From assembly GCA_002104935.1 (NCBI GenBank), contig MCGT01000006.1, forward strand, positions 496,001 through 560,000: a stretch of 64,000 nucleotides of DNA. The letters are read 5' to 3'. The DNA comes from Hesseltinella vesiculosa. Lineage: Eukaryota; Mucoromycota; Mucoromycetes; Mucorales; Cunninghamellaceae. Positions 1-64,000 of the stretch are shown one piece after another (position 1 is the first letter of the stretch; the number at the start of each line of letters is the position of its first letter). Below the pieces are notes generated by a model that saw only the letters and a program-made list of their open reading frames with translations, did no database searches and was not told the DNA's origin. Both the position numbers and the translations under genes were made by a program.

Positions 1-426
1 AATCCAGAAGTTGAATTTTTTTTTCCATCCACGTTGACGGGATGCATGGTCCCCGTTCTTTCTCCTTGGCCAGTTTTTCTATAACCTTCTTGCAATATGA
101 CCTTGCACAGACAATTAAAATGGTCATGAGAAATGAAAGAAGAAAAAGAGAAAAAGGTGATCACGTCAAATGCTTCGAACCCTTTTTTTTTATTATTTGT
201 TGATCATGCTCAATCATTAGAAACCAATCAAACACCAACGACGACCATCGTGGTATTGTTGATAGGTTGGACCAAATGCGTAATAAAAAAAAAGGCTTTC
301 GGATCCTTTTTTTGTTTAAAATTTGCTATTTCCTTTCCCCTTAAGTGAGTTCTCTATGCATTCCTTTTTTTATTTTTACTAGTGGATGTATGAACTCCTT
401 GAAGAAATTGGAGTAGGGGGGGTGGA

Positions 427-651
427 CTACATGTCCTCGGCTGTTTGAATTTCTTGGGTGTGATCGACGCCAGGGATGACACCGCTGCTGCTGTTGTCTT
501 TGACTAAATTTGGGATGAGCGCAGCCAGCACGATCATTGCCACAAAGCTCATCAGCGCTACAATTTTTAGACCGCATATGCATCGACTTGCCCGACTCAT
601 CGGTTCTTCCTTGATAATGTCGTCCTTTCTTCGTCTTCTGAAAAACGGCAT
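427..651 (-). CDS. Small single-pass membrane protein, hypothetical
   Basis: A 74-codon open frame with an ATG at 649-651 (complement) and a TAG stop at 427-429. The N-terminus is short and very basic (MPFFRRRRKDD). A cysteine pair is followed by one hydrophobic segment at about residues 30-50 that could span a membrane once, and then a polar acidic tail. The basic-inside pattern would place the N-terminus in the cytosol. I do not recognise a family. The next gene, 999-1692, lies on the other strand, so the two genes diverge. It could be a real small tail-anchored-like protein or a chance frame; the clean hydrophobic segment favours a gene. Confidence 0.45.
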   Translation of the reverse strand: MPFFRRRRKDDIIKEEPMSRASRCICGLKIVALMSFVAMIVLAALIPNLVKDNSSSGVIPGVDHTQEIQTAEDM

Positions 652-998
652 CGTATAAAGGAAATATAAAAAAGAAAATGTTGAAGAAAAAGAAGAAAAA
701 AAAAATATGCGACCATGGTCCTCGGTGGCAGCGGGAGTTTTTTTTTAAGCCTTTTTACCTCTTCTTTTTAAAAGAAATTGTAATTAGTCTGTCATGGTAG
801 CAGCATGGCGTGGCACATTACCACTTGCCAAGTTTGTAGCATTATGTACTCGCTCAACGCGGAAAAAAGGGTCTTCTTTATTAGCAAACGGAGATGTTGT
901 GTCTGATGTGACACAAATCAAACAGATGAAAAACCTTTTTTTTTTTTTTTTCTTCCAGTTTCTTTCTTCTTTCTCATTTTCCCAAAGCTTGAAACCCA
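652..998. other. Intergenic, homopolymer-rich
   Basis: Divergent spacer between the small membrane protein and the COPI-associated gene. It holds several A-runs and T-runs (about 690-705 and 935-952) and no convincing gene. Confidence 0.5.
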
Positions 999-1692
999 AT
1001 GGTAGACAGCAGTCTTGTTTTTCGAATTGTCAACATTGTGGCTGCCGCTTTGATGATCGTCGGCGCCATCTCCTTGATCATTGGCGGAGGTCAGCCCCCA
1101 ATAGAATACAAATGAGGCCAATCGCTCACTCTTTTCTACTTTCAAGGCTTTCCAAACTTTATCCTTGCCGTGTTCTGCATGTAAGCAAAAAAAAAAAAAA
1201 AAAGGAGATGTTCTCGAGACTGACTACTGGTCTCCTTGTAGTCTATTCGGCGTCATTGTCGTGCTGTTTGAATTCAGATTGCACCGTGCTATCACCAAAT
1301 TAGCCTCGTTTTTATTTTCGTTCCTTGGGCGCGGGCTGCTCTACATTTTTATTGGCTGCATCATGCTAAATTATTTCACCTTGTCCATTGTGTGTGGCGC
1401 TTTCAATATCGTCATTGGTGCCTTTTACATCATTTTCCATTTCACACCGCAGGTCGAAGCCCCAAGCAACATGAAGTGGTCTACCTTTGAAAATACCGTC
1501 GGCATGGCCTCCACCGCCAGCCCCTATCACACTGCCCCACCCGACACCACGCCCACCAGCTATCACCCTTCCTCTTCCTCGGTCCATTACCAAACTTCTC
1601 CTACTCCTGCCACAAATTACAATGATCCTTATGCTATGCCCGCCACTGCCTATCCTCAAAAGACCTATCTCCCTGACGAAGCGCACGTCTAA
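999..1692 (+). CDS. COPI-associated / Tvp15-like Golgi membrane protein
   Basis: Three exons join in frame: 999-1089, 1147-1180 and 1242-1692 (191 aa). Splices are GT-AG and phases match. The protein has four hydrophobic segments in the pattern of the COPI_assoc family: an N-terminal helix after MVDSSLVFRIVN, then GFPNFILAVFCILFGVIVVL with the acidic FEF end, then the family hallmark FSFLGRGLLYIFIGC, and a final helix ending in FHF. A Ser/Thr/Pro/Tyr-rich cytosolic tail of about 80 residues follows. Relatives such as yeast Tvp15 are small Golgi membrane proteins found with COPI or Tlg2 vesicles; the exact role is unclear. The start was chosen because it begins the first family helix. The second exon is only 34 nt. 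Confidence 0.85.
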
Positions 1693-2859
1693 TCTTCTTA
1701 CCGTGTAATAAATAATCTTGCCAGGCGCTGGAGCCTTGTTTCACCAAAATACTATGTGGGTACTATACCACTTGGCCCGTCGATGTCTTCCATGGTGTCC
1801 CCCCCCCTTCCAGTCAAGAACGCCAGGAAAAGTCAAAATAAAAACTCATTTTCTAACATTACCGGAACCCGTTTCAAGTCGTTGCCATCAAAGGCAATCC
1901 CCTTGACCTTTTGCGGCGCGGTTCACTTTGCCCTTGTTGCTTCAGGCTATACGAGAAAATAAATGAATCATTAGAGGTACACGAAGATTGATGGAGGTTT
2001 TACCCATCTTGGCAGAGCGTTTTTTCTAAAAGCCTACCAGTAAACAGCCCGTACCGTCGCCTTCATTAAGGACCTCAACAGTCCATGCCGAGCTCGATGG
2101 GGTGCGTGTCAGGCTGCCCATTCGTAACAACAGGCACTTTTCTAGATGAGGATAGTTCCCCTGTTCGATAGTGGTGAAGTTGTCATCGTGAATTAGTTTC
2201 GAAGATATTTTTTTTAAAGAGAACAAGAGCAGACACAGAAGGTGATATAAAATATGGCTGGCCAACCATTTTTGTATGCAGCCCTTCCTCTGCACCGACT
2301 TCTCTGAATATCGTTTTGTCTGTCCTTATTGCTCCTATTATGCTAAACATATACAACGCTTGACGTCCATCGAATCACTCGTCATCTGTTCTCGCTGTGC
2401 TTCCAATCAAGCACGCCAAAGGCCAAAACGTAGTCGGCACCAAGTTGGCTGGACAACCTTCACTCATCAATGTGGTTTTTTCAGCACCCATTCCTTCCAT
2501 AACGGATGGCTTCCTTGCAAAATTTCACACCAATCCTTTCCGCGTTCAATGTCGATTTCCTTTTTTCAAAAAGCAGAGGAGTCCTCTTTACCGTCAATGT
2601 GGATGGCAGTGGCAACGGAGATTTAATATGGCTTTGATGCCAAAACTAACTGGGGGCGACCATCACCAAAGACTTGATTTTTCTTTAGTATGTATGCCTT
2701 TTGCAAGAACTTGGCTCCCATGTGAAATTTCACACCCATCTATTCTCTCAGAAGTGGTGTGCATTGCTTTCTGTTTCTTCAAACAAAGGAAGACCGGCCC
2801 TCTGTGATTTGGTTAAAAATCTATCGTCCATCATCAAAAATCCGACCTCCTCAAATTAT
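1693..2859. other. Gene-poor stretch, possibly a decayed gene
   Basis: No frame here gives a supportable gene. Short open pieces on the plus strand (for example 2276-2626 and 2397-2807) change frame and break repeatedly. A piece near 2505-2540 resembles one near 2710-2745 (both contain AATTTCACACC), which suggests an old internal duplication. I read this as probable gene debris, with no function assigned. Confidence 0.3.
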
Positions 2860-3215
2860 CTAAAGCTTTTCTACGCTGCTAATATACGATGAGAAATAAT
2901 CGTGGCCAGAATCGCAAACCATTCAGTCGCCATGGCGATGAGGGAATGAAACATCCAGCAACAACGACCACCACCTCACCAGTATGACTGCAAAAAGTTG
3001 GGAATTGTCTCAGGCAGGTGCCGCCAACTGCCCAGACATCTTTGAAGTCTTTCTGTGGGTCGCGGCCCACGAGTTGCAGCCAGCACAAGTGCTGAACCAA
3101 CTTCGAGCTGGTTGTCTTGCCGCTTGCGATTTAGCCGTTCGATGACGTCTTTTATGCAATACCGAGTCCTCCTGACAACCTCTCCTATCACAGATGGGGA
3201 TGGTCCCCAAGTCAT
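2860..3215 (-). CDS. Possible small two-exon gene, hypothetical
   Basis: An ATG at 3213-3215 opens a 236-nt exon (2980-3215) that ends at a GTGAGG donor. A TTAG acceptor at 2879-2880 joins in phase to a 19-nt exon (2860-2878) with a TAG stop, giving 84 aa. The product is basic and has a predicted helical stretch (CIKDVIERLNRKRQDNQ). No family is recognised. The coherent splice phase is the main support. It lies just downstream of Pam17 on the same strand. Chance remains a real possibility. Confidence 0.25.
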
Positions 3216-3294
3216 ATCAGCCACTGCCCCACTTTAAACTCTTGAAAATTCTCGTTGCTTTTTTTATTTGAAGATAAAGGCAAGAGAGGGCATT

Positions 3295-3961
3295 CTAATG
3301 GTTGGCTTCATCCTCAGCAGCACCACCAAATACACCTTTACGGTAATGTTCGCGCTGCTTTCTTAGCCACGAGCGATAGTCCGAGACAGATTGAATCTTT
3401 TCGCCGTAATAGTCAGGCACAGGGTTGCGAATCGAGTTGAGACGGGCATCGGCTCGGTTGCGTTTGATATGCTCGTAAAAGGTCTTGTCACGCACGTCCA
3501 TTTCAGGCACATACTTGCGATAGGCCAGCTTGAATACAGCGTCACCAAACACAGGACCAGCCAAGAACCCACAGAAGCCCTGATACATCAATAAAAGGCT
3601 GTCAGTCTCACACGTTCCCCGTCCTGTCAAAAAATAATGAACTCACAGCACCAATGGTGCCAAGGGCAGCTGCAGCCAAAGGATCCATCCCAAGGATGGT
3701 GGTGGTAGGATCGATTTGCATTTGCATAAAGTAAGAACCGGTGAAGGCGGCCGGGAAGATGGTGCTAGGACCATAGCTGGCCAGCTCAAACATGCGTCGT
3801 TTCGATCGAAGCTTGAAATAGTCTTGCCATGTGGGAATCAACGAGTCTTTGGAAGGAGTAGCCGATGAGTTGGTGGAGGGCGTGGTCGATTGTGTTGTCA
3901 GGCCACGCACAAACTGCTTTTGAACAGGTTGACGGATGGTATGTAAGAGGGACAGAGACAT
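3295..3961 (-). CDS. PAM17: Pam17, subunit of the mitochondrial presequence translocase motor
   Basis: Two exons, 3647-3961 and 3295-3579, join in phase 0 to give 199 aa. The N-terminal ~40 residues are basic, Ser/Thr-rich and free of acids until KDS, as in a mitochondrial presequence. The family core follows: TWQDYFKLRSKRR, two hydrophobic segments around MQMQIDPTTTILGMDPL and GFCGFLAGPVFGDAVFKL, and the C-terminal block NPVPDYYGEKIQSVSDYRSW, which is highly conserved in Pam17. Known role: an inner-membrane protein that organises the import motor at TIM23. The gene is divergent from the fucosyltransferase-like gene that starts at 4418. Confidence 0.93.
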
Positions 3962-4417
3962 TTTAAAGAATCACTCTTAAAAGAAGACGGAAAAAGAAAA
4001 TGAAAAGAAAAAAACAGTAAGTGCCAGGAAAAAGGCCATACCCGCTCGTCAGCGAGTGGCTGATGATTGGCCGGTTGGTCCTCAGAACGGCGGTGACATT
4101 GGTTGACCAGACTGCTAGCGTCAAAAAACGAATTTTTACATCATCCATCATTTAAATCAAAGTATGTCAATGTCCTGTTTTGCTAGGAATGAATCGAATG
4201 ATTTTGTCATTCAATCATAGCGTGTCCTACTTTTGCTCCAGGTTCAGAGGAAGGCTCATTTTTTTTCATGCAAGCATATTTTAAAGCCCGCAGTCTTGGG
4301 CTCCTTTTTTTTTTGTTTGTTGCAAACCCCCCCCCCTTGCTCCCTTTATTTGTGTCCTTTTTCATGGCCATTTTTTTCCTCTCTCCTTTCCTATTTATCC
4401 TATAATATAGATTGGAC
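3962..4417. other. Divergent intergenic region
   Basis: Shared upstream region of Pam17 (minus strand) and the fucosyltransferase-like gene (plus strand). It contains pyrimidine tracts before the plus-strand start. No gene or clear motif is visible. Confidence 0.5.
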
Positions 4418-6170
4418 ATGCTGAGGAAACGCACGTTGTCGCTGGTTCTGATCATCCTTTGCCTTTGCCTCACCTTCTCCGTATTTTACCATCACAAAGA
4501 ATCTTGGCCCAGTCAAACCTCCCTCCATGTCAAACATGTGCCCACTTCTGAAGAACGGTTTCTATCGTATTTTCCTCATGGGTAAAGAAGATGCACGCTG
4601 ATCTCTCCATGCATACTGACATTCTTTCATTTATATTTCTAGCGGTCTGATGGATCAGCTGCATTCGTTTCAAAATGGGCTACGCATTGCTCAAGACACA
4701 AACCGCACGTTGCTTGTACCTTATCTACGGCTAGGTCGGTCCTTTGGCTGGGCCGACGTGAATACCTTAGCTCGCCAGTATGAGGCTATGGACAAGGCAG
4801 CCTGCCAAAAGCAGAACACGACTGCGTTGCGTCCAAAGGACGGTCCTAACACCGGGGACGCCTGTTCACACCTCGCTGAATGGTCCGAGGTTCCTTGGTC
4901 CATGGTCTTTGACCTTTCGTATTTGCAGCATCACCGTGTGCGGTTCATGGAGCGACCAGATCACGATTGGAAACAGGTCAATGGGAAAGTGCTCAGCAAC
5001 ATCGTCCTTGTCGACCCCAAACCGACCTTGGCCAGCGAGGGATCGCTCCAGCCTCCTGCTACTTCGGCCCCATCGCCGTCTTGGCTGCAACGCTGGTGGC
5101 AGCATCTCCAACACCCACGTGAATCCTCAGGGTCTGCAACCACAGTATCGCCGTTTTCTGGTTCCTCCCTGACGGCCCCTGACGGTCCTATCACCACCGC
5201 CGACCTCCAACGGCATGCTGCTGCCACTCTGATACAATGTGGCTCCTTGGTCGATGGCACCTTGTATCACACCACAAAGCTGCCGGACGAACGGGCCTTG
5301 CTCGAATCTTTCAACCAACACATGCTCCCAGATCATCTGCCTTCCCTGAAAACCACCGCCACCAAAATCGCCCAGGCCCTGGGCGGCCCACACGCCTTTC
5401 TTTCCCTGCACCTGCACTTGCGCAAGCTGTTGCCACGCGAACTGGAACTAAGAACGTCAGACTTCGTTGTTCAGCAACCCGGCACCAACCTGCCCACCCT
5501 CAACATCAACATGGATGATGTCCTCAGTCACCAGGATCCTCATGAAATCGAACAGGTTATGCGACAGCTAGGCCAGCAGCAATTATATGAAATGGCTCAG
5601 TCGGTTGTGCTTCAGTTGACAGGCGATATCCCCATCGCCCAAGCGGTGTCTGGTGCTTTGCCCGTTCATCCTTCCACCCTGGCCACCTATTTAAGCGACC
5701 CACCCGCCTCACGCAGACAATGGCTCCAGGCTTGTGTCGATTATCGCCGTGACATTGACCCCCGATACCCCATTGTTCACGTCGTCACCGACCTTCCTCT
5801 TGCCACCCACATCCTACCCTTTTGGCCCCTCTTGTTGGATCAATACCCATGCACCTTTACCCGACAAGAACTCATCGAATGGAACCTCATTGATCGCGAT
5901 TGGTCTGCCACTGCAGCCATGGGTCTTGACCCACTTGTTGATTATAACCAGCTACTGGCTCCCTTATTGGACATGCTAGTAGCTAGCCAAGGTAAAAAAA
6001 AAAAAAAAAGAAAAAGAAAAAGAAAAAGGAGGGGACAGGCAACCAGGGAACATTTTTTTATCTCTTTCTGATGTCCGTTTTCTGCTGTAGCTTATTCTGT
6101 TATAGAAGCACCTACCTCCTTGCTATCCAAACTGACGAGTCGTTATCGTGCACGCTTGAGAACTGCATAG
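4418..6170 (+). CDS. O-fucosyltransferase-like type II membrane protein
   Basis: Exons 4418-4581, 4643-5991 and 6091-6170 join in frame to give 530 aa. A short basic N-terminus (MLRKR) precedes one hydrophobic anchor (residues ~8-24) and a lumenal stem, the layout of a Golgi/ER glycosyltransferase. The first lumenal motif, GLMDQLHSFQNGLRIAQDTN followed by RTLLVP, resembles the N-terminal nucleotide-sugar-fold motif of fungal fucosyltransferase-like proteins (G-x-x-N/D-Q-x-x-x-F-x-N-a-x-x-L-A). The central part has LHLHLRK and, near the C-terminus, PIVHVVTDLPLATHI and a WNLIDRDW segment. The family call rests mainly on the first motif. Reading through the last donor would add a Lys-rich tail encoded by the intron A-run, so the spliced end is preferred. 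Confidence 0.65.
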
Positions 6171-6806
6171 AATGTCTCTTGGCTCTCGTTTCTGGTATTA
6201 ATTCTTTATGTTTAAAATGAACTACGATCCTCTTCTTCCTGTCCCACCCTCAGGCCAATGTATTGCTGGCAGGTGACTGTGGGGATCAAGAGAAAAATGC
6301 GGCTTGTCAAAAGTAGCTGAAGCTGGCGACTTTTTTGTTTACAGTAGGAGTCCACTTGAGAATGTGTGTTCATCCATTTTTTGTCGAGATGGATCAAAAC
6401 AAAAAAAAAGGGCGTACTCCTATTCCCGAGGCTATCTCCTTACTTTTTATTTCTGTTACCCTTATTCGGGTACGATAACGTCAGACTCGAGTGGACTAAA
6501 GACCAGCGTAAAAGAAAACAGGCCTAATTTACTTTTGCTCGTCCCGAAAATAAGTAGCAAAGCCTTGTTGCTAAATTTACATTTGATCATGCAGCCTCGT
6601 TCTAGCAAAGTCAGTCCAAGTGTCAAAAAAGGGCGCTTTTTTTCCCATTTTCCCTTTTTCAAAATTCTTTTCTTTTGCTTTATTTATTTGTTCCTATCTA
6701 CTCTTTTTTCTTTGCCCTTCTTTTCTGAATCATAGCATTACATCTGATTGGCATTGCCCTATAGTTTTCACTCCCTCCCCCCCTTTTTTTTAAAAGCAGC
6801 ATCGCG
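6171..6806. other. Intergenic region
   Basis: AT-rich spacer between two plus-strand genes. Pyrimidine runs accumulate just before the TBC gene start (6640-6795). No gene is seen. Confidence 0.5.
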
Positions 6807-9111
6807 ATGGCCTCTTCGTATAGTCACCATCAGCAAAGTATCCAGCAAAGACAGGAAACACGCTGGTCGGCTCCGGCAGCAAAACTGGCCTGGCACCCAG
6901 GGGCATTGGAAAAGGAGCCGATGCCAAGAAAGGAATCTACAGCCTCCCTATCGTCACAAATGTCAACAAACACCATTTTAGATGCCCCGCTCGATCTCCA
7001 TCACTTTCACACCGCCACTTGGAACGCCTCTCCAACATCCTGTTGCTCCTCCTCCGCCTCCTCCTCCGCCTCTGACCGTTCTTGGTCTCCAGCCTGTCTC
7101 CATCATGCCCTGTGTCACCAGCTCGTCACCGATGACAGCACTGCCGACACCCTCTCGCCCGAACACCGTCAACAACTGGCCGACCTGATCCTTTCCCAAG
7201 GCCTTCCCTCCTCCTTGCGCGGTCAGCTCTGGCAAACCCTCTCCCACTCCAATCACCTCCACCTCCAAACCGTCTATGGCCAGCTGTGCAATGAACGCTC
7301 GCCTCATGAACGCATCATCCAACGCGACCTCACCCGCACCTTTCCCCTCGTCGATATGTTCAGCCAAGAAAATGGGGATGGTCAACTCGCCATGCGCCGC
7401 ATCCTCATCGCCTACAGCCTGTATGACCATCAAGTCGGCTATTGCCAAGGTCTTGCTTTCCTTGTCGGTCCTCTTCTCATGCACGTAAGCAACGCTTATC
7501 TAAAAAGAAATGAAAAACCAAACCTGACTCAATCCCCCCCTCCTCCAGATGCCCGAACCCGAAGCTTTTTGTGTCTTTGTCAGGTAAACCGGCAAGAAGG
7601 GACAAAAAGAAGGAGCTTGATTTTTTTTTTTCTTCAGATTGATGGAAACATATAACATGCGCACTATGTACACGCTGACGATGGACGGGCTTCAGCTGCG
7701 ATTATTCCAATTTAATTGTTTGCTGGAACGACACGTGCCTCGGCTGGCCAAACATCTGGAACGCCATCATGTACACCCCGCCATGTATGCATCATCATGG
7801 TTCTTAACCTTGTTTGCCTATGTGTTCCCTTTACCGCTCGTTACCCGGATCTACGACCTGCTGTTTTTGCAAGGAGCTACTGAAACCATGATGCGAATCG
7901 CCATTGCTATGCTTCAACGGTCCGAAGCCGACCTTCTTCTGCTCGTCGAATGCGAAGACCTGCTGCAAGGCGTCGCCACACGCAAGCTGTGCAAACCCTA
8001 TGGAGACAACTGGTCGCTTGTTTTGCAAGATGCCATGGCCCTTGCCGACGACATCACCACTAAACACCTCGATCACCTACAAGACCAGTACATGGGCCAG
8101 CCCAAGCAGCAGCCGGCCTGGATGGGCAACCGCCTCGGCAATTTCTGGCGTCGCCGGTCCCTGCAGCAAAAAAAGAAACCGCCCTCCGCCCTGCCAGTCT
8201 CCCCGCCCATTCGAGGCTGCACCTCCATGGAAGAAACACCTGTGCCTACGTTATCGTTGACCGCTACTGCATTGTCGCCCCCGCCTGTTCCGCCGTCCAT
8301 GCCTTTATCCCGATCCGCCTCCATGCACCACCGATTTGATTCACACCCAAAATCTTCGTCGCCTCCACTTCCACCCTTGCCAACCACCTCTCCACTCGAC
8401 TTGTCGCAGCCTGCACCAGATGTCGCTGCACTGCAGTGTCAAGTTCAAGACCTGCACCAGCAACTCAACCAAGCCCTGCGCCAGATCCAGGAAACCAAGA
8501 TGGACCAGCAGGATTTGATCACCGAGCGTGAAGCGCTACAAATCACCATCCGTGCCCTGGAACACCGAGCTTCCACCTCCCCAACCTCACCACCAGCCAC
8601 CTCGCCCAGACATTCCATCTCACCCGACATCAAGGACCTTCAAGAGCAAAACAACTATCTACATACCCGCAACCAGCACCTAGAGAAACAAGTTCGCCAG
8701 CTGCAGCAGCAGCTGCATACCGTCAACGATGACCAGCTCATTCTGATCGAGAAGCTCGCCTCCCTGACATTGGATATGGACGACCTAGCCCAGCAAAAGA
8801 AACAACAGGACTTTGATTTGGCCGATGTGCTGGACGAAAACAAACGCCTGACGGAACGTCTCCTTTGTCAAGATCCACCCATGCCTGCCACCCGGCCACT
8901 CTCTCCACCCTTGTCTACCTCCTCCTCTCGATACCCCTGGGAACCTGCTAAAGAAATTCCTCTACTGGACGATCCCTATGCTTTTGTGGCCCCTCCCCCT
9001 CCCCCTCACATCCCTCGCTTCACCCCACCTTCCCACTCCCAGCCTCAGACTGCTGCCCGGCGCTCCAATTCTCTCTACGGCCGAGTCTGGAGTGCCCTGT
9101 CCAAGAATTAG
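6807..9111 (+). CDS. TBC-domain Rab GTPase-activating protein (Gyp5/EVI5-like)
   Basis: Exons 6807-7484, 7549-7583 and 7638-9111 give 728 aa. After a Ser-rich N-terminus, the TBC domain spans about residues 120-400. It starts at GLPSSLRGQLWQ, has the arginine-finger motif IQRDLTRTFP (R177) and the glutamine-finger motif VGYCQGLAF (Q214), so both catalytic residues are present. It continues through the 35-nt exon (MPEPEAFCVFVR) into LFAYVFPLPLVTRIYDLLFL. A Pro/Ser-rich linker follows, then a Gln-rich coiled coil (about 500-680) and a Pro-rich tail ending in LYGRVWSALSKN. TBC plus C-terminal coiled coil is typical of Gyp5 and EVI5 proteins, which stimulate GTP hydrolysis on Rabs in ER-Golgi and exocytic traffic. 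The target Rab cannot be told from sequence. Confidence 0.9.
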
Positions 9112-9550
9112 TGTCCCCAGCCTCTATTTTGTCTTTATGTGAATAAGATTGCTTCTCTTTATATATATACAGTAAACTCATTTCCCTATTGCTATCCAGT
9201 CCAATACACTCCCCCAAGCCTGTATTGCTACAGCTTGACGGGTGCACGCGTTTGTTAAAATCAAATGCTGCTGTCACGTCTTTGTGTGTGCGATGGTTGC
9301 CTGGGTCATGACTGATCTTGCACTTGCCTTCAAATCCAAGTTTGGTCAGAGCTCTTGTTAGTATGAAAACTAAAACACCTCTGCCAAAAAAGAGAAAGAA
9401 AAAGAAAAAAAAGAAAAGATCAGCCTACGGTTGGCTAGGCACGTTGGTAAGAGATGTCCATGCCCTCTGCCTCCATGTTATTATTATTACTTCCACATTG
9501 TTTTTATTATTCTTATTATGGAAATGAGCATGGAAACAGCAGAAGGGACC
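9112..9550. other. Convergent 3' intergenic region
   Basis: Lies between the 3' ends of the TBC gene (plus) and the 802-aa gene (minus). It contains TATATATATA near 9160, an A-rich run near 9385-9415 and an imperfect TTA/TTC repeat near 9478-9510. No gene is seen. Confidence 0.5.
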
Positions 9551-12431
9551 CTAGGCGCCGTCATCGTCGAGGACCGAGCATGTCCGCCTTCGTAAGAGGT
9601 CAAGTTTGCTCTGCCGCTTTTGCTTCAAGACCATGGGCATCACAATATTCATCATGTCGATTTGATCGTTTTTCCAGACAAACAAGGCATCCAGGGTGGT
9701 AAAGAATTCAGGCAGGTCGGAAACATATGTTGGTATGAACAGGTCGGCACAAGGCAGCGTAAAATAGACATCGTCCTCGAGCAAAAACATTGCGTACGAG
9801 TAACCAACCGAACCTGAAAAAAAAAATGGAGACTAAGCTAGCCAAAACTTCAAGCGGTTCACTTACCCGTCCAGTCCATAGCAATACAGCCTAGGGTTTT
9901 TGCCACGTCACGGTCAAAGGGAAGTCTTTGTATGGATTTGAGTAGAGACTTGCTTGCATGATAACTTCGGCAATGCTGTTCTGCTAGAAAGGCTTCAGGT
10001 GTGTCATCGCTCGTCCAGACATTGGTGGAGATAGCTACGCCACTGCTTGCAGCATTCACATCCATCTGCCGACCAAGGAAATCCATGTTCTTCGCTCCTG
10101 ACACTCCCACTGCCTTTTTCTCAATATATTCTTCGCTGATGCCACAAGAAGATAAAATAAAATGAGGTCAACGGCACTGCTGATTTTCTTTTTTCTTATT
10201 TTTTATATCCAACCTGTACCTATTGCGTTCAAGATCAAGACCCTCCAGAAGGATGTCCAAGATCGTGGTCAGGTGTCTATAGTGAGTCAGGCCGGACTGG
10301 CCATGGGAAGGCGCAGGGGTGCCGTAATCGACACATTTCTTGGTGACTACGTCGAGAATCTCCAACATCTTCATCGCCTCCATATCAGCAGTTTCTTGCT
10401 CCAGCAACTTTGCGCGCTGTCGTGCGATGCCCAAAAGCAGCTTTTTCTTTACCAGCGTCCCTGTTTCATTCGTGGCATCCTTGGGAAACAATGGAAAATG
10501 TGAGTCCAAAGGATGCGGACATATGAAAAGCAATGGATAAATTACCTCGAGTACTCTGTTGTACAGTGCTTTGGAGGAATCTTTGAGTCTTCGCAAGGAA
10601 AATATCGAGTCAAAGTTTAACATGATATCCCATTTTTTTTTATCTTGAACATGCTCGCGGAACACCTTCATAATGGCAGGGTTTGTGCAGTCAATGATAT
10701 GGTCCAAAGCAAGCCTGTGGAAAAAAAAAAAAAAAATAAGACGAGGACTGAGCACCCAGGAGGGAAGAGCGGGGCATACTTACGTTAATGCGCACTCGTT
10801 GACCAGGTTATCTAGATCCAACTCCATCATGCGGGAAGCCATGACATCTAAAACCTGAGCAAGTGACTTGGGCTGGAAACTGCGTAGCGCAGCTTGCAGG
10901 CTGGGGTCCACTCGACGCTTTTTCTAAACGAGAGCAAGAGACACGGGAAAAAAAGGGAGATCAGTGATCTTCTCGTGCTTTTCTTGGGGTTACCGTTTTT
11001 AATGCAGCCACAGCGCTTGTGTGAACCAGGTCCCGGAAGCACATGGGGTCTAGAGAAACTTGATCTTCCGTCTCAACATCTATCAAAAAGCATGTCAGCT
11101 ACCGTCCCCAATAAGCTGTGCCATATCACGTCTTACCACGCAACCGTTTGTCACCTCGTGTGCTAACAGTGGTCGAATCAGTGTTGGGAGATGTGCTGGT
11201 AGCAGTTTGAGCTTGGGAGGGTTTGGGGGAAGTTGATGGAGAAATGGTGCTAGCCTCTTGTGATGGAACAGGCGCATGCAAAGATGATGGGTCAGCCTTT
11301 ACTGATGTTGACTTTGGGTTTGTAGCTGCGTTCACAGTGTCGTTCGTAGGGAAGGGCGGCTGTTGTGGGGAGACAGTCGATTGCTCGTAAGTATTAGTCT
11401 TGCTGGCTGCCGGCGTTGTCACGGCTTCGTTCTCAGGAATGCTCGTAGATGACTCAGCTCGTTGAGGGGACACATGTGATTTTGCAGTAGAACTAGGGCT
11501 GAGTGGCGTTGAATGAGTGTCTACAGGGGAGCTCAAAGGCAATGTTGAGATGGTTGTCGTGGTAGGAGTGCCCCTGGGAAAACCAATACCATCGGTTGAC
11601 GCCGCTTGCATGGTGATGGGCGTATGCACTAAATAATTGGTGTTAGCCACCACTGGATGAAAGGTAACGGATTTTGAAACAGGCTTGGCTAAGGTTTTGA
11701 CAGGCGTGCGGATGATGGGGGCTGGCAACTGAGGTTTACTTGGCGCAGGCAATGGTAGGGTCGAGCGGTTGGTGGCGGTAAGCATACCATGGGACGACCC
11801 GTTTCCAGGTGTTCGCGTTGGAGACACAGGCAGCGTCCTGTAGGCCACAGATGAAGGCGAAGTAGATGAGGAAGCTGGAGACAGGGTCACAGGTTGGCTG
11901 GTCATACTTGGTTGCGGAGAGGTTGCAGGCGAGTTGAAGACTTTGTTAGAGGTTGCCCTGTCATTCCTGGGAGAGCCAATGATAGGAGCCGGCGCTTTGA
12001 ACGTGGCAGACGTGTTCGTAGACGGCTGTGTGGGGCTATTACCAGCAGCATTTGTCAACGGATGGTGCTGGGTAGTTTTGTCGACAGGGAGCGATTTTCC
12101 TTTTTTCCAAAGCTTGATCAACATGTCAATCAGCTGCAGCCGTGTTTTCTAGGAAACAATTAAAAATCGGTAAACAGCCGCCTGTGTTAATGGCTCTTGG
12201 ATCCAAAACGGTGTATGTTACCTCCTGTGTCTTGATGAGCACCAGGAATGGTGCTTTGTCGCGCCCGGGTTGCTTGCTCATTTTGGTGAGAAGACGGGTG
12301 TATTGATTGTAGCGAAAGAGGATCTCATCTATGTCCTTTGGTACAGCAAACGCATTTAAAAATTCATCAAATGTCCATCGATAAGGATCAAGACCATTGA
12401 AGACCGATTCATCAACCTCATGCGTGCTCAT
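9551..12431 (-). CDS. Unrecognised 802-residue protein, eight exons
   Basis: Eight exons join with GT-AG splices and consistent phase: 12222-12431, 11137-12148, 10994-11079, 10784-10923, 10546-10714, 10220-10479, 9867-10135 and 9551-9813. The start is the ATG at 12429-12431. Residues 1-95 form a folded-looking N-terminus (WTFDEFLNAFAVPKDIDEIL, later LLTKMSKQPGRDKAPF). Residues ~95-405 are a low-complexity Ser/Thr/Pro-rich linker. The rest is predominantly helical, with FRDLVHTSAVAALKTKKRR, a long alpha segment and a final compact block (LGCIAMDWTGSVGYSYAMF, then WKNDQIDMM). I do not recognise a named domain. The C-terminal block looks like a lineage-restricted fungal family, which is inference. 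The frame closure over eight exons makes the gene itself reliable. Confidence 0.75.
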
Positions 12432-13411
12432 TCTGAGGGCTGAGAAAGTCAAGGCAATTGAAAAAGAGAGAGAATATTAAAAAGAGCAGAAAGAAAACGA
12501 AGCTCGCGGAAACAAATGGCTGTGATTTTCACTGTCCGTCCGGTCGTGATTCAATAGAAAAAAGGAATGACTCTTGCCAGCAGGACCGCCAAACAGGGAG
12601 ACGGTTGTACGTTGGCCACGTCGTGTCTGAATAACTGACGGAGGAGAGGCACTCCCATTGGACCCAATCTTTAATTCCACCAAAACATCCAGTAGGCAAA
12701 AACGACATCATCTCTGATGGTGTGGTAGGCATGGCTGAAGCCACAGTCTGCTCAGCTAGTTCACGGCGTTGCGTCGATCAAAAGCAGCCCACGATTCCCT
12801 ACAAAAGCAGCAGGCAAATCACTGATTATCTTGCTCAAAACTTGCTTTCTTCCAATCTTAAAACCTCCCTAGGAGAACGTGAAGTGTTGAATGACTCGAT
12901 CTGGAGGGGGGCTTTCTTTTGGCTCTCTATTGATTTTGGCCAGCCATGCAAGAGCTGGTCATTTTACGCAAAAAAAGGGGGACCTCATGCCCTACTCCAA
13001 TGTCATATGTATAATACTGCGACCTATCATAGTTGAATGGTGGCCATCCGTGACCTGCGTATATTGCAGTGGAATTGGAGGAGGTTTTTGGAATAGCATG
13101 ACCGCTCCCTCCAACAAGGCTAGTCTAGCGTCTCTCGGTCTTCGAGACAGTGTCTGAGGCGGAAATGGCGCCAGCATAACATTCATCCTAACCGTAAGTC
13201 TGAAGCTGCAAAAAAAAAAAAAAAAAAATGCTGGGGAGAGGTTCATTCGTCAATGACACCAAGTTTAACATTTTCAATTAGTCAACTTGCATTTCCTGTA
13301 GCAAAACAGGCACAATGAAGCGAAAAAGTATAAAATTTGCTATAAGATGGGAAGAGTCTTTTTTTCATCACTTTTTCCTCATTGCGTATTTTTTTTATTT
13401 CTTATTCCACG
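12432..13411. other. Intergenic region
   Basis: Upstream of the 802-aa gene. Overlapping short open frames occur on both strands around 12480-13160, but none has a recognisable domain or a coherent splice pattern. There is a run of 18 A at about 13210-13227. Confidence 0.4.
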
Positions 13412-13864
13412 ATGCATACTTTCAGAAACTTTTCCAAAATCCTTCACATTGTCGTGTTTGTAACCATCCTCTGCCAGCAACTAATCTTAATTTGCGAAGC
13501 CTTTCATCTAGAAAGTATATCCGACCACACATGGTTGTCACTGTTTCGCTCGGTACGACCATCCATAGCAGGTCAGCGCCACGTAGTTGTGGATAGCAAT
13601 GCTGGGCGATGCCATTTGCATTTTACCTCGCCAAGCGCCTTCCATTTTATTTTCGTCCTCGTCGTTGGTGATCGATCCGAAATATTGGCGGACATCCAGC
13701 AAGTGTGCTTCCAGCTGAAAATGAAGGTCAGTTGGCAACATACCACCAAGACCGTCATTATCCTAGCCAACGTTGCCACCACAACTTCGCTGTTCCAGTT
13801 CCTCTTCCCTCCACGCCAGGCCATCGGCGTCAGCGAGGTCGAGGTGGTCATTTGTTTTTTATAA
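13412..13864 (+). CDS. Possible small secreted protein, hypothetical
   Basis: A 150-residue open frame with an ATG at 13412 and a TAA at 13862-13864. The first ~31 residues look like a signal peptide: a basic start (MHTFRNFSK), a hydrophobic core ILHIVVFVTILCQQLILI and a CEAF cut region. The remainder has beta-rich hydrophobic alternation and few cysteines. No family is recognised. An overlapping minus-strand frame at 13573-13887 is less convincing. T-runs upstream at 13358-13400 fit a promoter of this genome's style. A chance frame is possible. Confidence 0.3.
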   Translation: MHTFRNFSKILHIVVFVTILCQQLILICEAFHLESISDHTWLSLFRSVRPSIAGQRHVVVDSNAGRCHLHFTSPSAFHFIFVLVVGDRSEILADIQQVCFQLKMKVSWQHTTKTVIILANVATTTSLFQFLFPPRQAIGVSEVEVVICFL

Positions 13865-14786
13865 AAAAATAAATTTATGTGTGTCATCTAATTTGCAAAA
13901 CTCGACAGAATTTTTTTTATCAGCCCATGTCTCTCCCTGTGAATAGGAAAATAAATGAAGGTCACGAAGGTTTTTCACAAATTTTTGTCGGCATTAAAAA
14001 AGAAGGTAGCTCTTCCTAATTTGGATGACAGTCATTCCCTTTCAGAGACGGCGGGTTAGGTTGAAGAAACTTGGCAGGGCTTGGTTTTCCACATTGGGCG
14101 CAAATAAAACAAATCTTGGCGTGGTACTTTAGCTCTTTTTCTTTCAAAGATTTTTTTAAGTCAATGGTTCGCCAACGTTGAGATAAAAATGAAAGTTGGA
14201 TGACCACGCATTCTTGCTGTTGAGCACAAAAAAAAATGATCGACCTTGTATATTGATTGACCAACCATCCATGACCATCCATGACAGTTAGAGACTGAGG
14301 AGCGCAATTCCTCGCGCGCCATTGACAGGCGTTTCCTGAATGGCTTTCCAAAGGCATGTCTTACCTTACTAACTGTGTCTTCATCGATGAAGCCAGTTTC
14401 AGCATCAATCTGCGCCTACTGCTTGGATGGGCAAGAATCTGGGAAGGATCCCATCGTCACAACCCCTTTTACCAAGTCTCAATCGCACACCATTTTAGGC
14501 GAGATTTACCCGGCAGGTATTTTTCGAGTCGTTTTCTGCAAGCCGCTGCCCGCTGATCTAAAAAAGTGAAAAAAAAGCGTTGGAACCTCAGAAACGATGG
14601 ACCCGAGCTCAACCCAATTAAGCTGTTTCGGGCTGAGATCAATTACCATATTTATTCAACGTGATCGGTTGGAAAAAACGTAGCAACTGTCTTAACGCAT
14701 TCACAGAGCATCCAAAAACGTTCCCCATGAGCGTCTCAGAAATTACACCCAACCTTAGGTAGATTTCTTTGAAAAGTGTTTACTGT
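13865..14786. other. Gene-poor stretch before the repeat region
   Basis: Short frames at 14016-14357 (minus) and 14356-14569 (plus) have no family signal and no splice support. I see nothing else definable here. Confidence 0.4.
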
Positions 14787-15891
14787 ACTGGATTTCCACC
14801 ATCATTTGGCGGGAATCAGGTTTTTAGTTGAGCCGTGAATAATTTTTTTTAGCAGGCAAAACATTCGGGCGAACCGTTAAATTATTTTCAATTGCGCGCG
14901 AAAGTAGAATCAAGTGCATGCGAAAGTTAAATCTACTGCACGCATGCCAGATATTTCATTGCAGTTAGGTGAATCGCGAAAAAAAAAAAGGCGAGGAGAT
15001 ATAGAAAGGGGGCTGTTGAAATTTGGCCAGGTTGGAGCACACTGGAGTAGCAGGATTTTGGAAAGGTTGGAGAGCACTGGAGCTGTTGGATTTTGGAAAG
15101 GTTGTGGAGCACTGGAGCTGCTGGAATTTGGACATTTGGATTTTTGAACTGTTGGATTTTGGGCATTTGGATTGCTTGGACTTTGGACATTTGGATTGTG
15201 TAACTAACCCAAAAAATAAGCAAATAAAAAACAAACCCCCTTTTCGCTACAAGAATTAATTTAGAGCAATTTTGCACTGTGGATTTTTATCGAATGGTCT
15301 GGGAGTCCCCTGGCGAAAATGGCCGATTTTTCGTTTTTTAAGCTGGTGAATCGGAGGTGTCAAAATAATACTGATCGAAAGTTGGCTGGGCGACCTTCAC
15401 CAATCGACTTGAGTTTTTCAGTACCAACATCATTTATGCATTTGCGCTCCCTAACAAAACTTCACATGGATCTAACACTCAAAAGTGCTGGGTAGCATCT
15501 TTTTTTTTTTTTAAAAAAAATGGAAATGTGGAAACTGGTGGTCACATTCAATCTCCGCACAATGGCGGTCATCAGCCTACCTAACCTCGATATTAAAAAG
15601 TAATCCAAAAGCCGATGTCACCCTTTACAAACGGTTCTAATGCTGGTAATATCTTCTTTTGATGTTATGCCTGTTTCAATGTCACTCTCATCAGCTTGGC
15701 TTGACAAAAGCAGCTCAAAAATGTAGGTCCTCTGGAAGCGACAAAAATGGTTTTGCGTGCACTTGATTTAACTTTCGCGCGCACTAGAAAATAATTTAGC
15801 GGTTCGCCCGATTGGTTTGCCTGCTAAAAAAAATTATTCACGGCTCAACTAAAAACCTGATTCCCGCCAAATGATGGTGGAAATCCGGTAC
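14787..15891. mobile_element. Inverted-repeat element, non-autonomous (MITE-like)
   Basis: The segment from about 14787 to 14931 reappears inverted at about 15752-15891. Both arms contain ATTTCCACCATCATTTGGCG, GTTGAGCCGTGAATAATTTT and TTTAGCAGGCAAA, with a handful of mismatches over ~140 bp. The ~820-bp interior has no transposase-sized frame, only a tandem repeat at 15015-15200. This fits a non-autonomous inverted-repeat transposon or its remains. No target-site duplication could be fixed because the right end abuts a second palindromic element after about 11 bp. Confidence 0.6.
15015..15200. repeat. Imperfect tandem repeat inside the inverted-repeat element
   Basis: About six degenerate units of 24-38 bp. 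The first three share GGTTGGAG..CACTGGAGcngntGGATTTTGGAAAG, and the later ones decay to ACATTTGGATTGnTTGGA. The unit shrinks toward the right, which suggests slippage. Frames across it on both strands are artefacts of the repeat. Confidence 0.7.
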
Positions 15892-15902
15892 AGAATTTTT
15901 AG

Positions 15903-16615
15903 TGATGATTGGCGCGCAGGATAGAAATTTTAGCAGGCAAAAGAGAACCAATTCACTGGCAAAATAAATTTGAGTGCACGCAAACCAGGTCTGATTTGCA
16001 CGCAAAGCATTTCCAGTGCACGTGAATCTGGTTCTCCAGCCACGCAAACCAGACTTCCGACTCCCGCAAACCTGATGTTCTCCACCCGCAAACCAGATCA
16101 CTGACTCCCGCAAATTTGATTTCGAAGTGCGGGAAGGCTTGGATAGTAGGAAGGTGTCATCAACATGAGTTACCCGCCCAACCTTTTTTTTCTTGTCGCA
16201 CAAACGTTCAAGGTGCCATCAACGTGAGTTGCACGCCGCCCAACCTTTTTTTATTGTCGCACTTCGACATCTTTTTTTTTTGGATGACTCGGTGCGTTCA
16301 AAAAAAAAGATGTGGAAGTGCGACAAGAAAAAAAAGGTTGGGCGAGTAACTCATGTTGATGACACCTTCCTACTATCCAAGCCTTCCCGCACTTCGAAAT
16401 CAAATTTGCGGGAGTCAGTGATCTGGTTTGCGGGTGGAGAACATCAGGTTTGCGGGAGTCGGAAGTCTGGTTTGCGTGGCTGGAGAACCAGATTCACGTG
16501 CACTGGAAATGCTTTGCGTGCAAATCAGACCTGGTTTGCGTACACTCAAATTTATTTTGCCAGTGAATTGGTTCTCTTTTGCCTGCTAAAATTTCTATCC
16601 TGCGCGCCAATCATC
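15903..16615. mobile_element. Near-perfect ~300-bp fold-back (palindromic) element
   Basis: Positions 15903-16201 and 16318-16615 are reverse complements over about 299 bp with very few differences. The arms begin GATGATTGGCGCGCAGG outside and end CTTGTCGCAC inside. The 116-bp centre (16202-16317) contains a second, diverged partial copy of the inner arm (a GTGCCATCAACGTGAGTTG variant near 16212). Each arm carries five variants of a CGCAAACCAGAT-like 12-mer (cgcaaaccaggt, cgcaaaccagac, cgcaaacctgat, cgcaaaccagat, cgcaaatttgat). The layout of long arms, short loop and subterminal motif repeats is that of a fold-back or MITE transposon. It has no coding capacity. Confidence 0.75.
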
Positions 16616-16697
16616 ATCACCGAAAAGTTTTTAAACAAGGAGAAAAGACTTGTCAAGCACAATCGGGGTTTAAATAAGCGGTCTTTCAAAATCGGAG

Positions 16698-16990
16698 TTT
16701 TAAGCACACCGTCACACCGACTAGGGGTTCTCATGATAGGAGCTCTCAACAGGACGCCAAGGATAAGTCTAACCTGGACCATCAGCACCAAAATCACGTC
16801 ATCTTAAGATAGAAGCGAATTAAAAAAAAGAGCAGGCTTTTCGTTTTCTAGGGGTTACATACCAATTCTGAGCTTGCAAGGAATGCCCACCGCCCGCCCA
16901 TCACCGTTGCAGATGATACTGAAGTCCAACTTTGTGTTGTTGGAACCAAAAGCCATAAGAGACAAGGCTTTGCACCGAGAAGATCACCGC
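16698..16990. repeat. Left copy of a ~290-bp direct repeat flanking the module array
   Basis: Almost identical to 20702-20995. It runs from TTAAGCACACCGTCACACCG through the RNA-like TCTAGGGGTTACATACC boundary and one diverged exon-like module. It brackets the array on both sides, as expected if the array grew by unequal exchange inside a duplicated exon/intron block. Confidence 0.8.
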
Positions 16991-17241
16991 TAGGAATTGG
17001 CCAGTAATATACGAGATCAGGCGTTAAAAATCGAGCGTTTTTTTTTTTTTTTTTGAGGGGAGCTTACAGAAACTTGAGGTTGGAAGGAATGCCCACCGCC
17101 CGCCCATCACCAATGCAAGTGATACTGAAGTCCAACTTTGTGCTGTTGGAACCAAAAGCCATAAGAGAGAAGGCTTTGCAAGCAAGAAGATCACCGCTAA
17201 AAATTGGCCAATGATAAACGAGAAGGGGGTTAAGCACCAGG

Positions 17242-17281
<40 letters not shown>

Positions 17282-18112
17282 GTGGGTTACTCACAGAGAA
17301 TTGAAGACACCGAACCCAAAAGCCGGCCAAGGGAGAGGCTTGACTCTTTGCGCCAACGATGAGGTGGATCATTGGTATATACCTACCACAACAGAGCAGA
17401 GACGGCTTGGGGACTGTCGTCATCAAGACTATCAAGAACCGTGTACACACCCGACAGGCATGTTGCCATGAACGTTCAAGTACTGCACCCGAGACAAGGA
17501 TTCAACTCATACATGATAAATGACGAGAACCGTGGTCAATAGACATGGAGCGTATTGCAGCTCAAGCTGTCCTTCAATATCGAGCTCCTGAACGCATCTG
17601 AGCTTCTTGACAGATCTCTCAACAAGACGCCAAACTTTAAGTCAAACCTGGGCCATGACCAACAAAAGGGGATCACCTTAAAATAGAAATGACATTAAAA
17701 AAAAGCAGATTTTTTCGGTAGGTTACTCACCAAAGACTTGAAGTTTGTCAGGAATGCCCGCCGCCCGCCCATCACCAATGCAAGTGATACTGAAGTCCAA
17801 CTTTGTGCTGTTGGAACCAAAAGCCATAAGAGACAAGGCTTTGCACCGAGAAGATCACCGCTAGGAATTGGCCAGTAATATACGAGATCAGGCGTTAAAA
17901 ATCGAGCGTTTTTTTTTTTTTTTTGAGGGGAGCTTACAGAAACTTGAGGTTGGAAGGAATGCCCACCGCCCGCCCATCACCAATGCAAGTGATACTGAAG
18001 TCCAACTTTGTGCTGTTGGAACCAAAAGCCATAAGAGAGAAGGCTTTGCAAGCAAGAAGATCACCGCTAAAAATTGGCCAATGATAAACGAGAAGGGGGG
18101 TTAAGCACCAGG

Positions 18113-18152
<40 letters not shown>

Positions 18153-19189
18153 GTGGGTTACTCACAGAGAATTGAAGACACCGAACCCAAAAGCCGGCCA
18201 AGGGAGAGGCTTGACTCTTTGCGCCAACGATGAGGTGGATCATTGGTATATACCTACCACAACAGAGCAGAGACGGCTTGGGGACTGTCGTCATCAAGAC
18301 TATCAAGAACCGTGTACACACCCGACAGGCATGTTGCCATGAACGTTCAAGTACTGCACCCGAGACAAGGATTCAACTCATACATGATAAATGACGAGAA
18401 CCGTGGTCAATAGACATGGAGCGTATTGCAGCTCAAGCTGTCCTTCAATATCGAGCTCCTGAACGCATCTGAGCTTCTTGACAGATCTCTCAACAAGACG
18501 CCAAACTTTAAGTCAAACCTGGGCCATGACCAACAAAAGGGGATCACCTTAAAATAGAAATGACATTAAAAAAAAGCAGATTTTTTCGGTAGGTTACTCA
18601 CCAAAGACTTGAAGTTTGTCAGGAATGCCCGCCGCCCGCCCATCACCAATGCAAGTGATACTGAAGTCCAACTTTGTGCTGTTGGAACCAAAAGCCATAA
18701 GAGACAAGGCTTTGCACCGAGAAGATCACCGCTAGGAATTGGCCAGTAATATACGAGATCAGGCGTTAAAAATCGAGCGTTTTTTTTTTTTTTTTGAGGG
18801 GAGCTTACAGAAACTTGAGGTTGGAAGGAATGCCCACCGCCCGCCCATCACCAATGCAAGTGATACTGAAGTCCAACTTTGTGCTGTTGGAACCAAAAGC
18901 CATAAGAGACAAGGCTTTGCACCGAGAAGATCACCGCTAGGAATTGGCCAGTAATATACGAGATCAGGCGTTAAAAATCGAGCGTTTTTTTTTTTTTTTT
19001 TGAGGGGAGCTTACAGAAACTTGAGGTTGGAAGGAATGCCCACCGCCCGCCCATCACCAATGCAAGTGATACTGAAGTCCAACTTTGTGCTGTTGGAACC
19101 AAAAGCCATAAGAGAGAAGGCTTTGCAAGCAAGAAGATCACCGCTAAAAATTGGCCAATGATAAACGAGAAGGGGGGTTAAGCACCAGG

Positions 19190-19228
<39 letters not shown>

Positions 19229-20993
19229 GTGGGTTACTCACAGAGAATTGAAGACACCGAACCCAAAAGCCGGCCAAGGGAGAGGCTTGACTCTTTGCGC
19301 CAACGATGAGGTGGATCATTGGTATATACCTACCACAACAGAGCAGAGACGGCTTGGGGACTGTCGTCATCAAGACTATCAAGAACCGTGTACACACCCG
19401 ACAGGCATGTTGCCATGAACGTTCAAGTACTGCACCCGAGACAAGGATTCAACTCATACATGATAAATGACGAGAACCGTGGTCAATAGACATGGAGCGT
19501 ATTGCAGCTCAAGCTGTCCTTCAATATCGAGCTCCTGAACGCATCTGAGCTTCTTGACAGATCTCTCAACAAGACGCCAAACTTTAAGTCAAACCTGGGC
19601 CATGACCAACAAAAGGGGATCACCTTAAAATAGAAATGACATTAAAAAAAAGCAGATTTTTTCGGTAGGTTACTCACCAAAGACTTGAAGTTTGTCAGGA
19701 ATGCCCGCCGCCCGCCCATCACCAATGCAAGTGATACTGAAGTCCAACTTTGTGCTGTTGGAACCAAAAGCCATAAGAGACAAGGCTTTGCACCGAGAAG
19801 ATCACCGCTAGGAATTGGCCAGTAATATACGAGATCAGGCGTTAAAAATCGAGCGTTTTTTTTTTTTTTTTGAGGGGAGCTTACAGAAACTTGAGGTTGG
19901 AAGGAATGCCCACCGCCCGCCCATCACCAATGCAAGTGATACTGAAGTCCAACTTTGTGCTGTTGGAACCAAAAGCCATAAGAGACAAGGCTTTACCACC
20001 AAAGACATCACCGCTAAAAATTGGCCAGTAATATACGAGATCAGGCGTTAAAAATCGAGCGTTTTTTTTTTTTTTTTGAGGGGAGCTTACAGAAACTTGA
20101 GGTTGGAAGGAATGCCCACCGCCCGCCCATCACCAATGCAAGTGATACTGAAGTCCAACTTTGTGCTGTTGGAACCAAAAGCCATAAGAGACAAGGCTTT
20201 GCACCGAGAAGATCACCGCTAGGAATTGGCCAGTAATATACGAGATCAGGCGTTAAAAATCGAGCGTTTTTTTTTTTTTTTTGAGGGGAGCTTACAGAAA
20301 CTTGAGGTTGGAAGGAATGCCCACCGCCCGCCCATCACCAATGCAAGTGATACTGAAGTCCAACTTTGTGCTGTTGGAACCAAAAGCCATAAGAGACAAG
20401 GCTTTACCACCAAAGACATCACCGCTAAAAATTGGCCAGTAATAAACAAGGTCAGGCGTTAAAATCGAGCTTTTCTTTTTTTTTTTTTTTTTTGTTTGCG
20501 GGCTACTCACGGGAGACACCGACACAAAAGACACCGAAGCCAAAAGCCAACCAAGAGAGAGATTAGACTCGCGACATGCGGCCTGGGGACTCTGTCGTCA
20601 TCGAGACTATCAACCAGTGATCAGGCATGAAAATCAACATGAAGCAAGGCCAACATATCGATAGATAGGTCCGCTTGTACAGCGCGCCTTGGTTTTGATT
20701 TTTAAGCACACCGTCACACCGACTAGGGGTTCTCATGATAGGAGCTCTCAACAGGACGCCAAGGATAAGTCTAACCTGGACCATCAGCACCAAAATCACG
20801 TCATCTTAAGATAGAAGCGAATTAAAAAAAAGAGCAGGCTTTTCGTTTTCTAGGGGTTACATACCAATTCTTTAGCTTGCAAGGAATGCCCACCGCCCGC
20901 CCATCACCGTTGCAGATGATACTGAAGTCCAACTTTGTGTTGTTGGAACCAAAAGCCATAAGAGACAAGGCTTTGCACCGAGAAGATCACCGG
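16863..20993 (-). repeat. Array of about 12 exon-like 43-codon modules with intron-like spacers
   Basis: Read on the minus strand, copies lie at about 16863-16989, 17068-17196, 17731-17860, 17938-18066, 18602-18731, 18809-18936, 19015-19143, 19678-19807, 19885-20013, 20091-20218, 20296-20424 and 20867-20993. Each begins after a TTTTTAG or TTCCTAG acceptor and ends at a GTAAGCTCCCC, GTGAGTAACC or GTATGTAACC donor. Complete copies are 129 nt, encode ALSLMAFGSNSTKLDFSITC then IGDGRAVGIPSNLKFL, and are symmetric in phase. Spacers are ~77 nt with A16-type runs, giving a ~206-bp basic unit. A higher-order ~871-bp unit (two or three module types plus a ~400-bp spacer) repeats three times. Some copies are 128 nt and therefore out of frame. 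This is either a repeat-domain gene in active expansion or decay, or an exon-derived satellite. Confidence 0.8.
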
Positions 20994-20995
20994 TA
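20702..20995. repeat. Right copy of the ~290-bp flanking direct repeat
   Basis: Matches 16698-16990 nearly base for base, including its diverged module (CCATCACCGTTGCAGATGAT in place of the array's CCAATGCAAGTGAT). Confidence 0.8.
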
Positions 20996-21300
20996 AGACT
21001 TGCAGAGACTTGAACTTGGAAGGGAAGCCCATCACCACAATTGACAGAGAAACATAAGCTTGTAAAGAGTACGAGCCAGCAGACAGTGGGTATTAAAAAA
21101 CCAACGTTAAGCTTGGTATGTGTCAGCCAATCAATAGAGAGCGGGTGATAAAATGTACCTTTTTCGGGTGTAACTTGGACCCTTTGATCGTGATCGATTG
21201 TTTAAAAGACCGCCAGTTTTTGTGGGGAACCTTCTTTTTTTTGGGTTTGGCTTCCAAGTACTTGACCTTGGAGGCGTTGAAGACCAGGTAAGTGGTTTGA
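20994..21300 (-). pseudogene. Possible upstream exons of the module-array gene
   Basis: On the minus strand, 21180-21290 reads openly as VFNASKVKYLEAKPKKKK followed by VPHKNWRSFKQSITIKGSK and a GTACATTTT donor-like end near 21160. It looks like a coding exon 5' of the array on the same strand. Toward the array, 21000-21050 holds a further diverged module end (GAACTTGGAAGGGAAGCCC). No start codon, signal peptide or complete frame could be fixed, so this is marked as a fragment. Confidence 0.3.
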
Positions 21301-24300
21301 AGGCGGAAATGGCCTATGACAGAGATAGCGGACCCATTCTATGGCATAGATATACAACTAAAAAAATTGTATGCGAATAACGACCTTTTTTGATGTAGTA
21401 GATGATTCTGTGACTTCTTTTTGCTTGTTATTAGTGCGTTTGAAGTAAGTTTTCTAAATGAACTGTTACATCATGATTGTGTTAATATCATTCAGCATTA
21501 TAATTAGCATTCATCTTTACCATTAGGTATTCATCATTACCATTAGCATTCATCTTTAAAATGTATCAGAGATGATGAAAGAAATACAAAAACAAATACG
21601 AGAAAAAATGGAAAAACAAATTAAACAAAAAAAAATAGGTGAAAAGGCGGGAGGAAAAAAAAGGAAAAAAAAAGGAAATGAAAAAAAAGGTCGGTTTGAC
21701 CCTGTTTTTTGTCGGACATTCGGGCGGTCCGTGAATGGCCATTGGCAGTGCTGATCTGAAATAAAAATGAAGGCAAGCTGACGTTGAGGATACAAAAATG
21801 CACTGAAGCAAATCATTTTTATTCTAATATGGAATTTACTCCCAGGATTTGTTGAGTGGGTGATATTTCTATAAGAAGAGGATGAAAGAAAAAAAATAAA
21901 TTAAATTGTCGCCATAAGCCAATGGGAAGCACTTCCGCGTGTGGGGTAAGTGTCCGTGCGCAGGGCTCCCTTTTGCAATGAAGATCATCGTTCGAGATGA
22001 AAATTGGACACATGATGATGATAACAAAGCATATATGTGAATAAAACAACCATCCTTCTTCGATAATCTAATGACTATCAAGGATTAGTTGAGGCTTTTG
22101 TTCGATAATGAAAAATAACTATCAAATGAACCGCCGCATTTAGCCAATGGGAAGTATTCCCAGGTAGTGCCAACGACCGTGCGCGCTACTATTTGCTGGC
22201 CAGAGCGTTTTTAGAAATCAAAAAATGGAACAATACAAGAAATGGCGAAAAAAATTCTACCAATTTAAAGGGATACCAGGATTTTTGGCGCTAGGGTCAG
22301 TGGTCTATGATGAAAAAAAAAATGAAAGGCGGTGAGCACGTACGGCCTCCTGTTTGTCCAGAAGCCAGAAACTTTTTTTTTCTTCATGTGCCTGACACTG
22401 ATAGTTACAGTAAAACAAGCTCAGCCTCACTTATCAACTACATATTCCTATTTTCAGGTTGAGCTTACAGCTTGCCAGTCTCCAACAACAGGGGAAAGCC
22501 AAAGATAGTACCAGCTGGTATCTTTGTTCCTGACCTCTGTTATTGCCGCTCCACTACATCTGCGTTCATCCATATTTTACCAGCAGAAACGTCATCATAC
22601 ACCCTGTGCTGTGTTACCAGATGAACACGCAAAGAGAGGTCGAATGTACCGAAAAACAAATGTGGCCGAATGTGCTCAAACATGGGGTTATGGAAGACAT
22701 GAGACCAAAAATAAGTTTTATTTCTGATATGAGAATATTCCATTGTTGGGAAGAGTGAGACTTTCATTGAGGTTGACAATTAACATGGAAGAAATCAGAG
22801 TGTGAATGTTATATGAGGGATAGTGAATGGGCAGAGAGGGCTAATGGCAAATGAGTGGGCGATGCCTTTTCTTTTTTATTTAAAAAAATGAGGTGATGCA
22901 AGTGGTTCATCGACGATGTCACACAACTTAGCATCGCAATGTCAGCAAAAGCTCTGAATAGAGACGACTCATCACGTACAGTTTATGTATGAATTTTGGT
23001 GGCTATGCAAATAGTTCATGGCAAAACCCAGATGGTGATATGGCTTCTAAAAAAAAACATGAAAGCGTTGTCAAACTTTTTTTTGAATAGGCCTGATTAA
23101 ACTTTTGTAGGGGACCAAGTTTTTGTGAAAGAAGTAGGCTTGATGCTAAAAAAGACATGGCGACTGATGATGCCAACATGTGAACGATAAAGGCTTGACA
23201 CTTCAGATCGCCCTTTACTTAACATGGCGGGAAAATATATTTGCATAGGATCCCCATGACGAAAAAAAAACCGGGAGTGGATGCAAGTTTCTACCTTGGC
23301 AACCAACATTGCCATCAAGGCAATCTCGGGCAGAACATTGTCAACTTTTAGTTATTTATTTTTACTCTTGTAATACCTAAAAAAAACCGGCACATGAGCT
23401 TGGTTGAACCTTCTGGCATGAGAGCTGTGTTGTTGCAAACCGAAAATCCAAGACCAGCCTCCACCAATCTACTCTAAACTGTGCATCCTGCTAGTCCTTG
23501 GTGACCTTTGGGGCTAGTATCCAAAACCCTAACCTTGCTCGATATGTGGTTATAGGATCATGCCAGAGTCTGGCGGTCTCTCAGCCTTTCTTTTTTTGGA
23601 ATGTGTCTCTTCTCTTTGCACGGAAAAGCCCTGACGTCGCTTTTCCTCTCTTCCGATGGCACCATTAGAAAGCTAACATTCACAGCTAACCATGATCCAA
23701 AAAAAAAAAACATGAAAAACAGAGCAGTATTGAAGGTGATATGGGAGAATCAGTATCGGGGGAGGGATGAGCTTTCTTTTTGTAAAAAAAAAACTTCAAC
23801 CATGACCTGAATGTTCCGCTACCCTTCAAGAAAAACCCAAAGCTGCTAATTTTGGCTGGAAGGGAGTTAGTATCGATGATATACGGTGCGCATCGAGTTT
23901 CCATTCTTGAATGCTTGGAAAAAGCTATGCTCTCTCCCTAACGAGTAAATCACTGCCCATGGTATAGACGCCCTTGCCAACCCAGTAGTTTCCTTGTGAA
24001 GCTGAACACGCTCGCTGGCAAAAGCCAATCGGTCATGCTGGAGTGGCTGGCTGCCGTGGGGATCCAGTGATGGTGATGTGGTAGATTTGGCGACGCAGAT
24101 TCTCTTTGCCTTTCTTGGAATGCCATGAGGATAGAACGTGCAGCATCGAGTGTTTTTCCTCCACTTGTTGCCTCGTAGTGTTGGCATGCGCGTCCTGTAT
24201 TAGACATCGGAGGCAGAATTGTTGGGTCTTGGTACAGAGGATGAGCAGCAAGCGATCGATGACATCCGGATAAAATAGCAGACAGGGCTACAAGCGGCGG

Positions 24301-25385
24301 CAAAGGGAGAGCCTTCAAGACTGTTGCTGACAGATTTGGGTGTCGATGATGTAGCACGTTTCTGCCGAAACCTCTTTTCGGTGTTCGAGTATAAAGGGAT
24401 GGTGTCGAGAAGGCTTGCAATGTGAAGAGATGTTGTACGTAATGCTGGAGATATGATCAGGACGACAGGAATGGACTTCCTGGGCTTGTAGATCACGTCT
24501 GCGATCTTTCCCGTTCTTGTCTTCGTTAGCCATGGCTGGAAGATTTCATGCGCACTTGGTTCTTTTTTTTTAACAACATTAGATCATTACCAGGTAAGCA
24601 ATGCACTGCCAATTCGAAGAGGGCAAGGTCTGCCGCTTGTTCGGCCATGAGTGAAGAAAAAAAAAGTGAAAGTGAAAAAACTTTTTGTGTAACCGCCGTC
24701 ATCCAAAGCCTCTTTTTGACAGGAGTAGAGTCAGCAAAGGCGCTCTGTTTTCCTACTCTCATGTTCTCTTTTTCTCATTGCCAATCTGAAAAAGCAACCA
24801 TTTTCTGCAGAGCATTTTCAATATCAATGAACTGGCGTAAAATTACGCATGGGTAGAAACCGAACTGCGGTTGCTTGCTCAATGTGAGAAAAGAGGAAGC
24901 GAAAAAAAAATTGCGTGGCGGGCTTTTTATTTGCTGACTGGTGACCAAGCCTAGAATCGTAAAAACATCGACTTTTTGGTCTAGGAGAGTTATAACATAT
25001 TTTGCTTGATACCACCAATAAAATATGTGCTTTGTAGATGACAGCCTAATATTCATAAGGATCGAATTAAAATTGGAGGGTTTCACCCAAGACGACTGGT
25101 GAAAGATACAATTCCCGATTTGGAAGGAAAAGGTCAACAGAAAAAATGGCAGTGAGCGAATGATGAAGGTTTTAACGAGTTTAAGGCTGGTCGGCGTAGA
25201 GGCACAGTGAATGAGCGAGGACATAGTTTTACTACGGTTGTACAATGACTGGTTGATGAGACATGGTTAGGAAAGGTTGTGGGCTTGTAAGCGTAGGAAA
25301 GGGCAAAATACACTTTACTTCACCTTTGGCAGATTGCGGTAAGGGATGGGTTCTAAGATTATGTCCATCTCCAACTTCGTGGTTC
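21300..25385. other. Gene-poor, AT-rich accessory stretch
   Basis: About 4 kb without a supportable gene. It holds a Lys-rich simple-sequence frame (21572-21754), many A-runs and T-runs, and overlapping minus-strand frames at 23867-24533 and 24775-25245 that lack domains and break at every join I tried. Two similar short pieces near 21916-21966 and 22139-22190 (GCCAATGGGAAGnA..TTCC) point to old duplication. Confidence 0.4.
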
Positions 25386-25885
25386 ATGAATGAAATAGAT
25401 GCTTTTGGCTCTTCTACAACTTCCAGCGCAGTCTCGGTTGCGTCATTTCATTCCATCCCAACGAATGAACCCAGCGTGCAACCTGTTTATGTGCACACGG
25501 ACGCTGAGCTGAAAGACCATTACAAAGGTAATTGAGAAAATGAATTTAATACGAGCTCACATAGTTGAATGTAGATCTAGCGCCAGTAAAAGGAAAAGCT
25601 ACACACGGCTACCAAGCGGCCATGGTTAGAGCTCTCAAATCTAACCATGTCAATGTCTTGGTTCAAGCCGGCGGTGTAAAAGCGGTTGGCGGATTGCTGA
25701 ACGACACCATGAATAGAATCATGGAAGAAGCCAACTTTTTGGCTCAGCGGTCTGGCCGCAAAACAATCTTGAACCATGACGTTCATTACGCTGTCCAGCT
25801 GGTGCGAAGTGGGACACTTGGCCGTGATGCCCAAACTATGGGTCAAAGGACGGTGGATACCTATGACGAGTCAAGCAAGGAGTAA
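25386..25885 (+). CDS. Divergent histone H2B-like protein
   Basis: Exons 25386-25527 and 25575-25885 join in phase (GAATGTAG acceptor) to give 150 aa. Residues ~60-150 follow the H2B fold. GYQAAMVRALKSNHV matches the alpha-1 region, VGGLLNDTMNRIMEEANFLA matches alpha-2 (the IMNSFVNDIFERIAGEA region), and RSGRKTILNHDVHYAVQLV matches the KRSTITSREIQTAVRLLL strand and helix. SGTLGRDAQTMGQRTVDTY aligns with GELAKHAVSEGTKAVTKY. The N-terminal ~47 residues are Ser/Thr-rich and acidic (only two Lys), unlike the Lys/Ala-rich H2B tail. The C-terminal ubiquitination lysine of canonical H2B aligns with Thr in VDTY. Both splice phase and fold argue for a functional gene. It sits alone in a repeat-rich region with no H2A partner nearby. 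Confidence 0.75.
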
Positions 25886-28152
25886 TTTTTTTTTCAGGAA
25901 GGGCGAACTTGAATAAAACCAGTGGCTCTATTTCATCATCGAGTGATCCATGAAGGCTAGTATTTTTACCATGGTCATCACTTTTCATGTATTATCAACA
26001 TGACAAATTTGAAGCTGATCGAAGGAAGTCGATTTTGGCTTGGCTTTTTTCAGCCGGTTTTCTTGCTGCAAAGCGGTTTTTCCTGGTTTGTCTCGTTTTC
26101 GACGTTTTTTTACCTGGGGATCGGAGATTGGAAATCATGATGCTTCAAACTTTGGCTGGTCAACCTTGCTCAATCGGTGTGCTTATTTCCAGCATCATTA
26201 GGTGCTGTCGATGTCGATATCCATACAAAAAATGAGTTGGATCTATCAGTTCAAAGCCGATCTTTCATGGTTTTTTGATTTTTCAAAATCCCCAAGGGCC
26301 CCCTGGCCATTTTTGAACGAAAACATAGGGAGCCTAAATGTGCGCCAAAAATAAATTTTCCGCCGATCATCACCGGATTTTGCAGGGCACTTGTATATGA
26401 TGCAAGTTGTTTATGTGAAGCTCCCGGGCTCCACTGTTACTTTCTGATGGGCTACACTAGCATAAAAGCATGCTTCACATCTACCGTAAAACCTGGCAGA
26501 AAGGGAGAGAATGTAGCAGTGTAAGCCAACGGCTGACTTGTCTAATGGACGTCAAATGTTGCATAGCAGTAGCAAATGATGTCGGCCAAAAAGGCATGTG
26601 TTGGTGGGTTAATTATCACGAGCCCTGAGCCTTGGTTTTCTTTTTTTTTTTTTTTTTTTATAAAAAGCAAGTCGCTTTTTGATCGCCCCCATCCCTTCCC
26701 CTTTTCCTTTTTTTTAAAACTCTTTTTTTTCTACGTTTTTCTACTGCTCCTTTTTATTTTCAAGGTTAAGCACCGAACGGATTCGGTAGGTGCTTGTTCG
26801 ATATCTTTCACTTTGTCCCAGTTTACTCATTCTTATTTTTTAACATGGATAAAGGTGCCATTATTACACTTGCTACTGCGGCAAAACAAGAGGGAGGCAG
26901 GAGAGAACATTTGATTCCCGAACCTCCTTTTATTTTATCAATTCTTCTCTCTTCTGATTTTCAGATTAAAAACAACCAAACGCCTACCCAGTGCAAGTTC
27001 CTCCTTGATCATCCGGTACAATAGTACATCATCAGCCACATCATCGTTCCTCCCACGGGTATTCATCGGCGTACACTACACCACTTTGTTAAACGCCTTT
27101 CAAAAGGAAAAGCGAAACACGGCTACCAAGTTGCCCTAGCAAGAAGACTGCCGGCCAGCCTGCGCTCAAACAGCCAACGCCAACAATGCATCCAAGGATG
27201 AGGGTAAACAACGAGCAACCGAGCTTGTGGAAGATCCTGCCGACGCCGAAACGTCGGCCATCGTCTCAGGGTATACCATACCCTACCTCTCCCCCGCCAC
27301 ATACCCCGATGTTTGGATGTTGGCCAAAGACAGGCTAGTCTGATTGCTGTCAAATTTTTTCATATCAGTATTAGATGGCGGGAGATGGTGATGGGCAACA
27401 CGCCAAATGCGTTGGATTACAAGATGGAGAAAGTTAGAGGTGCGGAAAGAAGCACGCTCACTGACTTGCTGGAGCCGACTTTGGCTGAGAGTTCGAATCC
27501 CTGAGATGCAAGGCTGTGCTACGATGCTTTGCTTCAGCTCCAAGTCGCCATTGAATAATGCATCAAGTCCAGGGATTTTGCCATGGCCATCCCTCGTCCA
27601 TCATGAACTATGCGCATGCTAAGTTTGAAGTCGATCGGTGGAGATCGATTTTGGCTCTAAACCAAATCTGACGAAAAAGTTAGAAAAACTCTGGCCCCTG
27701 AAATGGTTTTTCTGCATTTTTTTTTTCAGTAGTGTGACCACGCCTGTAAGCAACTTTTGCCTATCCCTTTAATGGAATCCATCATTCATTTGCCTACAAT
27801 AAAACTTCAAAATAAAATCCGTGTCGCTCACGCCACACTGTTCACTATTTTTTTTTTTTTTTTTACTTTGCAGTGTTCTGAAGATAAAATTTGTTTAACG
27901 GCTCTGCTGAGAAGAAAGAGAAGAAAAAGGTACAAGCAGAGTTGGTGCAGCTCCAACTTTAAAATGCCGTCGGCTGCACTGGTAAGATCTTAATGAGATA
28001 GAACAGGGTAGCAACTCTGGACGCTAGCTTTTCCATGGTTCCTGGGAGGTTGGCCTCGGGAAATAGAAAAACAGCATGAGTCAGGTTTTTTTTCATTCTC
28101 CATCAGCGGCGCACTCCCCCTTTTTTTATTTTTGTCTTTTCCGCTTGACAGG
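25886..28152. other. Gene-poor stretch with an H2B-like relic
   Basis: No intact gene is seen. T-runs and A-runs are frequent. The one recognisable item is the fragment at about 27095-27230, listed separately. Confidence 0.4.
27095..27230 (+). pseudogene. Relic related to the divergent H2B gene
   Basis: Positions ~27102-27130 encode KGKAKHGYQVA and match the 25590-25620 segment (KGKATHGYQAA) at most bases, so the two are homologous. The match ends soon after. Read with frame shifts, the following bases resemble a Lys/Ala-rich histone tail (KKTAGQPALK, then NASKDEGKQRATE). No open frame spans it. Confidence 0.4.
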
Positions 28153-28752
28153 ATGAATGCATCACAGACAAGATTGTCCATGGTAGCCAAGCATGTAGCT
28201 GTGTCGGGCTCGGCGAAAACATTGAAGCCTCCTAGCTACCGAGAACGCAGTCATTACAAATATTTTTTACCCATACAAACAAGGTCAGTCAGCTGCAAAC
28301 GCAGCCAAGTATGGTTTTCTCACCCTTTTTTTCCCCTTGGTACCCAACGTCACAGATGGTCAGATAATGATCAGTATGGGCATATTAACAATTCGATTTA
28401 CTACCATTACATTGACACGGTGGTGAATGAGTACCTGATTCGACACTGTGGCCTGACCCCACAAGACCCAACTCAGACCAAGCCCATTGGCCTGGTGGTG
28501 GCGTCGTCAGCGAATTTTTATGCGCCTGCGTCGTATCCGTCTGTGATCCAGGCTGGCCTGGCCATTGTGAAGAGGGGCCGGTCCAGCGTGCAGTACCGCA
28601 TCGGCCTCTTTGAAAATGAGGAGCCATTGGCGGCTTGTGTGGGCTCATCCACGCACGTGTTCGTAGATGCGAAAACCAGACGTCCCGTCCAACAATTGCC
28701 GGAGGCCATGGCGCGAGGTCTGTCCTCTTTAGAAAGCAACGACCAGCAATAA
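28153..28752 (+). CDS. Hotdog-fold acyl-CoA thioesterase (4HBT-like)
   Basis: Exons 28153-28283 and 28356-28752 give 175 aa. The hotdog core begins at HYKYFLPIQTRWSDNDQYGH, whose D-x-D-x-x-G-H-I-N-N pattern (continuing INNSIYYHYID) is the catalytic motif of the 4-hydroxybenzoyl-CoA thioesterase family. It continues through VVASSANFYAPASYP and a strand pair ending CVGSSTHVFVD. The length suits a single-domain enzyme that hydrolyses an acyl-CoA. The 40 residues before the domain are basic and Ser-rich and could be a mitochondrial presequence. The ATG at 28153 was preferred because the upstream in-frame codon is only a TTG. Confidence 0.85.
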   Translation: MNASQTRLSMVAKHVAVSGSAKTLKPPSYRERSHYKYFLPIQTRSVSCKRSQVWFSHPFFPLGTQRHRWSDNDQYGHINNSIYYHYIDTVVNEYLIRHCGLTPQDPTQTKPIGLVVASSANFYAPASYPSVIQAGLAIVKRGRSSVQYRIGLFENEEPLAACVGSSTHVFVDAKTRRPVQQLPEAMARGLSSLESNDQQ

Positions 28753-29090
28753 ACCACCTTTAACATAACCCCCCAGGCCACATACGCACTGTCTCGCTTG
28801 CCCCGAACCTTTTTCCTGCATGAACCCATTCCAATTGAAAAGAGAAAAATCAGGGTGGAGAGAAAGGGGCGAAGGGGGAAAGGAGGGACAGGTTTCCTTT
28901 TTTGGGCAAGGTTTCTGATTGAATAGGTTTGTGTTTCCATGCTGTAGAGCCTGCCACGTCAATCCAAGACCAATTTGCAGGGCGGAGGCTCTGATTTGAT
29001 GAGTCCGACACCACCTTTTTTAACATTCTCCCCTCTTTTTTTTTTTTCTTTTCTTTCTTTATTTCTATTGCACGTTTATTTAATCACATC
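28753..29090. other. Intergenic region
   Basis: Spacer between two plus-strand genes, ending in a pyrimidine-rich tract (29010-29065) just upstream of the calreticulin start. No gene is seen. Confidence 0.5.
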
Positions 29091-30469
29091 ATGAAGATTC
29101 CTACTATTGCTGCTATTTTGGGTCTTGGTGCTCTTGTCTCTGCTGAAGTGTTCTTGCACGAAACCTTTTCAGATGGTGAAGGTTGGAAGGATCGTTGGGT
29201 GGCCTCCAAGGCTCGTGATGAATTGGGTGCTTTTGAAGTATCTTCTGGCAAATGGAGTGCTGATGCTGACAAGACCACTGGTCTGCGCACCACTGAAGAC
29301 TACCGGTTCTATGCTGCCTCGACAAAGTTCGACAAGCCTTTTGACAACAAGGACAAGAACTTTGTCGTCCAATTCGATGTCAAGAACGAACAAAAGATTG
29401 GTTGCGGTGGTAGCTATGTCAAGGTAATGGGAAAAGGAGACATAAAGCGAGTCACTCACCCTGCCTTTTTTAGATCTTCTCGGACAAGTTTGACGCTGAA
29501 AAGTTCTCTGGCGACAGCGAATACAACATCATGTTTGGCCCTGATATCTGTGGCAGCAAGGCCATGGTCCATGCCATTCTCCAATACAAGGGCAAGAACC
29601 ATGATCTGAAAAAGATGGTGGCTGCCCCTACTGATGATTTGACCCACACCTACACCTTTGTGCTCAAGCCTGACCAAACCTACCAAGTCTTGGTGGACGG
29701 TAACGAATCTGCCGCGGGTGACCTTGTCGAAGACTGGGATGTTCTGCCTGCCAAGACCATCAAGGATCCCGAAGCCTCCAAGCCTGAAGACTGGGTGGAT
29801 GAAGCCCAGATCGACGACCCTGAAGACGTCAAGCCTGCTGATTGGGACGATCAACCTGAATTCATCCCTGACCCTGAAGCTGAAAAGCCTGAAGACTGGG
29901 ACGACGATATGGATGGTGACTGGGAAGCGCCTTCGTAAGTAGTTTTCAGCATTTTTTTTTCAGGGGTATTCATCTTGTTCAATAGCATCAACAACCCCGA
30001 TTATAAGGGTCCTTGGAGCCCTCGTCGTATTGACAACCCCGAATACAAGGGCGAATGGGTCCACCCTGAAATCGACAACCCTGAATACAAGCACGACGAC
30101 AGCATCTATCACTACCAATTCAACAACATTGGTTTCGACTTGTGGCAAGTCGAAGCTGGTACTATCTTCAGTAACATCCTGGTCACCGACGACGTCGATG
30201 AAGCCACCACTATCCGGGAAGCCTCTCTTGACCTGGCCAAGGGTGAACTTGAAGCCAAGGCTGCCTATGATAAAGCCGAAGCTGACAAGGCCAAGCCTGC
30301 CTCTGAAGACGTCTCTGAAGACGAATCACCTATTGAAATCAACTTGGATGATGAACTTGCCGAAGAAGCCACTGAAGAAAAGCCCAAGGCTGAAGAAGAA
30401 CCAGTCAAGGCTGAAGAAGAAACCAAGGCCGAAGAAGAAAAACCCAAATCCGTCAAGGATGAATTGTAG
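29091..30469 (+). CDS. Calreticulin, ER lectin chaperone
   Basis: Exons 29091-29423, 29474-29934 and 29986-30469 give 425 aa. Residues 1-18 (MKIPTIAAILGLGALVSA) are a signal peptide. The N-domain follows (EVFLHETFSDGEGWKDRW, KFDKPFDNKDKNFVVQFDVK, and cysteines in GCGGSYVK and DICGSKAMVH). The P-domain has three type-1 repeats (for example IKDPEASKPEDW, FIPDPEAEKPEDW) and three type-2 repeats (INNPDYKGPW, IDNPEYKGEW, IDNPEYK). The C-domain is rich in Glu/Lys, and the protein ends in KDEL. There is no membrane anchor, so it is calreticulin rather than calnexin. Role: calcium storage and folding of monoglucosylated glycoproteins. The CAATAG acceptor was chosen because the earlier CAG acceptor leads to an in-frame stop. 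Confidence 0.95.
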
Positions 30470-30673
30470 ATGACCCACTTCTTTTCCCTGTTCCCACTCT
30501 TGTTACTCTGTCACCCCATTAATGTTTTACGAAAAAAAAAAATAAAAATATTAAAAAAAGGAATACGCTCGGTGAAAAGTGATAAAAAACGCGGGCGCCA
30601 AATTTTTGATGTGAACACTCGGTTTTTTTGTCACTTTTTTTTTTTTTAACTTGCATTACATTGCTTTTCGGCT

Positions 30674-33205
<2,532 letters not shown>

Positions 33206-33298
33206 ATAAAGAAACATTGCAATAAAAAATGTCCTGCTCATGCATCATCTAACTCTTGATTTGACTGCGACCGTTTTATTACATCTTGCATCTACCCA

Positions 33299-34077
33299 CT
33301 ACAACACACCCTTTGTACTAGGTACATCGTTGGTTCCTGTTCGCTCCACAGCTTGACGGATGGCGACGGCTAAAGATTTGAAAGCAGCTTCGGCTCTATA
33401 GACCAAAAAAACCTGGGTCAATCAACCAGAACGATAAAACGCTATTTTCCTACCTGTGATGATCGTTTTTTCCCTTGAGCACATCCACATGCAACGTGAT
33501 GCCAGCGCCAAAGGCAAACGATTGCAATACGTGAGGGATCATTTCTGTCGACAAGGTGCCCACCATCTCACGTCGCAAATCCAAGTTGATATCAGCATAA
33601 GGGCGGCCTGAGATATCCACGACCGAACGAGCAAGAGCCTGCAAAAAAAAAAAAAAAAAAAGTGAGCATCTACTCCTTCTCCTTTGTTCTGATAAGGCGT
33701 TACTTCGTCTAATGGGCAGTAGGCAGTGCCAAAGCGCTTGATACCTTTGGGTGTACCCAGAGCTTGTTTAAACGCCATACCAAGTGCAATGGCGGTGTCC
33801 TCGGCTGTGTGATGATCGTCAATATGCAAATCACCTTTGCAGTTCAAAGTCAAGGACCAGCCAGCGTGCTTAGCCAGCGCATGATACATCTAAATAGACA
33901 ATAAAAAATATTATGAGTCATAGCGCAAAAGCTGCTACTCCTTCTTACGTGGTCCAGAAACCCAATCCCGGTATCAATAGCAATCTGCTGAGCGCCCAAG
34001 CTATCCATGTTCAAGGTCAAGCCGATCTTGGTTTCATTGGTAATTCGCTCCACATTGGCAACACGGGGACCATCCAT
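33299..34077 (-). CDS. HIS3: Imidazoleglycerol-phosphate dehydratase (histidine step 6)
   Basis: Exons 33949-34077, 33704-33889, 33454-33638 and 33299-33395 give 198 aa, the usual size of single-domain IGPD. Family motifs are present: [32 protein letters not shown] and the metal-binding [19 protein letters not shown] second half-repeat carries [19 protein letters not shown]. The enzyme dehydrates imidazole-glycerol phosphate to imidazole-acetol phosphate using a Mn cluster. The ATG at 34075-34077 begins [18 protein letters not shown], a normal short N-terminus. It is divergent from the CNH gene. Confidence 0.96.
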
Positions 34078-34474
34078 TTTCAAAAAATTGCACAAAAAGA
34101 TAAAAGATAAAAAAAAAGGAAAAAAAAAAAGTCGCCAATGCTTTTTTTATCGTTTTGAATCTCAGCAGAAAACCCTTTTGAGCTGCCCATGAGCAATTTC
34201 TTTCTCTGCCTCTGGGCACTTCCTCATTCCATCTTTACCAGCATGAAAATCCGTACCAGTTTGCCCAGTTTATGACCATGGGGAGCTCTAAACATTTGGG
34301 CTTGGCTGGATCCTTGTTTCATGGCGGGGCGCCAAAATCTTTTGGTTCCAAAATCGTCCCTTTTTTTCCACAGCTTCTTTTTAAAATACATTTGCGCTTT
34401 CTTTCCATTGCACATTTGCACTTTGATCTCTTGCTGGTCATATTGCTGGGCCAGTTGTACTATATTTATTTAGA
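34078..34474. promoter_or_regulatory. Bidirectional intergenic region, HIS3 / CNH gene
   Basis: This ~400-bp spacer lies between two divergent starts and must hold both promoters. A-runs and T-runs flank it. I found no certain TATA box or Gcn4-type site. Confidence 0.4.
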
Positions 34475-36393
34475 ATGTCCCACGCCTTTCCTGCTCCACA
34501 GTCACCTCCTCCGCCCCCTTACTCGCCTCCACCTGAATCCAATGGACTCTCACAGGTACTTAGTGGCACTGCCCTGTGATCTCCTGTTCGAACCGAAGAA
34601 AGCCCACGCTCACTCACTCTACTTTATTTATTTATTTTTTTTGAATGTACCATTGTCTAGCCTTCCCAACCAGCGGCCGATTTCTCACATTTCCAGCTGC
34701 AGCTTTGGAGCTCATGTGCCAGCCCCCACCGCCTGTATTACAGTGCATGCCGAGTCGATCGCTTTGTCTTACTAGGCACCAACACGGGCGAGGTTTTGGC
34801 GTTAGACACATGCCAACCGGACTTGCTGCCGAGGACGATTCTGTGGATGACGGCAAGACAGCTGATGACCTTGCCAGAGTGCCACTTGCTGCTGGTGTTA
34901 CCTGAACGTGCCAAGAAAGTGCGTTGCTATTTTTTACCAGCCATTGTCCGCCTGTGCTACGGCGTGTTTGCCCTGCCTTGGACAGCGCAATTGGATCAGG
35001 AACGATACCCCCTCCCCACCCTTTCCTCCTGGCTCCAGCACCACCAGCCCAAGCCCACGCTTCCGTCCGGCCTGCCCACCTCCGTCACGTCTTCAGCCCT
35101 GCACACTGCATCCCATTCGACCTCGTCCGCCTCATCCAGCACTTCGGGCCCAGCCCCAGATTCCTCAACGTCTACACCTGCCAGCAACAGCGACACTAGG
35201 AAAAGGAAAGAGCACTGCACACTACCGCCCATGGCCTTTGTGCCTGATTCATCCATCATGCTGGTGACCAGGAATCTGCACCGCAAGGTGTACTTGTGGA
35301 ACAATACCGTTGCCTTGCAAGATTACTGCTACAAACTAGCCAACACCAAGGACGGCCTGTCGCTGCATACCTACCAGACCTATGCGTTTGTGTTTGTAGC
35401 CACACTTCACCCCAACAAGATCGAGCTCTGGCAATGCCCGTCGGTGGCTGACGCCATGCCATTGACACACCTGCCACCACCTCTGGCACCTGTCCGAGCG
35501 TTCTGGGTCCCCACCACGGCGCAGTCGGTCTCGTTTGCTGATGACCGGGCCACTCTCAAGTACCTGGTGACGGTGTTCACCACCGGGGCTGCGATGATCA
35601 CCATGAGCACCAGCCAGGTCGAGGCCATTGTCATAGATCAGCAGCTCGAGCAGCTGTATCACCAAGTCATTCGCCAGCAGCAAGCTGGACACGCCAAGAT
35701 CGGTAAGCCGCTCAACCCGTTTTTCGCACCGCCAGCGATGTCAAAGGCTACACCGTCCACCTCGTCCTCGCCCTCCCCGCCCCTCCTCCACCCCCACCCC
35801 ACCCTTACGACCCTCCCGCCAACGCCCTTCCGTCATTGTCGACGACCCCTAAACTCAAGTTTCCTCGGGCAACCCACACGTCCCCATTCTCGCTGCCGCT
35901 GACCACTTCCTCGACCTCCCCTCTGCCGTGGACATCCATGGTTCAACTGCCATGCTATCCCGACCAGCTGCCTGGCCTGACCACCAAGTTTTCCTTGCCG
36001 CCTTCGTACAACGCCGTCATCCAGCATACCCCGTACCAATCGTTTGATCCGGTCGCCTTGCCCAGCAACGTTGCACCGCAGCTGTTCTTAGCGACGTTTG
36101 GAGCCTACAGCATGATCATTGACCGGTCGGGTGCCCTGTTCTCGACTCAGGTGTACCATTGGTATGAGCCCTTGGTGCATGTGGCCTTTGTGGCTGCGGC
36201 TGGATGTGATTGGTACATGGTCGGCTTTGGCAAGTCGTCCGTCACCTTGATGCATCTTCTCACAGCACAGTCTCATCGGTTGATGAACGAACAGCCCGTC
36301 CGTTTCCTCGGCCAGCACAACGACACCTTGTACTGGTCCTGCCAACACGACAAGCTCCACCAAGTTTACTATTTGTGCAATAAATTCCCATAG
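34475..36393 (+). CDS. CNH (citron homology) domain protein
   Basis: Exons 34475-34555, 34661-35702 and 35747-36393 join in frame (589 aa). The last intron would be only 44 nt and its exact ends are the weak point. A Pro-rich N-terminus precedes CNH-type beta-propeller features: FVLLGTNTGEVLALD, then LPECHLLLVLPERAKKVRCY, then KVYLWNNTVAL. The last block is APQLFLATFGAYSMIIDRSG followed by WYEPLVHVAFVAAAG and VTLMHLLTAQSHRL, the end pattern of CNH domains. Ser/Thr/Pro-rich inserts interrupt the propeller (about 150-200 and 370-440). CNH domains bind small GTPases or scaffold Vps/TOR and Rho-GEF proteins; no GEF or kinase domain is attached here. Confidence 0.7.
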
Positions 36394-36475
36394 TTTTTTT
36401 TGTTTTTTTGTTTTGTTTTGTTTATAAAATATTATATACAGAGACTGGAGGAGGAGGTCGAGGGTGGGACGGGTT

Positions 36476-37759
36476 TTAGTTTAGTCTAGACAAAAGCGAA
36501 AGATAAAAGGAGATGTTCAGCCAACTTTTTTTTTTTCAAACAGACGAGTGACCACTTACGATTTGCGGCACCGGCGACTTCCACAATGACAGGGGATTTT
36601 GCTGTCTTCTAACGGAAATTTGTAGTCATAACACAGCTCTTCGCCGACTTCGATGTCCCGCTTGGCATACAGGACTATCCTTTTCTGCTTGTCTATACGA
36701 ATGATACGGGTGCCACAATTGGGCTAAAACAAAGAGGGGAAGTAGGGTGAGATTTGGGCGGGCAGATTTTCCTTCGCCTACCGAGCAGCTGTGGTTCACA
36801 TAGCGGGCGATGTTGCCTTGACGCGTGGCATCAATGACCATGTCATCATCGACCCGGAAGAGGTAGCTGCTGCCGACGCCGTCATGCTCGTATATCTCTT
36901 CGCGTTGGTTGGCGACTTGCTGGCGGATTTTCTGACCTAGGTATTCAATGATGAACTCGTGGGCGCGGATGGGTTCCATGGCAAACAGGCCCCAAGCGTG
37001 GATGGGCGACTTGGCGAACATCAGCCGCTTGGGTTGCTGGCACAGCCGTTGGTATCGGACACCTTCTGGGGTATACTTCCATTGCATGGTGGTCAGTGGT
37101 GCGCTGGGGAGAGGGGCTGCAGTCGTTTTCCTTCGTTTGGACGGCGGTGTGGTGGCAGGGCCGGACGACGCAGAGGGTTGTTTGTCGGCGAGAGCAGTGC
37201 GAATGGGTGTCACGGCTTGTTGTATGGATGGCTGGGGCTCGTCCGCATATGGATAGGGCAGGCGGTAGCCATGAACATTCTTCTTCCTGAGCATCGTGGG
37301 CCGGGTGCGGGCACAATGAACTGCATCTGCGTCTTTCTCGTCGTGGGTGTTGAAGAGGAGTTTGCACATGAAATGCAGATCTTCAGCATCGTCAATGCCA
37401 GCAAACGGGTCGAACAGGCTGCCATGGGCGATCCCGTCTTGCGCAAGATCGTCGTCATCAGAATCGTCCAAAGCCAACAGCTCTTCCAGGGTGAATGTGC
37501 GCTTGACGGTCGGCTCAGGATCCATGTCAGCGGGAGGTGAAGGTGTGTCGTTGATGGCGATTTTGATGGGTAGCTGGCTGTTGGTCGAGCTGGTCTGGGC
37601 ACTGGTGCTACTGCATGTGTCGGGCGATGGAGGCGACAGTGGCGAGTTGATGGCTGGCATAAAGCAGTAGCCGGTAGGATCAAGGATCGCTTTTATGCTC
37701 ATCACATCGGCTGCCCGTTTCCGTGGTATAATATCCGTTTGAGGCGATGGCAACAGCAT
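36476..37759 (-). CDS. Set1-type histone H3K4 methyltransferase, short form
   Basis: Exons 36782-37759, 36560-36723 and a 10-nt coding exon 36476-36485 give 383 aa. The SET domain is close to Set1: [20 protein letters not shown], then [38 protein letters not shown] and [12 protein letters not shown] post-[11 protein letters not shown] follows and the last codons are SLN, like the GTLN/GYLN ends of Set1. The 10-nt last exon is inferred because reading through the donor gives a TAA immediately (CRKS-stop), whereas splicing gives CRKSLN. The N-terminus is acidic and disordered ([13 protein letters not shown]). No RRM or typical n-SET region is visible, and fungal Set1 is usually far longer. It could be a paralogue, or upstream exons may be missing. 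Confidence 0.85.
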
Positions 37760-39217
37760 ATCGTCATGAGAAAGTAACCGAAGAAACACAAGAAAAAAAA
37801 TAAAAAGGGAAACCAAAAAAGAAAAGAATGAAAAAAAAAACCAGCCCCGCCTTTTTTTTTCGCCCTCCTCTTTTCGCCACTTTGGAGCATTCTCTCCTCT
37901 TCTCTTCTCTGCCACGCACATTCAAGTCCAGATGTTGGCCACTGTGGATTATCTAATAACATCGGCATTTGCACTCGCGCAATGAATAGTGTCTATTGGC
38001 CGTCATCTTGGGCGGACAATCGGCAAGATGTGTTACTGCTGTTCACTAGGACATTGGATAATGAACAGCTCGCCACAGACAGAGAGCAATGTCTTGAAGC
38101 AATGGTACCATTGACTTGTTAGCGCTAGTGCCCAAAACGCTTTTGACTACCAAACCAGTGTCAACAATCAAATTTTCATCAAGAAATTATCGCATCCTGT
38201 CAACATCTTGCCATCTCCTTGCAAGATCCATTGAGCGACACTGTCAAGGACTATCATGCTAAGACAACCTTCGCTGCCAGCTTACCCCTCTACCCGTGCT
38301 ACGAAGAACTCCCCAACAAGGTAACAACCTGTCCCACTGCCGCAGTGTGCATTAAGAACAAGGGCAGGCAAGTAAGAGTCGAACCCCAAGATTTTCAGTA
38401 AATGCCTCGTTCCTGATAGTCGACCAGAAAAAAAAAATAGTGCCATCAGCAAGCCCTTGGAAAGATCCCAAAGGACAATTGAATAAACGCCAGCTGCTAT
38501 CCAAACCACAAAAAAAAAAGGAGAGCACGGATGTTTGCGACGAAAGTGATTTTCTGCATCAAGCAGAAAACAGAAGAGGACGGACTCTAAAATGCGTGTT
38601 TTGGCTGGGAACCCGGTCTGCCTGATTTCTGCGTTAATTGCATTGATATAGCAAGCCATGAGCATCTGCTATTGTATTATTATTTTTATTCTATGTGCCA
38701 TTTTATTATTAACTGCTCAAGGAACATATCGGCCAATGAGATGCAAGGGGGAGAGACCGGCGGGGCGCCAAAACCTCGCAAGTGCCCACAGCCGCTTGTA
38801 TCGCTGGGCCCGATTTCTCAAGTGGGTTGCCTTTTTAGGCGATTTCCGACAGCATGATTGACTAATCTCCAGCGTGGGACATTTCCCCCTACGTCTAGTT
38901 TGTGACAAATCCCCTGGCGATGGGAGACTCTCAGAAAACGTCTGTTTTTAACTTGTATTTCTATGCAAACTATAACATTCCCATGCCACAAACTCACCAA
39001 AAATAACTATACCCTGTCCACCATGGTCTCTCTATGGAGGAGGACGACAAGCCAGCAAAGACATGGCCTGCGTCGGTTCCGAAAGAAACAAGAAAATAAA
39101 GTTCTTGAGCCAAAAAAGGCAACGCTTTTTTTTTCTTTCTTCCTTCTTTTTAAAAGTTGCGTCTTTTTTTCTCTCTTGCTCTCTTTTTCTTTTTTATATT
39201 ATTGTCTTATCCTTACC
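37760..39217. other. Divergent intergenic region
   Basis: About 1.45 kb between the Set1-like and ALDH starts. Short frames at 38219-38401 and 38282-38665 have no family signal. Pyrimidine tracts at 39120-39200 precede the ALDH gene. Confidence 0.45.
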
Positions 39218-41198
39218 ATGTCTGATATTCAAACTGTCAAGTTGTCCAACGGCAAGACTGCCCAAGGTAAGTCAAGAGACATGAGGAAAAACACGGCTGG
39301 TGTTGGACATGGCCTCCATTAACACCCATCTTTGTAGCCCACACCTACTTGTTCTACAACAACAAGTTCGTTCCTGGCAATGGTCCTTTGATTGAAACCA
39401 TCAATCCCACCACCGAAGAAGTTATCTGCAAAGTGCACAGCGCTGATGCCAAGGATGTTGACGCCGCTGTCGACGCTGCCCACAATGCTTTCCACTCTGA
39501 ATGGAAAAAGGTGGCTGCTGCTCAACGTGGCCGTTACCTCAACAAGCTTGCTGACTTGATGGAACGTGACATTGATGAATTGGCGACGCTTGAAGCCTTG
39601 GACAATGGCAAGTCCTTTGTGGTTGCCCGTGACGTCGATATTACCGACTCCATTGCTTGTTTCAGGTAAAAAAAAAAAAAAAGGAAAAAAAAAAGGCTTG
39701 TCCGAAGGGGGCCACTCACGACCCTGCACAGATACTTTGCTGGCTGGGCTGACAAGATCACCGGTCAAACGATGGAAACCACCTATGACAAGATGTGCTA
39801 CACCCGTCTGGAACCCATTGGCGTGGTGGGTGCCATCACTCCTTGGAACTACTCTGTCATGATGCCTGTAAGTTGGAGAAAAAAAAATCGAATAGGACCC
39901 ATGCCAAACAGGGGCTCACCGTATTTTTTCTTTCATGCAGGTTTGGAAGTTGGCCCCTGCTCTGGCTGCTGGTAACACAAGTAAGTATAAAAAAAATAGG
40001 TCGTCTATTTTCTGGCCATCGTAAATTAAGGTTTGTGTTCTCATAGTCGTGCTCAAGACCAGTGAAGTCACTCCTCTCGCCATGTTGAAGCTGTGTGAAC
40101 TGGTTGTGGAAGCCGGTTTCCCTGCTGTAAGTCTCTTTTCATTGTGACCCACAGCTGAGACTCATACATTTATTAGGGTGTTGTCAACGTCATCACTGGC
40201 TATGGTCAAATCACTGGTGCTGCCTTGACTGGCCACCCCAAGGTGCACAAGATGGCTTTCACTGGTTCTACTCAAAGTGGCCGTCTCATCATGGACAGCT
40301 CTGCCAAGTCCAACTTGAAGAAGGTGCAACTGGAACTGGGCGGCAAGTCTGCTCAAATTGTGTGTGCTGATGCCGATTTGAAGAACGCTGCTTTCTGGTA
40401 ATTTCAGAAAAAAAAAACAGGACGCCACAGTCAACTCATCCGCTCTTACACTATCCAGGGCTTGCGGTGGTATCTTCAACAACCATGGTCAAAGCTGTAA
40501 CGCTGGCTCGCGTATTTTGGTGCACGAATCCGTGCATGACGAATTCGTCAAGCTGTTCATCGAAGAAGCCAAGAAGATCAAGGTCGGTGATCCTTTTGAT
40601 CCCGAAGTCACCCAAGGCCCTCAAATCAACGTGGCCCAATTCAACAAGATCCTGGAATACATCGACATCGGCACCAAGGAAGGTGCCAAGGTCGCCTTTG
40701 GTGGCAAGCGCATCGGTAGCAAGGGCTACTTTATCGAACCCACCGTCTTCATCAACTGCCACAACCAAATGCGTGTCATGCGCGAAGAAATCTTCGGTCC
40801 TGTTGTCTGCATCGGCACTTTCAAGACCGTCGACGAAGCCATCGAGATTGCTAACGACTCTGACTATGGTTTGGCTGGTGGTGTCTACACAAGCAACATT
40901 GATACTGGTATCATTGTAAGTCGATAGATTAGAAAAAAGACAACTGCTGACAATCACTCTTTCAAAAGGTCTCCAACGCTTTGGAAGCCGGTACCATCTG
41001 GGTCAACTCTTATGACATCTTTGATCAATCCACACCTTTCGGGTAAGTGCACCCATAGAGACCAAAACATGAACCTAACCCCTCGTTTTCTACAGTGGTT
41101 ACAAGCAATCTGGTTTCGGCAAGGAATTGGGTTTGGACTCGCTTCGTGAGTACAGCCACATCAAGTCTGTCAAGATCCAATTGGTGTCTCGCCTTTAA
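39218..41198 (+). CDS. NAD(P)-dependent aldehyde dehydrogenase
   Basis: Nine exons join in phase: 39218-39266, 39338-39665, 39732-39867, 39941-39980, 40047-40126, 40177-40397, 40459-40915, 40969-41042 and 41096-41198 (495 aa, the usual ALDH length). Motifs: [20 protein letters not shown] with the oxyanion Asn, ALAAGNTIVLKTSE for the cofactor ribose, [11 protein letters not shown], the general base in [11 protein letters not shown], and the nucleophile in [13 protein letters not shown]. The end has EIFGPVVCI, the [19 protein letters not shown] block and GFGKELG. It oxidises aldehydes to acids; the substrate cannot be stated, although the sequence is of the cytosolic/mitochondrial ALDH1/2 type. 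There is no clear presequence. Confidence 0.95.
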
Positions 41199-42126
41199 AA
41201 ACCATCAACCTTTCCCCCTTTTTCAACCGAACACGCCTGTATCATAGCCTTCAAATAAAAATAAAAAAAAACATCGCTGCTTTTGTATGGAAATGTCTTG
41301 AGCGCCAGCCTGGCATGCTTACACCCCTTGCCGCTCGACTGAAAAAACCAATCCAGCCCTCAATTTTCCAGAGGTAAAAAGATGAAAATAGGCAAGGCTA
41401 GGTCGTTCATGTCATATGAAGGCCGCGAGGCAGTAACCTCAACCATCTCTTTCTTTCACCTGAAAGTGGCCCAGTCCCAGAGCACGCATCAATAATAATA
41501 AAAAAAAACATGGTGGCACGTTGCTATGAAGAAAAAGCAAGGTGCTGAATCACTATGGAAAATTTGAGAAGAAAAAAACAGCGCAACCAATCAAATAGCC
41601 AGCTGCATATGCGCTACTAAGCGCACTAACATGATCCTCTTGCAGAAAAGAATTTGTCGCATCTTTCTGCAAAGCATGTTATTTTTACCACCTTGGATTT
41701 ATAGACCAAACATGGTAAGGCATATGGAGAGGCATGCGTGAAATAGACAGAATGGTATGGATAGTCGCAATTTCTTCAATCTGGAGCATTTTTGTTTAAC
41801 TGAGGATGGCTCTGAGGCCTGTTTTTTTTTCGTGGTTTGGTTTGCCAGGCAGTGTTAAGTTTTTATTTAAGAAGCACAGTAAAATGAGCAATAGAGATAG
41901 GCAAAGAGTGTTACCTTTATCATTGATGGTACGCTACTTCATTTTATATTTCAAAAAGAAAGGTACGTAGTAAAAAAAAGGGCTAAGGATGTGATTGGCG
42001 GTCATTCTCGCTGGCATTGGCAAAGGTTTGATCATCCGCAACACGCGATTCTTTTTTTTTTTTTGTTTGTTTATCTAGGCTCTTCTATCTTTTTCTTTAT
42101 TTCTGCTCATTTTCTATCTTTCCCTG
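41199..42126. other. Intergenic region upstream of the Fanzor gene
   Basis: AT-rich, with no gene. If the Fanzor lies in a transposon, its left end should be here, but I could not identify a terminal inverted repeat or target duplication by eye. Confidence 0.4.
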
Positions 42127-45100
42127 ATGCAATCGCTTCTTCAATCCGTCTACGTAACTCTGTGCCACATCCCTGAAGAAGATTTCCGCCGGGCGTTGCC
42201 TGATCAGTTGGGCCAAGCTTGGATGACCACCGAACAATTCTACACTGTTTGGTCACAAGCAAAAGTCTATCGTGAAAGTAAGTCATCCATCACTTCCATC
42301 ATGTCTTTTTCTTTACCCATCTTCGTAGGACGGGAAACTGGGCCCACGCCACAACGACGTGCCCAACAACAGGAACCAAACGATCGCGCCGAGGGGAGAC
42401 GGCTGCGCCAAGAAGATGAGCGAAATCCTGATGCTGTGGGACCGTGTGCCACATGCGGCCAAATGGGACACTGTTCGTCTGCCAGCCGCCTCTGTCCTTA
42501 CCATCGCATGAACAAGAAGGATTACATCAACGAAATGATGCCAGGTGGTGAGCGCTACACGATAAAAAAAAGCTTTGAAGATGCCGTCCGGCAACCGTTC
42601 AAGCTCGCTTTGAAGCGCAACATAGAATCGACCAGCGCCTGCAACAAGAACATCCTTTTCCGCCTCCAATTGTTTATCAACCATTTCGCTCTCACTCACC
42701 CGTCTGACTTTAAAAGCATCATGATCAGCCAGAACGGTCTCCTGTCCATCTCGCAGCTCATCTATCCCCGCAACCCGCGGCGACCGGGGATCACCAACGC
42801 TCACATCCTGCGAAGCCTTCCTCCCACCTTTCTGCCTCACTGGAACCAGTTTGTCCGCGACCACCCAAACATCGTGTACAACCCCAACGACCACCACGGC
42901 ATGGATCCGCTCGACAATGCAGCCTTACTCATTCCTGCTGATGACCGCAGCCTTCACTTCCATCACCCGCATAAATTCTATGGAGGTACTTTTGGGCCAT
43001 GTTTGTCAACGCTTGCCACCGCTTACTCCAATTGCTTGGTGATCGACTTTGAGAAAAAGGTCAAGAAGTTTATTCGATTCTCCTTTGCCATCACGGATGT
43101 CCAAGTAAGTTTTTTAAAAGGGCGGTACCAAAAAAGGGAATGTGTTCTGACTTTTTTTTGTCTCTTTCAGATCCCTCATATTGACCAGCAGGTGGATGAC
43201 ATCTACACAAACTTCGCAGAAAGACCCTCCCACCCTCAATCAGGGGTCACATCTGGATCGGCCACAAACAGTGTCCCTGGCGTGTCTGCCGAAGAAGCGG
43301 CGATTGCCGATGTGAAGGCGAAAACACTGGCCTTGAAACCCCACTACGTTGGTAAATTGACATCAACAACTCTGTCCCGAAATCCTAGCAGTGCCTTGCT
43401 TGTCTACACCAACATCAACAAGCAATACGAGCAGTACAAGTCCCAGCCCAATGCCAACCCCAAAAAATGCCCAAAGCTTACCATCCTTCCTGAGCCCCAC
43501 TTTGGACGCCGATTCATCCCCATCCTACCCGACACGATCAAATACCTAGCCGAATGCGATGCTCCTGATCACGCTGTGGCTACCGCTGGTGGTGAAGCAA
43601 GCAACAATGATATGGCTGGTGAACCCGACGCCGCATTCATCCGTGCCTTGCCCATGTTTTTCAAGGTGTTCCACATGGAGAAGTTCAACTTTGGTGGCCC
43701 TGGGTACGGGAGGTAAGTTTCGCAGACACCAAAAAAAAAAAAAAAAAGAACAACTTCCAACTTTTTTCTTCTTCTTCTCACCTAGTGTCCAGGACATGCT
43801 TGAGGGTATACTATACAACCGTCCACTGTTTGCTTGCCACATTTGGTGTGATGGCGTTTCGTGCTGCTTTGAATTTATTCGTTTGCCAACCACGCATCGC
43901 CCAACGATGAAGCTGCCCAGCCTGGACCACTGGGATACCGAACTGGTCGATCGCTTCGACATGGTCGCCGTCGATCCAGGCCGCCGTGCCATCGTCACCG
44001 GAAGCTATGGCACACCTTATCCACTTTCTATGCTCCATGAAACCCGGGATGACGAAGGCTCTGCAGGTGAAGGTGAACCCGATAACGATAATGACGAAGA
44101 ACAAATGGCTATCGACACCCCATGTCCTATTCGTGCTGCTCAGCCTGCACATCAACATCAGGACTTTGACAACGCCACTGGCAGCACTGATATGGAACAA
44201 GGAAATCTCTCTATGCCTATGATTGACGATGCCGATCCTACCACCCCGATCCCCCAGTCTCACCATCTGCCTTACCGAGTCATCAAGGTATCAGCAAAGG
44301 AATATCGCTCGCAATGTGGAGCGCAGCGACGAATTCAACAATTGGAACGACGCAAGGTTTCCACGACATACTCTTTCCGAGGTCAGCAATTACCGTTCCA
44401 TCAGCTGGAGGCTGCCATCCCTTCCCACCGAAGCACCAGCGCCTCCGAATATGCCATCCGAATCCAATACCTGCTCGATCGTCTCCCGCTCTTCTTCGAC
44501 TTTTACGGCCTTCAGCATTCCATCGACCGCTTCAATGCTTACAGAGGGCGTCAGCGGGGCGTGGCATACGTTGCCAGTGTTCTTGCTGGCCTGTCCAAGA
44601 AGTATGTCAAGTCCCAGCGCAATGTGCGCGGCCACCGTAAGCGTACCCACCGCAATCGGCGCAAGCGTCAGAAGAAAGCTCGGAAGAAAAATGCCTTCAA
44701 GATCAGCAAGGCCAAGAAGGCGATGGTGGAACACCTTGCAGCGCTGGATGTTTCTATAATGAAGACTGAAAATCTGCTAAAATGCTCTGCTGGCTCGATG
44801 CTACCTGGGACAACAGATTTATGGGAAGCAACATTACATACCATGCGCACCCAACGAGACCTGGACCGTGACCACCGCATTGATCTGATCAATGAAATGG
44901 AAGAAAAGAGGCAAGTCGCCGTGGTATTCAGGAGGTCCAGGTGGGCTTATTTTTCCATTGTAGACCCGCACCGCAAATGAAGCCAAGCACACGTCTTCGT
45001 CACGGTGTGACAAAGTTTCCCAGCGAAAGAGTTCCATTAATACTCTTTGGTGATGGCCTCAAGGGTCGGAAGGTCGCCGCCCCGCTCAAAAAGCAGCTTC

Positions 45101-45472
45101 CTGGCTCGTCTTCCCTGGTGTTTGACCAATTGGAAAACCGACAACGTCAGGGCAAGCTTGCTGTTATCTCACTGAATGAGTTCAAAACAAGCAAGGTGGG
45201 TAAAAAAAAAAAAGCATGTCAGCAACGAGGTGGCTCATTCTTTTTCTTCAATGCAGCTCTGCTCTATCTGCCATGGCCCAACCAAAAACCCAGTCGTGAA
45301 TGGTGGCAAGATTTATGGACTTCTGCGCTGCAGCTCCTGTGCGGTCATCTTTGACCGGGATGCCATGGCGGCCTGCAATATGGTGTCCATTGGTCAACAC
45401 TTTTTCCAACACAAGCAACGCCCCCTGGCCTTTTGCCCACGCCGACGCCCTCCAACCTCTCCTACCGATTAG
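42127..45472 (+). CDS. Fanzor: eukaryotic TnpB-like RNA-guided DNA endonuclease
   Basis: Six exons join in phase to 1013 aa: 42127-42277, 42329-43104, 43171-43712, 43786-44910, 44964-45195 and 45257-45472. The fourth intron is GC-AG (AG|GCAAGT). An N-terminal CATCGQMGHCSSASRLCPYH could bind zinc. RuvC-I is FDMVAVDPGRRAIVTG (D553). A long basic helical insert (RKRTHRNRRKRQKKARKK) precedes RuvC-II, where FGDGLKGRK leads to VISLNEFKTSK with the shifted Glu (E937) typical of Fanzors. A zinc finger CSIC...RCSSC (C944, C947, C967, C970) leads to RuvC-III DRDAMAACNM (D975/D977), with Met in place of the usual first Asn. Fanzors cut DNA guided by an RNA usually encoded at the gene's 3' end. No transposase gene flanks it. 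The frame is intact, so it may be active. Confidence 0.9.
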
Positions 45473-45797
45473 TTTTCATATTTATTCACCAAAGCAACCC
45501 TGCAAAAGGGGTTACCGTCTGCTCTGGCAAGAACGTGTTTAATGCTTTTATCCGGTAACTGGTGCTTTTAGCCAACACTTAACACACGTTCTGATTGGTA
45601 ACGGAGTTTTCTTTTTTTCCATAGTGGAATGGTAGACTTGCATGATCAAGCTCTATGATTGGCCGAACCCCGGATTTGGAGGTGACTGCTGAAGCATGGG
45701 CCCAAAAAAAAAAAAGTAGGCTGGCAAAAGAATCGCCTCGCTTTTTTTTTTTTTTTCTTCTTCACCTCCCCACTCTTTTTTTTTTTTTAATTTCACA
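45473..45797. other. Fanzor 3' flank with interleaved inverted repeats
   Basis: Just after the Fanzor stop, GTTACCG (45511-45517) can pair with CGGTAAC (45553-45559), and GAACGTGT (45531-45538) with ACACGTTC (45584-45591). The order A-B-A'-B' is pseudoknot-like. A further GGTAACGG follows near 45597-45604. This is where a guide RNA would be expected. Farther right are T-runs and A-runs leading into the SDH4 gene. Confidence 0.35.
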
Positions 45798-46499
45798 ATG
45801 TCATTTCGTCTTGCTACACCTACTCTTCGCTCGACGGCTCGCTTGATGGCCCTTCGTCAACAACCCATGGGTTTGGTCAAGATCCATTCCTGTAAGCCCA
45901 TCCAGAAACGATTTTAAAAAAAGGCGTACAAGTGAAAAAAGAGACGGCCTGTTTATTTATTTCATCCGTTTTTACTAGCTGTGCCTGCCAAGGTCAATGC
46001 CGTGGTGACTCCTCCTGCCGATCGCGTCCAAGGTTCTTACCATTGGGATGCTGAACGTGTCCTGTCGGTTGCTTTGGTTCCCCTTGTTGGCTCGCAACTT
46101 GCTTTGGGCGCCTCCCCCGTCACCGACACTCTTCTCGGCGTTGTCTTGCCTCTTCATATCCATATCGGTAATGATAAGAGATAAAAAAAAATATCAAGGT
46201 TAGTCCATGAATCGTAAGACTTATTTTTTTTTTTTTCATCGACGCTAGGTTTCGATTCTTGTATTACTGGTAATGCGAATAAAAAGACGAGGGCACGCAA
46301 CAATGGCTGCTGACGTTTTTATTATTATTATTATTATTCTCTTGTAGATTACTTTGGTCCTCGCAAGGCTCCTGTGTTGAACAAGGTGATGAACGCTGCC
46401 TTGTATGGCTCTACTGCTGCCACTTTGTTCGCCTGCTACCACTTCAATACCAACGACATCGGCCTCACCGAATTCATTGCTCGTGTCTGGACCGCCTAG
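45798..46499 (+). CDS. SDH4: Succinate dehydrogenase membrane subunit (CybS, Sdh4/SDHD)
   Basis: Exons 45798-45891, 45979-46167, 46249-46269 and 46348-46499 give 151 aa. The N-terminus is a basic, Ser/Thr-rich mitochondrial presequence (MSFRLATPTLRSTARLMALR). The CybS core follows: GSYHWDAERVLSVALVPLVG, a second hydrophobic helix ending VLPLHIHIG with the heme-ligand-region histidines, and GFDSCITDYFGPRKAP. A third helix ends in FNTNDIGLTEFIARVW, the conserved C-terminus. It anchors complex II in the inner membrane and helps form the ubiquinone site. The third exon is only 21 nt and encodes most of GFDSCIT; skipping it would remove the conserved loop. Confidence 0.93.
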
Positions 46500-46653
46500 A
46501 CATCTCTTGTGCTTTTAAAATAAACCATTCGAGGTACAGAATGATATCACGAAAACAAAAATATCTATCAATAAGAAACATTTATTTCTTCAAAAAGAAG
46601 GAGGGTATGGCAAAAGAGGGATGCAATTGGGTGTACAAAGAAGAAGGGTCTTT

Positions 46654-47766
46654 CTAAAGGGGTTGGTGGGTGGTTTGCATGGCCAGCGTGGATGGTGAAG
46701 AAGAAGCAGGGGCTTCAAGTGTGGCAGGGGCATCTTTACTGGCTTCACTCTGCCCATCGTCATCATCGGCTTCATGGAGACTGGTGTTGCAGCTGGCCAG
46801 AGGGGTGACTTTGTTGGAGAGCAGTCCGCGCTTGATAAGGAAGGTCTCGACCATGGCTTCGGCACCAAAACGGCCGGCAACGCCGAGCAACAATTCCCAG
46901 GTGTGAGCTTGCTGGTCGGTGAGGGTCGAGGCCAACTGATGCTTCAGGTCGCCGAGGGATTGTTTGGTGCGGATCTCCTGCTCTTTGAGGAACGAGATGT
47001 TGAGTTCCTTGGCGGTCATGCCCCGGTTCAAATTTCTTCTCAAGTAAGCGTCATAGTCGCGCACGATGCGGGTGATCAAGTCCGACGTCGAGATGCCGTC
47101 GGTGCGGCGGGTGGGCAAGAACCTGCCCTGGGCCTTGACAAACGCATACACATCATTGGTTTCCTTACCGCCATATGGCTCGGCGTCATGTGCCACATAG
47201 TCAATCTGATGCCTGTCTAGAAACTCTTGGCTGACCACCCACGGCGCATCAGGGATGACCTCGTCCACCCACTTGCTAAGGCACGCGATAAAAGGGAGGA
47301 TGTCAGTCGATGGAAAGGTTGGTAAGGAATGGGATTACATGTGTCGAAGGGCTTCGTAGCGTTCTACATCGGTCATGACCGTCTTGCCTTTAAGTTTGTG
47401 GGTGTCGACGTCGTTGCAGACTGCAAACAAGAAACGAGATGAGCCCCGAAGCTGTTGTTTTATTATTTTTTTGGACGTACCACCAACCATCAGGTAAACA
47501 TTTTCAAACGCTTTCTTGGCTTGCTCCAGCGCCTTGGCATGACCAAAGTGACACAAATCAAAGATACCATCACAATAAATCCGGACAGGACGATCAGTTG
47601 GTGGCTACACGTGAAAGTCCAAAAAAAAAAAAAAGTGAGCACCTGCCAAGATGTCAAAAAGGAACTGCCAACAATAACTTACAGCATTGATTTTGAAATC
47701 GTAGCCTTGGTCCAAGATAGCCTGTTGCAAGGAAGCTTGAATGTGTGTTTCGACAGTGGTTGGCAT
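46654..47766 (-). CDS. PCT1: Choline-phosphate cytidylyltransferase
   Basis: Exons 47683-47766, 47481-47604, 47339-47420 and 46654-47275 give 303 aa. The catalytic core starts at [20 protein letters not shown] with the CTP-binding HxGH motif. It continues with [20 protein letters not shown], then [20 protein letters not shown] and [18 protein letters not shown], and ends with the signature [16 protein letters not shown] helical stretch (about 190-240) could be the membrane-sensing region, and a Ser/Pro-rich tail follows. The enzyme makes CDP-choline, the rate-limiting step of phosphatidylcholine synthesis. The choline rather than ethanolamine type is supported by a single catalytic domain and the RHIKWVDEV motif. 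The N-terminus is short compared with yeast Pct1. Confidence 0.93.
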
Positions 47767-48278
47767 GATAACCTAGTAACAATTGAAAAGACGTCAAGTT
47801 CACCCCTGAACGCTCTTTTGCATCTGCATGAGGCGTCCTTGGTTGCCTCTTCCCTCGTTGTTCCATAGCCTTACTCACCAGAAAATGACCCGAGAACAAT
47901 AAAGAGAAGTGACGAGGAGTAAAAAAAAAAAAAGCCAAGAAGGAAAAGAAGACGAAGAAAAAAAAAACCACCCATTTATTGAAAAAGGGCCCTTTTTCGT
48001 CACAGACCGAAAAAAAGGAAATTTCCAGGTTTCTTCCCCAAAAACAGGCATGCCCTGTTTCTTTTGCTCATGATGTTGGTTAAGGCACTTGACCAGCCAG
48101 CAAAAGTAAAACACAAAAAAAAAACAGATCGGGGCAATGTCTTGCATGAAAATCCAACTGATGTTTATTTCATTTTAGGTCACCTGTCGCCCCCCTCTTT
48201 CTTTACGCCAATTCCCAGCCGTTGAAAAAGGGTGACATGCAGTTTTTTAGTTCATTAAGAGTTGGAGAAAAAAAAAGT
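47767..48278. other. Intergenic region
   Basis: Spacer upstream of the cytidylyltransferase on the minus strand. A-runs occur at 47921-47933 and 48114-48123. No gene is seen. Confidence 0.5.
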
Positions 48279-48752
48279 TTAGCATTTGACTCTAAGCTTG
48301 TGTGACCTGAGGAGGGGCGGAGAAGTACGGGTGGCCAGGTCCGTTTTTCGTCGGTTGGTCAAGGCGCCGACAATGCGCCGGCTGAGGGAGGGCTTGGGCA
48401 TAGGCACGGGCAAGGGCATGCTATGGATGGATGACAGAGGAGGGTGGTGACTCGGCGAAAAGCTGCTGCCCGAGGAACAGGTAGAAGACGACGACGATGA
48501 ATAGCGTCGGAATAAAAACGACGAGGATGTGGGGGAGGAGGGTGGCAATGGGCGGGATTTGGTGTTCATGCGTTTGGTCCAGCCTGCCAGTTTGGAATTC
48601 AAATCCATAAACCGTTGGAACCCTCGGTCATACGCAGCAATGCGATCATAAATGTTCCAGGCTAGGCGTGGGCCAGCCTTGATCTTGGGTGCAGCCGAGG
48701 ACCTGTATCTTGTTATGAATCGAGTGGATCGGGACACTGTAGGGAACACCAT
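48279..48752 (-). CDS. Small basic Ser/Pro-rich protein, hypothetical
   Basis: A 157-residue open frame with an ATG at 48750-48752 and a TAA at 48279-48281. The first ~60 residues look folded and basic (TRFITRYRSSAAPKIKAGPR, then IYDRIAAYDRGFQRFMDL). The rest is Ser-rich (RRYSSSSSSTCSSGSS) with Pro-rich and Arg/Lys-rich patches. No domain is recognised. The basic start could target mitochondria. A real gene is suggested by the length and by the compositional shift from folded to disordered. Confidence 0.5.
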   Translation of the reverse strand: MVFPTVSRSTRFITRYRSSAAPKIKAGPRLAWNIYDRIAAYDRGFQRFMDLNSKLAGWTKRMNTKSRPLPPSSPTSSSFLFRRYSSSSSSTCSSGSSFSPSHHPPLSSIHSMPLPVPMPKPSLSRRIVGALTNRRKTDLATRTSPPLLRSHKLRVKC

Positions 48753-49251
48753 CGTTGAACAGCTGGAAGAGATCTATGGGAAGCAAAGAGGCCAAAAAAG
48801 AAAAAAGATCAAACTTATATCTTTTTTTGGCCTGCAGATGCCATGAGGATGATAGGCAAATTCACAAAAAAAAAAAAAAAAAAAAAAAAAAAGATCTGTG
48901 CATGGCAAAATGCAGGCCTACTTGACGACCTGTTCCTCCTCTTCTGAACCATGCTCACCTTCAGAGCTCCTTTTTTCTTTACATCGATCGAAATCAGCCT
49001 CTTTCATCTCGGACATCTGTATTTCATTTGCACCTCCATCTGTAGACGCGCACAAACCAAAAAAAAAGCACGGAACACAAGGGTCGAAAAGGTAAAAGAG
49101 GCGTGCACACGCAGATTTCATGGCAGGGAACAATGGGATAAAGGGGAATACAAGAGTTGCAAAAGGATGCTAAAATAGCGTAAAAAGGAGCACCATTAGG
49201 AGTTGTACAGTACAAGTGGCAAGGGGGGAAAAGGGAGAGGGAATGGCAGTT
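48753..49251. other. Intergenic region with a 28-nt poly-A run
   Basis: Contains a run of about 28 A at 48864-48892. No supportable gene is seen on either strand. Confidence 0.5.
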
Positions 49252-49764
49252 TCATGAAGAGGATGCAGGCGAGTGGTCAGTTTGAGGGGCGCCATACTTT
49301 TCCTTGGCTCGCTTTGCCCGTCGTGCCTTCTGTTTGGCGATCTTGGCAGCTTTCTTATTGTTTTTGCTTTGTGCACCATTCACCAAATCGTCTAGCTTTT
49401 CCTTGAGCAGCTTTCTTGCAATCCCTCGGTTCTCTTGTAACGAGCGTGTTTGCTGACACTTGAAAAACAGAAAAGAAAAAAGTGAGCCGAAGCAAAAGGT
49501 CATTTCTTCTGTTACCTGCACACGAATCCCGGTTGGTATATGGCGCAGATCAACACAGCTTGAGCGTTTGTTGATACATTGACCACCTGGGCCTGAGCCC
49601 TTGACAAACGTCTCAACGAGATCTTCGGCCTGCAGCACAATCTTCTTTCGCTCAGGCTTGGTGGAAAAGAGCTGCAGCAAGGGACGCACGGCAGGCATGG
49701 CTGTGTGCCAAGAGGCGGTCAATGGTCGCTGCTGGTATAGAAATGGCCGTAGGTGCTGGAACAT
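49252..49764 (-). CDS. Mitochondrial GGQ release-factor-like ribosome rescue protein
   Basis: Exons 49516-49764 and 49252-49458 give 151 aa. A Ser/Arg-containing presequence of ~35 residues precedes the RF-1 domain: VLQAEDLVETFVKGSGPGGQ with the catalytic GGQ, then CINKRSSCVDLRHIPTGIRV and CQQTRSLQENRGIARKLLKE. A strongly basic tail (NNKKAAKIAKQKARRAKRAK) would contact the ribosome. It lacks codon-recognition domains, so it belongs to the mtRF-R/C12orf65 (yeast Rso55) or ICT1 group, which free stalled mitochondrial ribosomes by peptidyl-tRNA hydrolysis. The KxGGQ context and short length favour the C12orf65/Rso55 side. It shares a 108-bp divergent promoter with Rtt109. Confidence 0.88.
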   Translation of the reverse strand: MFQHLRPFLYQQRPLTASWHTAMPAVRPLLQLFSTKPERKKIVLQAEDLVETFVKGSGPGGQCINKRSSCVDLRHIPTGIRVQVTEEMTFCFGSLFSFLFFKCQQTRSLQENRGIARKLLKEKLDDLVNGAQSKNNKKAAKIAKQKARRAKRAKEKYGAPQTDHSPASSS

Positions 49765-49872
49765 AAAGTGGATGTTGCAGAATAGGTGTTCAAATCAATG
49801 TGTTGCAATGAAGCAAGGAAAAGAGAAAATAAAGAAGCCCGCCAGGTTTTTTTATTTTTATTTTCTTCCCCA

Positions 49873-51120
49873 ATGTTGCTGCCAACGTTGAAAGCCAAGA
49901 TCTGCGAACAGTTTGCGACACTTGATCTGTCATACCAGGTGCATGACATTGTCAAGAAAACGATGCCGTGCCCAAGCTTGACGGCGCAGCCGGAAACAAT
50001 GGCCACCTCACTCACCCAACGCTTGATCATGGTGGCGTCCAAAACCAACGAGACCCTGCTGTGCGGCATGGAAATCGATGAATACACGACGATGGACAAG
50101 CAGCAGCCAGCGCAGCATACGGTGTATGTCAGCAAGATCGACACTTCCGGATCCCCATTGAGCCGGGGCGTTGCCAAACGGTTGGTGATCGCCTACTTGA
50201 CCAGCCTTCCGCCCAGCACCAAGATCCATGTTTTTGCGCGTGCACAACCCCAATACTTATTTGCCAAATCAGCTCGCCACCCTGACAAACATGTGCTGTC
50301 AGACCGCCAGCTGGTGCGATGGTGGCATCAAGTCTTGACCAAGGTGCCGGCCCACAAGCGCCATTGGTGTGTGCCGGGCGTCGACGACCCATGGACCGCC
50401 CAGGCCGACGTTGGACTGCCTCGCACCAACGCTTCCTCGACCGCCTGGCATTATGGCCATGCTTATTCTGGCACAGCTTTGGCGCAAGACGTGATTCCTC
50501 GCTTCCCTGACGACGGCAAAGGCCGCTTTCTCAGCAGTTTGGCTGATCCCGACCTGACAGTCGATGACTACTGGGCTCTGCTCGGTTTCAGCGAAGAGTG
50601 TGGCGCTGGTCACCTGGTGGGGATCTTTGTGGTGGAATTGGCCAAGGAAGAAACAAAAAAGGAAGAACCTGCGTCTGCGGCCGAGCCGGCCCGTTGTTTG
50701 GACGAAGACACGTATACCCAAATGTGGAACGACCTGATGCACCAGGATTTCAGTTCAGGCCAAAGCAACCACACCTCCACGCACACTTGGCTCAAGGCCT
50801 GGCACAAGCAGTTCTACTCCTTTGCTGTGAATCCCGATAAACCCGAGACCCTGGACGGCACTGGCAAAATCACCCCCCCGCCAGCCGACCAATCACATGT
50901 GAACACCCTGATGCCTCGATCAGCCAGCACAGCTGTGCATGTGCTTTCTGCCAAGCGACCAACCAAGCCAGATGCCAAGGTGTTGCAACCTTCTGACCCC
51001 CGTGCCCAGGATGCCACCCACCTACTGACCCCAAAACGCAAATCACCCACCAAAGACCCTGCCATGGCCAATGCCGCCCTGCACGTGCTGACGCCCAAAC
51101 GCAAAAGAACCACCCAGTGA
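49873..51120 (+). CDS. RTT109: Rtt109-type histone H3K56 acetyltransferase
   Basis: A single exon of 415 aa. The ATG at 49873 gives MLLPTLKAKICEQFATLDLS, a normal Rtt109 start. Family blocks: HTVYVSKIDTSG, AKRLVIAYLTSLPPSTKIHV, FARAQPQYLFAKSARHPDKH, VLSDRQLVRWWHQVL and later SSLADPDLTVDDYWALLGFS followed by EECGAGHLVGIFVVEL. These form the p300-like acetyl-CoA fold. Rtt109 acetylates H3K56 (and H3 tail lysines) on new histones with Asf1 or Vps75. The C-terminal ~110 residues are disordered and carry three copies of an H-V/L-L-S/T-x-K-R motif (HVLSAKR, HLLTPKRK, HVLTPKRK). That basic tail probably contacts a chaperone or DNA, which is inference. Confidence 0.9.
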   Translation: MLLPTLKAKICEQFATLDLSYQVHDIVKKTMPCPSLTAQPETMATSLTQRLIMVASKTNETLLCGMEIDEYTTMDKQQPAQHTVYVSKIDTSGSPLSRGVAKRLVIAYLTSLPPSTKIHVFARAQPQYLFAKSARHPDKHVLSDRQLVRWWHQVLTKVPAHKRHWCVPGVDDPWTAQADVGLPRTNASSTAWHYGHAYSGTALAQDVIPRFPDDGKGRFLSSLADPDLTVDDYWALLGFSEECGAGHLVGIFVVELAKEETKKEEPASAAEPARCLDEDTYTQMWNDLMHQDFSSGQSNHTSTHTWLKAWHKQFYSFAVNPDKPETLDGTGKITPPPADQSHVNTLMPRSASTAVHVLSAKRPTKPDAKVLQPSDPRAQDATHLLTPKRKSPTKDPAMANAALHVLTPKRKRTTQ

Positions 51121-51258
51121 TCTTGTTCACATGAAAATATTAAAAAAAAAATTGGCATGGGCCATTTGGATGATTTATTGTGTACTTGAATGTAAAAAAA
51201 AGGGTATCGGTATGCAGAAACGTTGAGAGAGAGAGGGTATCAGAGAGGGTGAATTGTT

Positions 51259-51705
51259 TTAGATCATGGAGCCATCGACTTCATAAGTGGCGATGATTTT
51301 TCGCTCTGCGTTTCGGCATCGTACCAACCATTTTCCATTGTCGAGTTTCAAATAAAAGATCGAGTAGCCTTGTTCTGGGTGATCATACACAGAGGTAGGT
51401 GGGCTGTTGGGGTAGGTAGACGAGGATGGTTGTTCTTCTTTTTCTTGGGCAGGCTCGTCCAGGTCATCTTCCAGGGCGAAATCGATCACGGAGGATGCGG
51501 AGGAGGTGGGGTAAGACCATTCACTGTCGACCTCGGACGTGTAGCTGGCAAGGGAGGCGAGGGAGGCCTGGGATGACTTTCGCGATAGTAAGCGGCGACT
51601 AGAGCGCATCATGGACTTGCCGAGGGTTTTTCCCCGGTCGAGGAAAGAGAAAGTGTGAGAAGGTTCCATATCAGAGAAATGATGTGGTGAAGATGTGGAG
51701 ATCAT
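51259..51705 (-). CDS. Small acidic Ser-rich protein, hypothetical
   Basis: A 148-residue open frame. The ATG at 51703-51705 is the first; a second ATG (51667-51669, MEPSHTFSFLD) may be the true start. A basic Ser-rich stretch (MMRSSRRLLSRKSSQASLA) is followed by an acidic region (FALEDDLDEPAQEKEEQ). The last ~40 residues look folded and beta-rich (YSIFYLKLDNGKWLVRCRNA, then KIIATYEVDG). No named domain is recognised. The compact C-terminal block suggests a real conserved fungal protein. Confidence 0.55.
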   Translation of the reverse strand: MISTSSPHHFSDMEPSHTFSFLDRGKTLGKSMMRSSRRLLSRKSSQASLASLASYTSEVDSEWSYPTSSASSVIDFALEDDLDEPAQEKEEQPSSSTYPNSPPTSVYDHPEQGYSIFYLKLDNGKWLVRCRNAERKIIATYEVDGSMI

Positions 51706-54143
51706 AATTATTTTCAAAAAAGAGAATGAAGGATTATTAAAGAAGAAGAAGAAGAAAAAAAAAAGGGACAGGGAAAGCTTGCTTTTTAATATTTTTTTTT
51801 CGGGTGACAGTGTTTCACAAGCAAGATGGATGACTCAACCTGCTGCGGGGAATGGCAAAACTTACGTGATGCCCTTGTTCATCGGAACTGTGCCAGGCTC
51901 CCCAGCTGTTCCGCTTTATTGTATTGGCCACCTGCGGCACACTATTATGCAGACACACGCCACCCTTGTCATCTTTCTTTTTACGCCATGGCTGCGGTGG
52001 CGAGCGGATAGGAAACAGCCGTAGTTTTTTTTTTTTTTTTTTTTTTTTTTTCAAAGTCTTGGTTTTTTTGCCAAGGGTGGCTGGCCAAGGATAAATTTTA
52101 CCAAGAAAACCCTTTTTTTTATTCTATTCTGACCAATCAACTGAATTTGTTAGGTGGCATGCTGACTAAAGGGTCACCGCCAAAAGACGATGGTCAGGTG
52201 GACACTCTTTCCGGAAATTGTTGTTTGCAAACAAAAAATTGCTAATTTTCTGACAAAGGATTTGCGCAACGTAGTGAAAACGTTTCTCCAATGGTCAATT
52301 GTTCTGTTTGCGCCATGGGCAAAGTGCGCTGAAGCATTTTGGAGACATCATTGCCATAAAACAACTTGTAGCACTATCCAAGCATACATTTTATTAAAGG
52401 ATCTAACACCGTCAAAAGTGATTGGAGTGCTCGTCAAAGAGCCAGATAAACCACAATCTTTGTAGCAAAATTCGCAGATGTTGCACTGGCTGCAGTTGCT
52501 TCTGAAAATGTCTGCACCAAGGTCCCACCATTTGCACAGTTGCTGTTGCTGCCGGTGTTGAAGATGTATTCGTACCATTCTATAGAACAAATAAACTTGC
52601 TGTTAAATTCATGAACAAACCTCTAGAATCACCCTTTGCAAAGGAAGAGAACCCAATTCCAGGAGGCAAGCTCAAAGATGCCGTCTCAAGGGTTGGTGTC
52701 AAGAGAAGTTCAACTGGTCAAATGCCCAGTCTACTGACTCGAGAATCCCTTCTCGCAGAGAACCCAATTCCAGGAGGCAGCATAAGGTATACAGCCCCAA
52801 GGGTTGGTGTCAAGAGAGGTTCAGCTGGTCTAATGCACGGCCTACTGACTCGAGAATCTCAATGCGTTTGCAAAATATAAAAAAACAAAAAAAAAAAACT
52901 TACCAGATGCACATCCCACAAGAATGAAGGGACGTCTTCTCGACTGGAAGGGGGTTATGTGGCATGCGCCTTAGCTAAGACGTGAACGGTGTATAGAATG
53001 CTTTGCTCTTTCGTGCGTATTAGCGTCAGGAAGAAAGAAATATGCAAGCTGAGGGAGATCCACTGTGCGGGGACTTGTTCTAGAATTAGACAAGTGCACG
53101 AGTAAACTCCGCACCTAGTCGTATTGCTTAAATCCTTTTTTATTTTCCCTTAGTATCTTTTTCTTCTTCATTCGAATTTTCGAAGTACTAATAAACCTGA
53201 AAAGATTCTAATTGAATTACTTGCTGTGTTTATTCAAAATATTACACAGCACAACGAACAAATCGCTTTGTATCGACACAATAAAGCTTGCTGTCTTGTC
53301 AAGAAATGCAGCCCAAAAGCTAGGCCAACCGATTATCGCTTTCCAGATCAATGGTAAGATTCAACAAAAAGGATGGTTCATGTGAAGGACGCGCCGTTAA
53401 ACCATAAATTTGTTCGTTCACTATAGGGTTTCACCTGATTTTCTTTGTAATGCAAGAATATGGCCATCATTTATTTACCATGTTGGAGATTGGTTGACTA
53501 ACTATGCCATGCTCTTTGGCATCACTACATTCGTTCATCACGCTCAAGAATCTGAGTACGCTGCTGCGTGTTACATCCATTTTTTGGAATTGCTGCGTCC
53601 ATGACAATCTTCCACTCGCTAGTGCGCCACCCCTCAACATGCAGGAAATTACCGTCTTATTTTCCATGACGGACAAATCAAGCTCAAAGGCCAGAGAATG
53701 CACAATCAAATATGACTGAAAGCCTTCCATGAAAAAAAAAAAAAACATCATTTATTACGCCAGTTTTCGTTTGTCATTTTTTCCAAATAAAATTTCTGCG
53801 CCTTTTTTTCCAATCGCCAGTTGTTTACTTTGCAAAACACGCAAAATGAATAATTGCAAAATCCTCGAAGATCCCCAATAAGAATCTGATTGCAAGCCAT
53901 TTGAATCCTGGTTGTCCACGTCAACGCCAAAGACAGAACTAGCCTTTCGGCTGAAAACCAACCGAGATCAGCTGTCTCGGCAGCTTGGCAAAAAAACGAA
54001 AATTAGCCGAACTGCTTTTTTATTTGCAACCTGGCCACCCGCAATTTTCCATGCGTGTTACGAGTGGCGTTCCAAGTGATGGAGGACATGTGATATATTT
54101 AGAGGACAAGGGCTATTTTACAAGAGGATGGTCTAGAGGATAT
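51706..54143. other. Gene-poor, repeat-bearing stretch
   Basis: About 2.4 kb. It holds a 27-nt poly-T at ~52025-52051, an in-frame 111-bp duplication (52647-52870, listed separately) and several short frames with no domain. Parts of 52190-52620 read as broken coding sequence (for example PFYRTNKLAVKF), possibly debris of a retroelement or gene. Confidence 0.35.
52611..52880 (+). repeat. In-frame 111-bp tandem duplication in a short ORF
   Basis: An 89-residue frame contains two copies of a 37-codon unit. The first begins ENPIPGGKLKDAVSRVGVKR and the second ENPIPGGSIRYTAPRVGVKR. Both end in LLTRES. The copies differ mainly by substitutions that keep the frame. Upstream bases continue the same frame past the ATG (VFVPFYRTNKLAVKF), so this may be the 3' part of a larger broken gene. 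No family is recognised. Confidence 0.5.
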
Positions 54144-55596
54144 TTACACGAGGATGGTGACGGACTTCTTATTCTTGGCCACCTTGGTATCAGAGGGAAG
54201 GGTGGGGGCCAACGCATGGTTGATCAGGGGGCAGTGCTGACGGTCATCGTCGGTTGGGTCTACAGAGGCAGCATCATCGTCTTGGACGAAATCTACAGAG
54301 TCGTCTTCCGACATGGCATCATCATCAATGTCGTCGTCGGAGTCGGTGTTGTTTTCGTCGACCCATTCAACAAACTTCTGGGTGACATGACGGAGCTGAT
54401 GGGCAATGGTGTCGTGGTCGGGGTCGGAGGAGTGCCACCAATGCAAGACGGCATCGTTGTCGACAATGTCATATTTATACAGCATGATGAGCAGACGGTG
54501 AAATTCGTGCACAAGCGGCTGGATCGGGTGTTGCAACAGCAGCTGCTCAATGGATTGCAAAAAGACATACTCGTCGTCGTCATTGTGGACATGGTGCTCC
54601 AACAGGGTTTTCCAGAACCGCAGAAACCTTTCTTGGATGGCGGGGAAGCTGGACTGAAGAGGTTTCTGCTGGGCGGCTTCTTCGAGCCATTCGACAAAGG
54701 TCGAGGACAGCGTGCGCAAGACGACGTCGGGGGACGGGTCGTACTTGAGCATCAGGTCGTCGAGCTCCAGGTTGGTGCGGGCGCTGGTGAGGTTGGAAAG
54801 GAGGGCTTGGCGGATGTAGGAGCTGGCCAGTTCGGTGAAGCGAGACAAGGAGCAGTTGGCATTGGTGGTGATGGAGGACGAGGGGGTGAGCACAGGCTGG
54901 TCATTGGCGGCCTCCTCCTCCTCCCATTCGTCTTGGGAGGTTGGATCGGCGGTGCGGTGGGACATATCCATTTGGACAGGTGTGATTGGATCGTCATCAA
55001 AGAGATCGGCACTCAAGGACGAGGTGGTATCGTGTTGTAATTGATGTTGAAGAGCATAGATGCGATCTTGCTGATCCATGATTTCCAATTCCAATTGGGT
55101 ATTTGTGTTGATGGAATCTTCATAGTATTTGCGATGGCAGGCTTCGGCAATCTGTCGGCCTTGCTGTTCATGCCGTAGGTCGGATTTCAGCAAGTTGATG
55201 CTATGGTGGAGCGAGGCATTTTCGGATCGAAGACGGCGGATTTCTCGCATGAGACGTCGGTGCGACGGTTTGCGGGATTTTCCGCTGGTGGACATCGAGG
55301 ATGACGATGAGGCTGACGAAGACAACGACGCATGGTCTTCTTCAGCATAGCCATGGTACTGGTGCTTAAGCATATCGACCGCTGACATGCGATAATAATT
55401 CAAAGTTCGAATGGATGGTTCTGCTGATTCATAAACCAGGGAGGCACAATCAGTTTTCAAGATCTCCCTCTTTTTTTTTATCGTTTTTACCTGAATTTCC
55501 ATGAAACAAACGCCCAGGAGAAACTGAATCGAACAAGTCAGTATGTCCCGAAGCAGTGGTTATGATATCTTCGTAGAGAGTTGGAGGGAAGGGCAT
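54144..55596 (-). CDS. Coiled-coil protein with a C-terminal W2 (eIF5C-like) domain
   Basis: Exons 55491-55596 and 54144-55423 join in phase to give 461 aa (MPFPPTLYEDIITTASGHTD start). A Ser-rich region is followed by a coiled coil (about 85-165, RRLMREIRRLRSENASLHHS). From about 225 to 390 the sequence has the W2/eIF5C HEAT pattern of eIF2B-epsilon, eIF5 and eIF4G: SYIRQALLSNLTS, FLRFWKTLLEHHVHN, EYVFLQSIEQLLLQHP, IMLYKYDIVDNDAVLHWWH and FVEWVDE. An acidic stretch and a basic end (KVAKNKKSVTIL) follow. There is no nucleotidyltransferase or zinc domain, so it is not eIF2B-epsilon or eIF5 itself. A role in regulating translation initiation is inferred from the W2 domain only. Confidence 0.75.
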
Positions 55597-56306
55597 GATG
55601 GAGAACACTCGAGAGATGGGCTGAATGAAATAAAATGGGTCAGTGCTGATGTTTGAAATAAAAAAAAAAAAGCTTACTGGATAGTTTGTTATAAAACAAC
55701 AACAGGAGGGAGGAGGGTGGAATAGGTGAGTTAAATAAAACAAACGATAGAAAAGTATCAATGAAACTAGACTAGTTTTTCAATGTAAACGATTGCAAAA
55801 AAAAAATGGGCAAACTGTTTAAAAGACGATGAGTGAAAAAGAGAATGAAATTGGTCTCAGACGGGAACCAAAAAAATTTTCCATTTTACGGGCGACCCCA
55901 TAAATTTGAAGCCGATGACTCACCTGCAAAGGATTTTTAAGCCCAACTTTTAGGATTTCTAAAAATCTTCTCTCATGAAAATCTATTTTTGTTTGGACCC
56001 TCGGTGAGTTGCCCTTCCTTTTGATTCGCCCGTTGCTTAAAAATAGCATCCTGCACCAAAAACAAGGAGGCCAGTGATCCGTGCCAGCTCCAACAACAAT
56101 CCCACGCTCTTTTTAACCCCAGCCGGATTTGACTCAAAAAAAAAAATTGGCTTTTTCTCAATCCCTTTCTTTTTTTGACTCAAAAGATAGCCTTGGATTG
56201 ACCCTCTTGGCTTGGCAAGTCTTGTCCCGGTCAGCCCATTATATAAAGCCGTCCCTGTTCCCCCCTTCAACATTCTCCAAGCTAAATAAAAATTAAAAAC
56301 GCAAGA
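55597..56306. other. Divergent intergenic region
   Basis: Lies between the W2 gene (minus) and the FAD monooxygenase (plus). It contains short A-runs and the TATA box listed separately. No gene is seen. Confidence 0.5.
56239..56247 (+). promoter_or_regulatory. Probable TATA box of the FAD monooxygenase gene
   Basis: ATTATATAAAG lies about 60 bp upstream of the ATG at 56307, followed by a pyrimidine-rich stretch, a normal fungal core-promoter layout. Confidence 0.5.
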
Positions 56307-57661
56307 ATGGAACAAGTCATTATCATTGGCGCTGGCCTTTCGGGGCTGGCCCTGGCAAATTCTTTGGAACACCACGGCATTCCGTACCAGGTCTTTGAAC
56401 GCGGTCAACCTACCGGCGACCAAGGCTGGTCCCTTAGCCTTCATTTCGGCTGGCATGCCCTCAAGCGCATCTTGTCTCAAGAAAGAGCAGCCGCCATGCC
56501 GCGCCAAGGCGTCGCTGACTGCTCAAACCCCTTTGGCTCGTCCTTCAGCATCGTCGATCTCGCTCGCAACAAAGTATTGATGCAGATGCCGCCACCAGAA
56601 CAACGCATAAAAGGGTACCCTGACACCCCACCTGCCTTTGAAGTCTACCGCATCAATCGCAAACGCTTCCGCCAATGGCTCTTGGACGGTCTTGGCGAGC
56701 ACAAGGTCACATGGCACAAGCAACTGCTTCACTACAAATTACTTGCTAACGGTGGTGTCGAAGCCTATTTTGACGACGGCTCTGTCGTCAAAGGTGCCGT
56801 GATTGTCGGTGCGGACGGTGTGCATTCCAAAGTGTGCAGTCAGCTCATGGGCCCTGACCGCTATGCCGACGCCACCACCACCAACCCTGTGCAAGTCATA
56901 GTGTGCAATCGATGGACCTCTGCCGACGAATGGCTCAGCGTCCAGGACAACATGGCCTCGTCCGTCATGGGCTACGGCGGCAAAGCCGGCATCTTTTGCA
57001 CCCTCAACGACGTTGACCATGTCCTTCATCCTGACAAGCCTTACCAAGTCCTCTGTGCCGTTTCCACCCTGGACCTCGACCCCAACGACATTCCCTCAAG
57101 CCAACAAGGGCTCCTTGACACCGCACAAAAGATCATCGTCGACAACGCCTATGACCCTGCCAACCCAGTGGTTGGCCTTGTCAGGAATGCCTCGGTCGAT
57201 CAAGGCGATGTCCTGACCTACCTGACGGTCCGTGAACGCTCTCCGGATACTCAGACTCTCACTGCCACCGATGGCCGAGTCACTCTCATTGGCGATGCTG
57301 CTCACACCATGACCATGTATCGTGGCGAAGGTAATGAAACCACAAAAAAAAAAAAAAAGTGGCTCACCTCTTTTTTTCTGTGGGCTTAGGCGGCAACCAT
57401 GCCATTGTCGATGCTGTGCAGCTTGGTGATGCCTTATCCAGAGCCTATCAACAAGAGATCAGCTTGGTCGAAGCCGTGCAATCCTACCTCCAAGAAATGC
57501 TTCCTCGAGGCGCCACGGCTGTGCAGGCTTCTCACGAAGCCGCCGATCTGCTGCATCGCTCTCCCGACAAACTGATGCAGATCATTCTTCAGCAAATCGA
57601 ACGCAACCAAGCACCTCCCAACAACCACGGGCAAGACGGCAACCCTCCAAGTAATTTGTAG
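56307..57661 (+). CDS. FAD-dependent monooxygenase (PHBH fold)
   Basis: Exons 56307-57330 and 57390-57661 give 431 aa. Family motifs: the N-terminal dinucleotide fold VIIIGAGLSGLALANSLEHH with FER at the end of strand 2, the middle DG motif GAVIVGADGVHSKV, and the late FAD motif GRVTLIGDAAHTMTMYRGEG, which continues across the intron as GGNHAIVDAVQLGDAL. The substrate is unknown; such enzymes hydroxylate aromatic or polyketide substrates. The C-terminus is short and helical with a disordered end. There is no membrane anchor. The neighbouring PLP decarboxylase has no obvious pathway link. Confidence 0.92.
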
Positions 57662-58339
57662 AATGAACTCACTAGGCGCACGCTCATAATAAAATGCAAA
57701 CGTTGACAAGTCCTTGGTTCAAGACATGCCCCCTTGGGCGTTGATTTGAAACACCGAGCCCCTGCTAATTTAGGATCGGTGGGTACGCTGTCTGGGAGAT
57801 TGGCAGCCAGCAGTAAAAGGTTGATCAGCGGCTGGCTTGACGTTTGTCTCCATCTGGTTTTTTCAGCATCGTCATCTTCCATGATTTAATGAGGCCATGG
57901 ACGTTGATCCATGTATCTCAAAAATGTGGAATGGCCATGTTTTTTACATCAAATCGCCGGAGTGGTCCCCGAAGGAAAATCACCATCCTGAAAAAAAAAA
58001 CGACAGCTGCGCGGCATTATTGTCCCAGCCAACTGTTGCCACCTCAAATCCACCCGCTAAAATGAAAAATGAGTTTAAATTCAAAACCCGGTCCATGGCT
58101 TTGCTCTCTGCATTGACCCAGCAGTTAATTTTTACCTCTGCACTTGCGAAAACCAAGGATCATTCGCACACGATAAACTACGCCATGACATGAACAATGT
58201 TGAAAAAAAAACACGTATGCTGGCATGCAAATGCTGCTGCGGAGCGCTGGTCATTTGCAGGGGACACCGGTAGAAACAATGGCGACATTTTTTTTGAAGT
58301 TGAGTCATTTTTTTTCTTCTTTCTTTAGACACATACACC
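57662..58339. other. Intergenic region
   Basis: Spacer between two plus-strand genes. Short frames have no domain. A pyrimidine tract (58288-58325) precedes the next start. Confidence 0.45.
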
Positions 58340-60296
58340 ATGGTAGCCTCTGAACCGGTCGGCCATGCTGAAGAATTAGATGTCATGCTCACCAAACTGC
58401 AAGGGTTGGTGGTGAAACGTACGTGAAACGAAATAAAACCATGCAACACCCCTGGCCCCTTTTTTTGTAACCTATTTTTATTCTTTTTTTCTTTTTTCAC
58501 TCGTTTTTATGCTGCTAAAGATGTGGAGCAGGGGCAAAAAGGCTCGACATGTGTCGTTGATTACTATGCCCCTGACGCATTAGCCAAATTGATTGATCTA
58601 TCATTGCCAGAAATAGGAGCCGGTATGGAAGGTAAGGAAAACAGAGAGAGAGATCAACAGGAACGCTTTGTACATGCATGCATTAATTCTTTTCTTTTTT
58701 TTTTTTTTGGTGGATTGGATTAGATACGTTTTCATTGATCAAGGATACTCTTCGATACAGCGTCAATACTTGGAATCCAAGATTTCTCGATAAACTGTAT
58801 GCAGGAACCAACCCGATTGGGGTGATTGCTGAGCTGGTGCTGGCGGTGCTCAACAACAATGGTCATGTCTACCATTGCTCACCTGTGGTAAGTCTCATGG
58901 AGGTACAAGTGACGAGGGCCACAGCCAGATTGCTGGGCATGGGTGAACAGGCCAGCGGTCTGTTTTGCCCTGGCGGCTCAGCTTCCAATCTGCTGGCCAT
59001 GGTGACAGCAAGAAACCGTCTGTTCCCAACCATCAAGACCGAAGGCTACTTTCCTCGACCTATGCATCCTAACGCAACCTATGGGACCTTGACGGTCTTC
59101 ACATCCACACACAGCCATTACAGCATCGCTAAATCGGCCCAAGTGCTTGGCCTGGGGCTGAAACATGTGATCAAGGTGCCCACTGACAAGGAGGGTCGCA
59201 TGGATGTCGATCAATTAGGTAACAACGAAATAAGGAGGGCCGACAAACTGGAACGCTCACTGACCTTTTTTTTTTTTTTTACGCTAGAGCAACGGATGCA
59301 AGCCTCGGTAGATCGTGGAGAAACGCCATTTTTCATCAATGCCACCAGTGGTACCACAGTTATGGTACGCTTTGGAAATGGAAGAGATGAAAAAGGGGGA
59401 CAAGTAGAAACCCACCCTCGCATTTTTCTTAAAAAAAAAATAGGGAGCGTTTGACCCATTGGATCGGATGGCCAAGGTAGCTCGACAGTTTGGTTGCTGG
59501 TTGCATGCTGATGGTTCTTGGGGTGGCTCTGCTATCTTCTCGGAACAAGTTCAAAAGACAAACTGCTTCAAAGGTTCTCAATTGGTAACGTGAGAACTGG
59601 AGGGCAGAGAAAAGGGGTGGGAAATGGATGAATGAGGAGGCAAAAAAAAAAAAAAAAAAACTGAATGACATGTGCTGACTCCTTTTTTTTTAGGTGGACT
59701 CGTTTACTATGAACCCTCACAAACTGCTGGGCGTACCCTTACAATGCTCGATGCTGCTGGCGAAGGAAGGTCATGGATTGTTTGCCGAGGCCAATTCTTT
59801 GCAGGCAGACTACCTGTTTCATGGTAACGAATACGATCTCGGTGCCGGTACAATTGGCTGTGGCCGGCGGCCGGATGCTCTCAAGGTGTTCCTGGCATGG
59901 AAATTCTATGGCCAACAAGGCCTGGGTAAAAGGGTCGATCGGGCCATAGCAACGACAAAGGCATTGACGGATCACCTGCGCCAACGACCCGGCTTCCATC
60001 TGGTACAGGAGCCTCCGTTTGTTCAAGTTTGTTTTTGGTATCTGCCTGAGCATTTGGATTGGCAGCGATGGCGTCGAGACGGTAGCTATGATAGCAAGGT
60101 GAGCCAAGTGACAAGGTCACTCCATGAAAAGGTCAACCAGTCGGGTCGATTTCTGGTGGATCGCGCGCCCCTGGTGGACCAGCCTGACTTTTTCCGCCTG
60201 GTCATCAACGCACCCACTGTCCGCTTGGATCGCGACTTGATTCCCTTGCTGGATCTGATAGAAACGACAGCCAAAGACATGACTTGGTCGCTGTGA
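58340..60296 (+). CDS. Group II PLP-dependent decarboxylase (GAD/cysteine-sulfinate type)
   Basis: Exons 58340-58418, 58521-58631, 58724-59218, 59288-59364, 59444-59584 and 59694-60296 give 501 aa. Motifs: HPRFLDK-like NPRFLDKLYAGTNPIGVIAE, GLFCPGGSASNLLAMVTARN, the cofactor-stacking HSHYSIAKSAQVLG, NATSGTTVMGAFDP, WLHADGSWGG (Asp for the pyridine nitrogen) and the Schiff-base lysine in SFTMNPHKLLGVPLQCS. The end has DYLFHGNEYDLGAGTIGCGR and RRPDALKVFLAWKFYG. This matches the animal GAD/CSAD branch rather than the bacterial/plant GadB branch. The substrate (glutamate, cysteine sulfinate or aspartate) cannot be settled by eye. Confidence 0.92.
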
Positions 60297-60810
60297 GTTA
60301 CCCAAGCAATGGCTATTAAATTAGAATGTGTCACCTTGGCTTTTTTTTTTCATTGTCTTTTCGCTTTCCCCGGAATTTCCTTTCTTTTTTGAAGAGCGGC
60401 AAAAGGAGCCAATTTTTTTTTTTTAATTTGACACGAGCTGGTTAAGCCTTGGGATGAGATTGGTCGAGTAGAGGTAAAGAAAGAAATGGCAACTTCATTT
60501 GCCATAAAAAAGCCTTAATTGGTATGACATGAACTGTTGTACGAGATCCACAGTCAGTTATTGTTTTATCCGTTTTTAAACTTTTTTCTTTTCCAGTGGA
60601 GAAGTGAGAAGGGAATGGGGGTCAAGCGGAGAAGGAGGGCATGGAAAAGCCAATTTCTTTCTTTTTTTTTTTTCTTTGTTCTTTTTCTTTGTTCTTTTGG
60701 TTCTTATTCTTCCCATTGTTGGAATCTCTTTTTGGCTGTTCTCTTCCCATTAGAACATTTCTTCTTGCTTTTTGATTTGCAAAAGACGAGTCATAAGAAA
60801 ATTGCATTGA
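60297..60810. other. Intergenic region
   Basis: Spacer before the RasGEF gene, with T-rich tracts at 60655-60720. No gene is seen. Confidence 0.5.
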
Positions 60811-63800
60811 ATGAATACTGACGCCCCCGCTCCAAGACTCGTATGCCGGGTCCGAGCTCTTTATGCCTACACGGCCCAAGACGGATCGTCCTTGTCTTTT
60901 AAAAATGGCGACATCATTGATGTCTTGGCTCAGTTACCTTCTGGCTGGTGGGATGGTCTGTAAGTGATGCGGCCTTGGACTATGAACACAAAATGAACTG
61001 ACTCATTTATTTCGCTCGCTCCATTTGAATTCTCTAGCTGCAATGGCACCCGTGGATGGTTCCCTAGTAACTATACCCAAGTCATTGAAGACGCAGTGGA
61101 TGCACCGGCTCAGGTATAAAAAAAAAAAAAAATAAAAAAAAGGAAAAACATGGCCTTGGAAAAAGAAGAAACATAGCTGAAACATCATGCACTTTTTTTT
61201 TCCCACCTCCCATTCGGCCAACGACCAACAGGTTGAAAACATTGACGCCGAGCCCACCTTGCCAGCACAAGAACTCGCTCCACAACAAGAGATCGCCACA
61301 CCTGCCTCGCCTTCCTCATCTGTGCAACCACCACGCCCATTATTTGATGATCAGCTCTCCTTGGCCTCCTCCAGCTGGACTGCTGAAAAGAGCAGGAATG
61401 GCGACACCTACAACACTGAAAGCGACCCTTCCAACACGAATGCTGCTGCCTTGCCCAGCCGCGCCCTGGATGACACCACCGCCGCTACTTCGGTAGATGT
61501 CGATCCTTCCAGCTTAGGCTCACGCAACGGCTCCATCGAAAGTTCAAGGCTGTATTCGATTGACTCAAACATGCTGGCCTCTAGTGGTGACGATTATGAC
61601 GACGAGTGGCTCGACGACGAACAACGTCCTGTAAGTCAACGTCTACCAGCCATTGAAAAAGAGTGGCTCAGGGTCGGACAGGCATTAAAAATGATGGTGT
61701 AACATGGAATGAGCTCGCGCATTTGATCTGACTTTTTTTTCCTCGTAGCTGCCTGCACCTTGGATTCATCGTTCATTACCTCAAGGCGGCACCTGCTTTT
61801 ACAATATGACCACCCATGAAATAGCCTGGGACATCAACGATATTCGACCAGAAAAAAACCGCGAGCTTTCAGTAAGACAACACCCCCTTTTTTTTAAAAA
61901 AAAACATGACGCTCATTTTTCTTGTTTTTCCCTTTTTTTTTTTTTAGATCGACTCGACTAATTCCCAAGGCTCTTCCGATGCGCCACGACCTTACCCACG
62001 CTCACCCGCCCGACGCATGTCATCCCGTCGAGGCTCGGTCATCAACATCAATGAACCCTTGACCTGGAAAAAACTGTCGATCCACGTCGCCCTGGCCATC
62101 CACAATCTAAACATCGCAGCCCGCCACACCAACAACTTGCCGGCGGCCCAGTTTGAGGAATATACCTCGGCCATCGTCGACGCCATTCGCCTGATGCTGC
62201 TGGCCTCTGGCACGGTCGACAAGGATGAACTTTCGCTGCGGGCCCACCCAGTGCTCAAGGCTCACCATCGCACCATGATGGCCTCCTTGGCCAAGCTGAT
62301 CCTGTCCACCCAGACCTGCACTCATGACTATACCAAACAAACCATGGCGAAAATGCTTGCTGACGGTAATGAGCTGCTGCTGGCCACCCGCAACTTCATC
62401 AGCACCTGCGAAGCCATCCCCATCGCCGTGCGTCACATCGACCCGCACCTCCTTGCGGACCACCCCAAACAAGGTAACTCCTTGCGCTACACCCTGGACG
62501 GTGAACTTGCCGAGAACATAGAGGCTTATGGCAACAACATCCAAGAATCCATCGACGCCATGATCACCACCATCGAGCAGTTCAAGGAGCAACACCACAT
62601 GGACGCCCTTGCTCATTGCCAGTCGGACCCACCCACCTGCACCACCGCCGAAAAGGCCCAAGCCCCGCCCTGCTGCTTTGCCCCCCAGAGCCAGCCCTAC
62701 CTGGCGTCGCTGTCCGTCTCGCTCTTCAGCCAGTTCCGCAGCTTCAGCCATCAGACCGGCCAGTTCGACGCCATCTTTGACGACATCAACTACCATGGCT
62801 TCCCGCCCGCCGACCTGTCCGAGCTGCGCGAAGCACGCTACACGTTGCTCAACCACATGGGCGCGCTCTTTTGTCAGCTGCAGGCCCTGACCAACGACCG
62901 GGCCAACCACCTGGAGGTGCTCAACACCGTCATCGCCGCCGGCATGAACATCAAGCACACCATTGAAACCATCTGCGGCTGTGTCGACCGCCTGGCCTTT
63001 GATCCTGCCCTGCATGCCGCCTACCAGCAATACCAGCAGGCCAGCGTGACGCCACCCTCGCGCCACTTGTCCAACGCCTCGGCCCACCAGCCATACCAGC
63101 CACCCGTCGTGCCACCGGCGCTGGCTGATCACCTGCCCAACGACGAAGACGATGCCGATAGCTACTACACAGACGTGCAGACCAACAGCATGCAAGAACC
63201 CGAAGACACCAGCGAACACCCAACCTCGCCGCAGGCTCCCGTGCCGCAACAGCCACCACCTGCCCGACAATCCTCAGCCAAGCTCAAGCAATTCTTTGGT
63301 GACGAGATACCCGAAACCATACCTTCCGTCAGTGCGGCGTCGGGGCCCGCCGAGCCCGGCGACCATGGCGTGCAAGAGGCTGACCGGCCGTGGTATCTGC
63401 AGTATGACTACAAGGCCAGCGAGATCGTCTTCAACATGGAAGGCAGTGTCAAAGGAGGCACCTTGGAAGCCCTGGTGGTTCGCCTCACCCTGCATGACTA
63501 TCTGGACATGAACTTCATCAACACGTTCCTGCTGACCTATCGCTCGTTTTCGACCTCGATGCAGCTGCTCAAGCTGCTGGAGCAGCGCTATCTGATCGAG
63601 CAGCCGGCCAACCTGACGCCCGAGCAAGTCGAGACCTGGACCAACAAGAAGCTCAAGCTGATCCGCCTCCGGGTGTTCAATGTGCTCAAGACGTGGCTGG
63701 AAATGGCCTACAACAACGAGGACGACACCGACGTGCTGGACGAGCTGGAACGATTCACGACCACCACCATCCGAAGCACCCTGCGCTTCTCGGCCGAGCA

Positions 63801-64000
63801 ACTCGAACGGCTCATTGCCAAGCGCCGCGCCTCGTCCAAAGACACCCTGAAAAAGATGGTCCTGACCCTGCCCATGTCGCCTCCCATTCCGATCCTGCCG
63901 CGCAACCGCAAGAAGTTCCGTCTGTTGGATCTCGACCCTTTGGAAGTCGCGCGCCAGATGACCATCATGGATTTCAAGCTGTACAGTGCCATCCGTCCCG
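60811..64000 (+). CDS. Cdc25-like Ras guanine-nucleotide exchange factor (5' part)
   Basis: Exons 60811-60959, 61038-61113, 61232-61630, 61749-61871 and 61948 to beyond the window edge, all in phase. An N-terminal SH3 domain spans about residues 10-66 (CRVRALYAYTAQDGSSLSFK, GWWDGL, GTRGWFPSNYTQVIED). A Ser/Thr/Pro linker follows, then a WW domain (LPAPWIHRSLPQGGTCFYNM, then THEIAWDIND). A long helical region then leads to the RasGEF N-terminal (REM) module (GGTLEALVVRLTLHDYLDMN, then FINTFLLTYRSFSTSMQLLK). The catalytic Cdc25 domain starts at FRLLDLDPLEVARQMTIMDF and is cut by the window end. SH3 plus WW plus RasGEF is found in basidiomycete and zygomycete Cdc25/Ste6 proteins, which activate Ras-cAMP signalling. 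The last exon is GC-rich with G/C-ending codons. Confidence 0.92.

Follow-up and report, generated by a model that had tools for sequence, protein, structure and literature searches.

In the mould Hesseltinella vesiculosa we find what is probably a Fanzor1-type RNA-guided DNA nuclease, carried on a multicopy, recently mobile DNA element. No transposase is recognisable in the element, which was therefore probably moved in trans. The gene is real, probably functional and of Fanzor1 type, and RNA-guided cutting is attributed to the protein from its family membership. Positions (Table 1) refer to the window, the whole stretch of 64,000 nucleotides that was analysed. A literature search on either term returned, among its best matches, no paper combining Hesseltinella vesiculosa and Fanzor.

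Table 1 Features of the Fanzor element in the window
Feature	Position	Strand	Basis or remark
Left GAAT	41547..41550		probable short target duplication; preceded by T, the Y of YGA
Whole Fanzor element	41551..45626	+	4076 bp (4.08 kb), ends CACTATGG...CCATAGTG
Left terminal inverted repeat CACTATGGAAAA	41551..41562	+	inner terminus TGGAAAA begins at 41556
Exon 1	42127..42277	+	exon model and comparison of copies
Exon 2	42329..43104	+	carries the N-terminal cluster C90xxC93-H98-C99-C106-H109
Exon 3	43171..43712	+	exon model and comparison of copies
Exon 4	43786..44910	+	CDG (TDG-like) motif, RuvC-I D553 in DPGRR, acidic insert, conserved basic region
Intron 4	44911..44963	+	GC-AG, 53 nt; donor in 21/21 copies; matches the P0001 junction
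Exon 5	44964..45195	+	alternative RuvC-II Glu (E937) close to the exon end
Exon 6	45257..45472	+	finger C944xxC947-x19-C967xxC970 and D975-R-D977
Candidate omega-RNA scaffold	45489..45626	+	two helical regions common to a diverged sister family
Right terminal inverted repeat TTTTCCATAGTG	45615..45626	+	pattern match at C56:541615-541626, minus strand; copy alignments
Right GAAT	45627..45630		follows the right end
Predicted guide: flank 3' of GA, about 20 nt	45629..45648	+	TnpB/Fanzor architecture (PMC10711439, PMC10432273), with copy boundaries

Gene model and predicted protein

The six-exon model spans positions 42127-45472 on the forward strand and translates into 1013 aa with no internal stop, reproducing exactly the length, D553 and E937 proposed in an earlier sequence-only reading of this DNA. 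RuvC-I is represented by D553 within VAVDPGRR, which is kept in 20 of the 21 copies compared, the remaining copy having a gap. The shifted RuvC-II glutamate (E937-FKTSKL-C944) lies six residues ahead of the zinc finger and is also kept in 20/21; the remaining copy, another with an unbroken frame, has Asp at this position (E937D). The C4 finger (C944xxC947-x19-C967xxC970-x4-DRD), the RuvC-III DRD and the Met of the RuvC-III motif (Met979), all of which that reading had pointed out, are present in 21/21 copies. The extra N-terminal CxxC/H cluster that it described is likewise conserved (C90, C93, H98, C99 and C106 in 21/21 copies, H109 in 20/21).

The proposed Fanzor identity held up. The protein carries the signature described for Fanzors by Yoon et al. 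2023 (PMC10711439), which combines DPG at RuvC-I with a Glu placed six residues ahead of the zinc finger, and the profile search suggested by the earlier reading returned PF07282 as the sole Pfam family above cut-off on the spliced protein (32.9 bits, cut-off 26.3). The same source gives a TDG motif in the WED domain as a marker of Fanzor1 (PMC10711439); the motif reads CDG here, and the four sister rows spanning this position have SDG, TNG, TDG and TDG. The protein was correctly described as long, since most Fanzor1 proteins have 600-700 aa according to PMC11423790. A structure model of the exon 4 part only had a pLDDT of 50.7 and was uninformative as to a RuvC fold.

The large basic insert noted earlier is partly upheld. 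The basic stretch is real, with 23 K/R in 60 residues from residue 759, but it is not a special insert, because its core is conserved across the six aligned Fanzor families of the genome. The family-specific insert is instead acidic (residues 575-650, 19 D/E and 2 K/R); this protein and the nearest sister family have it, and it is reduced or absent in the other four aligned rows. Owing to the acidic insert and an extended middle region, DPG and Glu are 381 residues apart, which exceeds the 2013 range of D-X(125,275)-[TS][TS], although [TS][TS] is present as T940 S941. We treat this range as descriptive of the sequences then known and not as defining, the required residues being present. PpFz1 of Parasitella parasitica, also in the Mucorales, is a Fanzor1 with an extra domain inside RuvC, the cyclophilin-binding FRI of about 100 aa (PMC11423790). 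The insert here differs in being acidic, and no solved-structure match to E 10 was named PpFz1, whose chain may lie outside the database.

Solved-structure profile matches were weak and covered the PF07282 region (TranC 5e-5, mimivirus L79 5e-4, SpuFz1 E 0.97), with a few unrelated chance matches. The protein shares a TNB zinc finger and RuvC-III region with L79 and with TnpB of IS607/IS200/IS605, but it differs from TnpB in that NCBIfam TnpB models score 14-17 bits, far under their cut-offs of 100-425, and no TnpA is recognised in the element. A single-sequence protein search found nothing, and a six-family profile search of proteins gave two matches, both from Hesseltinella vesiculosa; with no homologue found outside the species, these searches do not tie the protein directly by sequence to any Fanzor that has been tested.

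Within the genome, D553, E937 and DPGRR occur in 6/6 Fanzor families when their C-terminal parts are aligned, the sister rows being predicted exon joins, some of them incomplete. The nearest sister family has 51% and 41% identity to this protein over two stretches of exon 4. Counted as pieces, PF07282 has at least 46 matching places genome-wide and the exon-2 region at least 83, some of the latter beside other Fanzor families. Several PF07282 places have identical scores, which suggests further recent multicopy families, and the Fanzor-like places C78:707246, C85:280714, C2:122112 and others match PF07282 better, up to 48.1 bits.

The intron model is supported by comparison of copies rather than by RNA. 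The GC donor of intron 4 is conserved in 21/21 copies, and a visual comparison places the exon 4/exon 5 join at the matching residue in P0001, a sister-family protein annotated in Hesseltinella vesiculosa. With the support of both, a GT-AG version of this intron (donor 44941, giving a 23-nt intron and 1023 aa) was dropped. The donor of intron 3 alternates between GT and GC among copies, intron 1 of L029 is GC, and 2/105 donors examined are AT (L031 intron 2 and L040 intron 1). The introns also show length changes between the 21 copies, mostly in A-runs. Intron-containing Fanzors were reportedly described in 2023. As early as 2013, PMC3627910 catalogued ten families of Fanzor1 for Mucor circinelloides and referred, in its methods, to elements of this type whose genes have multiple exons.

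Boundaries, copies and maintenance of the element

The earlier coordinates, 42127-45472, are correct for the coding sequence, but the mobile unit is larger, extending over 41551-45626. In BLAST comparisons of window positions 37001-51000 with the fetched copies, 20/20 alignments begin at 41542-41590 and end at 45627-45632. The flanks differ, with no alignment of more than 60 nt beyond the element in this interval for the 20 copies. In the window, the element is flanked by genes for aldehyde dehydrogenase and for CybS, the small cytochrome b subunit of succinate dehydrogenase (40382-40924 and 45984-46496). With exon 4 as query, 87 places were found in the organism's own 27.05-Mb genome; 20 of these, the window copy included, are near full length with 89-100% identity and three further ones are split in pieces, giving about 23 near-complete copies. 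The set compared throughout consists of the window copy and 20 of the 22 others (L021-L040), while the copies on C46 and C23 were read at their ends only.

No transposase or recombinase was recognised in the element by Pfam searches of the spliced protein and ten other open frames, the latter giving no match above cut-off (one chance match, E 0.047). Fanzor1 proteins belong to eukaryotic non-IS607 transposons, and here we find common ends in 21 copies, inverted repeats and no recognised recombinase; the IS607-type element with a serine recombinase that typifies Fanzor2 does not correspond to an element with inverted repeats in which no recombinase was recognised. A search for other elements ending in CACTATGGAAAA gave 38 places, 27 of them assigned to near-complete copies and one to a fragment; the remaining 10 are no excess over the 22 of a reversed-pattern control.

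A close parallel in organisation is SPu-1 of Spizellomyces punctatus, a multicopy element bounded by terminal inverted repeats and encoding only a Fanzor, SpuFz1, with 17 full-length copies of which nine are intact (PMC3627910). SpuFz1 itself differs in having 633 aa from a single ORF on an element of about 2.1 kb with 33-bp repeats and putative TA duplications (PMC3627910), and SPu-1 also has 134 Fanzor-less 'ghost' loci (PMC10432273). In contrast, the protein here has 1013 aa from six exons, and the 4.08-kb element has 12-bp repeats and lies at YGA sites.

The earlier description of the gene as intact, with no stop or frame break, is true of the window copy and of 12/21 copies examined, 11 of these 12 having GT or GC donors throughout. 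A decaying or neutrally drifting repeat, inactive now, in which the open frame of the window copy is mere luck, would accommodate the 9/21 copies that are broken and the 17 of 40 right-end matches that are shorter or more diverged fragments. This is improbable, however, given that four unbroken copies (L022, L023, L024 and L026) are 97.3-97.9% identical to the window copy over 4 kb, and that mean dN/dS is 0.27, with dN lower than dS for each of the 210 copy pairs, these pairs being non-independent and including broken copies. Read from these ratios, the Fanzor gene has evolved under purifying selection.

Region 1-300 of the protein is conserved as well (dN/dS 0.23), with matches beside other Fanzor families. 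Together with the element having no other Pfam family above cut-off in the spliced protein and ten other frames, this could be taken to mean that the Fanzor-derived protein is now mainly transposition machinery, its N-terminal CxxC/H region binding the ends and moving the element while RNA guidance has become secondary or lost. We consider that unlikely, because nuclease and finger residues persist in 20 or 21 of 21 copies and D553 and E937 in 6/6 aligned families, the right-end structure described below may be common to two families, and three IS elements tested for it could transpose without TnpB (PMC3627910).

Three side observations concern the history of the copies. The right-end 163 bp has 40 genome matches and the left-end 163 bp has 28, decayed fragments keeping the right end more often; 9/10 right-end fragments with some upstream DNA read extend into Fanzor coding sequence, and the seven shorter ones outside this count may include Fanzor-less ghosts. 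The 21 copies differ by about 3-4% in the 5' part (41600-43104) and by about 6-7% in exons 3-6, as if the two halves of the element had separate histories, through gene conversion or mosaic subfamilies. At the left junction of L033, 21 nt between flank and left end are identical to the element's own 41563-41583, resembling templated end-joining filler.

The insertion motif and how the element may have moved

GA directly follows the right end in 22/23 near-complete copies, L033 being one base off, and in 12/15 older fragments with a readable right end as judged by eye, two more being unreadable. On the left, GA lies exactly 9 nt before TGGAAAA in 11/17 copies that keep this inner terminus, a count that leaves out L022, L029, L030, L031, L040 and the C23 copy, all without it. 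At control offsets of 3-24 other than 9, GA occurs in 0-2 of 16, and the base preceding the left GA is a pyrimidine in 11/11. This register-exact count replaces a loose-window count of YGA (16/22 versus 16/44 in two control windows, p 0.009). From these flanks, the insertion sites carry a Y-GA motif. TGCTGAA is common to four of the 11 left sites, which may therefore not count as independent evidence. The left flanks in question (window copy, L026, L039 and the C46 copy) otherwise differ, and the shared bases could stem from a preferred target or from a left end that was originally longer. L025 and L035 read TC before CACTATGG, so that the GA on the right might instead belong to the element as its final bases.

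Target duplications are less regular. An exact 9-bp duplication is present in L032 and L038 (2/17 copies), and in the window copy, L024 and L026 four bases match, followed by CACTA. L022 and L029, both with a damaged left end, carry 12-base repeats. In another six copies GA flanks the element left and right but the remaining bases differ, and six of 17 have no GA at -9. Such discordant left sites may result from exchange of flanks between copies or from error-prone joining. A copy's own left and right flanks share at least 4 bases in 8/21 cases, compared to 82/420 swapped pairs; 10-12 bases are shared in 4/21 own pairs, and none of the 420 swapped pairs exceeds 7. Short duplications alone are weak evidence, and the 4-bp match is not clearly above the swapped-flank control. 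An earlier idea of a precise right end and a sloppy left end with variable duplications is weakened by the fixed 9-nt spacing.

That spacing, with the exact 9-bp duplications in L032 and L038 and the 12-base repeats at the damaged left ends, is also what a Mutator-like (MULE) non-autonomous element might show, moved by a MuDR transposase in trans with 9-bp duplications and with the Fanzor as a passenger. Several Fanzor1 DNA elements of Mucorales (MCi-2, MCi-4, ROr-4 and PBl-3) have 9-bp duplications of MuDR type or duplications of 11-12 bp, according to PMC3627910. Nevertheless, the terminal repeats here are short (12 bp) with CACTA ends, and 15/17 copies have no matching 9-bp pair. We regard the passenger reading as a real contender, though the less probable one, and its MuDR transposase is compatible with the main explanation, a Fanzor1-type nuclease on an element moved in trans. 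MCi-2 is similar also in its variable 5' ends, but is described as having no recognisable terminal repeats and ATAATT duplications (PMC3627910), whereas the present element has CACTATGG ends and YGA sites; the two are set apart by description, not by sequence.

On the evidence of the flanks, YGA is the likely target motif of the nuclease. The nearest sister family ends in CCCTAGTG followed by CA in the two copies read, and match lengths suggest the same ending in further copies of that family. We tentatively propose, at less than even odds, a more general correspondence in which the insertion motif and the nuclease target motif are the same. The element would sit at Y-GA sites, YGA would be read as the TAM, and the last base of the element, G, would turn the junction into GGA and spare it. 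Each Fanzor family in the genome would then have its own dinucleotide, GA here and CA in one sister family. If this is true, the Fanzors of this genome form a natural series whose TAMs differ and can be predicted.

A candidate guide RNA and its predicted use

Scanning the window with Rfam and ARAGORN gave no matches. For an alignment of the element's final 138 nt with the nearest sister family, RNAalifold gave 22 pairs, two of them changed on both sides. In this two-family alignment 96.7% of 152 cells are paired, compared to 34-56% in slid controls, and the covariation score was reached by 8/500 shuffles, but the seven sequences used here, in effect two lineages, are also those from which the structure was built. 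Two of five measures were no better than shuffles (255/500 and 423/500), and the first hairpin alone was not significant (80/500). The right end of the sister family alone folds better than all but 3/200 shuffles. For the right end of the window copy, folding was no better than in shuffles (z -1.13, 22/200), pieces of it and of another subfamily gave z of -0.56 to 0.78, and the 21 sequences of the family to which the window copy belongs showed little consensus structure, none of it significant. With these mixed controls, a structured RNA at the right end is supported as a candidate guide-RNA scaffold. Fanzor1 guide RNAs are described as having three stems, with the terminal repeats and the duplication taking part (PMC10711439), a description with which the candidate RNA appears compatible.

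Putting these features together, we infer a role for YGA as target motif, and for cleavage in retention of the element. A transcript running through the right end would yield an omega-RNA with the element's final ~140 nt as scaffold and the flanking target DNA as guide. The ribonucleoprotein would recognise the empty insertion site, 5'-YGA followed by a match to the guide, and cut it. Repair from a chromosome still carrying the element would restore it, such that the element is kept and its copies may rise. At the element's own right junction Y is replaced by G (TAGTG followed by GA), which would spare it from cutting.

Fanzors are programmable eukaryotic nucleases related to those of CRISPR type. 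The kind of element described here is already known; what appears unusually clear in this case is the comparative evidence for its ends and insertion motif, together with a candidate guide RNA. With about 23 near-complete, recently spread copies and several sister families in one mould genome, all three could be proposed by comparison alone. Direct predictions follow, with YGA as the TAM, a scaffold at 45489-45626 and a guide starting at 45629, and the genome would offer a natural panel of long, intron-bearing Fanzors.
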